The translations under genes and the position numbers were made by a program. A DNA stretch of 64,000 nucleotides from Rhodospirillaceae bacterium (GTDB lineage: Bacteria; Pseudomonadota; Alphaproteobacteria; Rhodospirillales; Rhodospirillaceae), in NCBI GenBank assembly GCA_009693785.1, contig SHWP01000003.1, positions 1-64,000 on the forward strand, in the 5' to 3' direction. Positions 1 through 64,000 of the stretch are shown here, one piece after another; position 1 is the stretch's first letter, and the number at the start of each line of letters is the position of its first letter. The notes under the pieces are model-generated. The model was not told where the DNA came from. It was given only the letters and a program-made list of their open reading frames with translations, and ran no database searches.

Positions 1-348
1 AGCCTGTTGCTGCCGCGCTTTGTCGGTGTTCGCAAAGCCCAAGAGCTGCTGATGAGCGGCGAGGCGTTTGATGCCGAAACAGCTTTAAAACTGGGCTTGA
101 TTGGCGCGCTGGTGCAAGCCGATCAACTCGAGGTAACAATGAAAGCTAAAGCCGCCATGCTTGCGGCCAAACCACCGGCAGCCTTGCGCGCGACCAAAGC
201 TTTACTACGAGGCGATCTTACGCAAATTAAAGCCACCATCGCCGCCGAAGCGAAAGTGTTTGGCCAGCGCTTGCAATCAGCCGAGCTGCAAGAAGCCGTG
301 GCTGCGTTTTTCGCCAAGCGCCCGGCGGATTTTTCGAAGTTCAGCTAG
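1..348 (+). CDS. Enoyl-CoA hydratase/isomerase (crotonase) family protein, C-terminal part
   Basis: The reading frame is open from the window edge and ends at a TAG stop, so only the last 115 or so residues are visible. The fragment matches the C-terminal third of crotonases: a short segment of the type LGLIGALVQADQL is followed by helices rich in Ala and Lys with the family-typical pattern PPAALRATKALL. Family members hydrate or isomerise acyl-CoA thioesters in the cytoplasm. The oxyanion-hole glycines and catalytic glutamates lie upstream of the window, so the exact reaction cannot be assigned. The FkbM gene follows on the same strand after 31 bases, but no functional link is evident. Confidence 0.85.
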   Translation, partial: SLLLPRFVGVRKAQELLMSGEAFDAETALKLGLIGALVQADQLEVTMKAKAAMLAAKPPAALRATKALLRGDLTQIKATIAAEAKVFGQRLQSAELQEAVAAFFAKRPADFSKFS

Positions 349-379
349 TCTGTCGGATCTCATCTGTGGATCATGCTTA

Positions 380-1240
380 ATGCCTTCCCCGTTTAGTTTC
401 TTCGATGTCTTTCCCGAGACAAGAGTTATCGAAACGGTTGACGTGGGTGCCCGGCCCATGGAGGGAATAAAAGAAGTCTACACGCCACTCAACGATAGAC
501 GAAAAACCCGCATTACCGCGTTCGAGCCTGACGTCGCATCATGCGACAATTTGCAAAAATCATTAGGCGCACCACACCGTTGTTTCCCGTATATTATCGG
601 CGATGGGTCTGCCGCCGTTTTTCACGAAACCTCAACGCCAGCGACGAGTTCGCTTTATCCGCCGAATGGGCCTGTTCTCGATCTTTTTCTCGACATCGCG
701 CCGCACGTTCAGCTTAAACAATGCCGACACACGCAAACAAAACGCTTGGACGATATTAAAGAAATAGAACGAATTGATTTTCTTAAAATCGACGTGCAGG
801 GCGCTGAGCTTGATGTGCTCAAGGGCGCGATACGATTGATGCCGAATATCCTGGTTGTTCATACTGAAGTTGAATTTATGCCCCTATATTCCGGACAGCC
901 TCTTTTTTCAGACATAGACATTTTTTTGAGAGGACAGGGATTCCAATTTCACACTTTTGCCAGCCTCTCCAGCCACTTCGTGCGGCCTGTTCGCGGCAAA
1001 CACGGCGGTGGGGAGGGGAGTAATCAAATTTTATGGGGTGATGCGGTTTATATCCGCGATCTCTTGTCGTTATCGGGGCTCACCCCAGACCAACAGATTC
1101 AATTCGCCGCAATCTTGCACGAGTTGTATGGCTCAGTAGACGTATCTATGTACATCCTTGAGAGCCTCGTAGGCCGGGGTCACAAAATTGATATGCCGGA
1201 ATATTGGCGGCGTTTGCGCGCGAAGACCTCGGGTTCATAA
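380..1240 (+). CDS. FkbM family SAM-dependent methyltransferase
   Basis: The product is 286 residues from the ATG at 380. The open frame extends further upstream, but that part overlaps the crotonase gene and looks non-native. A SAM-binding segment (TAFEPDVASCDNL) and the FkbM signature region (DFLKIDVQGAELDVLKGA) are visible, as expected for the FkbM domain. Family members methylate hydroxyl groups of sugars or small molecules, often in polysaccharide or glycan pathways; the substrate here is unknown. The C-terminal 80 residues are family-variable. The neighbours (fatty-acid enzyme upstream, small exported protein convergent) give no pathway hint. Confidence 0.82.
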   Translation: MPSPFSFFDVFPETRVIETVDVGARPMEGIKEVYTPLNDRRKTRITAFEPDVASCDNLQKSLGAPHRCFPYIIGDGSAAVFHETSTPATSSLYPPNGPVLDLFLDIAPHVQLKQCRHTQTKRLDDIKEIERIDFLKIDVQGAELDVLKGAIRLMPNILVVHTEVEFMPLYSGQPLFSDIDIFLRGQGFQFHTFASLSSHFVRPVRGKHGGGEGSNQILWGDAVYIRDLLSLSGLTPDQQIQFAAILHELYGSVDVSMYILESLVGRGHKIDMPEYWRRLRAKTSGS

Positions 1241-1329
1241 TCTCTTCCGCTTGCACAGGCAGAACATTGCCATTGGCAGTGCTTTCGCAAAATATCCTGC
1301 GAGTTTTTCGAAACTTAATAGTTCGCGCA

Positions 1330-1614
1330 CTATTTAGGTTGAGCGGTACCTGCAGCGGCCGCCGGATCGGTGAAGCCCTTAAATTTCACCATTTCATCGA
1401 CAACGTCTTTGTTGTTGTTGTCGATCTGAGCCCATTCCTTGTCGGTTCTGCATACACGCTGTTTGCCGATGCGTGTGCCGGTGTCCATAGACGTGCGGCA
1501 GACTTTTTTCTCTTTGGCGGCTGGTGCTGTTGGCGTTGGGTCACTTTGTGCCCAGGCCGGCACAGTGGCCATGATTGAAACGCCAAGCGTAAGTGTCACA
1601 AGTGCGCGGATCAT
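1330..1614 (-). CDS. Small exported protein with paired-cysteine motif, unknown function
   Basis: The protein is 94 residues when started at the ATG at 1614. A longer in-frame start at 1674 would put 20 residues before the signal peptide and is less likely. Residues 1-22 look like a Sec signal peptide ending in AWAQ. The mature part has the motif VCRTSMDTGTRIGKQRVCR, two cysteines about 16 residues apart separated by a T-G-[ST]-R-[IL]-G core. This motif recurs in small periplasmic proteins of alphaproteobacteria and may form a disulfide. Function is unknown. It lies downstream of folD on the same strand, with a gap of 62 bases. Confidence 0.7.
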   Translation of the reverse strand: MIRALVTLTLGVSIMATVPAWAQSDPTPTAPAAKEKKVCRTSMDTGTRIGKQRVCRTDKEWAQIDNNNKDVVDEMVKFKGFTDPAAAAGTAQPK

Positions 1615-1676
1615 AATGCGCCTCACATATAATTTTGAACGACTATAGCCGACAACGGAAAGCGGCAAAAGCAAGA

Positions 1677-2588
1677 TCAGCTGCGTGAGGGCAGGCGCAA
1701 AGGTATCGCCACGTCGGTAATGGCATGTTGGCGGCAGGCCGCTTTAAGCGTGTTCACCATGAGGCAGGCGATGGTCATGGGCCCCACGCCGCCCGGCACC
1801 GGCGTGATTGCGCCAGCCACCTTAGATGCTGCTGCGTAATCTACATCGCCAATCAATTTTCCCTTGCCGTCGGGCGTGGGCAGCCGGTTGATGCCGACAT
1901 CGATCACGATAGCGCCTGGCTTGATCCAATCGCCCTTCACCATCTCGGCCTTGCCCACGGCGGCCACGAGAATATCGGCACTGCGGCAAAGCGCGGGAAG
2001 ATCGACTGTTTTCGAATGCGCCATAGTGACGGTGCAGTTCTCATTGAGGAGCAACAACGAGACAGGCTTGCCCACCAATATGGAACGGCCCAACACCACC
2101 GCATGTTTGCCCGCGATATTGGGGGCCACATCGGTGATCAGCATGATGCAGCCCATGGGCGTGCACGACACCAATGAATCTCCACCGGCCAACAATCGCC
2201 CGGCACTTTCAGGATGGAGACCATCGACATCTTTTGCTGGGGCAATAGCGTTGATAATGGCGAACTGGTCGATGTGCTTGGGTAACGGCAGTTGCACCAA
2301 AATTCCGTTCACGGATGGATCGGCGTTGAGTTTGCGCACCAAAGCCAAGAGGTCGGCCTGCGATGTGCTGGCAGGCAAATCGTGCTGGAACGAGTTCATG
2401 CCCGCAGCCGTGGCGGTTTTTTGTTTACTGCGCACATAAACCTGGCTGGCGGGGTCTTCACCCACAAGCACCGTGGCCAAACCAGGAACTACATTATACT
2501 TGGCTTTCAGTGCGCTGACCGATGCGGCGATGGCGGTTTTCAAGCGGCCCGAGGCTTCTTTGCCGTCGATAATAGTGGGTGAGTTCAT
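1677..2588 (-). CDS. folD: Bifunctional methylenetetrahydrofolate dehydrogenase/methenyltetrahydrofolate cyclohydrolase
   Basis: The product is 303 residues, usual for FolD. It interconverts 5,10-methylene-, methenyl- and 10-formyl-tetrahydrofolate in cytoplasmic one-carbon metabolism using NADP. The substrate-binding Tyr and catalytic Lys of the YxxxK motif are at about residues 51 and 55 (YVRSKQKTA). GILVQLPLP, the TPMGC segment, the Rossmann segment [12 protein letters not shown] and the C-terminal [11 protein letters not shown] are all present. The ATG overlaps the stop codon of the upstream DUF167 gene by four bases (ATGA), indicating translational coupling in a yggT-yggU-folD operon. 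The gene appears complete. Confidence 0.97.
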
Positions 2589-2893
2589 TTTATGGTCCAG
2601 GTTGCAGCGATGGTGGCGAGGGTCTTGGTCTCTCCGGTGATATGCACGACCTTGCGCCGGTTAGCCTCACCCGCATGAATCGTCACGGCGCTTTTTGGCA
2701 CACCAAAGGCCTTGGCGAGAAGAGCGCAAATGGCAGTATTTGCTTTTCCCTTGTCGGGCGGCGCGGTGGTTTTGATCTTCAGCACTTGGCCATCGAGCGT
2801 GGCCATCAGGCCATCGATAGAGTTTTTCGAGGCCTTAGGCATAGCGCGAACATACAGCATGAGGCCGCCGGAAACAGCGCGGTAAAACGTCAT
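2585..2893 (-). CDS. yggU: DUF167 (YggU) family protein
   Basis: The product is 102 residues. It matches the DUF167/YggU fold: an N-terminal strand ([12 protein letters not shown]), then [17 protein letters not shown] and a helix leading to [16 protein letters not shown]. The family is small, cytosolic and of unproven function; it is often encoded beside yggT. The start at 2893 keeps the N-terminal FYR...GLML segment that homologues usually have, although an internal ATG at 2860 exists. The stop overlaps the folD start (ATGA), and yggT lies 15 bases upstream, so the three genes form one probable operon. Confidence 0.88.
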
Positions 2894-2908
2894 GAACGGT
2901 GGAGCGGC

Positions 2909-3211
2909 TTAGCCCGTCAGCAACCAGCCGCGAAACACGCCCAAATACTCGCGCACCAAATAAAGCCCTAGCAGTAACAAGATGGGCGAGAAATCGAGCC
3001 CGCCGAACACCGGCACATAACGGCGAATCTGGCGCAAGGGCGGCTCGGTCAGCTGGTTGACGGCGCTGCCCAACATGTAAACAAAGCGATTTTGGGTATT
3101 GATGACATTGAATTGCACCAGCCAGCTCATCACCACCGAAATGATGACAACCCACCAATACAGCCCAAGAATAATGTCGATCACATTGACGATGGGAACC
3201 AATAATACCAT
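2909..3211 (-). CDS. yggT: YggT family integral membrane protein
   Basis: The product is 100 residues with two hydrophobic membrane segments, one at about residues 5-30 and one at about 72-92. Between them is the family-typical amphipathic loop with VNQLTEPPLRQIRRYVP, including the hallmark TEPxLxxIRR. YggT proteins are inner-membrane proteins; some relatives act in osmotic tolerance or in cell division and plastid nucleoid distribution. The role here is unknown. It is the first gene of the minus-strand yggT-yggU-folD group and is divergent from the propeller gene that starts at 3312. Confidence 0.9.
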   Translation of the reverse strand: MVLLVPIVNVIDIILGLYWWVVIISVVMSWLVQFNVINTQNRFVYMLGSAVNQLTEPPLRQIRRYVPVFGGLDFSPILLLLGLYLVREYLGVFRGWLLTG

Positions 3212-3311
3212 GCGTTTTTCCGTGCGCTGCGCGCGACCACCTGATTAGACTGATGATATGTAAACTAATGTCGGTTCCGGTTTGGCGCAAGGATAAGCGG
3301 GAAAACGTGAC

Positions 3312-4921
3312 ATGAGCCTTATTCGACAGTTGCTGTCTATTGCCAGCTTGTTGGGGTGCTGCGGAATTTTAAGCACCGTTGAGGCTGCTGAGCGCTGGAC
3401 CTTAACAACCCTGGTGCCTGGCACACCCATGCACGGCATCAATGGTTTGGCCTGGGGGCCCGACGGCAAGCTGTATGGCGGCAGCGTCATGGGCCAATCG
3501 GTCTATCGCATCGACCCGAAAACCGGCGCAGTGGACACAGTAGTGCCAGGGCCAGATGGGGAGGCCGACGATGTTGCACTCGCAGCTGACGGCACCTTGG
3601 CATGGACAGCAATTTTGGCAGGCGAAGTTCGTTTGAAACGCCCAGCCGGTCCGGTTCTAGTCATCGCTAAGAATTTAAAATCCCCCAACCCTTTAGTGTT
3701 CGATAAATCCGGGCGGTTATTCGCCGGTGAGATCGGGCCCGATAGCAAGCTTTATGAATTGGACGTCGCTGGCCAAAAGCCACCAAGATTGATTGTCGGC
3801 GGGCTTGATAACCTCAACAGTTTTGAATTTGGCAAAGACGGACGCCTGTATGGTCCGTTTTGGCGATCTGGAATTTTGGTGGCAATTGATGTCTCGACGG
3901 GCATCGTGACCAAGTTAGCCGAGGGCTTAGGCACGCCAGCTGCGGTTAATTTCGATTCCAAGGGACGCCTGATCTCGGGAGATTGGAACACTGGCGAAGT
4001 CCGTCGCACCGACCCCGTCACTGGAAAATCCGAAATCATCACAACCCTGCTCCCCCCGCTCGACAACTTGGCCGTGGGCAAGGATGACATGATTTATGTG
4101 TCTGACACCGGTGTAGCGGTGTGATCGAAGTTAATCCTACCACAGGCGCAACACGCCGCGTGGTGGGTGGCGCGTTCTCTACCCCGGGCGGGCTAGCCAT
4201 GGCCATGCGCGAGGGCCGTGAGATTTTAATCGTTGCGGAATCCAATGGGTATCGTTGGGTGGACCCCACCCCGGGCAATGTTACCCGTTCAAAGTACAAC
4301 ATGGCGTTTGGCTCCTCCACGGGCGTAGCGGCGAATGATCATGTCATTGCACTCACCAACGCGCGCATGGGGTTTGTTCAGATCATCGACCGCGCGGCCA
4401 ACACGCTCTTGCGCGATATGCGTGAATTGAAGGCGCCCTATGGCGCGGTTATTTTGGGCGACGACGACATTGTTGTTGCCGATTACACCAGTAATTCCGT
4501 GGTGCGCATTGCCGGTGGGATTGTGACCAGAGTAGCGACAAATCTTGCCGGGCCGGTCGGCATGGCAATGGCTGAGCCCAATGCAGTTTATGTGGCGGAA
4601 CGATCAGCAGGTGTGATCTCGCGAATCTTGCTATCGGATGGCTCGCGCGAGGAGATTGTCAACGGCCTGTCGGGCCCGGAAGGCGTCAACGTTTTACCTG
4701 ATGGGCGTTTGGTGGTGGCCGAGGTTGATGGACGGCGGGTGACAGTCATTGATGCTAAAACCAAGGCGCGAAATGTAATCGCGACTGATCTGCCTTTGGG
4801 TTGGCCCATCTCGCGCGCCCCCGTGGGCATGCCCTCTGGTCTCGCAGTTGGCCGCGATGGCGCGATTTATATTAACTGCGATGGTGACAACAGCATTCGC
4901 AAGATCGCGCGCACGAATTAA
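3312..4921 (+). pseudogene. Exported SMP-30/NHL-like beta-propeller, interrupted by a one-base frameshift
   Basis: Two abutting open frames (3312-4124 and 4121-4921) together match the intact paralogue at 4937-6565 along its whole length (270 + 266 against 542 residues). The first carries a Sec signal peptide ending near VEAAERW. The frame breaks where the paralogue reads YVSRPSDNSIIAINP. Adding one base near 4110-4114 gives YVSDTGVSGVIEVNP, which restores both frame and spacing exactly. The likely product is a periplasmic repeated-blade propeller resembling SMP-30/gluconolactonase or NHL-repeat proteins, probably a lactonase or binding protein; the substrate is unknown. A GTG at 4121 could restart translation but would give half a propeller with no signal peptide. 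Either a true lesion or a sequencing deletion is possible; I see no slippery heptamer for programmed shifting. Confidence 0.72.
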
Positions 4922-4936
4922 GGTGGAGAAATCAAT

Positions 4937-6565
4937 ATGAGATCGGTGTTGCTCGCGGTTGGCGTGCTCAGCGTGGCGGCCAGTGCCTTCGCCAACCCCT
5001 ATGAACGTTCCGTCGTTGTAACGGGTATCAACGGGGCCGCGCCTGGAATTTCGCCCCACGGTTTTACCGGACTCAACTTCGGCCATGATGCTAAGCTTTA
5101 TGCAGGCAGCGTGATTGGTCCTGGCATTTACCGCGTCGACGTTGCGCAGCGCACCATTGAACAAGTTGTGGGGGCGCCCGAGGGTGAGGCCGATGATGTG
5201 GCCATGGGCCCCGATGGCTCATTGGTGTGGACGGCGATTTTGTCGGGCGAGCTTCGCGCGCGCCGCCCCGATGGAACGATCACGGTCTTGGAAAAAAACC
5301 TGGCCATGATCAACCCCGTCAATTTCACCGCTGATGGGCGGCTGTTCACGGGCCAGATCGGCGCGCCGGACACATTGTTTGAGGTCGATCCGGCAGGGAA
5401 AAAGCCCCGCCGTGTTATTGCGACGGGTATGGGCGGCATCAATGCCTTTGTTGATGATGGTGGTGGCGGGCTGTTCGTGCCTTTAGCCGAGAAAGGAGCG
5501 ATCGGCCGCGTGAACCTAACGACAGGCGCAGTGACAATTATTGCCGATGGTTTAAGCCAGCCGGTGTCGGTGAAGCGCGATTCGCATGGCGGCTTGGCGA
5601 CAATCGATTGGACGACAGGGCGCGTCTATCATGTCAACGCTGCGAGCGGTGAAACCAAGCGCATCGCCACAGTACCGCCGCCGTTGGACAATCTAGCGAT
5701 TGGCCCTGATGACACAATTTATGTATCGCGCCCGTCGGATAATTCCATCATCGCTATTAATCCCGATAGCGGCGCACAGCAGCCCATCATTCAAGGCGAG
5801 CTTGCCGCACCCGGCGGGCTTGTGTTCACACAACAAGGCGGCAAGGATACATTGATTGTTAGCGATGCCTACGGCTACCGCTATGCCGATCCCGTAACCG
5901 GCAGCGTGGAATTGTTGCCATTCGATCTGGCCACGAACGCATCATCGGCCGTGGCGGTGACGACCAATAGTATTGTGCTAAGTTATGTCCGCCGCCCAGC
6001 CGTTGTTGTGATTGACCGCGCGACGGGCCGGGCACGTTACACACTAAACGGTTTCAAGGTCCCCATGGGCGTGGTGGCCGAAGAGAGTGGTGACATTTTT
6101 CTGGCCGACTACGGCACCGGCGAGATTTTGAAACTCACGCCGGGCGCAACACCTGATCGAGTTGTGTTTGTAAGCGGTCTTCAAGGCCCTGTGGGTATAG
6201 CACGCAGCAATGACGGCCAATTGATTGCGAGTGAAGCGATCTCGGGCACAGTGAGCCGCGTTGATGTAACAACCGGTGCCAAGGCCGTGATTGCTCGTGA
6301 GTTGGCTCAGCCCGAAGGTATTGCGATTCTAGCCAACGGCAAGATTGCTGTCGCCGAGGTGGGCGCGCGGAAACTTTCGCTGATCGATCCAACAACCGGC
6401 GCCAAAGAAACAATTGCTGACTACTTACCCGTGGGGCAGATGTTTACACGCTCGCCCGCCCCGGTTTTTATGCCGACAGGAGTAACAACGGCCAAGGATG
6501 GTTCGATTTTCGTGACTTGCGATGTGGACAACACGGTTTTGAAATTCACCCCAAAGAACAACTAA
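4937..6565 (+). CDS. Exported SMP-30/NHL-like beta-propeller protein
   Basis: The product is 542 residues with a Sec signal peptide (about residues 1-19, ending in ASAFA). The mature part is made of repeated blades of about 45 residues, recognisable from recurring GPDDTIYV, PGGLVF, PVGIARSNDGQL and PEGIAILANGKI segments. These are typical of SMP-30/gluconolactonase-like and NHL/YVTN propellers, which are often periplasmic lactonases or binding scaffolds. No specific metal-ligand set could be assigned. It is the intact tandem paralogue of the broken gene at 3312-4921 and begins 15 bases after it, with a GGTGGAG ribosome-binding site. The pair arose by duplication and may be co-transcribed. Confidence 0.85.
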   Translation: MRSVLLAVGVLSVAASAFANPYERSVVVTGINGAAPGISPHGFTGLNFGHDAKLYAGSVIGPGIYRVDVAQRTIEQVVGAPEGEADDVAMGPDGSLVWTAILSGELRARRPDGTITVLEKNLAMINPVNFTADGRLFTGQIGAPDTLFEVDPAGKKPRRVIATGMGGINAFVDDGGGGLFVPLAEKGAIGRVNLTTGAVTIIADGLSQPVSVKRDSHGGLATIDWTTGRVYHVNAASGETKRIATVPPPLDNLAIGPDDTIYVSRPSDNSIIAINPDSGAQQPIIQGELAAPGGLVFTQQGGKDTLIVSDAYGYRYADPVTGSVELLPFDLATNASSAVAVTTNSIVLSYVRRPAVVVIDRATGRARYTLNGFKVPMGVVAEESGDIFLADYGTGEILKLTPGATPDRVVFVSGLQGPVGIARSNDGQLIASEAISGTVSRVDVTTGAKAVIARELAQPEGIAILANGKIAVAEVGARKLSLIDPTTGAKETIADYLPVGQMFTRSPAPVFMPTGVTTAKDGSIFVTCDVDNTVLKFTPKNN

Positions 6566-6664
6566 ATGAGTTGTACCTGACATGCCGGGATCGTGCATGA
6601 ATCGAGCGCTGCGACCTCATTGGGTGAGGCAATTGAGCCTTGTTTTGGGCTTATTTCGTGCAAC

Positions 6665-6693
6665 TTGACTTCGGGGATGTTTCGATAAAGTAT
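6665..6693 (+). promoter_or_regulatory. Sigma-70-type promoter for the tRNA-Ala gene
   Basis: TTGACT at 6665-6670 is followed after exactly 17 bases by AAGTAT at 6688-6693, about 55 bases ahead of the tRNA. The -35 box matches consensus at five of six positions and the spacing is optimal. No other good candidate lies between the propeller stop and the tRNA. Confidence 0.55.
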
Positions 6694-6747
6694 CCGCGCC
6701 CTTCGAGCCCAGGAGCCATTCCTGCGCCCGAAGAACAAGATGGATTA

Positions 6748-6823
6748 GGGGCTGTAGCTCAGCTGGGAGAGCGCGGCGTTCGCAATGCCGAGGCCAGGAG
6801 TTCGATCCTCCTCAGCTCCACCA
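6748..6823 (+). tRNA. tRNA-Ala (anticodon CGC)
   Basis: A complete cloverleaf can be folded by hand. The acceptor stem is GGGGCTG with CAGCTCC and contains the G3-U70 wobble pair that is the alanine identity element. The D stem is GCTC/GAGC. The anticodon loop is TTCGCAA with anticodon CGC at 6781-6783. The T arm is AGGAG-TTCGATC-CTCCT. The discriminator A at 6820 is followed by an encoded CCA at 6821-6823. It reads GCG codons, which are common in the neighbouring genes. It is convergent with the SUMF1-like gene. Confidence 0.96.
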
Positions 6824-6864
6824 TCGTTTTTATTATCTCCCGCCGCGATCGCGTTTTCAGCCGT

Positions 6865-7824
6865 CTATTTTTTCTTCTCTGCTGCAGCGATAAGCCGGAA
6901 ACCGATCCAACCTTGCCGGGCCTCAGTGCGCAGATCAGGTCCGCCACGCGAGGATGAGCGTGTATACATTGGGCCCGTGCCATAGGCCCCGCCCCTTAAG
7001 GGAGCGTGCGTACAATCGCCGTTCGTTGCTGGTGAGCCATCGGCCGGTGTGGCTTTGTTGTCTTCATTCCAACAGTCGGCGATCCACTCCCACGCGTTGC
7101 CCGTCATGTCGTAAAACCCCCAAGGGTTGGGCTTCTTCATGCCCACCGGTGCGGTATAGGCCGTGCCGTCATTGCAAGCATGGCCGGGCCGGGCGGGATG
7201 CTTGGCGGTGAGAGCGGCATCGGCGACGTTGCCGTAAGCGCAAATGTCGTTGGGATTTTCACCCCAGAAATACCGCGTCGTCGTGCCCGCACGATACGCA
7301 TACTCCCACTGAGCATTCGAGGGCAGTTGATAAGTGCGGCCGGTGATTTTTGTCAGCCAATCGGCGTAAGCCTTGGCGTCGGACCAATCGATGCACACCA
7401 CGGGGTGATCGCCTCGTTGGTCCAAATCATTCTTCATCCAGGTTTGATCGGTGGAGCGAATCCAATCGCCTTTCCACAACGTGCAGCCGAGTTTGATTTC
7501 GTGCTTGGTGGCCTTTACGAAGGCCTCGAACTGATCGCGGGTGACCTCGAACACGCCCAATGCAAAAGGTTGCGCGAAGGTGACTTTCATCTCTGGCGTT
7601 TCCCAGGTGAGGCGGCGGCGTTCGATATCTTCCTTCCATTTAATTTCGTTCAGCAGCGTTTCGGCGGTGCCCATGGTGAACGAGCTCGCGGTAACGATTT
7701 TCATTTCTGGGCATTCGGCGCAATCGCGGAAGATGGACGGATCCTCCGCCGGACGATTTTGCGACTGGGCCAGGCTTGGGCCCGCCAGCAGTGCCGTGAC
7801 CGCAATGATGATGAATGTGCGCAT
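6865..7824 (-). CDS. Exported SUMF1/formylglycine-generating-enzyme-like domain protein
   Basis: The product is 319 residues with a signal peptide (MRTFIIIAVTALLAGPSLAQ). The FGE-sulfatase fold is clear from FTMGT, the central WSDAKAYADWLTKITGR segment, WEWIADCW and the closing LRGGAYG...GFRL motif. In true formylglycine-generating enzymes the last motif carries the catalytic cysteines (a YCR-type segment). Here that position reads MYTRSSSRGG with no cysteine, so sulfatase activation is unlikely and a binding or other role is more plausible. It is 107 bases downstream of the TauD-like gene on the same strand and could be the last gene of that operon. Confidence 0.85.
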   Translation of the reverse strand: MRTFIIIAVTALLAGPSLAQSQNRPAEDPSIFRDCAECPEMKIVTASSFTMGTAETLLNEIKWKEDIERRRLTWETPEMKVTFAQPFALGVFEVTRDQFEAFVKATKHEIKLGCTLWKGDWIRSTDQTWMKNDLDQRGDHPVVCIDWSDAKAYADWLTKITGRTYQLPSNAQWEYAYRAGTTTRYFWGENPNDICAYGNVADAALTAKHPARPGHACNDGTAYTAPVGMKKPNPWGFYDMTGNAWEWIADCWNEDNKATPADGSPATNGDCTHAPLRGGAYGTGPMYTRSSSRGGPDLRTEARQGWIGFRLIAAAEKKK

Positions 7825-7931
7825 GGGCCTCTCCCCGGAATATCTCGCCCAAGCTTAGCGTGGGGTGGGATTTAAAGGCGAGGGCACAAAGGGGAAAGTT
7901 TTTGCGCAGGCCGGGCGCATGTGCCCAATGC

Positions 7932-8792
7932 CTAGAATGGCTTGGAGCCCGCAATCGTGGTGCGATGCATGTGGCGGGTGTACTGCGCTGCGTAAGTGGT
8001 GGCGTGATGCATCAGGCAGCGGTTATCCCACAACACGGCGTCGTGAGGTTTCCAGACATGCCGGTAAATGACCGATTCGTGCGTGGCATAGACAAAAAGT
8101 TCTTTCAGTAATTGATCGCTCTCGGGGGCTGGAAGGTCTTCGATTGCCACGGTAAAGCCTGGGTTGACATAAAGCGCCTTGCGTTTGGTTTCGGGATGCA
8201 CGCGCACCACGGGGTGGATCGCACCAGTCAGTTGGCGTTGTTGCTCGGCGGTCAATGGTTTTCGGTTAGAGTCTTTTTGGGCTTGGATGTCGCCATAGTT
8301 GAAAATATGGCGGGCCTTGAGGTTGGCGATGCGATCTTTGAGATGCTGCGGCAACAGCTCGTAGGAACGGTATTGATTGGCGAACAGGGTATCGCCGCCA
8401 TTGGGTGGAATTTCCAGCGCATAAAGCATCGAGCCATCGGGCGGTATGTCTTCGTATGAGACATCTGAATGCCAATAACGCCCCGCATCCTCAAGACCCA
8501 CGGGTTCGCCATTCACTTTCTTGTTGGACAAAACCAAGGTGAATGGATGGCCGGGCAACAGATACTGCGCGAGGACGTGGCCTTTTAGGGGCCCAAAGCG
8601 TTTGGAAAATTCCTCGTGGGCAGCGGGTGTAAAATTTTGATTGCGAAACACTAGCACGCAGTGATCAAGCCAACCTTGACGAATGCGCGTAAAATCGGAA
8701 TCGGAGAGCGGTTGGTTGGCATCGAACCCCACGACTTCGCCACCCGCGACCGGGGAGAGGGCACAAATGGTAAAGTTCTGCGCAGTCGTCAT
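7932..8792 (-). CDS. TauD/TfdA family Fe(II)/2-oxoglutarate-dependent dioxygenase
   Basis: The product is 286 residues from the ATG at 8792; the longer open frame runs into the upstream transporter gene. The iron-binding HxD is in YWHSDVSYED and the distal His in the C-terminal HRTTIAG segment. WDNRCLMHHAT and an Arg-containing oxoglutarate site are also present, as in TauD/TfdA enzymes. Family members hydroxylate small organic substrates (taurine, alkyl sulfates, aryloxyacetates and others) with release of CO2 and succinate. The substrate is unknown. It begins 8 bases after the POT transporter stop, so the two are almost certainly co-transcribed, which suggests that the imported compound may be the substrate. 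Confidence 0.88.
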   Translation of the reverse strand: MTTAQNFTICALSPVAGGEVVGFDANQPLSDSDFTRIRQGWLDHCVLVFRNQNFTPAAHEEFSKRFGPLKGHVLAQYLLPGHPFTLVLSNKKVNGEPVGLEDAGRYWHSDVSYEDIPPDGSMLYALEIPPNGGDTLFANQYRSYELLPQHLKDRIANLKARHIFNYGDIQAQKDSNRKPLTAEQQRQLTGAIHPVVRVHPETKRKALYVNPGFTVAIEDLPAPESDQLLKELFVYATHESVIYRHVWKPHDAVLWDNRCLMHHATTYAAQYTRHMHRTTIAGSKPF

Positions 8793-8800
8793 GGCGCAAT

Positions 8801-10354
8801 CTACTTCACACCACCCATCATGGCCGTCATACGTTTGGCTAGCAGTAGCATCACAATGCCCGCCGCCACCGGCAGGATGCTGACCACGCCAAATAGCTGC
8901 GTGAGCGGCATCGATTCGTAAAAGGTGGCCATTTGCCCAGCCATGAAGTTGCCCACCGAGGCACCTAAAAACCACACACCCATCATGGCGCCGACAATTT
9001 TGGGGGGCGCCAGTTTGCTCATGGAGCTCAAGCCCACGGGGCTAAGGCACAGCTCGGCCCAGGTGTGAATGAGGTACACCATGGTCAGCCATATCGGGCC
9101 GACCATTTCACCAGCATCGGCTTTGATGGCCGCAATCGCCATGACCCAAAAGCCCACGCCTGCGCCAACCAGCCCCAGCGCGAACTTCACGGGGCTTGAG
9201 GGTTGCCGGTCGCCAAGCTTGAGCCACAATCCCGCAAATACGGGCGCGAACATGACAATGAACATCGGGTTGAGCGATTGGTACCAAGCACTGGGAAAAG
9301 CATAGCCCAATATTTCGTTATGGGAGTTTCGGTCTGCGAAAAGATTGAGCGTGGAACCAGCTTGTTCGAACACCGACCAAAACACCGCCGCGCAAATAAA
9401 GAAAGCGAAGATAATCCATAGGCGGCCGCGTTCGGCTGGGGTCCAGCTTTTGTCGAGAAACAGAGCGCCAAAAAAGACCACGGTTATAACCATCAGCGAC
9501 GCCCCGGCGGCATCGCTGATAAATTGAGGCGTGATACTTAAAATGCCGGTCCAGCTTGCAATTGTTATGAGAGCGGCCGCGCCAAGAGCGGCCGCGCCAT
9601 ATGTAAACGCCTGACGTTTGAACTTGGTGGCGAGTTCTGGTGTGGACGCACCGCCAGGCACAACGCCCGCTGTGCCTAAAGATTTGCCCCCCAGGACATA
9701 TTGAATCACACCCAAGGTCATGCCGATGCCCGCCGCACCGAAAGCCCAATGCCAAGTGATGCTGGCATCAAAACCCCAGCCCACGACCGTGGCACGAAAA
9801 CCAGCATCTTGCGCGAGATAGCCCGTGACGAGCTGGCCGACGAAAGAGCCTAAATTGATGCCCATGTAGAAGATGGAAAAACCAGCATCGCGGCGCACGT
9901 CTTGCGGCGCATAAAGTTGCCCAACGATGACGCTAATGTTGGGTTTCAATAAACCGGTCCCCAACACGATCAGCGCAAGGCCAATGGGGAAAAACCCATC
10001 AACAGGGATTGCCAAACAATAATGCCCGGCCGCGATCAAGATGCCGCCATACAGCACCGCTTTGCGTTGGCCCAGCACTTTGTCGGCCAACCAGCCACCA
10101 GGCACGCTCATCAAATAGACCAGCGCCGTATAGGTGCCGTACACCGCGCCAGCGACGGCAACATCCATGCCCATGCCACCGGCGTCGGCGCTCATGGTCA
10201 TGAACAAAATGAGCAGCGCGCGCATGCCGTAATAGCTGAACCGCTCCCACATCTCGCTAAAGAACAGCGTCGAGAGACCTTTCGGGTGGCCAAAGAAGGC
10301 ACGGTCAGAGGCCGCTTCGCCGAGGCTGCCGTGTGATGCTGTTGCGATTGTCAT
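8801..10354 (-). CDS. POT family proton-dependent oligopeptide transporter
   Basis: The product is 517 residues with about 14 hydrophobic segments. The PTR2/POT signatures are clear: ERFSYYGMRALLILFM near the N-terminus (the ExxERFxYY-type motif), GLLKPNISVIVGQLY and FSIFYMGINLGSFVGQLV. These inner-membrane symporters take up di- and tripeptides with protons; some relatives carry other small compounds. It lies between the DctP gene (33 bases upstream) and the TauD gene (8 bases downstream). Combining a POT carrier with an orphan TRAP receptor and a dioxygenase is unusual. Confidence 0.92.
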   Translation of the reverse strand: MTIATASHGSLGEAASDRAFFGHPKGLSTLFFSEMWERFSYYGMRALLILFMTMSADAGGMGMDVAVAGAVYGTYTALVYLMSVPGGWLADKVLGQRKAVLYGGILIAAGHYCLAIPVDGFFPIGLALIVLGTGLLKPNISVIVGQLYAPQDVRRDAGFSIFYMGINLGSFVGQLVTGYLAQDAGFRATVVGWGFDASITWHWAFGAAGIGMTLGVIQYVLGGKSLGTAGVVPGGASTPELATKFKRQAFTYGAAALGAAALITIASWTGILSITPQFISDAAGASLMVITVVFFGALFLDKSWTPAERGRLWIIFAFFICAAVFWSVFEQAGSTLNLFADRNSHNEILGYAFPSAWYQSLNPMFIVMFAPVFAGLWLKLGDRQPSSPVKFALGLVGAGVGFWVMAIAAIKADAGEMVGPIWLTMVYLIHTWAELCLSPVGLSSMSKLAPPKIVGAMMGVWFLGASVGNFMAGQMATFYESMPLTQLFGVVSILPVAAGIVMLLLAKRMTAMMGGVK

Positions 10355-10387
10355 TCTGTCCCCATCGATACTGTATCTACGCTGTGT

Positions 10388-11383
10388 TTATTTTCTTGTG
10401 GCGAAGGCGCGCTTGCCTTCTTGCACAAGGTCATAAATTTTAGCTGCGACCGGACCTAACCGGTCGACGACGGCCCGGTGCATAGGCCGGGTGACATCTT
10501 CCCACCGTTTGCGTTGTTCGGGAGAAAGCTCGTGTATCACCACGCCCTTAGCCTTGGCCGATTCCGCTTCCTGGCTCAACGAGGCACGCGTATCGGAGCG
10601 AACATAATCTTGATTGGGGAACGCGCTGCTCACGATGGCCCGGTCTTCGGGGCTGAGGCGCTCAAGCCAGCGTTTGTTGGCGAACAAGCCCGACGTGGCA
10701 AAGGAGTGGTTGGTCATGGTGAGTTGCGGTGCGTACTCCAGAACGCCTGTACGCACATACATCAGCAGCGATGATTCGCCGCCAGATATCAGCCCCGTTT
10801 GTAAGGCCGGAATCAAGTCAGGCGTGGGCAAGACAATCGTGTCGGCGCCCACGATTTTTAAAAACGCCTGGCTCGCTTCATAAGGGAGCGAGCGCATGCG
10901 GTAGCCTTTCGCGTCCTCAGGCGTCAGCAAGGGTTTTTTTCCATACACTTGCATCCAGCCGATTTCGACCCATTGCAAAAGTTCAATGTCGCGGCTGGAT
11001 GCGATTTTTTTGGCCTCAGGCGTCCAATAATTATCGAACACAAAATCGCATTCCTCGATCGAGGAAAACAAGAACGGCAGATTGAGGACCGACGCCTCCG
11101 GCAAGGCCTGGGCGTAACCGTTTTCACCAGCGATACCCATTTGCCCGCGGCCCTTGCGCACAGCCTGAAATCCCACGTCATCGCCGCCCAACTCTCCATG
11201 AACCAATTGTTTGACGCTCATCCGGCCGCCCGACTTAGCGGTGATGGCTTCGTCGAACATACGCCATAGCTTGTCGCCCGGCCCGCCAGCGGGAGAGTTC
11301 GAGACCAGCGTGATCTCAATCTCTGCGGCTGCGACTTGCGCGCCGGCGAATAATCCAAGCAGACCAAGGAAAAAATAGTGCAT
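10388..11383 (-). CDS. TRAP transporter solute-binding protein, DctP family (orphan)
   Basis: The product is 331 residues with an N-terminal signal peptide ending near AQVAAAE. The DctP fold is visible from SNSPAGGPGDKLW, the VKQLVHGELGGDD segment, VLNLPFLFSSIEECD and the helix with MRSLPYEASQAFLKIVGAD that contains the conserved substrate-carboxylate Arg region. Such proteins bind organic acids in the periplasm and deliver them to DctQM membrane subunits. No dctQ or dctM gene is in the neighbourhood, so this receptor either pairs with a distant permease or serves another role. It starts 15 bases after the VOC protein stop. Confidence 0.88.
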   Translation of the reverse strand: MHYFFLGLLGLFAGAQVAAAEIEITLVSNSPAGGPGDKLWRMFDEAITAKSGGRMSVKQLVHGELGGDDVGFQAVRKGRGQMGIAGENGYAQALPEASVLNLPFLFSSIEECDFVFDNYWTPEAKKIASSRDIELLQWVEIGWMQVYGKKPLLTPEDAKGYRMRSLPYEASQAFLKIVGADTIVLPTPDLIPALQTGLISGGESSLLMYVRTGVLEYAPQLTMTNHSFATSGLFANKRWLERLSPEDRAIVSSAFPNQDYVRSDTRASLSQEAESAKAKGVVIHELSPEQRKRWEDVTRPMHRAVVDRLGPVAAKIYDLVQEGKRAFATRK

Positions 11384-11398
11384 GATTTTGTTCGGGGG

Positions 11399-12466
11399 TT
11401 ATTTCTGCGAAAAGAATTCAATCCGTGCGCCATTGGGCGCGAGGACCGACAAGATATCAATCTTACCATAGGGCGCTAAAGTAAGCGGGCGGGCCTTGTC
11501 GGCCACCTGCCCGCCCTTGGCTATGAAGTCCTTGGAAAAGACATCAAGATTATCCACCGGCACGCGCAATGTCAGGATGCCAAGATTGGGCGCCTTGGCC
11601 TTGGTGGAAAAATCACGGCCGTCGATACCGACGTTAGCCAAGATTTGGATCGAGCCATTGCGGTCGGTGGGATGCGGCGCGTAGGCCGCAAATTTGCGTG
11701 ACGTGCTTTGAGCAAGGTTTTTGGGCAAGCCCAGGGGGTTGTCGCCGGGCGGTTGAGATTTGCTGTCACCACCGAGGTGAACTTTCCAACCCAAGAGGTC
11801 GCCAAACAATTTCTCGCCGGGGCCAAAATCCGTCGACACCAAGGCTGAGTTAAAGGGCCAGCCAAAGCCTTTGCCGCTGCCTGCCACTAAACCAAACTGA
11901 GATTTGTCATAAGGCGGCGCATCGCGCTGCATTAAACAGAACACCTCGCCATTGGGCCCGCGCATCATCACCTCGGTGACGGTGAAGGGCCCTAACGTAT
12001 AGGTGACCGGATCGTTGTAACTTTGCCAGCCGCGCTCGCGCAGCTGCAAGAATATGGCCTTCACATCGTCGACATACATGTACAGATCGAAAATGCCGCC
12101 TGTATCCCAAGACATGCCTGAAGAACGGATTTGCTCCTGCGCCAGGCCATTGAATTTCACCAACCGGATCAGTCCGCGCGTAGCGGTTTTCTTTTTCAAC
12201 ACCACTTGGTCGATTTTGGTGTCTTTGGGCACGCCCCAGAACTCGGCCATGGCGGCATCGGCTTTGCCCTCGCAGATCACCTCGAAGTCGCCCACATCCC
12301 GCCAGGTTGACGTGGCGGCCTTGAGATCGGCGACACTGATGACGGCTTCTTGAAAGCCTGTGACGCCCGTTGAGGGAATATCATCGACCGTGCAATCGGC
12401 GGCATATGCAAAATGAGTGAATGCCGCCCACAGGGTCAGCGTAAAGAATGGACCAACTAATTTCAT
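11399..12466 (-). CDS. Exported VOC (glyoxalase/bleomycin resistance) superfamily protein
   Basis: The product is 355 residues from the ATG at 12466, preceded by a purine-rich GGGGGTGGG stretch; an upstream start would disrupt the signal peptide. Residues 1-24 form a Sec signal peptide ending in FAYAADC. The cysteine might be a lipobox, but the preceding residues are a poor match. The mature part has at least two betaalphabetabetabeta VOC modules, seen around EAVISVADLKAATSTW, IFDLYMYVDDVKAIF, NSALVSTDFGPGEKLFGDLLGW and LTLRVPVDNLDVF. VOC proteins are metal-dependent lyases, isomerases or dioxygenases and are usually cytoplasmic; an exported one is uncommon. It is the promoter-proximal gene of the VOC-DctP-POT-TauD group. 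Confidence 0.78.
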   Translation of the reverse strand: MKLVGPFFTLTLWAAFTHFAYAADCTVDDIPSTGVTGFQEAVISVADLKAATSTWRDVGDFEVICEGKADAAMAEFWGVPKDTKIDQVVLKKKTATRGLIRLVKFNGLAQEQIRSSGMSWDTGGIFDLYMYVDDVKAIFLQLRERGWQSYNDPVTYTLGPFTVTEVMMRGPNGEVFCLMQRDAPPYDKSQFGLVAGSGKGFGWPFNSALVSTDFGPGEKLFGDLLGWKVHLGGDSKSQPPGDNPLGLPKNLAQSTSRKFAAYAPHPTDRNGSIQILANVGIDGRDFSTKAKAPNLGILTLRVPVDNLDVFSKDFIAKGGQVADKARPLTLAPYGKIDILSVLAPNGARIEFFSQK

Positions 12467-12741
12467 TACCCACCCCCGTATCTCAATCTTAAGGCCAAAC
12501 GGTAATCGACCGCGCGGCCCCATGCCATGCCCAAATGCAAACGACACACCCATTTAATTTCAGGGCTTTCGCCTCAAGCAGGCGTGATACAAGAATCGAC
12601 CCATGGCCATAGGTTTGCCGCAAATATTGGCGACTATGAATGGGTATTAGGGGGTCGGGCCAGCAACGCATTGATAGTAAAAAAACGTTTGTTAGCCATA
12701 TCGAACCGGGTGTTGCCGCTAGGCTTAACAGAGGACTGTCG

Positions 12742-15015
12742 ATGTCACGAGTACGCATTGCCTTGGGCCTGGTCACGCTGGGGTTGATCTTTGGGCCCCA
12801 AGGCGCCACGGCTCAGGACAGCGGGACGATCGCTGAGATCCAGGCATCGATTGCCCAAAAGGGTATGGCCAGTGTCATTGTTGAGATGGACATGGCGCGC
12901 CATGAAGGCGCCTTGGGTATTGAACGATCGACCGCGGCCGGAGTGACCGATACGCCCGAATCCTTGACAGCAAAAATCGAACGAAACCGTGCCGCCGTGG
13001 CGAATGCCGCTCGCGCGATGCGTACCGAGCTTTCCCAAGCCAACATCACCATGGAATTGGAGTACGAGAACCTGCCGATGTTTGTCACCACCGTCGATGC
13101 GGCCAAGCTTGAGCGGCTGATGGCCATAAAAAACGTGAAGGCAATTTATCTCAACAAGGCTTTGGCGCGGCGGCAGTTCAACTCCTCGCTGCTGTTGCTT
13201 GAAAAAGTTGCCATTCCCATTTCATCGGCTTCTGACAAAAATGAAACTGTTGCGGCGGATGCAGCAACAGAGCGCGCCACGCGTTCGGCCGCCACAACAG
13301 CAGCGGCCGGCGACACACCCGAGAAAGCGCTGCTGTCGAGTAGCGTGACTTACATCAACGCTAACAAGGCCTGGGATCGGGGCTTCAAGGGCAAAGACCA
13401 GTCAATCGCGATTCTCGACGATGGCATTGATCGTAACCATGACATGTTCGTGGGAAAGATCGTCGCCGAGGCTTGCTACTCAACCAAAGTCAATTCCGAT
13501 GACCAGCCGCTGTGCCCGGGCGGAACCACGTCATCGACATCGGTTGGCGCGGCCAGTAATTGCAGCGCCGGGCCAGAGGTATGTTCCCACGGCAGCCATG
13601 TAGCAGGCATCGCCGCCGGAAATGACATCATCGGCCAAATCACGCTGCGCGGCGTGGCGTTCGAGGCCAACCTAATCCCGATTCAGGTTTTCACCATCGT
13701 CAAGAACCAAGTCGACTGTAAAAACGAAACGCCGTGCATGCTGGCTTATTCGTCGGCGACTTTGAGCGCCTTGAATTTCGCGATCTCGCAGGCGGTGCCA
13801 CAAAAACTCGCCGCTGTGAGCATCAGTTTGGGTGGCGACCCCGTATCCGGGGCTTGCGATACCGATGTGCGCAAAACCGCCATCGACAGTTTGCGCAACA
13901 TCGGTGTGTTGACGGTGATCGCGGCGGGCAATGATGGAAATTTAAACAAGATTACCCCGCCTGCTTGCGTCTCGAGCGCCTTGGCGGTGAGCTCGATCAT
14001 CATCACCGTGCCCGACCGCGAGGCCAATCAGGCCACCAATGTCGCCCTGCTAGCGCCCGGCGTGTTGATTAACTCGGCCAATCGCGGCAACGAGTATGTC
14101 AAACGCAGCGGCACGTCCATGGCAGCGCCCCATGCGGCAGGCGCCATTGCGATTCTAAAATCTGCCAAGCCCGCCGCGAGCGCTGGGGAAATCGAGAACG
14201 CCCTGAAGACCGGCGGCATTCCGACGACCTTGCCGGAGTGGACCTGGAACACGCCGCGCATCGATTTGAATAAATCGCTCGATTTGTTGGGAGCGCCGGG
14301 CACGGTGTTTGGTGTGGCCGTGCCAGGTGTGTTCGGCTCTAAAAACCCCACCGGCACATCATTCTTGCGATTTTTCGACATCGACAGCTCTGCGGGCACC
14401 ATGACGGTGCAGATTTACGACGACACGACCGGCGTCAAGGTTGGTACATGGACTAAACAAATTCGCGGGTTTTCTTCGCCGCAATTCACGATGGCCACAA
14501 TCGAACAGGAGTCAGTGCCGCCTATCTCGCCAGCCGCCAGCAACTCACAGTTTTATACCTTGTTTGTCGATGCGCCCTACGTTGGCTTTGTGCAGCATGT
14601 GTTGTGGAATCCGCAAACAGGGCTGCTCAGCAACGTGTCGGGTTGCGACAACGGTCTCTCGGGTCAGGGCCGATACGCAGGCAACGTGCACACTAGCCTC
14701 ATCGGCGGCTATACAAGCTTCCTATTGGTTCACAACACCGGCAATACGGATGCGAGGCCCAGTTTTGATGTGCGTGATTCTCGCGACGGTGCGCAAATCG
14801 GCGCGTTTGCGACGTCTGGCAACATCAAGGCGCACACCTCGGCCCTCGTCAAAGTAAGCGATGTGCTGCAAACGCTAGGCAAACAGCCTGACAGTGGCCA
14901 GTTTCATCTCAATTTGATAATGAACACGATCGGTTTCTCAGGATTCATTCAACACTGGGTACAAAATGATGCCCAAGGCATCGTCACTAGCATCACCGCC
15001 AAGTGCGATATTTAA
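12742..15015 (+). CDS. Secreted subtilisin-like serine protease (S8) with C-terminal repeat domain
   Basis: The product is 757 residues from the ATG at 12742; the open frame extends upstream, but the signal peptide (MSRVRIALGLVTLGLIFG...AQ) starts here. An I9-like propeptide precedes the catalytic domain. The triad is Asp226 (AILDDGID), His283 (CSHGSHVAG) and Ser459 (SGTSMAAP), with the oxyanion Asn in AAGNDG. After about residue 515 there is a region of about 240 residues with two related halves, each ending in an aromatic-rich segment (YVGFVQHVLWNPQTG and FSGFIQHWVQNDAQG) followed by a CD dipeptide. This is probably a beta-sandwich appendage. The enzyme would be secreted or periplasmic. It is divergent from the VOC operon, with a 275-base shared upstream region in which I see no clear operator. 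Confidence 0.92.
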   Translation: MSRVRIALGLVTLGLIFGPQGATAQDSGTIAEIQASIAQKGMASVIVEMDMARHEGALGIERSTAAGVTDTPESLTAKIERNRAAVANAARAMRTELSQANITMELEYENLPMFVTTVDAAKLERLMAIKNVKAIYLNKALARRQFNSSLLLLEKVAIPISSASDKNETVAADAATERATRSAATTAAAGDTPEKALLSSSVTYINANKAWDRGFKGKDQSIAILDDGIDRNHDMFVGKIVAEACYSTKVNSDDQPLCPGGTTSSTSVGAASNCSAGPEVCSHGSHVAGIAAGNDIIGQITLRGVAFEANLIPIQVFTIVKNQVDCKNETPCMLAYSSATLSALNFAISQAVPQKLAAVSISLGGDPVSGACDTDVRKTAIDSLRNIGVLTVIAAGNDGNLNKITPPACVSSALAVSSIIITVPDREANQATNVALLAPGVLINSANRGNEYVKRSGTSMAAPHAAGAIAILKSAKPAASAGEIENALKTGGIPTTLPEWTWNTPRIDLNKSLDLLGAPGTVFGVAVPGVFGSKNPTGTSFLRFFDIDSSAGTMTVQIYDDTTGVKVGTWTKQIRGFSSPQFTMATIEQESVPPISPAASNSQFYTLFVDAPYVGFVQHVLWNPQTGLLSNVSGCDNGLSGQGRYAGNVHTSLIGGYTSFLLVHNTGNTDARPSFDVRDSRDGAQIGAFATSGNIKAHTSALVKVSDVLQTLGKQPDSGQFHLNLIMNTIGFSGFIQHWVQNDAQGIVTSITAKCDI

Positions 15016-15079
15016 AACCCTTCAACTGGATGCCCCTAACCCGCTAGTCTGGGCCATTGGTTTGCAATGAGGGGGCGGT

Positions 15080-15622
15080 ATGCTGCGGATCTTGATTGGA
15101 CTCATGATGCTGAATGCTGGCGCAGCGTGGAGCGCAAACGAAGACCGCACAACTGGACCCAATAATGATGTCGTGTGCGCGGGTCACGAAGCCAATCGCG
15201 ATTTCTATTTCACGGCATTGGACGTGATTTTCAACAAACGTCAACTCGACCGTGTTGAGGAATTTTTCGCGCCTGAGTTCAAAAACCACAATGCACCATC
15301 ATGGGCCGCTCAGGGCCCCGATGCCATCCGCCAATATCTGCCCATGCTGGCCGCCGCCTTCCCTGATCGAGCCGTGGTGCATGAGTTTGTGCTCTGCGAC
15401 GGTGATTACGTCATTGCGCGCACTCACGTGACGGGCACAAGCAAGGGCCCTTATATGGGTCAGCCGCCCACGGGAAAAAGTTACGACGTGACGGGAACAG
15501 ACATTTACCGAATCAAGAATGGCAAGTTCACCGACCGCTGGGGCAACGAAGATGCCATGGGCATGATGCAACAACTTGGATACATGCCCAGCCGCCCACC
15601 GCCAACCGATGACAAGAGGTAA
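15080..15622 (+). CDS. Exported SnoaL-like (ester cyclase / NTF2-fold) protein
   Basis: The product is 180 residues with a signal peptide (about 1-18, ending in GAAWSAN). The NTF2-like SnoaL signature is visible: an N-terminal helix, then FFAPEFKNHNAP, AQGPDAIRQYLPML, FPDRAVVHEFVLCDGDYV and the closing GTDIYRIKNGKFTDRWG. SnoaL-type proteins include polyketide cyclases and many uncharacterised ester cyclase-like proteins; no substrate can be given. It is followed after 8 bases by a close paralogue with the same layout, so the two form a duplicated, co-transcribed pair. Both are exported, which is atypical of the family. Confidence 0.82.
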   Translation: MLRILIGLMMLNAGAAWSANEDRTTGPNNDVVCAGHEANRDFYFTALDVIFNKRQLDRVEEFFAPEFKNHNAPSWAAQGPDAIRQYLPMLAAAFPDRAVVHEFVLCDGDYVIARTHVTGTSKGPYMGQPPTGKSYDVTGTDIYRIKNGKFTDRWGNEDAMGMMQQLGYMPSRPPPTDDKR

Positions 15623-15630
15623 GTATAACC

Positions 15631-16182
15631 ATGGCAATTCGACAGTTATTGATATTGGGATTTGCTGCTATCGCAGCCCCGGCCCTCGCGGACTCTCTCG
15701 ATAACGCTTCGGGCATGGATCCCTCATGCAAGGGCCATGAAGCAAATCGCGAGACTTACCTGAAAGAGCTCGACTTGATCGTGAACCAAGGCCGTATGGA
15801 CCTCGTGGCTGAGATGTTTGCGCCCGACTACACCAACCACTCTGCGCCACCCGGTGCCGCCCAGGGCCCCGATGCGATTCGGCAATACTTGGGGCTTATG
15901 AAAGCAGCCTTTCCCGACCGCAAAGTTAGGAACGACATGCTGCTGTGCGCTGGCGACAATGTGATTGTTCGGTCCACTGTCACGGGCACATCGACCGGTC
16001 CTTATTTCGGTAAGCCGCCCACGGGCAAAAGTTTCCGTGTCACGGGAACGGACGTGTACTTGATTAAGGATGGCAAGTTCCGCGCGCGCTGGGGCAATGA
16101 GGACGCCATAGGCATGATGACCCAATTGGGGTATTTACCCGACGAGCGCCCGCCCTTCGCAAACAGCGCTAAACCGAAGTAA
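15631..16182 (+). CDS. Exported SnoaL-like protein, tandem paralogue
   Basis: The product is 183 residues with a signal peptide ending near APALADS. It shares with the preceding gene the C-x-GHEANR segment, the FAPDYTNHSAP region, AQGPDAIRQYL and the final DGKFRARWGNEDAIGMM motif, and so is a tandem duplicate. The conserved His and Asp residues expected in a SnoaL-type pocket are retained in both. Ribosome-binding sequence AAGAGGTAAG lies just upstream. Function and substrate are unknown. The differing C-terminal tails are the main divergence between the copies. Confidence 0.82.
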   Translation: MAIRQLLILGFAAIAAPALADSLDNASGMDPSCKGHEANRETYLKELDLIVNQGRMDLVAEMFAPDYTNHSAPPGAAQGPDAIRQYLGLMKAAFPDRKVRNDMLLCAGDNVIVRSTVTGTSTGPYFGKPPTGKSFRVTGTDVYLIKDGKFRARWGNEDAIGMMTQLGYLPDERPPFANSAKPK

Positions 16183-16209
16183 CGCTACGACACAACGGAT
16201 AGCAACACG

Positions 16210-16728
16210 ATGTTGATTCCGGTCCTGCAAACCGAACGGCTGACGATGCGTGCTCTGACGCTTGAGGACTTCGAGCCTTACGCGGCACTTCACGGCCATG
16301 CCGATGTCATGCGCTATGTCACGCCCGATCAACAACCCCTAAGCCGCATGGATTGCTTCACCCGGTTGTGCACCGCCATCGGCCATTGGGAATTGCGCGG
16401 CTATGGGCGTTGGGCGGTGGCCGATAAAAGCACTGGCGCGTTTCTTGGTGTCGTGGGGCTTTATTACCCCGAGGGCTGGCCTGACCTTGAAGTCACCTGG
16501 GCCATCTCGCCGCAGCACTGGGGCAAAGGCTATGCCGTTGAAGCAGCTAAGGCGTCCATGGATTACGCCTTTCACGTGCTGGCACGGGCGCATGTTATCA
16601 GCTTGATCCACCCCGATAATAAACCATCGGTACGTGTTGCGGAGCAATTGGGCGAAGCGCTTGAAGGAAAATTCGAGCGCAAGGGGCAGCCGCTGTTGAT
16701 TTACGGGCGCAACAACCCAAAGCGGTGA
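16210..16728 (+). CDS. GNAT family N-acetyltransferase (RimJ/RimL type)
   Basis: The product is 172 residues. It follows the Acetyltransf_3 pattern: LQTERLTMRALTLEDFEPYA at the start, FLGVVGLYYPEGWPDLEVTW as the central strands, ISPQHWGKGYAVEAAKASMDYAF as the acetyl-CoA binding loop and helix, and LIHPDNKPSVRVAEQLG at the end. Members acetylate N-termini of proteins or small amines. The substrate is unknown. It is 27 bases downstream of the SnoaL pair on the same strand and convergent with rsmB (6 bases apart). Confidence 0.9.
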   Translation: MLIPVLQTERLTMRALTLEDFEPYAALHGHADVMRYVTPDQQPLSRMDCFTRLCTAIGHWELRGYGRWAVADKSTGAFLGVVGLYYPEGWPDLEVTWAISPQHWGKGYAVEAAKASMDYAFHVLARAHVISLIHPDNKPSVRVAEQLGEALEGKFERKGQPLLIYGRNNPKR

Positions 16729-16734
16729 TACGTT

Positions 16735-18072
16735 TTATACCGCGCTCTTTCGAAGCAACGCCGCATAAAACCCATCGAGACCGCCGAGTTCGGGCCAATG
16801 ACATGGCAGCGTGCGAACGTCACCGCGCGGCGTTAGAAATTGTGATTGATTACCAATGGATTCAATTCTTATCGGTTGGCGCGTGAGGCTTGGATCGATT
16901 GCGAGGACCGCATCAACCACCTCTTCACCTTCTGCCGGTTCGAGTGCGCACACACTATAGACTAGCACACCGCCAGGCTTAAGCATTGCGGCAGCAGCTT
17001 GCAGCATGTCGCGCTGGCGGTGCGCCAGGCGTGGAAAATCATCAGGGCGTTTAAGATAGGGCAAATCGGGGTGGCGGCGGATCGTGCCTGTTGACGAGCA
17101 CGGCGCATCGAGAAGCACGGCATCGGCGGGTTGGGCTGGCCGCCAAGTCAGGGCGTCGGCAGTGACAACATTGGCCCGAAGCCCTGTGCGTTGAAGGTTA
17201 TCGCTCAACAACGCCAACCGTTTGGCCGAGATATCAAGTGCCGTGACATCGCAACCCGCCGCTGCCAATTGCAGAGTTTTCCCGCCTGGCGCCGCACACA
17301 GATCGACAACGGCCTTACCCTTCGCATCACCCATGGCGTGTAGAAGAATTTGAGCCGGGAGCATCGCGGCAGCGTCTTGCACCCACCAAGCGCCCTCGGC
17401 AAAGCCTGGCAATTGCTCGATCCGACCAGAATCGTTCAGGCGTAATCCGCCGTGAGGGAGAACTTTCGCATTGAGTTTTTCTGCCCAAAGGGTTGTCGCG
17501 GTTTGGTCCTTCAGCGTGAGATCTATAGGAGCCTCAAGCGCGTGAGCTTGGGCAATCGCGCGTGCGGTTGATTCACCAAAAGCAGATAACCAGCGCTGCC
17601 ATAACCATGCAGGCGTATTAAGCTGAGCTACGTCTTGGCTGCCCAGCGCATTTGGGCCGTGTTCCAGGACGCGGCGCAACACGGCGTTGACCAGTCCTGA
17701 AAATCTTTGCTGCCCAATCTGTTTGACCAAATCGACACATGTGGCCACGGCTGCATGAGGTGGCGTGCCAATGAATAAAATTTGTGCGGCACCTAGCCTT
17801 AAGGCATCGTGGACCTTGGCGGGTGGTTCGCGATCAAGAAACTGGCTCAAGACTGCATCGATTTGCCCCAACCGTCGCAACACGGTGGCTGCGAGCAAAC
17901 GGGCGAAGGCACGGTCGCGCGGCTCAAGCCCATCGACGGCGGCGTTGAACACATCGTCTAGGGGCTTGCGTTGCCGCATGACGGCCGAGACCAGTTCCAA
18001 TGCGCTTAACCGGGCATCGGGTTTTGCGCTGACGAAGGGCGTGGGCTGAGGCTGGCGTTCGCGGGGCTTCAT
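16735..18072 (-). CDS. rsmB: 16S rRNA (cytosine-5)-methyltransferase RsmB-like
   Basis: The product is 445 residues from the ATG at 18072. It has an N-terminal NusB-like domain (about residues 20-150) and a C-terminal Rossmann methyltransferase domain. DLCAAPGGKTLQLA is the SAM-binding loop, DAPCSSTGTIRRHPD carries the motif IV cysteine and VYSVCALEPAEGEE carries the motif VI catalytic cysteine. This combination is that of RsmB (Fmu), which makes m5C967 in 16S rRNA. In alphaproteobacteria such genes are often followed by a heparinase-like gene, not seen here. It is divergent from the methyltransferase at 18127, with 54 bases between the start codons. Confidence 0.92.
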   Translation of the reverse strand: MKPRERQPQPTPFVSAKPDARLSALELVSAVMRQRKPLDDVFNAAVDGLEPRDRAFARLLAATVLRRLGQIDAVLSQFLDREPPAKVHDALRLGAAQILFIGTPPHAAVATCVDLVKQIGQQRFSGLVNAVLRRVLEHGPNALGSQDVAQLNTPAWLWQRWLSAFGESTARAIAQAHALEAPIDLTLKDQTATTLWAEKLNAKVLPHGGLRLNDSGRIEQLPGFAEGAWWVQDAAAMLPAQILLHAMGDAKGKAVVDLCAAPGGKTLQLAAAGCDVTALDISAKRLALLSDNLQRTGLRANVVTADALTWRPAQPADAVLLDAPCSSTGTIRRHPDLPYLKRPDDFPRLAHRQRDMLQAAAAMLKPGGVLVYSVCALEPAEGEEVVDAVLAIDPSLTRQPIRIESIGNQSQFLTPRGDVRTLPCHWPELGGLDGFYAALLRKSAV

Positions 18073-18126
18073 GTGTAGACAAGGGCGCAGAAAATAAGCC
18101 CCTGTCAACGACGATCCTGAAGTGAA

Positions 18127-18894
18127 ATGAGCACTAATTTACAAGAACGAATTAATGCGGTGCCTTACTGGTACCACAAAATCGAGCTGCCCGGCGGCGT
18201 GGTCACGCCGGGCTGGGCGCCGCTTGATGCATCCGCCTACCGAGTGCCCGAACGCTTAGATGGACAGCGGATTCTCGATGTCGGCGCGTGGGACGGTTAT
18301 TGGTCGTTCGAAGCCTTGAAACGCGGCGCACGGGCTGTTCAAGCAATCGACGATTTTTCTGACAGCCTGGGCGCACAGCTCAATGTGCCGCGTGGCAGTT
18401 GGACAACCTTTGACTTGTGTAAAGAAGCTCATGGTTATTCCGATGAGCGATGTAACCGGCGCGAGATTAGTGTGTACGACGTAATGCCTGAGACATTTGG
18501 TATGTTCGACACAGTTTTCTTTTTTGGCACGCTTTATCATTTGCGCCACCCGCTGCTGGCGCTTGACCGGTTAGCTGCCGTTTGTAACGGCTGGATTTTC
18601 GTCGAAAGTGCGGTGCTAGACGATTACAGCCCTTACCGCGGCGGACTCGGCAAGGGTTACCCCGACAAAGACCAAGTCCTGATGGAATTTTATCCCGACA
18701 ATCAATTGGGCGACAATGTCACCAATTGGTGGGCGCCAAATGTACGCTGCCTCATGCACATGCTGCGCGCGGCAGGGTTTGTGGATTTGGCAGGTTGGAA
18801 ACTAAGCCCAACACCTATGCATTTATCTGAATGCCGCGGTTTTGCCGCAGGGCGCAAACCCGGCGCGCCGCCAATTCCCGGCATGCCGCTCTAA
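18127..18894 (+). CDS. Class I SAM-dependent methyltransferase, DUF1698/CmoB-like
   Basis: The product is 255 residues. WYHKIELPGGVVTPG near the N-terminus is characteristic of the DUF1698 group related to tRNA mo5U34 methyltransferase CmoB. ILDVGAWDGYWSFEALKRGA is motif I and DTVFFFGTLYHLRHPLLALD is the motif IV-V region. It is shorter than CmoB (about 320 residues) and lacks a recognised CmoA partner nearby, so a tRNA role is possible but not proven; related enzymes act on small molecules and sugars. It is divergent from rsmB and nearly abuts the convergent NmrA-like gene. Confidence 0.8.
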   Translation: MSTNLQERINAVPYWYHKIELPGGVVTPGWAPLDASAYRVPERLDGQRILDVGAWDGYWSFEALKRGARAVQAIDDFSDSLGAQLNVPRGSWTTFDLCKEAHGYSDERCNRREISVYDVMPETFGMFDTVFFFGTLYHLRHPLLALDRLAAVCNGWIFVESAVLDDYSPYRGGLGKGYPDKDQVLMEFYPDNQLGDNVTNWWAPNVRCLMHMLRAAGFVDLAGWKLSPTPMHLSECRGFAAGRKPGAPPIPGMPL

Positions 18895-18897
18895 TAA

Positions 18898-19665
18898 TTA
18901 TTTTGTGGGCAAGCTGACGAAAGTTTGCTTCCATGCTTCGGTCGCCGCACCTTCACCATTGATGACAGTGAAGGCTTTGTTATCGGCGCCTGGGTTTGAC
19001 AGCGCTTCGATACAAACGGCGGCCGTATCGGCGCGGGTGATTCTCTGGCCTGCAACATAGTCCTTGCGCGGAATTAATTTAATTTCCTTTCCCGTCGGGT
19101 CGTCAGTCATACCCGCTGGGCCAACGATGACATAGGTCAAGCCCGAGGCAAAAAGCGCTTCTTCTGCCAGGCCCTTATAGATCAGCACATTTCGACCAAT
19201 CTTGTTGAGAAAATGATCTTTCTGGCCCGACACCGATGAGGTGATGATCACATATTTTTTGACGCCCGCAGCCTTGGCCGCAGCCGCCATGTTTTTAGTG
19301 CCTTCAAGGTCGACCGCTTCCGGGCGGTTATCGCCGAACACGCCGGTCGCGGCCTTTGCATCAATCACATAGTCGACGCCCGCCATGACCTTCGTGAGTG
19401 TTTCTGGTTTCAGCACATCGGCTTCATACCAATCGGCGATGCTCCCATATTTCGAAACGGCAGCGGCGCTATCGCGGGTCATGGCGCGCACTTGGTAGGG
19501 CTGCCCTGGCAACGCCAGCAGCATTTTCAAAATTACGCTGCCGTTTTTACCCGTTGAACCAGCCAATAAAACGACAGGTTTTTTAGCGCTGGTATCTTGC
19601 GCCTGCACACCGAACGGCACGGCCGCCACGAGGCAACTAAGAATAGCTCTTCGCGCAAGGTTCAT
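18898..19665 (-). CDS. Exported NAD(P)-binding Rossmann-fold protein (NmrA/SDR-like)
   Basis: The product is 255 residues. An N-terminal stretch (MNLARRAILSCLVAAVPFGVQAQ) looks like a signal peptide with an RR pair. It is followed by the dinucleotide-binding loop VLLAGSTGKNGSVILKMLL, the acidic end of strand 2 and a VDYVIDAKAATG segment. Further on, KYVIITSSVSG occupies the position of the SDR Ser. This resembles NmrA-like or atypical SDR proteins (SDR_a5/a6). Export of a cofactor-binding Rossmann protein usually needs Tat, and the RR pair is compatible with that, but the motif is not a full SRRxFLK. Substrate unknown. Confidence 0.78.
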   Translation of the reverse strand: MNLARRAILSCLVAAVPFGVQAQDTSAKKPVVLLAGSTGKNGSVILKMLLALPGQPYQVRAMTRDSAAAVSKYGSIADWYEADVLKPETLTKVMAGVDYVIDAKAATGVFGDNRPEAVDLEGTKNMAAAAKAAGVKKYVIITSSVSGQKDHFLNKIGRNVLIYKGLAEEALFASGLTYVIVGPAGMTDDPTGKEIKLIPRKDYVAGQRITRADTAAVCIEALSNPGADNKAFTVINGEGAATEAWKQTFVSLPTK

Positions 19666-19751
19666 CGAAAAAATCCTTAATATTGTGTATGTGGAAATAG
19701 TGGCTTGGCGGTCGGTGGAGCGTCACGTGCCAATATGGAATGCAACCACGC

Positions 19752-20552
19752 TTAGGTCGCATCGAGAAACCCGCGAACCACGGCCGCAGCATCGCTCGTC
19801 TTCACATCCAAAAAACCATGGCTCCAACCGGGCAGATCAAGAACCCGGCCGTTTTTGAGATATTGTTTGGCGCGCGGCGTGAATTCCCAGAGATCATCTT
19901 GTGGATTGAGCGCGAGGATTGGGTGGTCGAGTTTTTGTAATGCATCTGCGGTTTTGTAGTTATAGGCGGCATTATGACCCCACCATGATGTGGCGGGGTT
20001 CATGGTGCGCGCATGGAAAACCTGCGCGACCTGCTCCTTCGTGCGCCCCGTCATGCTCCAACGCATGGCCGAAGCCCACCACTTCGCCAAATGCGAGCCG
20101 TCAGCCGCAATCTCGGTTTTGGCGAATTGAATACGGCGTTCTTTTAATTCTTCATCCGTCCAAATCGCCGCGGAGATCATGATAATCTTTCGGATATGCG
20201 CAGGCCTTTGGATCGCGAGTTCAAGGGCAATCTTCGAACCGGTGTGATAACCCATGACATCGGCGCCACGAATTTTCAGCGCGTCCATCATCTCGCCCAT
20301 GGCGGCTGCGTAGTCTTGAATGGATGGAGCTGAAGGCGGAGCATCAGAATTGCCAAAGCCGGGTGTATCGACCGCGATGGTTAGGCGGTCACGTCCCATT
20401 TCCAACATGAAGGTTTCATAGATCGCGCCCGAGTAGGGACTCATATGAAACAAGATCAGCGGCGGCTTTTGGCTCGCGCCTTCTGGCGCGGCCCGGCGAT
20501 AGTGAATTTGACCAAAGCCGCAAGGCGCGTAGTGTTTTGTGATTCGAACCAT
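19752..20552 (-). CDS. Alpha/beta hydrolase-fold protein with GxHxG elbow
   Basis: The product is 266 residues with the alpha/beta hydrolase layout: LILFHMSPYSGAIYETF (oxyanion region), DTPGFGNSDAPP, the nucleophile elbow, NPQDDLWEF (acid) and WSHGFLDV (histidine). At the elbow the expected GxSxG reads GYHTG, so the nucleophilic serine is replaced by histidine (codon at about 20244-20246). The acid and base residues remain. Either the protein uses a different mechanism, as in cofactor-free dioxygenases or lyases of this fold, or it is non-hydrolytic. Its neighbour at 20562 has the same change. The two genes are 9 bases apart and probably one operon. Confidence 0.85.
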   Translation of the reverse strand: MVRITKHYAPCGFGQIHYRRAAPEGASQKPPLILFHMSPYSGAIYETFMLEMGRDRLTIAVDTPGFGNSDAPPSAPSIQDYAAAMGEMMDALKIRGADVMGYHTGSKIALELAIQRPAHIRKIIMISAAIWTDEELKERRIQFAKTEIAADGSHLAKWWASAMRWSMTGRTKEQVAQVFHARTMNPATSWWGHNAAYNYKTADALQKLDHPILALNPQDDLWEFTPRAKQYLKNGRVLDLPGWSHGFLDVKTSDAAAVVRGFLDAT

Positions 20553-20561
20553 GATCGCGCC

Positions 20562-21365
20562 CTACACCGGACCATCAAGAAACTCGCGCACGATCGCACC
20601 AGCACGCTCGGCGTGCACGTCCAGAAAGCCATGACTCCAGCCTTTCAAGTGAACGATACGGCCGTTCTGCATGCGGCCCTCGGCGCGCAAGGTCTGGGCA
20701 TGAAGATCGTCATCGGGATTGAGAGCCATCATGGGCTGCTGAACTTTTGTAATCTCGTTTCCCATGTCGTAACTGAATGCGGCGTTGTGCCCCCACCACG
20801 AGGTTAATGGGTTGCGTAAGGCATCGCAGAACTGCACGGCCACCATTTCCTTGGTCCAGCCCGGGCCAGCCCAATGTAAATGACCCTTCCATCTTTTCAC
20901 GATATGCGAGCCGTCTGCGCTGATGTCATCGTGGGCGTAATGAGCGCGGAATTTCTTCAGTTCATCTTCGGTAAAAATGGGCGCGGAAATTAGAACAACC
21001 CGGCGCACCTGTTGCGGGCGGGCATTGGCAAGCGCCACACAGGTTTCCGCCCCAGTATGAAAGCCCATGATATCGACTTGGCGCAGCTTGAGGCCGTCCA
21101 TGAGATCGCCCATGGCGGCAGCATAGTCTTCGATCCTGGGCAACGAGGGCGGCGAGTTGGAATCTCCAAAGCCGGGAGTGTCGGGTGCAATCGCCAGTCT
21201 GTCGCGGCCAATAACAGGCAGAAAGTTTTCGTAAATGCGCCCTGAGTTGGGACTCATATGAAACATCAGCAGTGGTGTCGCCGAGCTGACGCCCTCTGGC
21301 GCCACCCGGCGATAATGGATCTGACCAAACCGGCCATCGACATAGTGTTTGGTCAGCGCCGTCAT
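20562..21365 (-). CDS. Alpha/beta hydrolase-fold protein with GxHxG elbow, tandem paralogue
   Basis: The product is 267 residues, closely related to the next gene downstream (19752-20552). It shares the start (HYVDGRFGQIHYRRVAPEG), LLMFHMSPNSGRIYENF, DTPGFGDSNSPPSLP, and the C-terminal LKGWSHGFLDVHAE. Its nucleophile elbow is GFHTG, again histidine where serine is expected (codon complement at 21057-21059). Keeping the same substitution in two diverged copies argues for function rather than decay. The substrate is unknown. The gene starts 132 bases from the SDHAF4-like gene on the opposite strand. Confidence 0.85.
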   Translation of the reverse strand: MTALTKHYVDGRFGQIHYRRVAPEGVSSATPLLMFHMSPNSGRIYENFLPVIGRDRLAIAPDTPGFGDSNSPPSLPRIEDYAAAMGDLMDGLKLRQVDIMGFHTGAETCVALANARPQQVRRVVLISAPIFTEDELKKFRAHYAHDDISADGSHIVKRWKGHLHWAGPGWTKEMVAVQFCDALRNPLTSWWGHNAAFSYDMGNEITKVQQPMMALNPDDDLHAQTLRAEGRMQNGRIVHLKGWSHGFLDVHAERAGAIVREFLDGPV

Positions 21366-21497
21366 GATGGTGATGTTTTAAACCCAAGGATCCGGATGAT
21401 GAGCTGACAATGCCACGCCCTGAAAGCCACCGGCTAGGTCTTCAATCTTGGCGATCGTGCTGTAGTGAGCCGCCTTAACCTGAGGTAGGATCGGTGC

Positions 21498-21686
21498 ATG
21501 AAACCTCAAGCACCACTATTGCCATTATCGCCCGAAGCAGCGGCCTTAAAGCCCAAGGCCCCACTACCGCTAGAAGTTTTTGCGGCGCCACCACAAGCCA
21601 TGCCGCCCGAGACTGGTGGCCCCAAGGGACCAGAACCAACCCGGTTCGGGGACTGGGAACGCAAGGGTCGCTGTTCAGACTTCTAA
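21498..21686 (+). CDS. DUF1674 family, SDHAF4-type succinate dehydrogenase assembly factor homologue
   Basis: The protein has only 62 residues. The variable Pro/Ala-rich N-terminal half is followed by the strongly conserved C-terminal motif GGPKGPEPTRFGDWERKGR ending in CSDF, the hallmark of DUF1674. The eukaryotic member SDHAF4 binds flavinylated SdhA and protects it before assembly of complex II. A similar role is inferred here, in the cytoplasm at the inner membrane. The sdh genes are not in the window. The gene stands alone between divergent hydrolases and the broken TPR gene. Confidence 0.85.
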   Translation: MKPQAPLLPLSPEAAALKPKAPLPLEVFAAPPQAMPPETGGPKGPEPTRFGDWERKGRCSDF

Positions 21687-21815
21687 TCCCCCGAGTCTCA
21701 AGAAATTCTTAAATCGGCGCTGCTAAGGCTCTAATTCGAAATCGATACTATTGCGCAGTTAAGATGGCGCTTGAACAAGATTAGACTGGCAAAAAGCCGG
21801 CTTTCGGGGACGGAT

Positions 21816-23217
21816 ATGGCGTTGAGCGCTTTCATCGATTGGCTACGGCTTGGGCATGGCGGGCCTGACCATGGACCCATGCCCTTGGACGAACCAGAAG
21901 ACGTCCTGTTTTCCGCCGAGCCCTTACGAATTCTCATTAGCCCGTTGAGCGGCGATGCAGACAACCGGGCCGCGCGGCATATTCATGATCGCTTGGCCGG
22001 GCAGCTTGGCATTACCGTTCGCATTAGCGAGCGCCCGCTCACAGCGCCCGGTGCCGATAATTCCCAACCTGTGTTTTGTCCATGGCGGTCGATCTCGGCC
22101 GGCGGTGGCTCGCGCGTGAAAACGCCGACTTGCTGATCTGGGGCGATGCAGTCTCGGCCGCCCCCTTGAACAAAGACGCAGCGCCAGGTCAGTCGTGGCG
22201 GTTGCGGTTCTTGGGCTCGTCCACACCGGTACAGCCTTTGGGCGCTAGCCTCAGCGCGCCGGAACGCTTGGAAGTTCCAGCATTTTTTGATTCCGAAATT
22301 GGGATTTGATTTTCGGTGCATCCTTAGCTGCAGTGAACGTTGAATCCACCGAGGGTCTGCAAGCGCGCGCCTCGTTGTTCGGACCGACTCTCAAAAAAGT
22401 TAAGCACATCGCTGAGGGCGACTCATTGGGCACCGTGGCCGTATGCGCGACAATTCAAGCCTGCTACGCAGCACTTTTGCTATTGGACGGCTCGCGAACC
22501 GGCGATGTGCTAACCCTTGAAAAAGCAGTGTCGGTTTATCGTGGTGCGCTGATCATGGGCGATGATGCCTTCACCCCCCACGAGAAAGCGATGATCGGTG
22601 CGCATATGGCCGATGCCATGGCGCAGATCGCAGGGGCCACCGATCATGCGCGCTTGGGCAGCAAGACTGTTGAGTACTACCGCACTGCGCTGACCATGGT
22701 GCGCAAGGATATTTTCGCCGACGACTTCGCCGCCTTAAAAACGCGCCTTGGCTTGGCGCTGCACATCATGGCCGAGATCAATTCCGAGACGCGCTATCTC
22801 GACGAAGCGGCTGAAGCTTTCAATCAAGCCACCTCGATTTGGACGATCACCGAAGCGCCAGCGCGTTGGGCCGACATTCAAAACTCGCTGGGTGGATTGC
22901 TCATCACCATGGGCAAGCTGACTAATCAATCGGGCTTGTTTGATAAGGCCGTGGGCGTGTTCATCAAGATCGCCGAGGTGATGACGCGCCGCAGAGCGCC
23001 GCTGGTCTGGGCGACGACGCTGGCCAACATCGGCGCGGCCCTGAAAGAAAAAGGCGAGGCGGTCAAAAGCCCCGCGTATTTGAAACAGGCTGTCGCGGCC
23101 TTTGACCAAGCCGAGCAGGTGTTCGCCGAGCTCAACCTTGAGAGCAATGCCCGTATGGTCGAAACCCAGCGGGCGGCCGTGATGATCCTTCTGCAGGGCG
23201 GCCCTGCCAAGGCATAG
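21816..23217 (+). pseudogene. TPR-like repeat protein, interrupted by two one-base frameshifts
   Basis: Three successive open frames (to about 22075, about 22076-22305, and 22306-23217) read as one protein. Adding one T to the T run at 22074-22077 joins the first and second parts as VFLSMAVDLGRRWL. Adding one T at 22305-22307 joins the second and third as EIGILIFGASLAA. Repaired length would be about 467 residues. The middle contains a DRLAGQLGITVR...ADLLIWGDA segment, and the last 300 residues are helical repeats resembling TPRs (YLDEAAEAFNQATSIWT; YLKQAVAAFDQAEQVF). Such proteins are usually scaffold-like. Function is unknown. Both breaks lie in T homopolymers, so read errors must be considered along with true decay. 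Confidence 0.65.
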
Positions 23218-23471
23218 GACCGAGCGCGGGCCTATTCCCGGCTGGGTTGAAAGTGCCAAAACCCCAGCCTGTTAATGCAGGAAAATAACAGGCGCATTTT
23301 TGTAACTTTATAATTAGATCAATGGGTTAATATAAAATTTTAGATTGATTTTAATATATCAAATAAGATCAAGGCTTTAGATCAACAATCCCCGCGCTCC
23401 ACACACTCCACACAACTCACACACCTTGCAAAAACGGCGGATCTTGATGCGCGCCATCGCATGCTTGGCCC
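23218..23471. other. AT-rich intergenic region with repeated AGATCAA motifs
   Basis: About 254 bases with no gene, between the broken TPR gene and the convergent acs gene. The part 23280-23395 is markedly AT-rich compared with its surroundings. It contains three copies of AGATCAA at 23316-23322, 23366-23372 and 23379-23385. It is followed by a CA-rich low-complexity run (about 23398-23425). No hairpin terminator with a T tract was found. Confidence 0.5.
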
Positions 23472-25412
23472 CTACCTCGACGCGCGGTTCCTGACCAAAT
23501 CCTCCACCACGCTTGGGTCAGCGAGCGTGCTGGTGTCGCCCAAGTTGCCCACGTCGTTCTCGGCGATTTTGCGAAGAATGCGCCGCATGATTTTTCCCGA
23601 GCGGGTTTTGGGCAGGCCTGGCGCCCATTGCAGCACATCGGGCTTGGCGATGGCGCTGATGTCCTTGGCGACCCAATTCACCAATTCTGATTTCAAAGCA
23701 TCGCTGGGCTCGACGCCGACTTTCAAGGTCACATAGGCATAGATGCCCTGGCCCTTGAGATCATGCGGATAGCCCACCACGGCCGCCTCGGCCACCGCCG
23801 TATGCCCCACCAATGAGCTTTCGACTTCGGCTGTGCCCAGCCTATGGCCCGACACGTTGATCACGTCATCCACACGCCCCGTGATCCAGTAGTAACCATC
23901 TTCGTCGCGCCGACAGCCATCGCCGGTAAAATATTTTCCGGGATAGGTTTTGAAATAGGTGTCAACGAAGCGCTGATGATCGCCATAAACGGTGCGCATT
24001 TGGCCGGGCCAGGAATCGGTGAGACACAGGTTGCCGGTGCAGGCCCCCTCCAACTCCTTGCCCTCGTTGTCCACGATGCAGGGCTTGATGCCGAAAAACG
24101 GCAGGGTCGCCGAGCCGGGCTTGAGCTTGGTGGCACCGGGCAATGGAGAAATTAAAATCCCGCCGGTTTCGGTTTGCCACCAGGTATCGACAATTGGGCA
24201 GCGCCCATCACCGACCACGCGGTGATACCACAACCAGGCTTCGGGGTTGATGGGCTCGCCCACGCTGCCCAGCAGCCGCAAGGTCGCGCGCGAGGTGCGC
24301 TTCACCGGGCCATCGCCATCGCGCATCAGCGCGCGAATGGCCGTGGGCGCGGTGTAAAAAATACTCACGCCATGCTTGTCGATGACGTTCCAGAAGCGCG
24401 ATGAGTCGGGATAGTTTGGCACGCCCTCGAACATCAGCGTGGTGGCGCCGTTACATAGCGGCCCATAGACGATGTAGCTGTGGCCCGTGACCCAGCCCAC
24501 ATCGGCCGTGCACCAGTACACATCGCCGTCTTTGTAATCGAAGACGTATTGATGCGTCATTGAGACGTACACCAAATACCCGCCAGTGGTATGCAACACG
24601 CCCTTGGGTTTTCCGGTGGAGCCCGAGGTGTAGAGAATGAACAACGGGTCTTCGGCGTTCATCTCGACCGCATCGCAAAACTTGTGCGCGTTGGCGGTCA
24701 TGAGGTGGTACCACACGTCGCGCGGCGATTTCATGGTCACCGCACCACCGGTGTGCTTGACCACGATCACGTGCTTGACCGAGGGCGCAGTTTTGAGCGC
24801 TTCGTCCACATTGGCCTTGAGCGGGATTTTTTTGCCGCCGCGCACGCCCTCATCGGCCGTGATCACCACGTTGGCTTTGCAGTCGTTGATACGGTCAGCC
24901 ACCGAATGAGGTGCAAATCCTCCGAACACCACCGAGTGCACCGCACCGATGCGCGCACAGGCCAGCATGGCCACGGCGGCCTCGACGATCATCGGCAAAT
25001 AAATGCAAACCCGGTCGCCTTTTTTCACGCCGAGAGATTTCAACACGTTGCCCAACCGGCAGGTCATCTCGTGCAGTTCGGCGTATGAGATATGCTTGGA
25101 TTGCTTGGGGTCGTCACCTTCCCAAATGATGGCGATTTGAGTGGCCTTTGTGGCCAAATGCCGATCGAGACAATTCATCGAGGCGTTGAGGGTGCCGTCG
25201 TGGTACCAGCGGATGCTGACATCGGGGGCCTGGAACGAGACTTTCTTGACCGAGCGATAAGGCACGAACCATTCCAGCCGCTTGCCGTGCTCGCGCCAGA
25301 ACCCCAGTTGATCTTTCACCGAGGTCTCGTACATCTCGCGGTAGGTGCGCTCGTTGACCAGGGCGGATTTGGCAAGCCCTGGCGGAACGTCGAAAATTTT
25401 ATTGTCGGACAT
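23472..25412 (-). CDS. acs: Acetate--CoA ligase (acetyl-CoA synthetase)
   Basis: The product is 646 residues, standard for Acs. It converts acetate, ATP and CoA into acetyl-CoA through acetyl-AMP in the cytoplasm. The adenylate-forming signature [12 protein letters not shown], the WWQTETGG motif, [16 protein letters not shown] and the C-terminal [11 protein letters not shown] with the acetylatable lysine are all present. The N-terminal region ([13 protein letters not shown]) is that of acetyl-CoA rather than propionyl-CoA synthetases. The gene appears complete. Upstream lies a hairpin and a palindromic repeat (25427-25524), then the Rieske gene on the same strand. Confidence 0.97.
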
Positions 25413-25426
25413 GGCTGTTCTCCCCT

Positions 25427-25466
25427 AGAGCGAGCCGCGTAATTTCGGAATCATACGGCTCGCTCT
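25427..25466 (-). repeat. Perfect 11-bp inverted repeat, possible terminator hairpin
   Basis: AGAGCGAGCCG (25427-25437) and CGGCTCGCTCT (25456-25466) form a perfect 11-bp stem with an 18-base loop. A run of six T follows at 25472-25477 on the plus strand. On the minus strand it lies 14 bases ahead of the acs start codon, where it could affect acs expression. Together with the next repeat it looks like one composite palindromic element. Confidence 0.6.
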
Positions 25467-25478
25467 ATCTCTTTTTTG

Positions 25479-25524
25479 GCGCATCGTGCCGAAAACCGGA
25501 AGCCCACTTTTCGGCACGATGCGC
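25479..25524. repeat. Intergenic palindromic repeat element (17-bp arms)
   Basis: GCGCATCGTGCCGAAAA (25479-25495) and its exact reverse complement TTTTCGGCACGATGCGC (25508-25524) flank a 12-base centre CCGGAAGCCCAC. The form CCGAAAACCGG...CCACTTTTCGG is that of dispersed palindromic repeats abundant in many alphaproteobacterial genomes, notably Rhizobiales. I see no second copy in this window. Confidence 0.7.
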
Positions 25525-25557
25525 TCACCCAACAATAAACTTAGCGCCTGAGCAGAG

Positions 25558-25911
25558 TCACGCCTGTGGCGGGTCGCCGGGCGGGGCGGCGATGATGTTT
25601 TGGCCCACAACACTGACTGGATAGGGCTTTAAGGCCTGGCCCTTGCAGGGCCCGCGCACGCATTGGCCGGTTTGAATATCAAAACGGGCCGAGTGGTTGG
25701 CACAGAAGAGATACTGCTTAGTCACATCGAAGAACTGATCGTCGCGCCAATTAAGCGGCAGCCGCGCGTGGGGGCAGGAATTGACATAGCCCAACACTTT
25801 GCCTTCGTGTTGCACCACGAACACCGAGATGCGCGCGCCATCCTCCGAGAGCACAACTTCCTTGGCCCCGGTGGCGGATAGATCGGCCAAGGCGCAGAGA
25901 ATGCCGCTCAT
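25558..25911 (-). CDS. Rieske [2Fe-2S] domain protein
   Basis: The product is 117 residues from the ATG at 25911. The Rieske ligands are CPH in NSCPHARLPL and CANH in YLFCANHSARFD, matching C-x-H and C-x2-H. The protein has no membrane segment and no other domain, so it is a soluble electron carrier of the ferredoxin-like Rieske type. Its start codon overlaps the stop of the MOSC gene (ATGA), implying coupled synthesis. I infer that it delivers electrons to the MOSC molybdenum enzyme; a role as partner of another oxidoreductase cannot be excluded. Confidence 0.88.
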   Translation of the reverse strand: MSGILCALADLSATGAKEVVLSEDGARISVFVVQHEGKVLGYVNSCPHARLPLNWRDDQFFDVTKQYLFCANHSARFDIQTGQCVRGPCKGQALKPYPVSVVGQNIIAAPPGDPPQA

Positions 25912-26672
25912 GATGCATCCAGGCAATCGCCCACGCGAACCTCGCCACCTGCCACCACCTCGCCATAGATGCCGCAATCCGTGTGGTCATAGTGCTGACG
26001 CAGCAGGGCTGGAATATCGAGATCGCGCGACGCGGTGATGGGGTTGACGGTGGTGGCCGCGCAGCGCCCGATGCGTTTGACGATTTTCAACTGCGCGCTG
26101 CCCATGGCGATTGTCTTGCCGACCCAACCGAATTCAGCCCAGGGCTCGGCGCCGTCGATGACGATGTTTCCGCGAAAGCGCGAGGCTGCCACTGGCTGGC
26201 CAGTTTTGCTTTCAAGATCGCGCAACGTAGCGAGATTGATGATGGAGATGTAGGCCGGTTGCACATCCGTCAGCCAGGTTGCTCCCGCATCGATGAGCCC
26301 AATCGCCCCACGCGGATCTTTGAGCAACGCATTGAACACGCTCTCGGCACCGGCCTTGCCTGCAGGGTTGAGAATGTTGCCAACAAAAAGCGTGTTGTCC
26401 GCATGGGTGATTTTTAAAATGCCGCTGTCGGGGTTGAGGGCGGTGTGCACCTTGGCCAATTCGGCGGTGTGCGCGAGCATCAGAAACTCGCTTTTGCGCT
26501 GCCAGCTTGGGTTGGCGGGGTCGAAGGCACTGGCGGCATGGCGCAGGGCGAATCGCCGGTCGCCGGGAAAAATGTATCCGGGGGCGAGGGCCACCTGGCG
26601 CAACGACTCGGCGCTCAGACCCTTGATCTGGTAGCGGAGTAGATCTTCTATTATGTACCCGGTACGTAACAT
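25908..26672 (-). CDS. MOSC domain protein, mARC/YcbX-like molybdenum cofactor enzyme
   Basis: The product is 254 residues. The N-terminal beta-barrel (MOSC_N, RYQIKGLSAESL) precedes the MOSC domain. GRCAATTVNPITASRDL matches the Cys-x2-TTVxP signature in which the cysteine ligates molybdenum in mARC and YcbX. FRGNIVIDGAEPWAEFGWVG is the preceding conserved block. Such enzymes reduce N-hydroxylated compounds. YcbX carries its own C-terminal ferredoxin domain; here that domain is absent and a separate Rieske gene follows with ATGA overlap. The start at 26672 has no Shine-Dalgarno sequence and lies in an AT-rich control region with two palindromes. Confidence 0.85.
   Translation of the reverse strand: MLRTGYIIEDLLRYQIKGLSAESLRQVALAPGYIFPGDRRFALRHAASAFDPANPSWQRKSEFLMLAHTAELAKVHTALNPDSGILKITHADNTLFVGNILNPAGKAGAESVFNALLKDPRGAIGLIDAGATWLTDVQPAYISIINLATLRDLESKTGQPVAASRFRGNIVIDGAEPWAEFGWVGKTIAMGSAQLKIVKRIGRCAATTVNPITASRDLDIPALLRQHYDHTDCGIYGEVVAGGEVRVGDCLDAS
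26651..26669. promoter_or_regulatory. Operator-like palindrome 1, at the MOSC gene start
   Basis: TTATGTACCCGGTACGTAA is a near-palindrome with 8-bp arms around CCG and one mismatch. It covers codons 2-8 of the MOSC gene, directly after the ATG. It is nearly identical to the palindrome at 26704-26722. Placement of two such sites around an AT-rich promoter suggests a dimeric repressor. No regulator gene is adjacent. Confidence 0.6.
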
Positions 26673-26703
26673 TATTTTTTAATATGTTGATTTATATAAA
26701 TAA

Positions 26704-26722
26704 TTATGTACCCTGTACATAA
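26704..26722. promoter_or_regulatory. Operator-like palindrome 2, upstream of the MOSC gene
   Basis: TTATGTACCCTGTACATAA is a perfect palindrome with 8-bp arms around CCT. It lies between the yciI stop codon and an AT-rich stretch (26673-26703) that contains a TATATAAAT-like sequence on the minus strand. Its centre is 53 bases from the centre of palindrome 1, close to five helical turns, so both could be bound on the same DNA face. Confidence 0.65.
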
Positions 26723-26725
26723 TAA

Positions 26726-27007
26726 TTAGGCGGGGAGGACTTTGCGGGTGGGCTGCACGATCACCCGCTCGAACAGTCCGGCTTTTTCGTAAGGATCTTG
26801 TTTTTGGAAGGCCCGAGCCGCCTCAAGCGACTCGAACTCGCAGATGTAGAGCGTGCCGATCATGGTGGTGGCGTCGTCGGCGAGAATCGGGCCCACAAAA
26901 AACAAATCGGGCTTGGTGATATTGAGCCATTCGATGTGCGAGGGCCGCGTTTTCATGCGCAGCTCCACATGGCCCGGCTTGTCGAGACAGATCATGGTGA
27001 TGAGCAT
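26726..27007 (-). CDS. yciI: YciI family protein (YCII-related domain)
   Basis: The product is 93 residues from the ATG at 27007 (MLITMICLDKPGHVELR). An ATG two codons earlier (27013) is also possible, but AAAGGA is better spaced from 27007. The YCII fold is seen from CLDKPGH, RPSHIEWL with the conserved His, and FESLEAARAFQKQDPYEKAGLF with the Asp. These ferredoxin-like small proteins are mostly uncharacterised; some relatives are dehydrochlorinases or lactone-forming enzymes. In alphaproteobacteria yciI commonly follows gpsA downstream of tsaD; here a propeller gene and manC separate it from gpsA. Confidence 0.9.
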   Translation of the reverse strand: MLITMICLDKPGHVELRMKTRPSHIEWLNITKPDLFFVGPILADDATTMIGTLYICEFESLEAARAFQKQDPYEKAGLFERVIVQPTRKVLPA

Positions 27008-27013
27008 TGGCAT

Positions 27014-27961
27014 TTATCCTTTGAACTGCGCCAAGCCCGCAATGCGTTTGGGCCCGACATTGATTTTAGCGCTGACCGCGCCGTCGTTCAGCGACACCTT
27101 GACCACATCGCCGGTGAACCAGTTGCCCGCGTAAGCCACATTAGAATCAAACGAGGCCGCGACAATGGCCCAGCCAAAGCCGGGCAGCGGTACCTTGGCG
27201 ATTTCGCTGCCGTCTTCGCCCAGTACTTCGAGGCGATTGCCCAAGGGCAACAACACGCGCGCGCCGCTGCACGCTACATCGAACACCATGGCGGGCGGCC
27301 CGCCTTGCGAGGGTGCGAGTACTTTCAAGTCGGGCAATTGTTTGCGCGCACTGAGGTCGTAACGCATCACGCGCAAGCCGGTTTCAGAAGTATAGATCAA
27401 TGTTTTGCCATCGCTGCCAAGCGCAGCATGGGTAATCGCCATACTGCCCGACACCCCGCCCGAGACTTCGGGGTAATGCACATGAACCGGTTTGCCTTCA
27501 GCCGTGAATTCGTAAAGCCCGCCCATGCCTACTTGATCAGGATGATCGGGTAAGTATTTGTAGCGCGTGCTCAAACCTTTGGGCTGTGCCGTACCCTTGA
27601 AATATTCGCTGAGCACATAATTACCATTGGGCAAAAACAGCACCTTGCCTACGGCGCGCTCGACCAAACGCGTGACATCTTTTTGTTTGCCCTCGCGCCC
27701 CACACGCACCACTTGCCAGGCCAGGTTATCGAAAGCCCACATGGTTTCATCAGGCGCGAATGTCAGCCCGCCCACCAAATGCGTTGTGCCCGTCACCCAC
27801 AGCACGCCTTTTTCGTTCAGGTCTGCGTCGTACTGAAGAATGCGGCCCGCGCCCGCATGATCGTCGTTGGGGTTGTTGAGCAGAGTGGCGCCCGCGAAAA
27901 CATCGCCCTTAACAAATGGCAACATGGTGGAAGCGGGTTGGTCTAAAGCCATGGCGGTCAT
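27014..27961 (-). CDS. Beta-propeller (SMP-30-like) protein, unknown function
   Basis: The product is 315 residues from the ATG at 27961, one base after the manC stop codon; the open frame continues upstream only through manC. Blade-like repeats are visible in GGLTFAPDETMWAFDN, VLFLPNGNYVLSEYF, ITHAALGSDGKTLIYTSE and FDSNVAYAGNWFTGDV. Unlike the propellers at 3.3-6.6 kb it has no signal peptide, so it is cytoplasmic as predicted here. The substrate is unknown. It sits tightly between manC and yciI on the same strand and is probably co-transcribed with them. Confidence 0.72.
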   Translation of the reverse strand: MTAMALDQPASTMLPFVKGDVFAGATLLNNPNDDHAGAGRILQYDADLNEKGVLWVTGTTHLVGGLTFAPDETMWAFDNLAWQVVRVGREGKQKDVTRLVERAVGKVLFLPNGNYVLSEYFKGTAQPKGLSTRYKYLPDHPDQVGMGGLYEFTAEGKPVHVHYPEVSGGVSGSMAITHAALGSDGKTLIYTSETGLRVMRYDLSARKQLPDLKVLAPSQGGPPAMVFDVACSGARVLLPLGNRLEVLGEDGSEIAKVPLPGFGWAIVAASFDSNVAYAGNWFTGDVVKVSLNDGAVSAKINVGPKRIAGLAQFKG

Positions 27962-27962
27962 C

Positions 27963-29519
27963 TCAGCGTCTGCGGGTAGAGCGGCGGCGCGCACTGCGGC
28001 GCTTGGCGGGCACCGCGCCAGCCTTGCGACGAATTTTGCGTTTGAGCTTGGGGGGTTTCTTTTTCGCTTTGGCTTTTGTGCCAGTGCCTTCAGGCGCACG
28101 GCCATAGGTATCTGCCAAACGCACAATGTCGTCCTCGCCCACGTAGGAGCCCGATTGCACTTCGATCATGTGCAATTCGTCCGTCCAGGGATTTGCCAAG
28201 CGGTGAACCGCGCCAGCGGGAATAAACGTGGACTCGTTCTCGCCCAATTGAAATTCTTCACCGTTGCACGTGACCCACGCCTTGCCCGTGACCACCACCC
28301 AATGCTCGGAGCGGTGCGCGTGTTTTTGCAACGACAACTGCCCGCCCGGTTTCACGCATAATCTTTTCACCTTGAAGCGCGGGCCCGCATCCATGGTTTG
28401 GAACCAGCCCCAGGGCCGGTCGGTGCGCGCGGCATTGGTGGCCTCGACGCGGTTTTGTTTTTTCAAGACCTCGACGATGGCCTTGACCTGCTGGTCATGG
28501 GACTTGTCGGCCACCAGCACCGCATCGGGTGTGACAATCACTGCAAGATTCTTCACGCCTAGCACGGCGGTGAGTTGCTTATCGCTGCGCACATAGGAGT
28601 CGGTGGATTCAAACACCAGCACATCGCCCACCAAAGCATTGCCATTGGCGTCGCGCTCAGCCTCGGCATGCAACGCCGACCATGAGCCCACATCAGACCA
28701 GCCCATATCGACGGGCACCACGGCAGCCTTTTCCGTGCGCTCCATCACGCCGTAATCGATGGATTGGCTGGGCACCTTGGCGAATGCGTCGGGATCAAGG
28801 CGGAAGAAAAACAAATCGTTTTTGCCCTTGTCGAGCGCTGCCTGGCAGCCGGGCCCAATCGCCGGTTCGAACTTTGCGAGTTCTTCCAAGTAGCGCTGGG
28901 CCGAGAACAGAAAAATTCCCGCGTTCCACGAAAAGGCGGGGTCTGTGATGTATTCAGCCGCCGTTTCTGCGTTGGGTTTTTCGACAAAGCGGGCAAGTGC
29001 GAACACGTCCATGCCCGGCAACGGCGCCCCGCGATTGAGATATCCATAAGCGGTCGAGGCGTGCGTGGGTTTGACGCCAAACGTGACTAAGTGCCCGGCG
29101 CGCGCGACAGGCAACGCGGCGCTGACAGCAGCACGAAAGGCCTGGGGTTTGCGGATGATGTGATCAGACGGCATCACCAGCATCAATGCCTCGGGTTCAT
29201 CAGCCAGCAGCAACGCCGCCACGGCGATGGCCGGGGCTGTGTTGCGGCCCACGGGTTCGATGACGATGGCTTTAGGTTCGACGCCCACCTTGCGCAATTG
29301 TTCGGCGACGATGAAACGCTGCGCCTCGTTGCATACCACGATGGGCGCTTCGGATTTTGGCGCATCGTTGCCCAAACGCAGCGCGGTTTCTTGCAGCAAT
29401 GTTTTATCGGTGACCAGGGCTTGGAGTTGTTTGGGAAAATCTTCGCGCGACAAGGGCCACAACCGCGAGCCTGCGCCGCCAGATAATATCACCGGGTAAA
29501 GCTTGGTCTTTTCAGCCAC
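27963..29519 (-). CDS. manC: Mannose-1-phosphate guanylyltransferase / mannose-6-phosphate isomerase (type II)
   Basis: The product is 518 residues. The N-terminal nucleotidyltransferase domain has VILSGGAGSRLWPLSRE and FPKQ; the C-terminal cupin-type isomerase domain has RPWGWFQTMDAG, LSLQKHAHRSEHWVVVTG and the closing VQSGSYVGEDDIVRLAD. It makes GDP-mannose for exopolysaccharide or LPS. Normal ManC ends near YGR. Here about 40 further residues follow (about 27966-28085), almost all Lys, Arg, Pro and Ala, ending in RRSARRRSTRRR. The tail is in frame and not a frameshift artefact as far as can be seen. It could bind polyanions. Downstream of gpsA by 45 bases. Confidence 0.94.
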   Translation of the reverse strand: MAEKTKLYPVILSGGAGSRLWPLSREDFPKQLQALVTDKTLLQETALRLGNDAPKSEAPIVVCNEAQRFIVAEQLRKVGVEPKAIVIEPVGRNTAPAIAVAALLLADEPEALMLVMPSDHIIRKPQAFRAAVSAALPVARAGHLVTFGVKPTHASTAYGYLNRGAPLPGMDVFALARFVEKPNAETAAEYITDPAFSWNAGIFLFSAQRYLEELAKFEPAIGPGCQAALDKGKNDLFFFRLDPDAFAKVPSQSIDYGVMERTEKAAVVPVDMGWSDVGSWSALHAEAERDANGNALVGDVLVFESTDSYVRSDKQLTAVLGVKNLAVIVTPDAVLVADKSHDQQVKAIVEVLKKQNRVEATNAARTDRPWGWFQTMDAGPRFKVKRLCVKPGGQLSLQKHAHRSEHWVVVTGKAWVTCNGEEFQLGENESTFIPAGAVHRLANPWTDELHMIEVQSGSYVGEDDIVRLADTYGRAPEGTGTKAKAKKKPPKLKRKIRRKAGAVPAKRRSARRRSTRRR

Positions 29520-29564
29520 GCGCGAACGCCTTTGTTTGATTTGGCGGTGATAACCTATCGCGTC

Positions 29565-30572
29565 TTAGCGGTCGAGTTCATCGCGCAAGGGCCGCTCCAT
29601 CAGCCCGCGCAGTTCTGCATCGATGGCGGCGTTGTGCGTGAGGATCCGGTCCATGGCAGTGCAGATCGGCATTTCAATGCCCTTTTGGCCCGCGAGCTTA
29701 ACTACGGCGGCGGCAGTGGTCACGCCTTCGGTGACGGCGCGACGTGCCCCCAAAATTTGGTCGAGCGTTTGGCCTTGGCCCAAGGCCACGCCCAGCGAGT
29801 AATTGCGCGACTGCATGGAGGTGGCCGTGAGCACCAGATCGCCCAAGCCCGCCAGTCCCATCAGCGTCTCGGCGCGCCCGCCACAAGCCACCGCCAAGCG
29901 CACGATCTCGGCCAGACCCCTGGTTAGAAGGGCTGCGCGCGCATTGGCGCCAAGGCCCTTGCCATCGGAAATTCCGCAGCCAATGGCCAGCACATTCTTG
30001 GCCGCGCCACCCACTTCGACGCCCACGGGATCGGCCGAGACGTAAGGCCGGAAGGTTTTGGTTTTAAGTGCCTCAGCGATGGACCGGCCAAGCTCGGCAT
30101 GGGTGGTGGCAAGCGTGACGGCCGTGGGCAAACCCATGGCGACATCCTTGGCGAAAGTGGGGCCTGAGAGAATCAACGCCTGATGCCCGGGCAAGGTTTC
30201 TTCGACAATGGCGGTCATAAGCGCACAAGTGCCCACCTCGATGCCCTTGGCGCAGATCACCACCGGCACTTTGGCGGGCAGGTGGGCCTTGATGGCCACA
30301 CAGGTGGCACGCAGATGCTGAGCTGGGGGCACCAACAAAATCGCATCGGCTCGGCAGGCCTGGGCTAGATCGGCGGTGGCGACAATGGGCGGGTCGAGCG
30401 CCACGTCAGGCAGAAACAAGCTGTTTCGATTCTCACGTGCGATCGAGGCCACTACTTCGTGCTCGCGCGCCCACAGCACCACATCGCGGCCCGCGCGCTT
30501 GGCCGTGAGCGCCAAGGCCGTACCCCAGGCCCCCGCCCCAATCACGCCGATCCGCTGATACTTGTGATTCAT
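29565..30572 (-). CDS. gpsA: NAD(P)-dependent glycerol-3-phosphate dehydrogenase
   Basis: The product is 335 residues from the ATG at 30572. It reduces dihydroxyacetone phosphate to sn-glycerol 3-phosphate for phospholipid synthesis. IGVIGAGAWGTALAL is the NAD(P) loop, VICAKGIE and LSGPTFAKDVA are conserved, and AAKNVLAIGCGISDGKGLG contains the catalytic lysine. The helix after ARAALLTRGLAEIVRLA is typical. In alphaproteobacteria gpsA usually follows tsaD directly; here an epimerase on the opposite strand lies between them. Confidence 0.96.
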   Translation of the reverse strand: MNHKYQRIGVIGAGAWGTALALTAKRAGRDVVLWAREHEVVASIARENRNSLFLPDVALDPPIVATADLAQACRADAILLVPPAQHLRATCVAIKAHLPAKVPVVICAKGIEVGTCALMTAIVEETLPGHQALILSGPTFAKDVAMGLPTAVTLATTHAELGRSIAEALKTKTFRPYVSADPVGVEVGGAAKNVLAIGCGISDGKGLGANARAALLTRGLAEIVRLAVACGGRAETLMGLAGLGDLVLTATSMQSRNYSLGVALGQGQTLDQILGARRAVTEGVTTAAAVVKLAGQKGIEMPICTAMDRILTHNAAIDAELRGLMERPLRDELDR

Positions 30573-30667
30573 TTGATTTAGGTCTGAACCGCCGGGCACG
30601 AAGAGTTTTAGAGTATATATAAGTCTATTGGTGGCACTGTAAGGTCCCGGAGATCAATACTGACGCC

Positions 30668-31693
30668 ATGAGCGCAAAGAACAAGAAAATCTTAGTCACG
30701 GGGGCGGCGGGCTTTATCGGCGCGGCCGTGGCCGAACGATTGCTAGCTGCAGGCCATGTCGTTTCGGCCATCGATAATTTTAATTCCTATTACGATGTAG
30801 CGCTGAAAGAGGCGCGTTGGGCAAGGCTTGCGGCACACACGAATTTTCGCGGCACACGCGTGGACTTAGCCGACAAGCCCCTCACCTTCGCTGCTTTCGA
30901 CAACGCCGAACCGACCCATGTGATCCATTTGGCCGCGCAAGCGGGTGTGCGTTACGGCATGGAAAATCCGCAAGCCTATGTGGATAGCAACCTGACCGGG
31001 TTCATGAATGTGCTGGAGGCCGCCCGTGCGCACCAGGTGGCGCATTTGGTGTTCGCCTCAAGCAGTTCGGTCTATGGCGCCAACCGCACCACGCCTTTTG
31101 CCGAAAACCACAGCGCCGATCATCCCATCAGCCTTTATGCCGCCACCAAGCGGGCCAACGAGCTGCTGGCGCATACCTATGCGCACCTGTTCAAGATTCC
31201 ATGCACGGGCTTGCGCTTCTTCACCGTCTACGGGCCGTGGGGACGCCCCGACATGGCGCCCTATAAATTCACCGCGCGTATTTTAAGCGGCCAGGCCATC
31301 GATGTGCATCACGACGGCAACATGCGCCGCGATTTCACCTACATCGATGACATTGTCGAGGGCGTGGTGCGGCTGATCGATCATATTCCCGTGCCTGACG
31401 ATGCCTGGAATGCGTTCAACCCTACGCCCGATGGCAGTGCGGTAGCGGCCTTCCGCTTGTTCAACATCGGCCGGGGCGAACCAGTAGAGCTGATGGACTT
31501 TATTCGCTTGATTGAAAAACACGCCGGCACCAAAGCCCAACTCAACCACGTGCCGATTCAGCCGGGCGAAGTGGAAGGCACATGGTGTGACGTCACAGCC
31601 CTCGAGCGCGCCGTGGGCTACCGGCCAAAAGTCTCGCTCGACGAGGGCCTGGCCAAAACCGTGGCGTGGTTCCGCGCCTATCACAAGGTTTGA
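30668..31693 (+). CDS. NAD-dependent nucleotide-sugar epimerase (UDP-glucuronate 4-epimerase type)
   Basis: The product is 341 residues. ILVTGAAGFIGAAVAERLL is the NAD loop; ASSSSVYG gives the catalytic Ser and SLYAATKRANELLAH the YxxxK pair. IDNFNSYYDVALKEARWARL and the RRDFTYIDDIVEGVVRL segment are characteristic of UDP-glucuronate 4-epimerases (LspL/CapI group), which supply UDP-galacturonate to surface polysaccharides. GalE-type or CDP-sugar activity is less likely. It is divergent from gpsA and convergent with tsaD, one base apart. With manC it hints at local polysaccharide-precursor synthesis. Confidence 0.9.
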   Translation: MSAKNKKILVTGAAGFIGAAVAERLLAAGHVVSAIDNFNSYYDVALKEARWARLAAHTNFRGTRVDLADKPLTFAAFDNAEPTHVIHLAAQAGVRYGMENPQAYVDSNLTGFMNVLEAARAHQVAHLVFASSSSVYGANRTTPFAENHSADHPISLYAATKRANELLAHTYAHLFKIPCTGLRFFTVYGPWGRPDMAPYKFTARILSGQAIDVHHDGNMRRDFTYIDDIVEGVVRLIDHIPVPDDAWNAFNPTPDGSAVAAFRLFNIGRGEPVELMDFIRLIEKHAGTKAQLNHVPIQPGEVEGTWCDVTALERAVGYRPKVSLDEGLAKTVAWFRAYHKV

Positions 31694-31694
31694 A

Positions 31695-32765
31695 CTAAGC
31701 CTTCACGCCCGCGCCAATGGCTGGTGCGGCGTGAGCGTCGAGCGGCCAGCGCGGACGCGGCTTGAAGTCGAGCGGGTCCATCAGACCCTTGCGCAAGCGC
31801 TCGATTCCCGCCCACGCAATCATGGCGGCGTTATCCGTGCACAACTTCAACGGCGGAGCGATGAAATCGAGACCCGCCGTGGCCGCGATGTCTTGCAGCC
31901 CCGCACGCAACGCTGTGTTGGCGGCAACGCCGCCCGACACGACAAGCGCACGGCCCTCGGGATATTCGTTGCGAAACCGTTCGATGGCGTTTTTCATCCG
32001 GTTGGTGACCGAAGCCACGACCGCGGCCTGAAACGAAGCGGCGATGTCGGCCACATCGCGCGCGGAGAAGGGGCCCCGTGGCAGCGCTTCGGCGGCCAAG
32101 CGCACGGCTGTTTTGAGGCCCGAGAACGAAAAATCGCAGCCGGGCTTGCCCACCATGGGGCGGGCGAACTTAAATCGCGTGGCATCGCCATCCAGTGCGG
32201 CGCGCTCGATAGCCGGGCCGCCGGGATAACCCAGGCCCAGCATTTTAGCGACCTTATCGAAACACTCGCCCGCCGCATCATCAAGCGTGGTGCCCCAGCG
32301 CCGGTAACGGCCCACATCCTCCGCCACCAAAATTTGGCAATGCCCGCCCGAAACAAGCAGCAGCAAAAACGGAAACGCCACATCGTCGGTCAACCGCGCG
32401 GTGAGCGCATGGCCTTCAAGATGGTTGACGGCCAGAAACGGAACTTTGTGAACTGCGGCAATTGATTTTGCCGTCATCACGCCCACTATAACCCCGCCGA
32501 TGAGGCCGGGCCCGCCAGTGGCCGCGACGGCGGCGAGATCGCCAAAGCCCGTGTGTGCATCGGCCATCGCCTTGCGAATCAGTCCATCAAGATGAGCAAG
32601 ATGTGCGCGCGCGGCCACCTCGGGTACGATGCCGCCAAAAGGTTTGTGCTCGGCGATTTGCGACAGTACCGCCTCGCCCAAAATGCGCTGTCCGCGCGCG
32701 CGATCGCCCGAAGCCACGGCGGCGGCGGTTTCATCGCAACTGGTTTCAATGCCTAGAACAATCAT
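31695..32765 (-). CDS. tsaD: tRNA N6-adenosine threonylcarbamoyltransferase TsaD
   Basis: The product is 356 residues from the ATG at 32765. It transfers threonylcarbamoyl to A37 of ANN-decoding tRNAs in complex with TsaB and Tsa[18 protein letters not shown] is the ASKHA start. The metal-binding histidines are in NHLEGH, about residues 115 and 119. [23 protein letters not shown] and [14 protein letters not shown] are conserved. The C-terminus has a short Pro/Ala-rich tail. tsaB is on the plus strand at 38388. The start codon is 83 bases from the presumed hemD start on the opposite strand. Confidence 0.96.
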
Positions 32766-32848
32766 GGGCGGCGGGATTCGGCTTTTCGGCTGTCCGCGCA
32801 CGCTCTACAACACAACCTGGTTTATCAAGGGCAAAACAACGGCGCGGA

Positions 32849-34234
32849 ATACGGCTTCTCATCACACGACCGGCGGGGGATGCGCAAGCGTTGGCGGCAG
32901 CCGAACTGCGCGCGCACGGCCATGAGGTGCTGGCTTGCCCGCTGATTGCGATTGAGCCCACCGACGAGCCCAAACCCAACCTGACCGCCACGCAAGGCTT
33001 TATTGTCAGCGATGCCGATGGCGCCCGCGCGCTGGCCGAGGCGGTGGGGGTGCGCACCTTCCCGGTATTTTGCGATAGCGCCGGAACCGCAGCCGAACTG
33101 GCCAGGCTGGGATTCACCGATGCGCGCAGTGCCGATGGCGATGCCGCCAAGCTTGCTCGATTTGTCGAGCGCAGCCTGAACCCAAAACTGGGCGGCTTGG
33201 TTTATGTGTGCAGTACCAGCGCACCCATAAATTTGTCAGCCATGCTGGGCAATATGGGTTTTGCGGTACGCATGGCTGCCCTGTATGCCGTCAAGCGCAT
33301 TGATGCGATGCCGGATAATGTTCGTAGCGCACTTGAAAGCAAAGCTTTGGACGGCGGGATATTTTTTTCCGCTGACGAAGCGCGCGCCTTTGCGCACGTT
33401 GTGCAGCGCGCCAACCTTGATCACACGACATCGCGACTTCTTGCGGTTGTTGCGTCACCCGTTGTCGCCGCGCCCCTGACAGTTTTGAAATTCGCGCGCG
33501 TTGTCACCGCGCCTAAATCCGACGCGTTAACGCTGATCGGGTTTGTCGACGACAGCTTGTTGCCCCAACCCGAGCCAGAAAAGCCCGCGCCGGTGGAAGA
33601 ACCCATTGCCCCACCGCCACCTCCGCCTGTGGTTGAAGAAATTGCGCCGGAACCAAAGCCTGAGCCAATTCCCGCGCCCGTTCAAACGCCTGTACTGGCT
33701 GTGCCAGACGAACCAATTTCGCAACCACCAGAGCCGCAGCCCGAGATCGTAACCCCGCCTGAACCAACAACTCAGGCTATGGTCGATGAAGTGCGCATTG
33801 CCCGGCCAGGTTTGTTCACTGCATTGAGTGCGTTGATTGGCCGCCTTAGCGCACCCAAACCTGCGATTCAAACTGTGACGCCGCTCGAACCTGAGAGCAG
33901 CGCTGTTCCTGAGGCTGTGGCTGAACCACAGGTGGTAGTGGAAGCAGAACCAGTTGCAAGTATTGCGGAGGAACCGCCGCCCACAACCAGAATTGAAGAC
34001 CAACACGCTGAAGAACCGGTTGCGGCACCGGCCGAACCAAGTACCACCGCGCCTGAACCCATCAGTTTGGCAACCAAAATCGCAGCACTCTTTCGGCGCT
34101 CACCCACAACGCACGAAACGCTTTCTGACCCGGCACCAGAAATTCAACCCAGCAGCATTGAAACACCCATCGAGAATACGCCGACGCTTGAGCCGGAACC
34201 GGAGCCGATCATTGACGTATTGCCTGAGCCGTAA
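32849..34234 (+). CDS. hemD: Uroporphyrinogen-III synthase with Pro/Glu-rich C-terminal extension, no canonical start codon
   Basis: The first 240 or so residues match HemD: RLLITRPAGDAQALAAAEL, FIVSDADGARALAEA, PVFCDSAGTAAELARLGF, GLVYVCSTSAP and GGIFFSADEARAFAHVV. It cyclises hydroxymethylbilane to uroporphyrinogen III. No ATG, GTG or TTG is available near the domain start. The only codon at the right place is ATA at 32849 (ATACGGCTTCTCATC); the frame stays open upstream but only antisense to tsaD. After about residue 240 a Pro/Glu-rich extension of about 220 residues with two amphipathic repeats runs to TAA at 34232-34234. The normal neighbour hemC is absent. The start is therefore uncertain. 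Confidence 0.72.
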   Translation: MRLLITRPAGDAQALAAAELRAHGHEVLACPLIAIEPTDEPKPNLTATQGFIVSDADGARALAEAVGVRTFPVFCDSAGTAAELARLGFTDARSADGDAAKLARFVERSLNPKLGGLVYVCSTSAPINLSAMLGNMGFAVRMAALYAVKRIDAMPDNVRSALESKALDGGIFFSADEARAFAHVVQRANLDHTTSRLLAVVASPVVAAPLTVLKFARVVTAPKSDALTLIGFVDDSLLPQPEPEKPAPVEEPIAPPPPPPVVEEIAPEPKPEPIPAPVQTPVLAVPDEPISQPPEPQPEIVTPPEPTTQAMVDEVRIARPGLFTALSALIGRLSAPKPAIQTVTPLEPESSAVPEAVAEPQVVVEAEPVASIAEEPPPTTRIEDQHAEEPVAAPAEPSTTAPEPISLATKIAALFRRSPTTHETLSDPAPEIQPSSIETPIENTPTLEPEPEPIIDVLPEP

Positions 34235-34761
34235 CCGACCCCTGAAAGTGTGAGCCATCACTCGCGGCACTGCCGCTTGAAGTGGCCGGGGCATCGCTGC
34301 CCGCGATTGAATCGCCTCCGCCGGAACCAGAACCGGAAGCGCCCGCAGCCCTGCGGCAAAGTTTGTTCACAAAAATTTCCGGGCTATTCCAACGTAAACA
34401 AGATCAAACGATCGAACCGGTTCCTGAGCCAGAAGCTGCGCCAGCTCCGGCACAGCCCGAGGCCATTACGCCTGTTGTTGAAGTAACCCCGCCCCCCGAA
34501 GACAAACCCACAGAACAACCGGTTGTGCCTGAGGTTGCAGCTATCGTTGTGCCCGAACCGATCGTGCCCGAGCCGCAACCCGAGCCGGTTGTGGAACCTG
34601 AACCCCCCGTGGAACCAGCTATCGCGCCAGAGCCAGAGATTATTCTGAAGCCTGGCGTGCTGTTGAGCGAAGACTCTGCTGAACCGTTGCCTGAACCATC
34701 CACGGGCGGCAAACCAAGCCTATGGGCAAAAGCAAAGTCCCTTTTTGGGCGGGATAAACAA
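33809..34761 (+). repeat. Four amphipathic-helix repeats in a Pro/Glu-rich linker
   Basis: Four short segments of similar pattern are separated by Pro/Glu-rich spacers: GLFTALSALIGRLSAP (from 33809), ISLATKIAALFRRSP (from 34061), LRQSLFTKISGLFQRK (from 34351) and PSLWAKAKSLFGRDK (from 34714). The shared pattern is L-[FWA]-x-K/A-[ILA]-x-x-[LI]-[FI]-x-R. Units 1-2 are in the hemD frame and units 3-4 in the next frame, which shows that the two frames were once one reading frame. Confidence 0.65.
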
Positions 34762-35081
34762 TCTGCGCCCGATGATCGTCCTGTTGAAATAGAGCAACCC
34801 GCGAGCCCGCCCGACACTCCGCCTCAAGCAGATACACCAACGCCTGAACTGGAGTTGGAGCCTGCGATTGCCGAGCCTGTGAGCGTAACGCCGCCGCAGC
34901 CAGAGCCCGAACCACTCCAACCGCCCGCACCGGCGCCTGAGCCGCAACCACCGCCTCCGGCGCCCGAGCCTCAGGTCCCCAGCATCACGATTGAAGAGAA
35001 GAGTCCCCAAAAGGAGAGTCCCTTGGCTACAATGCCCTCTGCAGCGAACCCCGCCGCACCCGCCCAGAACGAAAGCGTACA
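34246..35081 (+). pseudogene. Displaced Pro/Glu-rich linker between hemD and mitofilin
   Basis: This open frame has no gene of its own. It continues the Pro/Glu-rich sequence that ends at 34234 and carries amphipathic units 3 and 4. Joining it to hemD needs both removal of the TAA at 34232-34234 and one extra base near 34250 (giving PTPESVEPSLAALPLE). Joining it to mitofilin needs one extra base near 35074-35080, giving ESV followed by TSLELAATNQSD. So at least three lesions interrupt what looks like a former continuous frame. A GTG at 34282 could start translation of the piece, but no clear ribosome-binding site precedes it. Confidence 0.55.
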
Positions 35082-35135
35082 TCCCTTGAACTGGCGGCGA
35101 CGAACCAGAGCGATACCCTTTCCAAGGCAACCGCA

Positions 35136-36464
35136 GTGGACGAGACGGCTTCAGATAAGAGCGATCAACCGCAACGTACCGCCGCAACACGCAGCAGCGG
35201 ACGTGCAGCGCGCTTGCTGGCGGAAGACGCCGCCGATGCGCGCGCACTCAATCAGCGTTTCCGGCCGAGCACGGCCGAGACGGCAGCCGACGCAGACCAA
35301 GACCCCGTCGATGTTCAAGCTGCAGGCGTGGTAGCCCAAGCTATGGCGCAAGCGGGGTCAAGCGGATTGCGGAAGTTTGCTTATTTTGTGCTGACGTTGG
35401 TTGTGATCGCGGGCGCTACCTTCGCCACTGCCCCGCAGTGGGCGCCGAAAATCCGCGATGCGATGCAAGCCGTGTCGCCGCAACCAGCCAGCACACCGGC
35501 GCTGCCAGCCGCGACCGATCAACTCACCGCGGTTCAAGCACGCGCCGATGCGCTTGCCGCCGATGTTGTGGCCCTGAACGGGCGCATCGCAGCCTTAGAA
35601 CAGCGCCCCGCCAGCACATCAGCCAATGATGCTGCGATCAAAGCGATTGAACAGCGGCTGGCCGTACTTGAAAGCGGGCTCGGCACGAAAACCGCCGCCG
35701 CGCCCGATGGTTTGGGTGAGTCCGTGGTCAATCAAGCCCGGCAGCTCACCAACGTCAGTGCACGCATTGCCACCCTGGAAACCGCCATCGGCAATGTGGC
35801 GAAGCTTGAAGACTTGGCTAAACGTCTGAGCGCCCTGGAAGGCAAAAGCGCTGAGGCCAATAGTGTGCTGGCCTTGGGCGAACGCGTGGCCGGGCTGGAA
35901 AAACGCGACAACGTGGCCGCCACGGCCTTGGTGTTGGCCGCCGCGCAGTTGCGCGATGCGGCGCTGGCAGGGCGTATCTATTCGGCCGAATTGGAGACCG
36001 TTAATCAACTCACCGCACGCGCCAACGTAACGTTCGACGCGGCATCCTTAAGCGGCGATGCAGCCAAGGGCTTGATGCGCGCCGATGCTTTGAAAAATTC
36101 CTTCCCTGCCATGGCCGCGGCAACAGTGCGCGCAGGCGCCGTGCCTGAAAGCTCGACGACCTGGTTCCGCCGTATGCTCGATCGGATACTCTCCATCATC
36201 AATATCCGGCCCTTCGGTGTGGTCGAGGGCACCACGCCGGGCGCCATTGTTGCGCGCGCCGAGCAAGCCTTGCGTGCCGACAACCTGCCCCAAGCGGTGA
36301 GCGAACTCGACACTCTGACGGGAACTGCGGCAGACGCTGCCAAGACATGGCTTGCTCAAGCCAAGGCGCGTGTAACCGCCGAGCAAGCATTGAACGATCT
36401 ATCGGCCCGCAGTGTTGGCGCCATGGGCGCCTTGTCGCGCACCCAACCGGCGGCGGCGCCATGA
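35136..36464 (+). CDS. Mitofilin/Mic60-like membrane protein
   Basis: The product is 442 residues from a GTG at 35136; the frame is also open for at least 60 bases upstream. A single membrane span lies at about residues 81-99 (FAYFVLTLVVIAGATFATA). It is followed by coiled coil (VQARADALAADVVALNGRIAALEQ; AIKAIEQRLAVLESGLG) and a C-terminal helical domain (AAAQLRDAALAGRIYSAELETVNQL) with the mitofilin pattern. In alphaproteobacteria Mic60 homologues sit between hemD and hemY and help shape intracytoplasmic or inner-membrane folds. Here the N-terminal part seems to have been part of a longer frame running back to HemD. The stop overlaps hemY (ATGA). Confidence 0.8.
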   Translation: MDETASDKSDQPQRTAATRSSGRAARLLAEDAADARALNQRFRPSTAETAADADQDPVDVQAAGVVAQAMAQAGSSGLRKFAYFVLTLVVIAGATFATAPQWAPKIRDAMQAVSPQPASTPALPAATDQLTAVQARADALAADVVALNGRIAALEQRPASTSANDAAIKAIEQRLAVLESGLGTKTAAAPDGLGESVVNQARQLTNVSARIATLETAIGNVAKLEDLAKRLSALEGKSAEANSVLALGERVAGLEKRDNVAATALVLAAAQLRDAALAGRIYSAELETVNQLTARANVTFDAASLSGDAAKGLMRADALKNSFPAMAAATVRAGAVPESSTTWFRRMLDRILSIINIRPFGVVEGTTPGAIVARAEQALRADNLPQAVSELDTLTGTAADAAKTWLAQAKARVTAEQALNDLSARSVGAMGALSRTQPAAAP

Positions 36465-37714
36465 TCCGTGTTGTGCTTTTTTCCGCAGCGCTGGCCGTCG
36501 CCGTCATGGTGGCGGTGTGGTTTGCCAACGATCCGGGCGAGGTGACGGTGTTGTGGCGCGGATGGCGCATCGACACATCGATGGGCATTTTATTGTTCAC
36601 GATGGTTTTAAGCGTTCTGGCGATTCTTGGCGTTGCAAAAGTCATCGCCATTGTTCGCGGCACCGCACAAGGCTTTGCCATGGCGCGCAAGGACCGGCGC
36701 ATCACCCAAGGTTTGGCGGCGTTGGGCCACGGCCTTGCCGCCGTCAACGCGGGCCAGCCCCAGGCTGCGCGTAAGTTCGCCAAAGAAGCCTCGGCGCTGC
36801 TCGACGATAACGCAGCCACGCGCATGCTCAACGCCCAGGCCGCCGCTGCCAATGACGATGGGCCTGGTTTGCGCAGCGTGGCGGTGAATCTGCTGGAACA
36901 GACCGAAACAGAGTTGTCGGCGTTGCGCGATTTGGCCGCACGCGCCCAAAAAGAGGGCGATGTGGTGGGCGCGCTGAATTACGCCAAGCGGGCGCTGGCC
37001 CGCAAAGACGCGCCCAAATGGGCGTTGGAAACGGTATTGGATGTGCAAGTCGCCAATGGCCGCTGGGTCGACGCCTTGGCCGCCGTCGACAGTAAACTTG
37101 GCCGTGATCATCTCGGCGCCGATGCCCACAAAAAAATCAAAGCCGAGCTTTTTACGCGCGCCGCCGAAGAGGCACTTGATCATGGCGATGCGGCAGCTAC
37201 CGAAAACCATGCTCGTAAAGCACTTGACACACTGCCAAGCGAGCGAGCGCTGATATGTCATGCCCGCGCGCTGATGCTACAAGGCAAACAAAAGAAGGCC
37301 ATGACCGAGATAGAGAAAGCCTGGGCCCTCTACCCGAGTGCGGCGATGCTTCGCGCCTACCAGGCCGCAGCACCCGGTGAATCGGCCCTCGATTGGGCGA
37401 GACGCGTGGAAAAATTGGTGGCCAGCACCGCCGATCATGCCGAAAGCAGGCTGGGCTTGGCGGAAAGTTCGTTGCGGGCACAGCTGTGGGGCCAAGCACG
37501 CAATCGATTGTCGCCTTTATTGGGTGACGATGTCCCGCGCGCCATTCATGCCCGCGCCGCCATGCTGATGGCGGAGCTGGAAACCGCCGAACGCAATGAC
37601 GCAGCCGCGGGGGCGGCCTGGTTGAAGCGTGCGCTGGAACACTCGCACACAAGCACCGAGTCCAAACGCCTTGCGCCACGCTCGGTCAACGATTTATTGG
37701 CGGCAAAATTTTAG
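36461..37714 (+). CDS. hemY: HemY-like TPR membrane protein
   Basis: The product is 417 residues from the ATG at 36461, which overlaps the mitofilin stop (ATGA). Two N-terminal membrane spans (about 1-20 and 40-62) flank the conserved EVTVLWRGWRIDTSMG segment of HemY_N. The rest consists of TPR-like helices. HemY is an inner-membrane protein associated with late haem synthesis genes; its biochemical function is not established. Its 3' end overlaps the convergent dipeptidase gene by four bases. It is intact, unlike the preceding linker region. Confidence 0.9.
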   Translation: MIRVVLFSAALAVAVMVAVWFANDPGEVTVLWRGWRIDTSMGILLFTMVLSVLAILGVAKVIAIVRGTAQGFAMARKDRRITQGLAALGHGLAAVNAGQPQAARKFAKEASALLDDNAATRMLNAQAAAANDDGPGLRSVAVNLLEQTETELSALRDLAARAQKEGDVVGALNYAKRALARKDAPKWALETVLDVQVANGRWVDALAAVDSKLGRDHLGADAHKKIKAELFTRAAEEALDHGDAAATENHARKALDTLPSERALICHARALMLQGKQKKAMTEIEKAWALYPSAAMLRAYQAAAPGESALDWARRVEKLVASTADHAESRLGLAESSLRAQLWGQARNRLSPLLGDDVPRAIHARAAMLMAELETAERNDAAAGAAWLKRALEHSHTSTESKRLAPRSVNDLLAAKF

Positions 37715-38313
37715 GCGTATTTCGCCGCCGTTTCGGCAGCGCGGCGTTTAACCGCATCCGACATCATCGGTTGTGTCAGCGCATTGTCGGAGAGCACAGG
37801 GTATTTCCCGCGCGGCTGGAACAATTGATAGTGCCACCACTCGCTGGAATAAAAATCCCACCCGGCAGCCGACATCAGACCTAGCAACACGAATCGATTG
37901 CGCTGCGCTTCGGCTGAAATTTGCGTGTTGCCGTGGTGCGACAAGGGCGCGAAAGCATCAAAGCCCGTGCCCATGTCGAGTTCACGGCCATTGCTATCAA
38001 CCAGAGTAAGATCCACGGCCGCGCCCATGGAATGGGGTGAGCCGCGTTTAGGATCGGCCAGGAATTCGGGGTCGGGTGTATGCGCCCACAGGGCCCACTG
38101 CGCCTCGGCGGGGCGGAAAGCGTCGAAAATCTTCAGCCGCAACCCCTGGGGCTTGGCCAGCGCAATGGCGCGGGCCAGGCGCTCTGCCGCATCGGCGTGC
38201 AGATAACAGCCAGGTCGGCTATACACCGGCTGGCCCGTGAAGTTCTCCCGCGTGGCGTAAGCGATGGAGATGTCGACATCAAAATGCGGCGGGCCAATCT
38301 CGACCAAGGACAT
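37711..38313 (-). CDS. ddpX: D-alanyl-D-alanine dipeptidase (VanX/DdpX, M15 family)
   Basis: The product is 200 residues. The M15D zinc site is visible in SPHSMGAAVDLTL (SxHxxGxAxD) and the distal EWWHYQL (ExxH-type glutamate and His). FDAFRPAEAQWALW is the conserved substrate region. The enzyme hydrolyses D-Ala-D-Ala. With no signal peptide it is probably cytosolic, where it would recycle cell-wall dipeptide or supply D-Ala as a nutrient. No vanHA genes are nearby, so vancomycin resistance should not be inferred. It is divergent from tsaB. Confidence 0.92.
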   Translation of the reverse strand: MSLVEIGPPHFDVDISIAYATRENFTGQPVYSRPGCYLHADAAERLARAIALAKPQGLRLKIFDAFRPAEAQWALWAHTPDPEFLADPKRGSPHSMGAAVDLTLVDSNGRELDMGTGFDAFAPLSHHGNTQISAEAQRNRFVLLGLMSAAGWDFYSSEWWHYQLFQPRGKYPVLSDNALTQPMMSDAVKRRAAETAAKYA

Positions 38314-38387
38314 GCGGTGACTTTCTTTTTCTACACGCGGCAGATTGCATCAAATCACTCTGACGCTCAATCGGGCGGAGGGTCATC

Positions 38388-39059
38388 ATGATTGTGCTGG
38401 CCTTCGACACGGCCTTGGGTGCGTGCAGCGCGGGCCTTTGGCGCGATGGGACAGTGTTGACCCAGGAGAGCGTCGTGATGGCCCAAGGCCAAGCCGAAGC
38501 CCTGATGCCGATGATCGAGCGAGTAATGACGGCAGCAGAGCTGACCTATGCGGAACTCGACCGCATTGCGGTGAGCGTGGGCCCAGGATCATTCACGGGT
38601 TTGCGGGTGGGAATTGCGACTGCGCGAGGGTTGGCGATGGCCGCAAACAAGCCCGCTATCGGCATTACCACCACTCACGCTTTGGCCGATATGGTGCCAG
38701 CGCACGAACGGCAACACCGCAGGGTTCTGACAGTTATCGATAGCAAACGTGGCGATGTGTTTGCACAATTGTTCGACACACATGGCGCGGCGCACGGCGA
38801 GATCGTCAATGTCGCTTACGAGGTTTTGCCCGCGATGTGTGGCGATGGCGCTTTGATTGTCGTGGGCGACGCTGCTGAGCGCACCATCGCCGTCTTGGGC
38901 GCGCACGCGGCACGGTCATCAACGCCCAATGTGTGTTCCATCGAATCTCTTGCGAGGCTGGCCAGTACGCGCAGTCCTGACCCAGCCGGGCCCCTGCCAG
39001 TCTACGCACGCGCGCCCGACGTAACGCTTCGCCCCGATGGCGGGATGTTACGGCCGTGA
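38388..39059 (+). CDS. tsaB: tRNA threonylcarbamoyladenosine synthesis protein TsaB
   Basis: The product is 223 residues. MIVLAFDTALGACSAGLW is the ASKHA N-terminus shared with TsaD but without its metal histidines. VSVGPGSFTGLRVGIATARGLAMA is the TsaB hallmark. It is a partner of TsaD and TsaE in t6A37 formation. Its stop overlaps the GTG start of rimI (GTGA), the usual alphaproteobacterial tsaB-rimI pair. It is intact and opens the long plus-strand housekeeping cluster. Confidence 0.95.
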   Translation: MIVLAFDTALGACSAGLWRDGTVLTQESVVMAQGQAEALMPMIERVMTAAELTYAELDRIAVSVGPGSFTGLRVGIATARGLAMAANKPAIGITTTHALADMVPAHERQHRRVLTVIDSKRGDVFAQLFDTHGAAHGEIVNVAYEVLPAMCGDGALIVVGDAAERTIAVLGAHAARSSTPNVCSIESLARLASTRSPDPAGPLPVYARAPDVTLRPDGGMLRP

Positions 39060-39511
39060 GTGAAAGTGTCACCACAACACAAGACTGTGCGTTGCTTGCC
39101 GACATTCACGCCACTAGTTTTCCCGACCCCTGGACCGCGCTTTTTTTTGGAGCATTGTTAGCCCAACCGGGCGTCATGGCTTTGGCTACGGGCGGTGAGC
39201 CCCCGCAAGCATTCATCCTGATTCGTGCCGCCGCCGATGAAAGCGAAATTCTAACCTTGGCCGTGCGCCCTGAGGCGCGTAATCGCGGAATGGGCGGGCG
39301 GCTGGTAGCTGCGGCGATGAGCGCGCTTGCGGGCCAAAATATCACGCGGTGTTTTCTTGAGGTGGCCGAGGATAATGCGGCGGCCATTGCGATCTACTCC
39401 CGCGCTGGGTTTACCACCTGCGGGCGGCGTAACGATTACTACCGGCACGACGGTACAAGCACAGCCGCCATTGTGATGGAGCGGCGGTTCGACGGCCCTA
39501 AAGCCGTTTGA
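39056..39511 (+). CDS. rimI: Ribosomal protein S18-alanine N-acetyltransferase
   Basis: The product is 151 residues from a GTG overlapping the tsaB stop. It is a single GNAT domain: SEILTLAVRPEARNRGMGGRLVAAAMSAL is the acetyl-CoA binding region, and EVAEDNAAAIAIYSRAGFTTCGRRNDYY ends in the RimI-like tyrosine region. RimI acetylates the N-terminal Ala of S18 and possibly other proteins. The last 14 bases overlap the convergent TusA-like gene. Confidence 0.92.
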   Translation: MSESVTTTQDCALLADIHATSFPDPWTALFFGALLAQPGVMALATGGEPPQAFILIRAAADESEILTLAVRPEARNRGMGGRLVAAAMSALAGQNITRCFLEVAEDNAAAIAIYSRAGFTTCGRRNDYYRHDGTSTAAIVMERRFDGPKAV

Positions 39512-39752
39512 TGGTGAGAATGTGCGCCGCCTTGGGCCCGCTCTCGGCCGGATTTTCTGGCACAAGGCCGATCACCTCATGACCGTGGGCGCGCACCGAG
39601 CGCGGCACATTCTCAAGCGGTTCGGCGCCCTTTATACGCACGGTCGCGATTTCACCAGGCGGCATTTTCTCAAGCATCAACTTCGTCTTGACGAATGTCA
39701 TCGGGCAAACGTCCGGGGTGATGTCGAGATAATATTTGGCCTTGATGGTCAT
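39498..39752 (-). CDS. TusA-like (SirA/YeeD family) sulfurtransferase
   Basis: The product is 84 residues. YLDITPDVCPMTFVKTKLMLEKM has the TusA signature CPxP-like motif in the form CPMTF, with the persulfide-carrying cysteine at the end of strand 1, and RIKGAEPLENVPRSV follows. Family members relay sulfur for tRNA thiolation or molybdopterin synthesis. The canonical second Pro of CPxP is replaced by Thr. It lies between rimI and mur on the opposite strand, an arrangement common in alphaproteobacteria. Confidence 0.87.
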   Translation of the reverse strand: MTIKAKYYLDITPDVCPMTFVKTKLMLEKMPPGEIATVRIKGAEPLENVPRSVRAHGHEVIGLVPENPAESGPKAAHILTIKRL

Positions 39753-39979
39753 GATCGCTGCTCAACCGCGAGAGTATTGGCCGGTTATTTACCATGATTC
39801 AAACAACGATATCGCCTTATGTCTAACTGAGGGCCAGCGTCAATGGCTGCTGTGGGCGGGTCAGGGGCGCGTTAAAAGGTTGATGAATATCAATTGCCAC
39901 GCGCTTTTCTAAGACCACACTGGCAGTATGATATGAACCACTGGGCGCTCGTTGCGCCCGGTCCTTTGGTGGAGTGGTT

Positions 39980-40447
39980 ATGAGCGGGCGCGGCGGCTTA
40001 CAAGGCGATGGATCGCGGATCGAGACGCGCTGCGTCGACAAAGGCATGAAAATGACCGAGCAGCGCCGGGTGATCGCCCGCGTGCTCTCGGCCGCGGCCG
40101 ACCACCCCGATGTGGAGGAAGTTCACCGCCGCTCCGTCGAGACGGACCCGCGCATTAGCATTGCCACGGTTTACCGCACGGTTCGTCTGTTCGAGGAATC
40201 GGGCATCGTGAAGCGGCACGATTTCGGCGATGGCCGCGCGCGCTATGAACCAACGCCTGAAAATCATCACGACCACCTGATCGATGTCCAAACCGGCAAG
40301 GTGACCGAGTTTCAAAATGATGACATCGAGCGCTTGCAACAAGAGGTCGCGCGGTCTTATGGCTACCGGTTGGTGGGCCATCGCTTGGAGCTGTTTGTCG
40401 AGCCGCTTGAGCGCGCGGTCATCGCCAAGACTGCAACGGAATCATAA
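39980..40447 (+). CDS. Fur family metal-responsive regulator, Mur/Fur type
   Basis: The product is 155 residues from the ATG at 39980, chosen because GGTGGAG lies 6 bases upstream; a GTG at 39974 is the alternative. The winged-helix part has MTEQRRVIARVL, DPRISIATVYRTVRLFEESG. The metal region has ENHHDHLIDVQTGKVTEF. There are no C-terminal CxxC cysteines, as in the alphaproteobacterial Fur/Mur group that mostly responds to manganese. I infer a manganese or iron sensor. No obvious Mur or Fur box was recognised in the 227 bases upstream. Confidence 0.9.
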   Translation: MSGRGGLQGDGSRIETRCVDKGMKMTEQRRVIARVLSAAADHPDVEEVHRRSVETDPRISIATVYRTVRLFEESGIVKRHDFGDGRARYEPTPENHHDHLIDVQTGKVTEFQNDDIERLQQEVARSYGYRLVGHRLELFVEPLERAVIAKTATES

Positions 40448-40456
40448 GCCGACTTC

Positions 40457-41284
40457 ATGACCTCTACGGCCCGGGCACTTACGTCGCAACTCACGCTGCC
40501 GTTAGCGCCGAGCGATACTTTATGCGCAGTGTTGCGGCTGGTGGTTTTTCTATTGGGAACCATCACGACAGTCATCGTTATCTCACTGCTACAACTTGTG
40601 CGGATTGAGACTGCGCCGGCCCGGCGTTTTTATTACCGAATTCTTGCCGCCGTACTTGGTTTCCAACTGATCGTTCGCGGCAAGCCTAGCGATGCTCAAT
40701 TGCTGGTCTGCAACCACATTTCATATCTCGACATCGTGGCCATTGGCGCGGTAGCGAAGGGTGAATTCATCGCGCGCGGCGATATGGCCGATTGGCCGTT
40801 TTTTGGATTGATGGCCAAGGCCGGGCGCACCGTGTTCATTGACCGCAAGCGCAGTTCGACGGCAGGGGCTCGTGATCAAATCCAAGAACGGCTGAACCAC
40901 GGCAGCAGGTTGATCATGTTTCCCGAATCCACCTCGGGCGATGGCAACCACATTCTGCCGTTCAAGAGTGCATTGTTCACGGTGGCGGAAAAAGACGTGA
41001 ACGGCCGGCCTGTTGTCGTGCAGCCCATGTCGATTGCCTATACGCGGCTTAATGGTCTGCCGATCGGAGTGGGTTGGCGGTCGTTCTATGCCTGGTATGG
41101 CGATATGACCCTTGGGCCCCATTTATGGCAGGCCTTAAAATTGGGGCGCACCACCATTGAAATCGAATTTCATGAGCCCGTCACGGCGGCCCAATTGGGC
41201 GGGCGCAAGGCCTTAGCGGCCTACTGCCAAAAGGTTTCCGGGCGTGGGTTTTCGCGCATGTTGGGGGGGCGCGGGGCCCCTTAA
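40457..41284 (+). CDS. plsC: 1-acyl-sn-glycerol-3-phosphate acyltransferase
   Basis: The product is 275 residues with an N-terminal membrane helix (LVVFLLGTITTVIVISLLQ). The PlsC motifs are NHISYLDIVAIG (NHx4D), ARAGRT-like KAGRTVFIDR, and FPESTSGDG (the FPEGTR position). It makes phosphatidic acid from lysophosphatidate at the inner membrane; ornithine-lipid OlsA-type function is an alternative in this genomic position. It follows mur by 9 bases and precedes miaB. Confidence 0.92.
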   Translation: MTSTARALTSQLTLPLAPSDTLCAVLRLVVFLLGTITTVIVISLLQLVRIETAPARRFYYRILAAVLGFQLIVRGKPSDAQLLVCNHISYLDIVAIGAVAKGEFIARGDMADWPFFGLMAKAGRTVFIDRKRSSTAGARDQIQERLNHGSRLIMFPESTSGDGNHILPFKSALFTVAEKDVNGRPVVVQPMSIAYTRLNGLPIGVGWRSFYAWYGDMTLGPHLWQALKLGRTTIEIEFHEPVTAAQLGGRKALAAYCQKVSGRGFSRMLGGRGAP

Positions 41285-41384
41285 AATTACCTTCTAAAGC
41301 CCCGGTTTCTTTGCATTTATAGGGTTTTCCGGGATATACAACGCCCAGCCGGTTGAGCCCCTGTGTGGCTTGCGGTCGGATAGC

Positions 41385-42764
41385 ATGACAAGCACGTTTA
41401 ACACGACCAAACCGCAATCGCCGCGCCGCAAGCTGTTCATCAAGACCTATGGCTGTCAGATGAATGTCTACGACAGCGGGCGCATGGCCGATGTGCTGGC
41501 GCCCCACGGCTTTGAGACCACCGACACCCCCACCGATGCCGACATGGTGATTTTGAACACCTGTCACATTCGCGAAAAAGCATCGGAAAAAGTGTTCTCA
41601 GAACTCGGGCGACTAAAACCCTTGAAAGAGGCCCGCAATAGCAATGGTCATGACATGACCATCGCGGTGGCCGGATGTGTTGCTCAGGCTGAAGGTGCTG
41701 AGATCACCGCGCGGGCACCGTTTGTCGATATCGTGCTGGGCCCGCAAACCTATCACCGCTTGCCCGAACTGGTGGCCCGCGCCGATCGCAAGTCAGGCGC
41801 CGTAGTCGATACGGAGTTTCCGGCCGAGCCAAAATTCGATTTTCTGCCCGCACCGCGCGCCGAAGGCCCCGCCGCTTTTGTTTCCGTGCAGGAAGGTTGC
41901 GATAAATTTTGCACGTTCTGCGTTGTGCCCTACACGCGCGGCGCGGAGTACTCGCGCCCCACAGCTGATGTGTTGCGCGAAGCGCGCGGGTTAGTGGCCG
42001 GTGGCGTTCGCGAAATCACGCTGCTGGGCCAAAACGTCAATGCCTATCATGGCCAGGGGCCGGGTAGTGCTGCGTGGGGTTTGGGCCGTTTGATCCGTGC
42101 GCTGGCCGAGATCGATGGCTTGGTGCGCATACGCTACACCACCTCGCACCCGCGCGACATGGACGAAGAATTGATCACTGCCCACCGCGATGTGCCGCAA
42201 CTGATGCCGTTTTTGCATTTGCCGGTTCAATCGGGGTCGGATCGCATCTTGGCTGAGATGAACCGCGGCCATACCCGCGACGACTACCGCCGCACCATCG
42301 AGCGCTTGCGCGCCAACCGCGCAGACTTGGCCTTATCGTCGGATTTCATCGTTGGCTTTCCTGGCGAGAGCGAGCGGGATTTTCGCGATACGATGGACTT
42401 GATTGCCGAAACGACTTTCGCCCAAGCGTTTTCGTTCAAATACAGCAAACGTCCTGGCACACCTGGCGCCGCGCTTAAAAACCAAGTGCCTGAGGATGTG
42501 AAATCTGAGCGCCTGACAGAGTTGCAGCGTGTTCTACTGCAACAGCAAACCGATTTTAATGCGGCTTGCATGGGCCGGGTCATGGATGTGCTGCTGACGG
42601 GCCCAGGCCGCCATGCCGGGCAAATGGCCAGCCGTAGCCCCTATCTTCAGCCCGTGCATGTGAACGCGCCGCGTTCAATGGTCGGCCAGATCGTTGCGGC
42701 CCGCATCACCTCGCTTGAGTCCAACAGCCTTGGTGCTGATTTAGCCGATGCGCAGGCGGCTTAA
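41385..42764 (+). CDS. miaB: tRNA-2-methylthio-N6-dimethylallyladenosine synthase
   Basis: The product is 459 residues from the ATG at 41385; a TTG five codons upstream is also in frame. The UPF0004 domain has cysteines in [21 protein letters not shown] and [10 protein letters not shown]. The radical-SAM cluster is CDKFCTFC, and the TRAM domain is at the C-terminus. It adds methylthio groups to i6A37 of tRNAs. miaA and hfq are not in the window. The gene is intact and lies in the usual place before phoH. Confidence 0.96.
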
Positions 42765-42806
42765 CGTGCGCGTGCACCATCTCGTCAAAGTTGATGGTGA
42801 TTTATC

Positions 42807-43766
42807 GTGACGAGTGGGCCGCATCTTGCCTGCGAGTTCGACGATAACGCCATTCTTCAGGACGTCGTCGGGCCTCAGAATCAAAACCTGCTTCGCTTGG
42901 AACAACGCTTGGGCGTGGCCTTGAACTTGCACGGCAATGTTGTGTCCATCTCTGGACCTGAGGAGCAATCGTTGAAAGCCCAGACGGCGCTAATGGCTTT
43001 ATATAAACGCGCCACCGCTGGCCAAGCCGTTGAAAGTGGCGACGTGGACGCCGCCGCGCGGCTTTCTGCAGATACCGCTGACAATGAAGATCTCACTATA
43101 CGCACGCGCAAGAAACATGTGTCGCCGCGCACACCGGGGCAGGCCGCTTACTTGCGCGCCTTGAACGATCATGAATTGGTCTTCGCGCTTGGGCCTGCCG
43201 GTACTGGGAAAACATATTTAGCTGTTGCCAAAGCTGTGGCCATGAAAATCGCGGGCCACGTGGATCGCATCGTGCTGTCGCGCCCGGCGGTTGAGGCCGG
43301 AGAACGATTGGGTTTCTTGCCCGGCGACTTGCGCGAGAAAGTCGACCCGTACCTACGCCCGCTTTATGACGCGCTGTTCGAGATGATGCCGGGCGATCAG
43401 GTGGCGAGGAATTTGGAATCGGGCGATATCGAAGTCGCACCATTGGCATTCATGCGTGGCCGCACGTTGTCCAATGCCTTTGTGATTTTGGATGAAGCGC
43501 AAAACACGACGCCCGTACAAATGAAAATGTTCCTCACGCGATTGGGCGAGCGCTCGCGCATGGTGGTGACGGGCGATCTGAGCCAAGTCGATTTACCCGT
43601 GGGCGCCAAGTCGGGCCTTGAGGACGCGCTCAATGTCCTCAAGGGCGTGAAGGGTGTGGCCCGCATGGCGTTCACCTCCGCCGATGTTGTGCGCCACGAC
43701 TTAGTCACGCGCATCGTCGAGGCCTATGACGCGCATGGTTCAACCGCGCCCCGTCCGGCCCGATGA
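42807..43766 (+). CDS. phoH: PhoH family ATPase
   Basis: The product is 319 residues from GTG at 42807. An N-terminal KH-like region (residues 1-85) is followed by the PhoH helicase/ATPase fold. Walker A is FALGPAGTGKTYLAVAKAV and Walker B FVILDEAQNTTPVQMKMFL, with VVTGDLSQVDLP as motif III. These are related to superfamily 1 helicases and associate with YbeY in RNA metabolism. Its stop overlaps the ybeY start (ATGA). Confidence 0.94.
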   Translation: MTSGPHLACEFDDNAILQDVVGPQNQNLLRLEQRLGVALNLHGNVVSISGPEEQSLKAQTALMALYKRATAGQAVESGDVDAAARLSADTADNEDLTIRTRKKHVSPRTPGQAAYLRALNDHELVFALGPAGTGKTYLAVAKAVAMKIAGHVDRIVLSRPAVEAGERLGFLPGDLREKVDPYLRPLYDALFEMMPGDQVARNLESGDIEVAPLAFMRGRTLSNAFVILDEAQNTTPVQMKMFLTRLGERSRMVVTGDLSQVDLPVGAKSGLEDALNVLKGVKGVARMAFTSADVVRHDLVTRIVEAYDAHGSTAPRPAR

Positions 43767-44317
43767 CAAAGGCAAGAGCAAGAATCGATATTTCCGTTTT
43801 AAACGGGGGCTGGCTGCACCATGACAAAGCCATCGTTGCGGCCTGCAAGCGCAGCGCAGCTATGTCTTTGAGCGTCGGCCGCGATCATCTCACACGGCGA
43901 AATCTATTGAAGGCGCAAGGGCGATTCGAAATTTCCGTCGTGTTATCGACCGACCGGCGGGTGAGAACCTTGAATCGCACTTATCGTGGCCTGGATAAGC
44001 CAACCAACGTGCTATCGTTTCCCGCGTTCGATGGCGTCATGCCCGTGACAGGGCCTGTTCTGCTTGGCGACGTTGTGCTGGCCTTGGAAACCACAGGCCG
44101 GGAAGCAAAATTAGAAAATAGGCCATTTCGCGCCCATGCCGTCCACCTGGTGGCGCATGGCGTTCTGCATCTGTTAGGCTATCATCACACCGTGGAGCGC
44201 GACGCACGACATATGGAACGGTTGGAACGGCTGACGCTGGCGGCCCTGGGCTTTGCCGACCCCTATGCGGGCTCGGTGGTCATTCAAACCCCGCGCAAAA
44301 AATCACGCAAACGATGA
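43763..44317 (+). CDS. ybeY: Endoribonuclease / rRNA maturation factor YbeY
   Basis: The product is 184 residues from the ATG overlapping the phoH stop. The metal-binding motif H-x3-H-x5-H is in VAHGVLHLLGYHH. NRTYRGLDKPTNVLSFPA is the conserved substrate-binding part. YbeY acts in 16S rRNA 3' maturation and ribosome quality control. Its stop overlaps the start of corC (ATGA). The protein is slightly longer than many YbeY because of an N-terminal extension. Confidence 0.94.
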   Translation: MTKARARIDISVLNGGWLHHDKAIVAACKRSAAMSLSVGRDHLTRRNLLKAQGRFEISVVLSTDRRVRTLNRTYRGLDKPTNVLSFPAFDGVMPVTGPVLLGDVVLALETTGREAKLENRPFRAHAVHLVAHGVLHLLGYHHTVERDARHMERLERLTLAALGFADPYAGSVVIQTPRKKSRKR

Positions 44318-45282
44318 GTGAAACCATACCTTCTTCGGCCCCGGCGAGCGCCCCGGCTGAGGACAAAGGCCCTGGCCTAATCGAACGCCTGCGCCGCCTG
44401 ATCAAACCCGAGACCCCCGAGCAGGAAACTGTTCGTGAGGTCATCGAGGAGCTCATCGAAGAGCGCATCGAGGATCATCCCGGCAGCGACGCGCCGGTGA
44501 TCGACCCCAACGAACGCCTGCTCTTGGCCAACGTCTTGAAGCTGCGCGATATGACGGCGGCCGACATTATGATTCCCCGGGCGCACATTGTGGCGGTCGA
44601 CGCCGACACACCCTTCGACGAAGTGTTGAAGTTGTTGGTGGCCGATGGTCATTCGCGCTACCCGGTCTTTCGCGGACGCCTCGACGATGTGATCGGCATG
44701 ATCCACATGAAGGATCTGGCCCGCGTCGTGGCCGAACATGGCAGCGCCGTGGCCTATGAAGGCGAAGAAGATACCGCCGCCCTGCCCAAGCTTGCCGACC
44801 TTTTACGTAAAGTGATGTTTGTCTCGCCCGCCGTGCGTGTGCTCGACTTGCTGCTTGAGATGCGTTTGAAACGTACTCACATGGCCCTGGTGGTCGACGA
44901 GTTCGGCGGCATCGACGGTTTGCTGACCATCGAAGATGTGGTGGAACAAATTGTCGGCGAAATCGAGGATGAACACGATTCCGACCAAGAGCTGGAGCTT
45001 TCACAAGCTGCGGATGGCGCGGTGAATGCCGATGCGCGGGTGTCGCTGGAAGATTTTGAAGCCAAGTTTGGCCAGGTCTTTTTGCAAGAAGAGCGCGCGC
45101 AAACCGACACCTTGGGTGGTTTGGTGATTCGCTTGGCTGGCCGTGTGCCGGTACGCAACGAATTGGTGAAACACGACAGCGGCGTGGAATTCGAAGTGAT
45201 CGAAGGCGATCCGCGCCGCGTGCGCCGCGTGCGCATTCGCAACCTGCCAGCAAATCCCGCCGACACCGACGCGGACGGATGA
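44314..45282 (+). CDS. corC: Hemolysin/CorC family protein with CBS domains
   Basis: The product is 322 residues with two CBS domains (about 85-205) and a C-terminal CorC_HlyC domain. MTAADIMIPRAHIVAVDADT starts CBS1; LVVDEFGGIDGLLTIEDVVEQIVGEI is the CBS2 hallmark. There are no membrane spans, as expected for short CorC proteins. It is linked to magnesium or cobalt efflux, or membrane-associated regulation, in the phoH-ybeY-corC-lnt cluster. Its stop overlaps lnt (ATGA). Confidence 0.92.
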   Translation: MSETIPSSAPASAPAEDKGPGLIERLRRLIKPETPEQETVREVIEELIEERIEDHPGSDAPVIDPNERLLLANVLKLRDMTAADIMIPRAHIVAVDADTPFDEVLKLLVADGHSRYPVFRGRLDDVIGMIHMKDLARVVAEHGSAVAYEGEEDTAALPKLADLLRKVMFVSPAVRVLDLLLEMRLKRTHMALVVDEFGGIDGLLTIEDVVEQIVGEIEDEHDSDQELELSQAADGAVNADARVSLEDFEAKFGQVFLQEERAQTDTLGGLVIRLAGRVPVRNELVKHDSGVEFEVIEGDPRRVRRVRIRNLPANPADTDADG

Positions 45283-46877
45283 TCGCGGCGCTGCACACGC
45301 GGCTGTCGGGTTTGAAGACCTGGCAGCGTTTGGTCTTGGGTGTGGCGTTGGGCGCGGCAACGACACTGGCCATGCCGCCATGGCATTGGGTGGCGCTGCT
45401 GTGGATCACGTTTCCCTGTTTGTTATGGATGCTGGAAGGATGCCGCACCTGGCGCGCGGCCGCAGGGCTTGGCTGGGCCTTTGGCTTTGGTCACTTCGCC
45501 ACGGGTTTAAATTGGATCGCCAATGCGTTTTATGTCGACGCCGATACCTTTGGCGTGTTTGCGATTCCCGCAGTGGGCGCGTTGTGCGCGCTGTTTGGGC
45601 TTTATGGCGCGGCCGTGACTGTGATCGTTCGGCGGTTGCCGCACGACCCCGATGCCTTGCCCTATGACCGCACGCCGACCGCAGCACTGCGTGCGGCCGG
45701 TTTTGGTTTGGCATGGATGACGGTGGAATGGATTCGCGGCTGGTTCCTCACTGGTTTTCCATGGAACCCCATTGGCTCGGTGTGGACGGCTTGGCCTGCG
45801 ATGATTCAATCCACCAGCGTGATCGGAACGTTGGGGCTGGGATTGTTCACTGTTGCTGCCGCTAGTGCAGTCTCGGTGATCGGGCCAGCCCCGCGCACTC
45901 GGCAAGGCTGGTTGATTGCCGTGTTGCCAATCGCAGGGCTTGGCCTGATCGCAGCACTCGGCGCATGGCGTTTAGACGGCGCTAAAATCGAGATGGTGCC
46001 GGGCGTGATGCTGCGGTTGGTGCAACCTAATATTTCTCAGGCCGACAAATGGCGGCCGGGACTGCGCGACCAGCATTTCATGGATCACGTGCGCCTGAGC
46101 GCTGGCACCGGGATTGAGAATGTAACCCACGTGATTTGGGGCGAAGCGGCAGTGGCCTTTGCGCTTGATCGCGATGAGCCGCGCCGCAAACTAGCCACAT
46201 CAATGATCCGCCCCGGCGGTGGATTGATCGCTGGCGCGCCGCGCGCTGCCACCGGACCAAACGGCATCGAGGATATTTTTAATTCCCTGCTGGTGATTGG
46301 GCCCGATGCGGCTGTGAAAGCTGTCTATGACAAAGTTTACTTGGTGCCCTTTGGGGAATATCTGCCGCTGCGAGGTTTGATTCCGTTTCGCAAACTCACC
46401 GAGGGCACGATGGATTTCAGTCCGGGCACCACCCGCACCACGATTTCCATCAGCGGCTTACCTGCGTTCAGCCCATTGATTTGTTATGAGGCGATTTTTT
46501 CAGGTGCCGTCACCGGCCCGCCTGCACAAGACAACCAACGCCCACAATGGCTGATCAACATCACCAACGATTCATGGTTTGGCGATAGCTCGGGCCCGCG
46601 CCAGCATTTGGCGGCAGCACAGCTGCGGGCGGTTGAGGAAGGGTTGCCCCTGATTCGGGTTGCCAATACCGGAATTTCAGCCGTCATCGACCCCTATGGC
46701 AGATGGTTAGGCAGCATCCCGCTCAATCAGCGCGGGACTCTGGATACACCCTTGCCAAAAGCCCTCGCGGGCCGGACGCCCTTTTCATGGGGCGGACAGG
46801 CGATTCCCTTATTTATTCTTTTATTAGGGGCGATTGGTACTGCCGCGTTTTACCGCCGCCAAGTGTTTCAATCCTAG
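45279..46877 (+). CDS. lnt: Apolipoprotein N-acyltransferase
   Basis: The product is 532 residues with about six N-terminal membrane spans and a C-terminal nitrilase domain. HVIWGEAAVAF contains the catalytic Glu, VYDKVYLVPFGEYLPLR the catalytic Lys region, and PLICYEAIFSG the nucleophilic Cys. INITNDSWFGDSSGPRQH is also conserved. It adds the third acyl chain to lipoproteins in the inner membrane. It ends the overlapping phoH-ybeY-corC-lnt series. Confidence 0.95.
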   Translation: MIAALHTRLSGLKTWQRLVLGVALGAATTLAMPPWHWVALLWITFPCLLWMLEGCRTWRAAAGLGWAFGFGHFATGLNWIANAFYVDADTFGVFAIPAVGALCALFGLYGAAVTVIVRRLPHDPDALPYDRTPTAALRAAGFGLAWMTVEWIRGWFLTGFPWNPIGSVWTAWPAMIQSTSVIGTLGLGLFTVAAASAVSVIGPAPRTRQGWLIAVLPIAGLGLIAALGAWRLDGAKIEMVPGVMLRLVQPNISQADKWRPGLRDQHFMDHVRLSAGTGIENVTHVIWGEAAVAFALDRDEPRRKLATSMIRPGGGLIAGAPRAATGPNGIEDIFNSLLVIGPDAAVKAVYDKVYLVPFGEYLPLRGLIPFRKLTEGTMDFSPGTTRTTISISGLPAFSPLICYEAIFSGAVTGPPAQDNQRPQWLINITNDSWFGDSSGPRQHLAAAQLRAVEEGLPLIRVANTGISAVIDPYGRWLGSIPLNQRGTLDTPLPKALAGRTPFSWGGQAIPLFILLLGAIGTAAFYRRQVFQS

Positions 46878-47055
46878 GTTATGTGCTGTAAATTTCGCCT
46901 TAAATTGAGCCCTTACAATACTTTAGAGAGTTTGCGCAGGTCGCTGATCTGTGTCATAAAAGTAGTGGTGAGACGCCTTAGCACAACGATTGGTATATCT
47001 TGTGCGATACTCTGGCGGCTATATGGGTAGGTCACAACTTGAGGGAGGAGTCCCG

Positions 47056-47556
47056 ATGGTATTGCCCCAAGAAGAAGAGATTGACGACGACGGAGCATTT
47101 TCCCGCTCGTCTCGCGGCAGGATGCCCTCGGGCAAGCCGAACCCGGTCGACGTGCACGTCGGCTCGCGGGTGCGCTTGCGCCGCACCCTGCTGGGCATGA
47201 GCCAGGATAAACTGGGCGAAGCCCTGGGCCTGACCTTCCAGCAAGTGCAGAAATACGAGCGCGGCGCCAACCGCATTGGCGCGAGCCGCCTGTGGGATTT
47301 AAGCCGCGTGCTTGATTGCGCCGTGCAGTTCTTCTTTGATGAGATGAACGACGCTACCCAAAGCTCGAGCCCGCGCAACCTGTCGGAAACCTCACGGGAT
47401 ATCGACCTGCCCGAGAGCGACCCCATGACCAAGCGCGAAACGCTGGAACTGGTGCGCGCCTACTACCGCATCAAGGACTACCACGTGCGCCGTCGGATCT
47501 ATGCTTTGGCCAAATCCCTGGCCACCACGGAAGATATCGACGACGGGGCCGAATAA
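47056..47556 (+). CDS. XRE-type helix-turn-helix regulator
   Basis: The product is 166 residues from the ATG at 47056, preceded by the strong GGGAGGAG ribosome-binding site; upstream in-frame starts exist but lack one. The HTH_3 domain at about residues 33-87 has RLRRTLLGMSQDKLGEALGLTFQQVQKYERGANRI. The C-terminal region is family-specific. This regulator is conserved between lnt and metK in alphaproteobacteria (PhrR/SdpR-like group). Its targets are unknown here. A strong terminator follows. Confidence 0.92.
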   Translation: MVLPQEEEIDDDGAFSRSSRGRMPSGKPNPVDVHVGSRVRLRRTLLGMSQDKLGEALGLTFQQVQKYERGANRIGASRLWDLSRVLDCAVQFFFDEMNDATQSSSPRNLSETSRDIDLPESDPMTKRETLELVRAYYRIKDYHVRRRIYALAKSLATTEDIDDGAE

Positions 47557-47578
47557 CGTTTCATCTCGAAGCCTTTTT

Positions 47579-47609
47579 AAAACGCCGCCTTCTATTGAGG
47601 CGGCGTTTT
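47579..47609 (+). terminator. Rho-independent terminator after the HTH gene
   Basis: AAAACGCCGCC (47579-47589) and GGCGGCGTTTT (47599-47609) form a perfect 11-bp stem with a 9-base loop, followed by a short T-rich tail. It separates the HTH gene from metK. With A residues 5' it can work in both directions. Confidence 0.88.
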
Positions 47610-47751
47610 AGTTTAGGCGCAGGCGTGACAAAGCTTCGGCGCAAACCCTTGCCAAACTTGCCAAACTTCGATACCCCCGCCTTCCCAATCGGCCGCCGGG
47701 CAATGCCACCCCACAATCCGGCTGCTTCTTCCAGACCTTAAGGAGGTTTCC

Positions 47752-48924
47752 GTGCCGAAGGGCCGTTACATTTTTACGAGCGAATCCGTCTCTGAGGGCC
47801 ACCCTGATAAAGTCGCGGACCGCATTTCCGATTCCATCGTCGATGTGTTTTTGAAGGCCGACCCGCATGCGCGCGTCGCCTTGGAAACCCTGTGCACCAC
47901 CCAGCGTATTGTGCTGGCAGGCGAAGTGCGCGGGCCAGCATCTATCACCAAAGATCATCTGATTGAAGCCGCGCGCGCGGCGGTGAAAGACATTGGCTAC
48001 GAGCAAGATGGCTTTCACTGGAAGACCGCCGAGGTTGAGTATCACGTGCACGCGCAGTCAGCCGACATCGCAGTCGGCGTGGATGCGGCAGGAAACAAAG
48101 ACGAAGGTGCGGGCGACCAAGGCATCATGTTCGGCTTTGCCGTGAACGAAACGCCTGAGTTGATGCCAGCGGCGATTCAATACTCGCATCAGATTTTGAA
48201 ATCGTTGGCGGATGCGCGCCACAGCAAGGATGTGAAATTCCTGGGCCCCGATGCGAAAAGCCAAGTTTCGTTGCAATACGAAAACGGCAAGCCGGTCAGG
48301 GCGACATCAGTGGTTGTCTCGACTCAGCACACCCCGGACGTCGATCAAGAAACCATTCGTAACCTTGTGCGCAAGCATGTCCTCAACGTTCTGCCAAAAG
48401 GTTGGATGTGCCCCGAGGAAGATTTCTATGTGAACCCTACAGGCCGTTTTGTGATCGGTGGACCCGACGGCGACACCGGCCTTACGGGCCGCAAAATTAT
48501 CGTCGACACGTATGGCGGTGCGGCCCCCCACGGTGGCGGCGCTTTTTCAGGCAAAGACCCAACCAAAGTCGACCGTTCGGCCGCTTATGCAGCGCGTTAC
48601 TTGGCCAAGAATGTCGTGGCGGCGGGCCTTGCGGACAAATGTATGATCCAGCTGTCCTATGCCATTGGCGTGTCGAAACCATTGTCGGTTTATGTGGATA
48701 CGCAAAACACCGGCAATGTGGATGAGGACAAGTTGTCGAAGGTGTTGCAAGAGCTGATGAACCTCAGCCCACGCGGCATCCGCGAGCACTTGAAACTTAA
48801 TCGCCCGATCTATGCGCGCACGTCGTCGTATGGGCATTTCGGCCGCGAGCCCGATGGCGCAGGCGGATTTAGTTGGGAACGCCTTGACCTGGTGGGCGAT
48901 CTCGAATCCGCATTCGGTGTCTGA
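47752..48924 (+). CDS. metK: S-adenosylmethionine synthase
   Basis: The product is 390 residues from a GTG at 47752, supported by AAGGAGG 6 bases ahead. It makes SAM from methionine and [23 protein letters not shown] starts the protein, [15 protein letters not shown] is signature 1 and [16 protein letters not shown] signature 2. The leader of 142 bases after the terminator has a tandem TTGCCAAAC repeat (47649-47666) but no SAM riboswitch I can recognise. It overlaps trmB by 8 bases. Confidence 0.96.
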
Positions 48925-49636
48925 GGCCTCTCAAGCACCACGCGTTCTGTATTACGGCAGGCGCAAGGGCAAGCCGCTTACGCCGGCACGTCAGGCTGTT
49001 TTCGACGCGCTGCTGCCGAAGCTAAAAATTGAACCCTCTGCGCCCGATGTCACGCTTGATCCGCGCACTTTGTTTCCAACGGCCAACGAGATTTGGCTTG
49101 AGGTTGGATTTGGTGCTGGCGAGCACCTTGCCGCCCAAGCACGGGCAAATCCAAACATCGGCATTATTGGCGCTGAAGTGTTTTTGAATGGCGTGGCGTC
49201 GTTAGTGCGCCATGTATCGGAAAATAATCTCAGTAATGTGCGCATTTTCAACGAAGATGTACGGCTGATCTTGCCGCGTTTGCCCGACAGCTCATTGTCA
49301 CGGGTGTTCGCTCTGTTCCCCGACCCTTGGCCCAAGGCCCGTCATGCCCGTCGGCGCTTCATCGGTCCCGGCAACCTCGATCAGCTTGCCCGCCTCATGC
49401 GCAATGGAGCGGAATTGAGGGTGGCTAGCGACCACCCGGTCTATATTCGCTGGGCTTTGGAGCACCTTACGGCCCATCCGGCCTTTGGCTGGAAGGTTAA
49501 GGGCCCCGAGGATTGGCTAACCCCACCGCCCGATCACGTCACCACCCGCTATCAAGTAAAGGCTGGAAAAGAGGGCCGAAAACCGCATTTTTTATGCTTT
49601 TTTCGACGGGCCAGAGCCACGCCAGACACCCCGTAA
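48917..49636 (+). CDS. trmB: tRNA (guanine-N7-)-methyltransferase
   Basis: The product is 239 residues from GTG 48917 ([18 protein letters not shown]), which overlaps the metK end by 8 bases; the frame is also open to 48812. [18 protein letters not shown] is the SAM loop, [13 protein letters not shown] follows and [17 protein letters not shown] is the TrmB hallmark. It makes m7G46 in tRNA. The metK-trmB-rimP order is typical of alphaproteobacteria. Confidence 0.94.
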
Positions 49637-49712
49637 AACCCGCTGGAGCCCTTGCAAGCTGCGGCGAATCACATTATATCCGTGCCCGTACTTCACTGTC
49701 AGACGACTGAGG

Positions 49713-49739
49713 AAGTGGCCCCACTCGGCCACTTTTTTT
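49713..49739 (+). terminator. Rho-independent terminator between trmB and rimP
   Basis: AAGTGGCC (49713-49720) and GGCCACTT (49727-49734) form a perfect 8-bp stem with a six-base loop, followed by T residues to 49739. Next to it, GCCTGAATTCAGGC (49743-49756) is a perfect 14-bp palindrome, which could form part of the rimP leader. Confidence 0.85.
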
Positions 49740-49802
49740 ATTGCCTGAATTCAGGCGATTCGCGCAAACCGCCCGGCAGTGAAGTGGTTATTGGGATGTG
49801 AC

Positions 49803-50312
49803 GTGGAACGCTTGCTATCGCTGGAAGAACGCGTTGCGCCGACCCTCGAATCCATGGGGTTCGAGATTGTGCGAATCGGTCTGACACGGGCCAGCGGCGA
49901 TGGACACAGGACCCTGCAAGTGATGGCTGATCGCTTGGATGGAAGCCTGATTTCCATCGACGATTGCGAGACTATCAGCCAAGCGCTGTCGGCAATCTTC
50001 GACGTCGAAGACCCCGTGCCGGGGTCATTCGACCTGGAAGTTAGTTCGGCGGGCATCGACCGGCCGCTGACACGACCCAAGGATTACGATGCTTACGCTG
50101 GGTTCGAAGCGAAGGTTGAAACGAAACTGGCCATCAATGGCCGGCGGCGTTTCAAGGGCCTGGTGAAGGGATTGAGTGCGAGCGGCGAGGCGATGCTGGT
50201 GGTGGACGGCGCCGAAGTAAGTTTACCGCTCGATAATATCGCCACCGCGAAATTGGTTTTGACGAACGCGTTGATCGCGGCGACGGCCAAGGGCCGCCCG
50301 CAAACGAAATAG
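49803..50312 (+). CDS. rimP: Ribosome maturation factor RimP
   Basis: The product is 169 residues from GTG 49803; a GTG at 49779 is an alternative start. The N-terminal domain has LEERVAPTLESMGFEIVRIGL and the central DCETISQALSAIFDVEDPV ... FDLEVSSAGIDRPLTRPKDY. RimP is needed for 30S assembly. It leads the rimP-nusA-ylxR-infB operon and is preceded by a terminator, so a promoter likely lies at about 49740-49800, though I could not identify boxes. Confidence 0.94.
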   Translation: MERLLSLEERVAPTLESMGFEIVRIGLTRASGDGHRTLQVMADRLDGSLISIDDCETISQALSAIFDVEDPVPGSFDLEVSSAGIDRPLTRPKDYDAYAGFEAKVETKLAINGRRRFKGLVKGLSASGEAMLVVDGAEVSLPLDNIATAKLVLTNALIAATAKGRPQTK

Positions 50313-50326
50313 TAGGAGACACGGCA

Positions 50327-51880
50327 ATGGCGCAAAGCATTGGCATGGCACGGCCCGAATTAGTTCAGGTCGCCGACACGGTGGCTCGCGATAAGAACAT
50401 CGACCGCGAGGAAGTGTTCATCGCCATGGAGCAGGCGATTCAAAAGGCTGGGCGCTCGAAATATGGCCACGAGAAAGACATCCGCGCAGCCATCGACCGC
50501 AAAAACGGCGAGATCCGCTTGGCGCGTTACATCACCGTGGTAGATGTCGTTGAAGACGAAAACACGCAAATCACGTTGGATAAAGCCAAAAAGAAAAACC
50601 CTGAAATTAAAGTCGGCGAGGCGATCGTCGACCACTTGCCGCCAATCGATTTCGGCCGCATCGCGGCGCAAACCGCCAAGCAAGTGATTGTGCAAAAGGT
50701 GCGTGATTCCGAGCGTGCGCGCCAGTTTTCCGAGTACAAGGACCGCGTTGGCGAGGTCGTCAATGGCTTGGTCAAGCGGGTGGAATTCGGCAATGTCGTG
50801 GTCGACTTGGGCCGCGCCGAGGGCATGCTGCGCCGCGACGATTTGATTCCGCGCGAGCATTTCAAGAACGGAGACCGCGTTCGCGCATTCATTGGTGCGG
50901 TTCGTCAAGAGGCCCGTGGCCCGCAAATTTTCCTCTCGCGTACCGCGCCTGATTTCATGAAGGCCCTGTTCACGCAAGAAGTGCCTGAAATTTATGACGG
51001 TATTATTGAAATCCGTTCGGTGGCCCGCGACCCCGGCAGCCGCGCGAAAATCGCCGTCATCTCCAATGACTCATCCATCGACCCGGTCGGCGCGTGCGTC
51101 GGCATGCGCGGCAGCCGCGTGCAGGCCGTGGTCGCCGAACTGCAGGGCGAGAAGATTGATATTATTAATTGGAACGAAGACCCAGCGACATTCGTGGTCG
51201 ATGCGCTGGCACCGGCCGAAGTCTCCAAGGTCGTGCTTGATGAAGACGCTGGCCGCATCGAAGTGGTGGTGCCCGACGATCAGCTCTCGTTGGCCATCGG
51301 CAGGCGCGGGCAGAACGTTCGCTTGGCCTCGCAATTAACCGGATGGTCGGTCGACATTCTGACCGAAGCCGAAGAATCCGAACGCCGCCAAGAAGAATTC
51401 CGCGTTCGTTCGCAATTGTTCATCGACGCGCTCGATGTTGACGATGTGCTCGCGCGCCTGCTGGTGGCTGAAGGTTTCACATCGGTGGAAGAGGTGGCGT
51501 TCGTGCCAGTCGAGGATTTGGCCGAGATCGAAGGCCTTGATGAGGACGTGGCCAACGAACTGAAAACCCGCGCGCAGACCACCATTGAGGAAGAAAACAA
51601 GAAAATCGAGAGCCGCCTTAAAGAGCTTAATGTGGCCGCCGATTTGACGGGCGCGAACATTGAGGGTCTCGACATCAAGAAGATCGTCGTGCTGGCCGAG
51701 AAAGGCATTAAGACATTGGACGATTTGGCGGATTTGGCGGGTGACGAGCTGGTCGAAATGCTGGCCCCTACACCCATGACGCTTGAGGCCGCCAACGCCA
51801 TCATCATGGCCGCCCGTGCCCATTGGTTCCCGGCTGAGACAGCCGCCGAACCAACCACCGCCACACCTGGCGGGACGTGA
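50327..51880 (+). CDS. nusA: Transcription termination/antitermination factor NusA
   Basis: The product is 517 residues. The N-terminal RNAP-binding domain is followed by S1 (DRVGEVVNGLVKRVEFGNVVVDLGRAEG), KH1-KH2 (DPVGACVGMRGSRVQAV; LAIGRRGQNVRLASQ) and two C-terminal helix-hairpin-helix repeats (VEDLAEIEGLDEDVANEL; GIKTLDDLADLAGDEL). This layout is that of proteobacterial NusA. A GGAG ribosome-binding site precedes the ATG. It is intact. Confidence 0.97.
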   Translation: MAQSIGMARPELVQVADTVARDKNIDREEVFIAMEQAIQKAGRSKYGHEKDIRAAIDRKNGEIRLARYITVVDVVEDENTQITLDKAKKKNPEIKVGEAIVDHLPPIDFGRIAAQTAKQVIVQKVRDSERARQFSEYKDRVGEVVNGLVKRVEFGNVVVDLGRAEGMLRRDDLIPREHFKNGDRVRAFIGAVRQEARGPQIFLSRTAPDFMKALFTQEVPEIYDGIIEIRSVARDPGSRAKIAVISNDSSIDPVGACVGMRGSRVQAVVAELQGEKIDIINWNEDPATFVVDALAPAEVSKVVLDEDAGRIEVVVPDDQLSLAIGRRGQNVRLASQLTGWSVDILTEAEESERRQEEFRVRSQLFIDALDVDDVLARLLVAEGFTSVEEVAFVPVEDLAEIEGLDEDVANELKTRAQTTIEEENKKIESRLKELNVAADLTGANIEGLDIKKIVVLAEKGIKTLDDLADLAGDELVEMLAPTPMTLEAANAIIMAARAHWFPAETAAEPTTATPGGT

Positions 51881-51919
51881 GTTTTCAATAATTCAAGCCC
51901 GGCGGCTGAGACTCACCCC

Positions 51920-52504
51920 ATGCCGCGTGAAAACAAAGTCCGCCAGTGCCTCGTTTCGGGAGAGTTGCTTCCGACCGAAACGATGATTCGTTTCGTGGTA
52001 GGACCTGAAGATAGCCTTGTCACCGATGTGGCCGGACGCCTGCCCGGCCGTGGTTTGTGGTTGAGCGCACGCCGCGATATGATAGAAACAGCCGCCGCAA
52101 AACGGCTGTTTTCCAAGGCCGCACACCGGTCTGTCCGTGTTCCCGACAATCTCGCGGACACGGTGTCGGAACTTCTAAAACGTCGTTGTCTCGACATGCT
52201 GGGCCTTGCCAAACGCGCTGGCCTGACGGCCATTGGCGCCGACCAGGTCCGCTCACAAGCCGCTGCCGGGCAAACGGCGGTGCTGGTCGAGGCGGCGGAT
52301 GGTTCGGTGGCAGAGCGCGAGAAGATGATTGCTGCCGTACGCGACGCGCCCGTGATCGGCGCATTCGCCCGTCAGGATTTGGGTGGTGCGGTGGGGCGTG
52401 TCGAGGCCGTGCATATTGGATTGGCCGCGGGTGGATTAACCTCAGTCTTCGTGACCGAAACGGCGCGTTACGAAGGTGTGCGGACGAAAACAGCGCCCGC
52501 CTGA
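51920..52504 (+). CDS. ylxR: YlxR-type RNA-binding protein fused to an L7Ae-like domain
   Basis: The product is 194 residues. The N-terminal DUF448/YlxR domain has RQCLVSGELLPTETMIRFV, LPGRGLWLSARRD and AAAKRLFSKA. The C-terminal part (MLGLAKRAGLTAIGADQV) resembles the L7Ae/L30e fold. Such fusion is common in alphaproteobacteria between nusA and infB. It probably binds RNA and may influence RNase P or translation; the exact role is not established. Confidence 0.93.
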   Translation: MPRENKVRQCLVSGELLPTETMIRFVVGPEDSLVTDVAGRLPGRGLWLSARRDMIETAAAKRLFSKAAHRSVRVPDNLADTVSELLKRRCLDMLGLAKRAGLTAIGADQVRSQAAAGQTAVLVEAADGSVAEREKMIAAVRDAPVIGAFARQDLGGAVGRVEAVHIGLAAGGLTSVFVTETARYEGVRTKTAPA

Positions 52505-52558
52505 GCCACGAGATTGAGAACAAATGTATTAAGTTTTACCGGGACGATTGAGAGCAGA

Positions 52559-55081
52559 ATGCCAAACGACACGACGACCGATACCAAAGCCAAAACCCCG
52601 CTAACGCTGGGCCGTGGCAAGCTTGGCCTGAAAAAGACCGAGGTTGAGACCGGGCAGGTCCGCCAAAGTTTCTCGCATGGCCGCTCGAGGGTCGTGCAAG
52701 TCGAACGCAAACGCGCGCGGAAGTTCGAGATCGGCGCCGACGGCAAGGTGCTTGAGGTTAAGGCGCCCGTCCCCACCAAGACCGAGGCCTTGCTTAAAGA
52801 CTTGGCTGCCCATGGCAATCTGACCGATGACGAAAAAGCCCACCGCCTGAAGGTTCTTCAAGAGGCCATGAAGGCCGACGAAGAATCCCGCAAGATCGCC
52901 GACGAAGAAGCCGAGCGCCGCGCCATCGAAGAGGCTGCGCACGCCGAGGAAGAAAAACGCCGCGCCGCAGCGGAAGCCGAGCGCGCAATAACCGAACCAA
53001 CCAAAGTACCAGGCAAAGATTCACATCACACCATCGCGCGCATTGTCACCGAGCAGCGCCCGGTCGCAGCCCCTGCTGCGGCGCGCGAGGTGATAGAAGA
53101 CGATGAAGACGAGCCGCGCCGCAAACTCAGCAAGACAGGCCACAAACCGCCGCGCGCAAGCCGGGTTGAGCCGCGCCGCCGCGAAGGCAAACTGACAATC
53201 TCGGCCGCGCTAGATGCCGACGAGCGCGTTGAACGCGGCCGCAGCGTGGCGGCCATGCGCCGCGCGGTGGAGAAAGAAAAGCGCAAGTTGCAAGCGACCC
53301 AAGCCAAACCGTTGGAAAAGATCGTGCGCGACGTGGTGGTGCCCGAAACGATCACGGTGCAGGATCTGTCCAATCGCATGGCCGAACGCTCGGTCAACGT
53401 GATCAAAGCGCTGATGAAATTAGGTGTCATGGCGACAATCAATGAAGTGATCGACGCCGACACCGCCGAACTCGTGGCCCAAGAATTCGGACACAAGATC
53501 AGACGCGTGACCGACGCCGACGTCGAAGATGGCTTGAAGCTGGCAATCGACGATAGCGGTACACAAAAACCACGCCCGCCCGTCGTGACCATCATGGGCC
53601 ATGTCGACCATGGCAAGACCTCACTATTGGATGCCTTGCGCGAAACCAATGTTGCGAGCGGTGAAGCCGGCGGCATCACCCAGCACATCGGCGCTTATCA
53701 GGTTATAACGCCGAAGGGTGGTGTGATCACTTTCATCGACACGCCCGGCCATGAAGCCTTCACCGCCATGCGCGCGCGCGGCGCCAAAGTCACCGATATC
53801 GTGGTACTGGTTGTGGCCGCCGACGACGGCATCATGCCCCAAACCATCGAGGCCATTCGGCACGCCAAGGCTGCGGCCGTGCCGATTCTGGTTGCGATCA
53901 ATAAGATGGATAAACCCGGCGCCAATCCTGGGCGTATTCGCAACGACCTCTTGAATCACGAGGTTGTGCTTGAGGAAATGGGCGGCGACACCATGAGCGT
54001 CGAGGTCTCGGCGCTCAAGAAAACCAACCTCGACAAACTGGTCGAAATGATCTTGTTGCAGGCTGAGGTCCTTGACCTCAAGGCCAACCCCGAGCGCGCC
54101 GCTGAGGGCGCGATCATCGAAGCAAAAATGGAAAAAGGTGTTGGCCCCGTCGGCACCGTGCTGGTGCAACGCGGCACGTTGCGCGTGGGCGATATTTTCG
54201 TTGCGGGCGCCCAGTGGGGCCGCATCCGCGTTCTAATCGATTACAACGGCAAACAAATCAAGGTCGCACCGCCCTCGACCCCGGCTGAGGTGGTGGGCTT
54301 CTCCGGCGTTCCCTCGGCGGGCGATGATTTCATCGTGGTGGAAAACGAGGCGCGCGCACGTGAAGTTTCTGAGTTCAGAGCTCATAAGCTGCGCATCGCC
54401 GGTCAGGCCGGCAGCATTGGCGCCACAACGATGGAGCAGATGTTCGCTAAAATTAAAGCCGGCGAGGCCAAGGAACTGGCCGTGCTGGTCAAGGCCGACA
54501 TGCATGGCTCGGTCGAGGCCCTCAGCGGCACGCTCGCCAAACTTGGCACCGACGAAGTGAAGGTCAACGTCATTCACGGCGCCGTGGGCGCCATCAACGA
54601 ATCCGACGTGACGCTGGCCAAGGCTTCGAACGCGGTGATCATTGGCTTCAATGTGCGCGCTAACGCACAAGCCCGCGAGGTCGCCAAGCGCGATGGCATC
54701 GACATCCGCTATTACTCGATCATCTACGCTGTCGCCGATGACGTGAAGAAAGTGCTGACCGGCATGCTTTCGCCGACGTTCAAAGAAAACTTCATTGGCT
54801 ACGCCGAAATCCGCGAAGTGTTCAACATCACCAAGGTCGGCAAGGTGGCTGGTTGCCGCGTCACGCAGGGCATCATCAAGCGTGGTTGTAAGGTCAGGCT
54901 GCTACGTGACAACGTCGTGCTGCACGAGGGTGACTTGGCGCAACTCAAAAGGTTCAAGGATGACGTCAAAGAAGTCCGTGAAGGTTTCGAATGCGGCATG
55001 GCGCTGGCCAATTACAACGATATTCAGCAGGGCGACATGATCGAGTGCTTCGAGATCGAGCGCGTCACCGCGACGTTGTAA
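52559..55081 (+). CDS. infB: Translation initiation factor IF-2
   Basis: The product is 840 residues from the ATG at 52559 ([12 protein letters not shown]); the frame is open to a TTG at 52514. A long charged, Ala/Glu-rich N-terminal part precedes IF2_N. The G domain has [35 protein letters not shown] and [10 protein letters not shown]. Domains II-IV follow, ending in [14 protein letters not shown] and [11 protein letters not shown]-2 recruits fMet-tRNA to the 30S subunit. Followed by rbfA after 55 bases. Confidence 0.97.
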
Positions 55082-55136
55082 TTCGGATTTCACGACACAG
55101 GCCGAAGTGCCGCAGCAATGAGGTCCGGGAATTGTC

Positions 55137-55568
55137 ATGCCCCGCCAACGCAACAACCGTCAACCGCCAGGACAACGCTTGCTTCGCGTTGGCGAAGAAA
55201 TTCGCCACGCGTTGGCTGCCGTCTTCGAGCGCGAGACTTTCCGTGATCCCGCGCTGGCCAATGTCTCGTTGACCGTTACCGAGGTTCGCCCGAGCCCCGA
55301 TTTGCGCCATGCCCGCGTTTATGTGGTGCCCTTGGGTGGTGGCGACCCCGCGCCGATCTTGGCGGGCTTAAAACGCGTGAAACCATTTTTACGCAGGCGC
55401 ATCGCCGAGATGGTTCAAATAAAATTTTTACCAGACCTGGTCTTCACCGCCGACACGACCTTCGATCAGGCCGAGCACATTGCCACGTTGTTGCACCGGC
55501 CTGAGGTCGCGCGCGATTTAACGCGCGATGAGTCCGCGCGCGATTCATTGCGCGACGAAGAAGAATAA
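55137..55568 (+). CDS. rbfA: Ribosome-binding factor A
   Basis: The product is 143 residues. RLLRVGEEIRHALAAVFER begins the KH-like RbfA fold; VSLTVTEVRPSPDLRHARVYV and LRRRIAEMVQIKFLPDLVFTAD are conserved. RbfA assists 30S maturation and cold adaptation. The C-terminus has a Arg/Asp-rich tail. The truB start lies 11 bases downstream. Confidence 0.95.
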   Translation: MPRQRNNRQPPGQRLLRVGEEIRHALAAVFERETFRDPALANVSLTVTEVRPSPDLRHARVYVVPLGGGDPAPILAGLKRVKPFLRRRIAEMVQIKFLPDLVFTADTTFDQAEHIATLLHRPEVARDLTRDESARDSLRDEEE

Positions 55569-55578
55569 GACCAACGGG

Positions 55579-56505
55579 ATGGGCAAGCGCCGGGGGCAGC
55601 CGATCCACGGTTGGATTGCGATCGACAAACCAGCCGGAATGTCATCGGCCGGGGTCGTGGCGCGCGTGCGCCGCCATCTCAATGCCGCCAAGGCCGGGCA
55701 TGCGGGCACGCTTGATCCTCTGGCTACGGGGGTGATTCCCATCGCGCTGGGCGAAGCCACCAAGACCGTATCCTTCGCGATGGATGGCAATAAGACCTAC
55801 GAATTCACTGCCCTCTGGGGCACGGCGACCGATACCGATGACCGTGAGGGTAAAGTGATTGCGACATCGGACGTGCGCCCGACTCGGGAGGCGATCTTGG
55901 CGGCTCTGCCCCGATTCGTAGGCGAGATCGACCAAATACCGCCGATTTACTCGGCCATTAAGGTGGATGGCGAGCGCGCCTATGCGTTGGCCCGTGAGGG
56001 TGCAGACATCACCCTAAGTTCGCGCAAAATAACCGTCTATTCATTTGATTTAATTGAAGAAAGTGAATTAGAAAGTGCCCGGTTCCGGGTCAAGTGCGGC
56101 AAGGGAACCTATGTTCGTGCCTTGGTTCGAGATTTAGCTAAAAGCTTGGGAACTGTGGGCCATATCGGTGATTTACGGCGTACACAATGCGGGCCTTTCA
56201 GCGAAACGGACGCAATTTTGCTGGATAAGTGGGAGGCCCTTGGGCATAGTCCCGCCGCCTTGGCGCACCTGAGGCCGGTTCGGACCGTGCTGGACGACAT
56301 CCCGGCTCTGGCCCTCACCCCACAGGAAGCGCACCGCCTTCGCCACGGACAAGCTTTGGCTTTGTTTCCGGTGGCCCAGCGAAACCCCCAGGCCCAACTT
56401 GCACAGGGAATTCCTGTGCAAGCCGTGCTTGGAGAAACGTTGGTGGCGTTAGCCGAGGTAGGGAACGGCATGCTGCGAGCCCTGCGCGTCATGGCTTACG
56501 ATTAA
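55579..56505 (+). CDS. truB: tRNA pseudouridine(55) synthase
   Basis: The product is 308 residues from ATG 55579; the in-frame ATG at 55528 lies inside rbf[18 protein letters not shown] starts the fold, [22 protein letters not shown] contains the catalytic Asp, and [20 protein letters not shown] is conserved. It makes pseudouridine 55 in the T loop of tRNAs. It is followed by rpsO, the usual order. Confidence 0.96.
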
Positions 56506-56576
56506 CCGAGAGCTTTTCCCGAGAAGTGGTCTTCCGCTTGGCGTGGAAAAAGCGACCAACAAACAAGGAGACCCCG

Positions 56577-56846
56577 ATGTCGATTACGCCAGAGCGCAAG
56601 CAAGCGCTCATCCAAGAGTATGCCACCAAAGCCAGTGACACCGGTTCACCCGAAGTTCAGGTGGCCGTTATTAGCGAACGCATCAAGAATCTCACCGAGC
56701 ACCTTAAGGGCCACGTGAAGGATAACCACTCACGGCGCGGTCTGTTGGTGATGGTGGGTCAGCGCCGCCGCTTGCTCGACTATCTCAAGAGCATTTCGAC
56801 CGGCCGCTACGATACCTTGATCAACCGGCTCGGTTTGCGGCGCTAG
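56577..56846 (+). CDS. rpsO: 30S ribosomal protein S15
   Basis: The product is 89 residues, the standard length, from the ATG at 56577, preceded by [28 protein letters not shown] and the closing [27 protein letters not shown] region are diagnostic. It binds 16S rRNA in the platform of the 30S subunit. Followed by pnp. Confidence 0.97.
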
Positions 56847-57155
56847 TCCGCAAGTATGCCGAACCCCGACGGCACAAGCCGCTAGCACGCTGCCCGCATG
56901 GTGCGGGACGGCGCGGTTGGCGTTGCTTGCATGCGGCAAACGGCGGGCGTTCGAGAATCTTTGTTTTTTGCCGCGCGGGACTGGCCTGGAAAGCCCTACC
57001 CGCACTACCCGCGTGATGCGACGGCGATGAATCGCCAAGCACCAAGCGGAGGATCGAAATCCCAGCCTTACGGACCTTCTCGATGGCGAGGCGGTCCCGA
57101 CAGCAGGCTGGGCGCGCAATCCGGCGCCGGTCCATGACGGAAAAGGAAAACCGAA
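56847..57155 (+). other. rpsO-pnp intergenic leader
   Basis: This 309-base stretch holds no credible gene; the long minus-strand frame through it is antisense to pnp. CCCGCA (56893-56898) and TGCGGG (56902-56907) form a 6-bp hairpin. In other bacteria the pnp leader carries an RNase III-cut stem for PNPase autoregulation; I can only say that a structured leader is plausible. No T-tract terminator was seen. Confidence 0.45.
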
Positions 57156-59279
57156 ATGTCGATGTTCAAAACGTTCCGCAAAGAAATCGAATGGGGCGGA
57201 CGCAAACTCATTCTCGAAACCGGCAAGATCGCCCGCCAAGCCGACGGCGCGGTGCTGGCCACTTACGGCGAGACCACAGTGCTGTGCACCGCAGTGGGTG
57301 CCAAGACGCCCAAGCCTGGAATCGATTTTTTCCCGCTGACAGTGAACTATCAGGAAAAAGCTTTTGCCGCCGGTAAAATTCCGGGCGGTTTCTTCAAGCG
57401 TGAAGGCCGCCCATCGGAAAAAGAAGTGCTGGTCAGCCGCCTGATCGACCGGCCGATCCGGCCGCTGTTTCACGAAAACTACCGCAACGAAACGCAAGTC
57501 GTGTGCACCGTGTTGTCGCATGATCTGAAAAACGACCCCGACGTTGTGGCCATGATTGGCGCTTCGGCCGCCTTGACGATTTCGGGCATCCCGTTCATGG
57601 GGCCGATAGGCGCGGCGCGCGTTGGCTATATCGAAGGCCAGTATGTGCTGAACCCAACGGGCGATGAGTTGAAAAACTCCGTGCTTGATCTCGTCGTCGC
57701 GGGCACCGCCCAAGGCGTGTTGATGGTGGAATCCGAAGCCAAGGAGCTGTCGGAAGACATCATGCTGGGCGCGGTCAACTATGGTCACGACCAGATGCAA
57801 GCAGTGATCAATGCGATCATTGAATTAGCCGAGCGTTGCGCCAAGGAGCCCCGCGAGCTCACGCCGGAATCTCCGGCGGTGGCGGTGGTAAAAGCCAAGT
57901 TCAAGGCGTTCGAGGCCGATATGGCGGCTGCTTACAAACATGTCGTCAAGCAAGAGCGTTATACGGCCGTGGGCGATGTGAAGAAAAAGGCCATTGCCAG
58001 CTTGGGCGATAACGCCGCCGAGATTGCGGTGGCTGGCGGCCTGCTCAAACATATGGAAAGCGACGTGGTTCGCAGCGCGATTCTTGAGACAGGGCGGCGC
58101 ATTGACGGCCGCGACACGAAGACAATTCGCCCGATTGAGGTGGAAGTTGGTGTGTTGCCGCGCGCGCACGGTTCGGCCTTGTTCACGCGCGGTGAAACCC
58201 AAGCTTTGGTCACCACCACCTTAGGCACCGGCCAAGATGAACAAGTGATCGACGCGCTGGAAGGCGAATACATGCAGTCATTCATGCTGCATTACAATTT
58301 TCCCCCCTACTCGGTGGGCGAGGCAGGCCGCATGGGCAGCCCCGGACGGCGTGAAATTGGCCATGGCAAATTGGCCTGGCGGGCAATTCATCCGTTGATG
58401 CCAGCCGCTGAAAAGTTCCCCTACACGATTCGCGTTGTCTCGGAAATCACCGAGTCGAACGGTTCATCGTCGATGGCGAGCGTTTGCGGTTCGTCACTGG
58501 CGCTGATGGATGCGGGCGTACCGCTGGCGCGCCCCGTGGCGGGCGTGGCCATGGGTTTGATCAAAGAGGGTGAAAAATTTGCCGTGCTCTCAGACATCAT
58601 GGGTGACGAAGATCACCTTGGTGACATGGACTTCAAGGTAGCAGGTAGCGAAAACGGCATTACCGCACTGCAGATGGATATCAAGATCACATCCATCACC
58701 CGTGAGATCATGGAGATCGCGTTGCGTCAGGCCAAGGATGGCCGCCTGCACATTTTGAAAGAAATGAGCGGTGGGCTAACCGGTGCACGTGAAGCGGTAG
58801 CCAGCCATGCCCCGCGCATCACCGTGATCGTGATTCCCAAGGATAAAATCCGCGAAGTTATCGGCAGCGGCGGCAAGGTCATCCGCGAACTGCAAGAAAC
58901 CACCGGCACCAAGATCGACATCGAGGACGATGGCACGATCAAGGTGGCCTCGGCCGACGAAAACGCCACCAAGCTGGCCTTGCAGAAAATCCGCGAGATC
59001 GTGGCCGAGCCGGAGTTGGGTGTGATTTACACCGGTACGGTCGTGAAGATCATGGAGTTCGGCGCGTTCGTGAACTTCTTGGGCAAGCGCGACGGCCTGG
59101 TGCACATTTCCGAACTGGCGACCAGCCGCGTCAAGCAAGTCAGCGACGTGGTCAAAGAGGGCGACGTGGTAAAGGTGAAATGCTTGGGCGTTGATGATCG
59201 CGGTAAGGTGAAGCTGTCGATGAAGCGTGTCGACCAGGCCACCGGCCAAGATCTCGACGCGGCACAGCCCGCCGCCTAA
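57156..59279 (+). CDS. pnp: Polyribonucleotide nucleotidyltransferase (PNPase)
   Basis: The product is 707 residues. Two RNase PH-like domains flank an all-helical domain; [25 protein letters not shown] is in the first, and FNFP-like [10 protein letters not shown] and [19 protein letters not shown] in the second. KH ([20 protein letters not shown]) and S1 ([22 protein letters not shown]) domains follow. It degrades RNA 3' to 5' phosphorolytically and joins the degradosome. It is intact. Confidence 0.97.
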
Positions 59280-59314
59280 GGCACGCCCACTCATACCCGC
59301 AAGGCAAGTCCGCC

Positions 59315-60055
59315 GTGAGCTTGACGATTCCCAAGATCATCGCTCACCGCGGCTCGCCGCGAGAGGCGCCCGAGAACACGCTGGCTTCGTTCCGGCAAAC
59401 CAAGGCCGCGGGCGCGACATGGGTGGAATTCGATGTGGCCCTGACCAAGGATGCGCGGCCCGTGATTTTTCACGATGACGGACTTGAGCGCACCTCCAAT
59501 GGGCAGGGATTATTGGCCGAAACTGATTTCGAGATCGTCAAACACCTCGACGCAGGCAGTTGGTTTGGAAACCAGTTCGCAGGCGAGCCGATTCCGACGT
59601 TGGAAGAAACGCTCGATCTGTTGGCCGAGTTGGGCCTGGGCTTTAATATGGAGTTGAAAACTGACCCGGGCCGGGAAGCAGAATTGGCAAAGATCGCCCT
59701 GCCATTGACGCGCGACTTATGGCCAGAGGCGTTAGCCGTGCCATTGATCTCGAGTTTTTCGCGTGTCGCCGTTGCGGCCGCCCGTGAGGTTGCGCCCGAT
59801 TGGCCCATGGATGTGATTTACGATCGCATCCCGCCAGAGTGGCAGCGTGACGCCAAGACTTTGAATTTGGCCGTCATTGGGGCGAATCATAAGCACTTGA
59901 CGCGTGAGCAGGTGATGGAAATTCGTGGCGCTGGGTTGAAAGTCAGCAGTTACACCGTAAATGAGATCGAACGGGCTACGACATTGTTTCAATGGGGTGT
60001 AGACGCCATTTTCACCGATGTTCCAGGCGAGATGGTGAGGCACTTCGGTTATTAA
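59315..60055 (+). CDS. Glycerophosphodiester phosphodiesterase
   Basis: The product is 246 residues from GTG 59315. IAHRGSPREAPENTLASF carries the catalytic HRG and Glu, VEFDVALTKDARPVIFHDD the metal-binding ExD and second catalytic His, and NMELKTD the third acidic ligand. It hydrolyses glycerophosphodiesters to glycerol 3-phosphate and an alcohol. No signal peptide is present, so it is likely cytoplasmic as in UgpQ. No ugp transporter genes are nearby. Confidence 0.93.
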   Translation: MSLTIPKIIAHRGSPREAPENTLASFRQTKAAGATWVEFDVALTKDARPVIFHDDGLERTSNGQGLLAETDFEIVKHLDAGSWFGNQFAGEPIPTLEETLDLLAELGLGFNMELKTDPGREAELAKIALPLTRDLWPEALAVPLISSFSRVAVAAAREVAPDWPMDVIYDRIPPEWQRDAKTLNLAVIGANHKHLTREQVMEIRGAGLKVSSYTVNEIERATTLFQWGVDAIFTDVPGEMVRHFGY

Positions 60056-60157
60056 GACACGCCGAATCAACGCTGGCGCGGCCGTGCCAACTCAGGGTTT
60101 TCTTGGTTGGTTGCGGGATTGAGTTTATAATGGCGACTAAACAATAAGGACGCGGCC

Positions 60158-61555
60158 GTGAAGGCATTGAATTCAATTCTGATGTCGGGCGCTGAAGTGC
60201 TGCCCCTGATCGAGGGCGGCAAGGGCGTGAGCATCACCACCGGGGCTAGCTCTGGCGCATGGGCTGCCGCTGGTGGCGTTGGCACCTTCTCGGGCGTCAA
60301 TGCAGATTCGTTCGATGACAACGGTAAAATAATTCCGCAACTCTATCATGGCCGCACGCGCAAAGACCGCCATGAGGAATTGGTGCACTACGGCATCGCC
60401 GGCGGTATTGAGCAGGCCCGCATCGCCCACGAGACGCGGGGCAACGCCGGCGCGCTGCATATCAATGTCCTGTGGGAAATGGGCGGGGCAGAGCGCGTGC
60501 TACACGGCGTGCTCGAAAAATGCCGCAACATCATCCATGGCATCACCTGCGGCGCGGGCATGCCCTATCGGTTGGGCGAAGTCGCAGCCAAATACGGCTT
60601 GTATTACTACCCGATCATTTCCTCTGGCCGCGCATTCCGCGCCTTGTGGAAGCGCGCCTATTATAAATTCGCCGAGCTGCTGGGCGGCGTGGTGTACGAA
60701 GACCCGTGGCTTGCGGGCGGGCACAATGGGCTTTCAAACTCGGAAGATCCGCGCAAACCCGAAGATCCCTATCCGCGCATTGTCGAGCTGCGCAAGGTTA
60801 TGAACGAAGCGGGCTTGCAACGCACCCCGATCATCATGGCGGGTGGCGTGTGGTGGCTGTCGGAATGGGAACATTTTATCGACAACCCCGAAGTAGGTCC
60901 GATCGCGTTTCAATTTGGCACCCGGCCGTTACTCACCAAAGAAAGCCCGATCTCGGCGTTTTGGAAAAAGCGCCTGATGGAACTGAAAGAGGGCGATGTG
61001 CTGCTGCATCGCTTTAGCCCGACGGGTTTTTATTCCTCGGCCGTGCGCAACCCTTACCTCAACGAACTTGAGCAGCGCAGTGAGCGCCAAGTGCTGTTTT
61101 CGGTCGAGCCCGTGGGCGAACATACGGCGTCGTTAGATGTTGGCTTGCGCAAGAAAGCCATGTTCGTGACGCCCGAAGATAAAGCCCGCGCCGAGGCCTG
61201 GCGCGCACAAGGCTTCACCGAAACCATGAAGACCCCAGACTCGACGCTGATTTTTGTGAACCTCGAGGAGGCCGAAGAAATCCGCGCCGATCAAACCGCC
61301 TGCATGGGTTGCTTATCGGCGTGCGGATTTTCAAATTGGTCGCAGAATGAAGAGGGCACCACCGGGTACAAGGCCGATCCGCGCAGTTTTTGCATTCAAA
61401 AGACCTTGCAGAACATCGCCCATGATGGCGATGTGAATAATGAGCTGATGTTTGCCGGGCACAATGCGTACCGGTTCGGGCTCGACCCTTGGTACAAGAA
61501 CGGCTTCATCCCCACCGTGAAGCAATTGGTGGAGCGCATCGCCAGCGGCTGGTGA
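60158..61555 (+). CDS. NAD(P)H-dependent flavin oxidoreductase / nitronate monooxygenase family protein
   Basis: The product is 465 residues from GTG 60158, longer than common nitronate monooxygenases (about 330-370). The FMN barrel is visible in GIAGGIEQARIAHETRG, ISSGRAFRALWKRAYYKF and PIIMAGGVWW. The extra part near the C-terminus has TACMGCLSACGFSNWSQ, a Cys-x2-Cys-x3-Cys cluster that may bind a metal or iron-sulfur centre. The NMO family includes nitronate oxidases and enoyl reductase-like enzymes; the substrate is not known. Convergent with the cupin gene. Confidence 0.85.
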   Translation: MKALNSILMSGAEVLPLIEGGKGVSITTGASSGAWAAAGGVGTFSGVNADSFDDNGKIIPQLYHGRTRKDRHEELVHYGIAGGIEQARIAHETRGNAGALHINVLWEMGGAERVLHGVLEKCRNIIHGITCGAGMPYRLGEVAAKYGLYYYPIISSGRAFRALWKRAYYKFAELLGGVVYEDPWLAGGHNGLSNSEDPRKPEDPYPRIVELRKVMNEAGLQRTPIIMAGGVWWLSEWEHFIDNPEVGPIAFQFGTRPLLTKESPISAFWKKRLMELKEGDVLLHRFSPTGFYSSAVRNPYLNELEQRSERQVLFSVEPVGEHTASLDVGLRKKAMFVTPEDKARAEAWRAQGFTETMKTPDSTLIFVNLEEAEEIRADQTACMGCLSACGFSNWSQNEEGTTGYKADPRSFCIQKTLQNIAHDGDVNNELMFAGHNAYRFGLDPWYKNGFIPTVKQLVERIASGW

Positions 61556-61568
61556 ATGCGGCGAAAGT

Positions 61569-62093
61569 TTATTCGCCTTCCCAATAGTCGATCGCCTGGT
61601 CCATGCGCCCGACAAAGCGCATCATCTTGGGCTTGCCGTCTTTTCCAGCCGATTTGTTGATCACGGCAAACTTGCCCGAATCGGGGTATTCCGCCCATTC
61701 CGGGGAGGACATGGTGCTGACGGCTAGGAATCTCAATTCTTCGCTATCGGATGTATTGACGATTTGATGGGCCGTTTCGGGGCCCCCCGCTGGACAGGCA
61801 ATGACATCGCCCTTCTTGATCGCGTGGGTATCGGGGCCAATGCGAATTTGACCCGCCCCCTCGAGAACAAAAAACATCTCCTCATTCACCCGGTGATTAT
61901 GAAACGGAAAGGCGCGTTTGCCGGGCGGTAGAACCGTGACGTTGTATCCCAATTTCTGAGCGCCGATCTTGGGACCGATGGCGCCAAGCTGGGCCTTAAA
62001 TTTATCGCTGGCCTTCATGGCGCCTGGGTACTTAACGTCGTGACCGAAATCATCGTAGGTCAGATCGGCGATATTGATAATGGGGCGTGTCAC
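61569..62093 (-). CDS. Cupin domain protein
   Basis: The product is 174 residues with one cupin barrel. Motif 1 is seen in FPFHNHRVNEEMFFVLEGAG and motif 2 in ACPAGGPETAHQIVN. The HxH and Glu ligands (HNH, E) and the distal His are present, so a metal site is likely. The family includes isomerases, dioxygenases and storage-type binding proteins; no function can be assigned. It is followed upstream (14 bases) by the GNAT gene on the same strand. Confidence 0.88.
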   Translation of the reverse strand: MTRPIINIADLTYDDFGHDVKYPGAMKASDKFKAQLGAIGPKIGAQKLGYNVTVLPPGKRAFPFHNHRVNEEMFFVLEGAGQIRIGPDTHAIKKGDVIACPAGGPETAHQIVNTSDSEELRFLAVSTMSSPEWAEYPDSGKFAVINKSAGKDGKPKMMRFVGRMDQAIDYWEGE

Positions 62094-62107
62094 AAGAAGC
62101 TCCGCTG

Positions 62108-62698
62108 TTAGCTTTTGGTTACTTTTGAAATCTTGGCGTATTCATGCTCAAGGATGGAATAGACCACCGTAGACCACCACTTGCCGCGCGCTTGCGCGAC
62201 ATCGCGCAGCAGTCCCTCGCGCGCCAGCCCAAGTTTTTGCATAACCCGTATTGAGGATTTATTTTCTGGGGCGCATTGCGCCAACACGCGGTGCAGTTTC
62301 ATCTGGCCAAACGCCGCACCAAGCAGCACCTGACCCATCTCCGTGGCAAAACCTTGCTTCCAGAATTTGCGGGCCACACCAAAACCGATCTCGCCCTGGC
62401 GGTTGATGGGATCGGTGATGCGCAGGACCGCCTCGCCGATAACGGCGCCTGAGTCTTTGCGTGTGGCCGCGAGATAATAATTTATACGCGGCTTGATGGA
62501 CTGCTCTTGTACTGCCCAAAGGATGAGAGCCGAGATTTGCGCGGCCGATGGCGGTTCGGTGGCGTGGTGTTCCCAATATAGATTTTCACAGACGTTTTCC
62601 GTCACTGCCAGCGTATCGGCCGTGGCGTACTCACGGATGATAAGCCGACGTGTTGTAATCGGCAGGGTCAAAACGGGCAGCATGGCCGGAGCGTTCAT
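62108..62698 (-). CDS. GNAT family N-acetyltransferase
   Basis: The product is 196 residues. ITTRRLIIREYATADTLAV starts the fold; GEIGFGVARKFWKQGFATEMGQVLLGAAF is the acetyl-CoA binding part, and CAPENKSSIRVMQKLGLAREGLL ends the domain as in RimJ/RimL-like enzymes. The substrate is unknown. It lies 39 bases downstream of panD on the same strand and 14 bases before the cupin gene, so all three may be co-transcribed. Confidence 0.9.
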   Translation of the reverse strand: MNAPAMLPVLTLPITTRRLIIREYATADTLAVTENVCENLYWEHHATEPPSAAQISALILWAVQEQSIKPRINYYLAATRKDSGAVIGEAVLRITDPINRQGEIGFGVARKFWKQGFATEMGQVLLGAAFGQMKLHRVLAQCAPENKSSIRVMQKLGLAREGLLRDVAQARGKWWSTVVYSILEHEYAKISKVTKS

Positions 62699-62737
62699 AC
62701 CCCGAGCCTATCACGAGAGCGGCAATCGTCTAAAGAA

Positions 62738-63277
62738 TCAGCGCGTGAGAAAGCGGGCGACAAAATCTTCGATCGCCGGTTCGGCCAAGCCTTTGGCCTT
62801 CAGATCGGCCCTGATCGCGCGCATATCCACGTAAGGATAGTTGTGCACGGCCGGTTGACGCGCACCCGCCACATCGATAATCCGGAAATCAAACGCGCGT
62901 TTGTCGCTTTTGAAAACATCATAGGCCAGGATTTGGTCGATCTCGTTATTGGGTGTGAAGGTCACGACCTTGGGTTTAATGCCGTAGAGTGCTTCGGGTG
63001 TTACGTCCTCAGCGGCGGCGATAATCAGCTCATCGCCCACTTGGCAGGTCCGTGCAGCCGCCCCATTGAGCACACAGCAGCGCGATCCTGCTTCGCCAAA
63101 AATCACATAGGTCGAGAGCCGCGCGCCGGAATTTTTGTTCCAGACCTCGACAAATTCCGTGGGGTAAATGCCCGCAGCCTCACAGTGCTCGGGGTCCAAG
63201 GTGATCGACCCGTGGTAGTGTAAATCCGCCATGGTGACGCGAAGGCCATGGAGCTTTGCGCGAATGACACGGGGCAT
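62738..63277 (-). CDS. panD: Aspartate 1-decarboxylase with C-terminal extension
   Basis: The product is 179 residues from the ATG at 63277 (MPRVIRAKLHGLRVT); normal PanD has about 126. The self-cleavage site is DLHYHGSITLD, with cut expected between Gly23 and Ser24 to give the pyruvoyl group. RLSTYVIFGEAG and LNGAAARTCQVGDELIIAAA are the conserved core. After about residue 110 an extension of about 70 residues follows (PKVVTFTPNNEIDQILAYD...). PanD makes beta-alanine for pantothenate. The role of the extension is unknown. It is divergent from the MmcB-like gene. Confidence 0.88.
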   Translation of the reverse strand: MPRVIRAKLHGLRVTMADLHYHGSITLDPEHCEAAGIYPTEFVEVWNKNSGARLSTYVIFGEAGSRCCVLNGAAARTCQVGDELIIAAAEDVTPEALYGIKPKVVTFTPNNEIDQILAYDVFKSDKRAFDFRIIDVAGARQPAVHNYPYVDMRAIRADLKAKGLAEPAIEDFVARFLTR

Positions 63278-63434
63278 GGGCAGGCTCTGGTTTTGTTGCG
63301 GTGCGAAATCGCATTGCAATATAGGCCGTATATTGAACTCGTCCATGCCCCCAAATGCGTGACTTGCCCGCAATTTTCCTTGGGCTTAATCTCCAGAGAT
63401 AGAACATTTAAAGAACAGCCAATACGGTTCAATC

Positions 63435-63968
63435 TTGAGCGACTCGGCCCACCGCGCGATTCGGCACACACCTGCGGCGAAGCGAAACCGGTCACCCGAA
63501 CGGCCCTGGAGCGGGGCCTTGGCCGGGCACGCCCTGCCCTTTGACCCGGCCGCGATCACCGCCGCCGTCACCCGTGGCATTTGCCGTTGGTTAGAAGACT
63601 CAGGTTTCATCACCTTGCGCGAATTTAAACTGGGCACCGGGCGGCGCGCCGACGTGGTGGGAATAAACGCCGAGGGCAGCATAGTGATGGTCGAGGTGAA
63701 AAGCACCGCGGGAGATTATCGCAGCGATACGAAGTGGCTGGAGTATGTGCCCTACTGCGATGCCTTCAGCTTTGCCGTGCCGCCGGAATTTCCCTGGCAG
63801 ATTCTTCCCAGCGATTGCGGTGTGGTCATCGCCGATGCGCATTCAGCGGCTGTGGTGCGTCATGCCGTGCCAAAAAAATTACCCGCGGCACGGCGGCGAG
63901 CTTTGACGTTGAGGTTTGCGTTGGCGGCAGGACAACGGCTTTCGACGTTACTCGATCCGAGAATTTAA
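63435..63968 (+). CDS. mmcB: MmcB family DNA repair protein (DUF1052)
   Basis: The product is 177 residues from a TTG at 63435; no ATG is available near the conserved part. The core has AAVTRGICRWLEDSGFITLREF, GRRADVVGINAEGSIVMVEVKST and DTKWLEYVPYCDAFSFAVP. The D-x(n)-ExK pattern (DVV...VEVKS) is that of a restriction endonuclease-like fold. In Caulobacter MmcB is an SOS- and cell cycle-linked repair protein. No obvious LexA site was recognised upstream. The first 35 residues are poorly conserved in appearance. Confidence 0.88.
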   Translation: MSDSAHRAIRHTPAAKRNRSPERPWSGALAGHALPFDPAAITAAVTRGICRWLEDSGFITLREFKLGTGRRADVVGINAEGSIVMVEVKSTAGDYRSDTKWLEYVPYCDAFSFAVPPEFPWQILPSDCGVVIADAHSAAVVRHAVPKKLPAARRRALTLRFALAAGQRLSTLLDPRI

Positions 63969-64000
63969 TAGCTACCCGCACGCAAGGCCGACAATCCGGC

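Follow-up and report, generated by a model that had tools for sequence, protein, structure and literature searches.

Probable relocation of a carrier-less MOSC gene to a pre-existing Rieske gene row, with later entry of a transposase-linked palindromic repeat

Within a 64,000 nt stretch of DNA from a Rhodospirillaceae bacterium (here, the window; GenBank assembly GCA_009693785.1, contig SHWP01000003.1), a gene encoding a MOSC protein overlaps a gene encoding a small Rieske protein, raising the question of whether the two encode a reductase with its own electron donor or have become neighbours in some other way. Both genes are on the minus strand and share 4 nt, ATGA. Both ORFs were confirmed, and with them the initial sequence-only reading of a soluble Rieske gene directly downstream of the MOSC gene with an ATGA overlap. 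The genes and repeats of the locus are listed in Table 1; the conserved gene upstream of the YCII gene carries the provisional label SMP30.

Table 1. Genes and repeats at the MOSC-Rieske locus (positions in the window)
Feature	Coordinates	Strand	Basis or position
Acetyl-CoA synthetase-like gene (ACS), downstream of Rieske	23472..25412	-	Adjoins Rieske with or without MOSC
Soluble Rieske [2Fe-2S] protein, 117 aa	25558..25911 (from its ATG)	-	PF00355
MOSC_N-MOSC type protein (254 aa; Cys204 as putative Mo ligand)	25908..26672	-	PF03473, mARC1 fold
AT-rich stretch with both palindromes, filling the YCII-MOSC gap	26646..26725		Borders estimated
Palindrome 1, TTATGTACCCGGTACGTAA (read on +)	26651..26669		Covers MOSC codons 2-7 and first base of codon 8
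Palindrome 2, TTATGTACCCTGTACATAA (read on +)	26704..26722		3 nt past YCII stop codon
YCII-domain protein, upstream neighbour in same row	26726..27013	-	PF03795, 59.5 bits
Conserved gene upstream of YCII	27014..28126	-	No Pfam or NCBIfam match

A MOSC domain is present in the window protein (PF03473, 54.1 bits, Pfam cut-off 22.7), and MOSC_N scores 17.5 bits, below its Pfam cut-off of 25, with higher scores in relatives (27.3 bits in the congener L004, 36.2 in L008). The cysteine motif is RCAATTVNP, of which R203, Cys204, T207, V209 and P211 are invariant in all six genomes in which the gene pair is fully readable and T208 is variable (T, S or A). A profile built from eight relatives finds human mARC1 as best match in the PDB by sequence (E 3e-9), aligning the Cys204 region with mARC1 RCILTTVDP; based on this alignment and the invariance, Cys204 is the putative molybdenum ligand. 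Human mARC1 is also the best match of a structure model (Z 18.2-18.7, 223-225 residues, 19-21% identity; at best 18.7 over 223 residues), followed by YuaD and YiiM, with pyruvate kinase matches, at Z 8 and under, set aside as a common arrangement. The model, built from six sequences, is moderate (mean pLDDT 69), with residues 205-216 adjoining the cysteine at pLDDT <50, too low for reading the geometry of the active site. The cysteine motif and the fold match thus bear out the initial description of a MOSC protein with a mARC/YcbX-type motif. The same is true of the reported absence of a C-terminal ferredoxin domain, as the window protein has no Pfam match to Fer2, the domain fused in YcbX, and the MOSC match extends to residue 249 of 254.

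Compared with known MOSC proteins, the window protein resembles YiiM in its MOSC domain (Z 11.1-13.1) but has a MOSC_N-like half, which is absent from YiiM. It is a bacterial protein of the MOSC_N-MOSC type, as is YcbX, but is without the C-terminal [2Fe-2S] ferredoxin domain of YcbX. It is most similar to mARC, by sequence and fold, sharing the MOSC-type fold and cysteine motif, but it is bacterial and has no predicted membrane anchor, and the partners of mARC are, according to the available part of PMC10637980, cytochrome b5 and its reductase. In the same part of that source, YiiM is an N-reductase, the MOSC proteins so far tested in vitro reduce N-oxygenated compounds, and mARC and YcbX are supplied with electrons by an external carrier or by a ferredoxin fused to the enzyme. 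The window MOSC is the sole MOSC-family match (E up to 0.001) in its 2.95-Mb, 86%-complete genome, which also has moeA (L030:8438-9883). Given the cysteine, the fold and moeA, the same N-reductase chemistry is likely for the window enzyme.

The Rieske protein matches PF00355 with 39.5 bits (Pfam cut-off 20.3) and has the two cysteines and two histidines of the ligand motif, as C46-P-H48-x21-C70-x2-H73, together with C84-x2-G-P-C89. The usual spacing in the Rieske motif is 15-17. A scan of named genomes, with a Rieske alignment as bait, returned 36 loci, from 33 of which proteins were recovered at 75% coverage, the remaining three being under 75%. CxxGPC and CxH-x21-CxxH (x22 in one) are present in all 33, which therefore form one family, whatever the neighbouring gene. 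Like Rieske-type ferredoxins, the window protein is small and soluble, with weak matches to HcaC models (24-28 bits) and to the carbazole dioxygenase ferredoxin structure 3gce (E 3e-5), but it differs from them in the x21 spacing and the CxxGPC pair. It falls below the cut-off of all six NCBIfam models matched, and there is no oxygenase gene among the scanned neighbours of the Rieske gene.

The Rieske gene directly follows the MOSC gene in five genomes of the window's own genus (g1) and in one genome (G063) of a second genus (g21). Gene order and the ATGA overlap are conserved in all six, the genomes with a fully readable locus; in the second g21 genome, G064, the contig ends inside the MOSC gene, with the Rieske side out of view. 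The pair MOSCs diverge down to 47% identity, and persistence of the arrangement despite this divergence could reflect selection for coupling. The five named pair loci share one gene order, ManC - unnamed conserved gene - YCII - MOSC - Rieske - ACS. The MOSCs of L033, L034, L040, L043 and L049 are identical to those of G008, G009, G007, G063 and G006, respectively, so these loci most likely represent the same genomes and were counted once.

Adjacency of the two genes is confined to this clade in the genomes surveyed. In a search of 73 genomes of the family, a MOSC match is present in 22 (E to 0.001) and this Rieske family in 46 (E to 1e-10). Across the order, MOSC and Rieske are adjacent in 6 of the 69 genomes listed with both, all of them g1 or g21, and the next-closest distance on the same contig, among the matches listed, is 215 kb. 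These order values are for the matches listed, which cover 152 of the 159 genomes with a MOSC match and 153 of the 239 with a Rieske match, with positions for 7 and 4 genomes taken from the family MOSC and Rieske searches, respectively. Of 385 genomes sampled from the class, 103 carry the MOSC, 121 the Rieske and 46 both, with adjacency only in the window's own genome and a next distance of 58.8 kb. The neighbourhood survey suggested with the initial reading therefore documents a pair kept in two genera (6 of 6 readable genomes) and, among the order matches listed and in the class sample, no recurrence in other lineages. The 46 co-occurrences in the class exceed the 32 expected (Fisher p 0.001, ignoring kinship), which argues mildly for a shared need and against the explanation favoured below.

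One explanation is that the Rieske protein of this clade donates electrons to the MOSC protein, replacing the fused ferredoxin of YcbX, so that the two form a dedicated N-reductase. Its best argument is the overlap and gene order in six of six readable genomes. The MOSC protein being without a carrier domain, the dependence of mARC and YcbX on electron carriers (PMC10637980, available part) and the co-occurrence excess are also in its favour. A literature search found no report of a MOSC-Rieske pair; in the parts available, PMC1779556, PMC2700814 and PMC5317091 treat the two separately.

The Rieske gene is, however, often present in the same row without a MOSC gene. In 13 of the 36 bait loci, the YCII gene ends about 3-43 nt before the Rieske gene, with no MOSC between and ACS following, and in only five is a MOSC gene beside the Rieske gene, most likely in genomes already counted. 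The YCII-Rieske gap is 458-897 nt in a further six and, in L054, the one of these six that was scanned, it contains an EVE-domain gene. In the remaining 12 loci, no YCII gene was found beside the Rieske gene. A wider alphaproteobacterial row, TsaD-GpsA-YCII-(gap)-Rieske, is apparent in L053, L054, L055, L056, L057 and L059. In a tree of ACS, ManC and GpsA (21 loci, 1483 columns, midpoint root), the six MOSC loci form one clade (100/99) among MOSC-free loci, with one state change. This is consistent with a single gain of the MOSC gene, as independent losses would require several events, and so, by parsimony and from this one tree, we infer that the MOSC gene was one later gain in the Rieske row. 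Five contigs titled Candidatus Marinimicrobia (L035, L036, L039, L042 and L060) group with Rhodospirillaceae-titled loci, both by gene order and in the tree, and these titles look wrong.

The initial proposal that the Rieske protein is the MOSC protein's own electron donor is not upheld by this history, with the Rieske gene apparently older in the row, more widespread and usually without a MOSC gene beside it. Given the 13 loci with the same row and no MOSC, the excess of Rieske over related MOSC in the family and the confinement of adjacency to one clade (order matches listed; class sample), a dedicated two-protein reductase is unlikely. It is similarly doubtful that a carrier-less MOSC, by moving into and overlapping the older Rieske row, recruited the Rieske protein as a new electron donor in the two genera of uncultured Alphaproteobacteria. 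At best, the MOSC-Rieske pair is a recruited partnership.

Elsewhere in the order, the MOSC gene is often found beside clpB. Within 1.5 kb flanks, clpB adjoins MOSC in 18 of the 35 non-pair loci of the MOSC tree, including all eight other MOSC loci of the window's own family (L008-L015) and 10 of 20 further loci of the order, and is not beside MOSC in the seven distant loci L017-L023. The MOSCs of the pair loci group as a single clade in this tree (100/100), set on a long branch with their nearest relatives not resolved. L016, a fragment, and L080 and L084, which are the same places as L010 and L009, were omitted, and less than a third of the row is filled in 3 of the 17 'other' rows. The single origin apparent in both the row tree and the MOSC tree would also be expected if the MOSC gene landed beside the Rieske gene by chance, with the overlap persisting only because it is hard to undo. 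The wide YCII-Rieske gap in six other loci, and the EVE-domain gene in L054 that identifies the gap as a site that takes unrelated genes, add to this, but the retention of the pair by two genera, even though divergence is strong, does not fit it readily. Such a neutral neighbourhood has somewhat less than an even chance of being correct, and it overlaps with relocation of an ordinary MOSC N-reductase into the older row, the explanation that we favour, which leaves coupling open.

The gap between the YCII and MOSC genes was initially read as a dedicated control region. It is filled by a stretch with 22.5% G+C, compared with 57.9% in the window, that contains two near-perfect 19 nt palindromes spaced 53 nt apart, with palindrome 1 straight after the start codon of the MOSC gene. 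An 80-nt G+C content as low as this is seen at one other place in the window, 23278-23391, where the neighbours are the acetyl-CoA synthetase gene and a TPR-like gene. Allowing up to 3 mismatches, the palindrome has 4 matches in the window, versus 0.02 expected from shuffles, and 14 sites on five contigs of the genome. A second pair with the same 53-nt spacing is present on contig C25, its spacer also AT-rich but, by eye, unlike that of the window. On contig C6, three copies are beside or at the edge of a gene encoding a Y1 transposase (PF01797, Y1_Tnp, 51 bits, cut-off 23), which scores 70.8 bits with the NCBIfam RAYT model, below the cut-off of 80. The palindromes are thus repeated, mostly extragenic and linked to a Y1 (RAYT-like) transposase. 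Copies spaced 1.3-3 kb apart enclose either one gene or a pair of genes in L029 (G000:C6:28000-46000), L030 and L031, examples being a glyoxalase-like gene on C12 and an OprB porin gene on C25.

As in REP/RAYT systems, these palindromes are short, mostly extragenic, repeated and located beside a Y1 transposase gene, with a paired arrangement seen twice. The family differs in having only 14 copies and a transposase below the RAYT cut-off and, as GTAG directly adjoins only 1 of the 14, the palindromes are not GTAG-type REPs. They also resemble the inverted repeats around related, 'TIRYT' transposases, as described in the available part of PMC3733652.

In the congeners, no copy of the window palindrome was found (0 in 4 of 4, up to 2 mismatches) and the YCII stop and MOSC start codons are separated by 6-14 palindrome-free nt. 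The MOSC starts of the congeners align to the window protein at residues 4-5. The gap of the window measures 53 nt, with the start codon of MOSC and codons 2-7 inside the element. In G063, the same gap contains a different palindrome, TAGGGTACGACCCTA (L007:1461-1475; G063:C203:3773-3787), a pattern with 26 sites in G063 and none in G000 or G008. G063 has five transposase homologues, one of which is flanked by two of these sites; no such flanks are present at the other four or at the one homologue of G008. The presence of different transposase-linked palindromes in the same gap in two genera makes a preferred insertion site possible.

The idea that a transcription factor controls MOSC and other loci, with the two palindromes as its operators, was first raised by 11 forward pattern matches in the genome, and the near-perfect symmetry, the 14 sites and the two pairs with identical 53-nt spacing are in keeping with it. 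However, in addition to sites upstream of genes, copies are found at the 3' ends of genes and in the space between convergent ones (uncurated ORFs), a transposase gene adjoins, the same gap contains a different palindrome in the sister genus, and the four congeners retain the gene pair without the palindromes. Pairing extends two bases further in 5 of the 14 copies, and does so with two different sequences, which is hairpin-like. The idea was dropped on gene context and the congeners, and operators now seem very improbable. A scan of 25400-28300 found one sigma-70-like site (26700-26671, minus strand, inside the element) versus 1.7 expected, which is no evidence either way on a promoter, and 11 terminator-like sites versus 3.7 expected, none at the palindromes. 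The leader RNA fold has a z of -2.55, with 4 of 200 shuffles equally stable, and an RNA stem joining both palindromes is possible. A MOSC cassette between palindromes was also considered and rejected, as no palindrome copy was found on the Rieske side. With palindromes of a transposase-linked family at 14 sites and in none of four congeners, the supposed control region is, from sequence comparison, better explained as presumptively mobile DNA than as regulation.

Taken together, the locus is quite probably the result of an ordinary MOSC N-reductase gene having been relocated into an older Rieske row, with later entry of a repeat in the adjoining gap. In a single event in the common ancestor of the related genera g1 and g21, a mARC/YcbX-type MOSC without its own carrier domain would have entered the short YCII-Rieske gap of the row ManC-YCII-Rieske-acetyl-CoA synthetase, which in part of the loci has an unnamed conserved gene between ManC and YCII. 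The MOSC gene would then have stayed in place, ATGA-overlapping the Rieske gene and, in the window species, a Y1-transposase-linked palindromic repeat would later have entered the YCII-MOSC gap, supplying the MOSC start codon. Most likely, the enzyme uses Cys204 to bind Moco and draws electrons from a soluble carrier to reduce N-hydroxylated compounds; the adjacent Rieske protein is one candidate for this carrier, probably with an older, separate role. As the Rieske gene was apparently in the row before MOSC, and is there without MOSC in relatives, its product should have another task.

For bacterial MOSC enzymes that have no ferredoxin fused to them, this locus provides one testable electron donor. 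Its history also warns that adjacency need not mean partnership, and that a transposase-linked palindrome can supply the start codon of a gene and mimic a control region.
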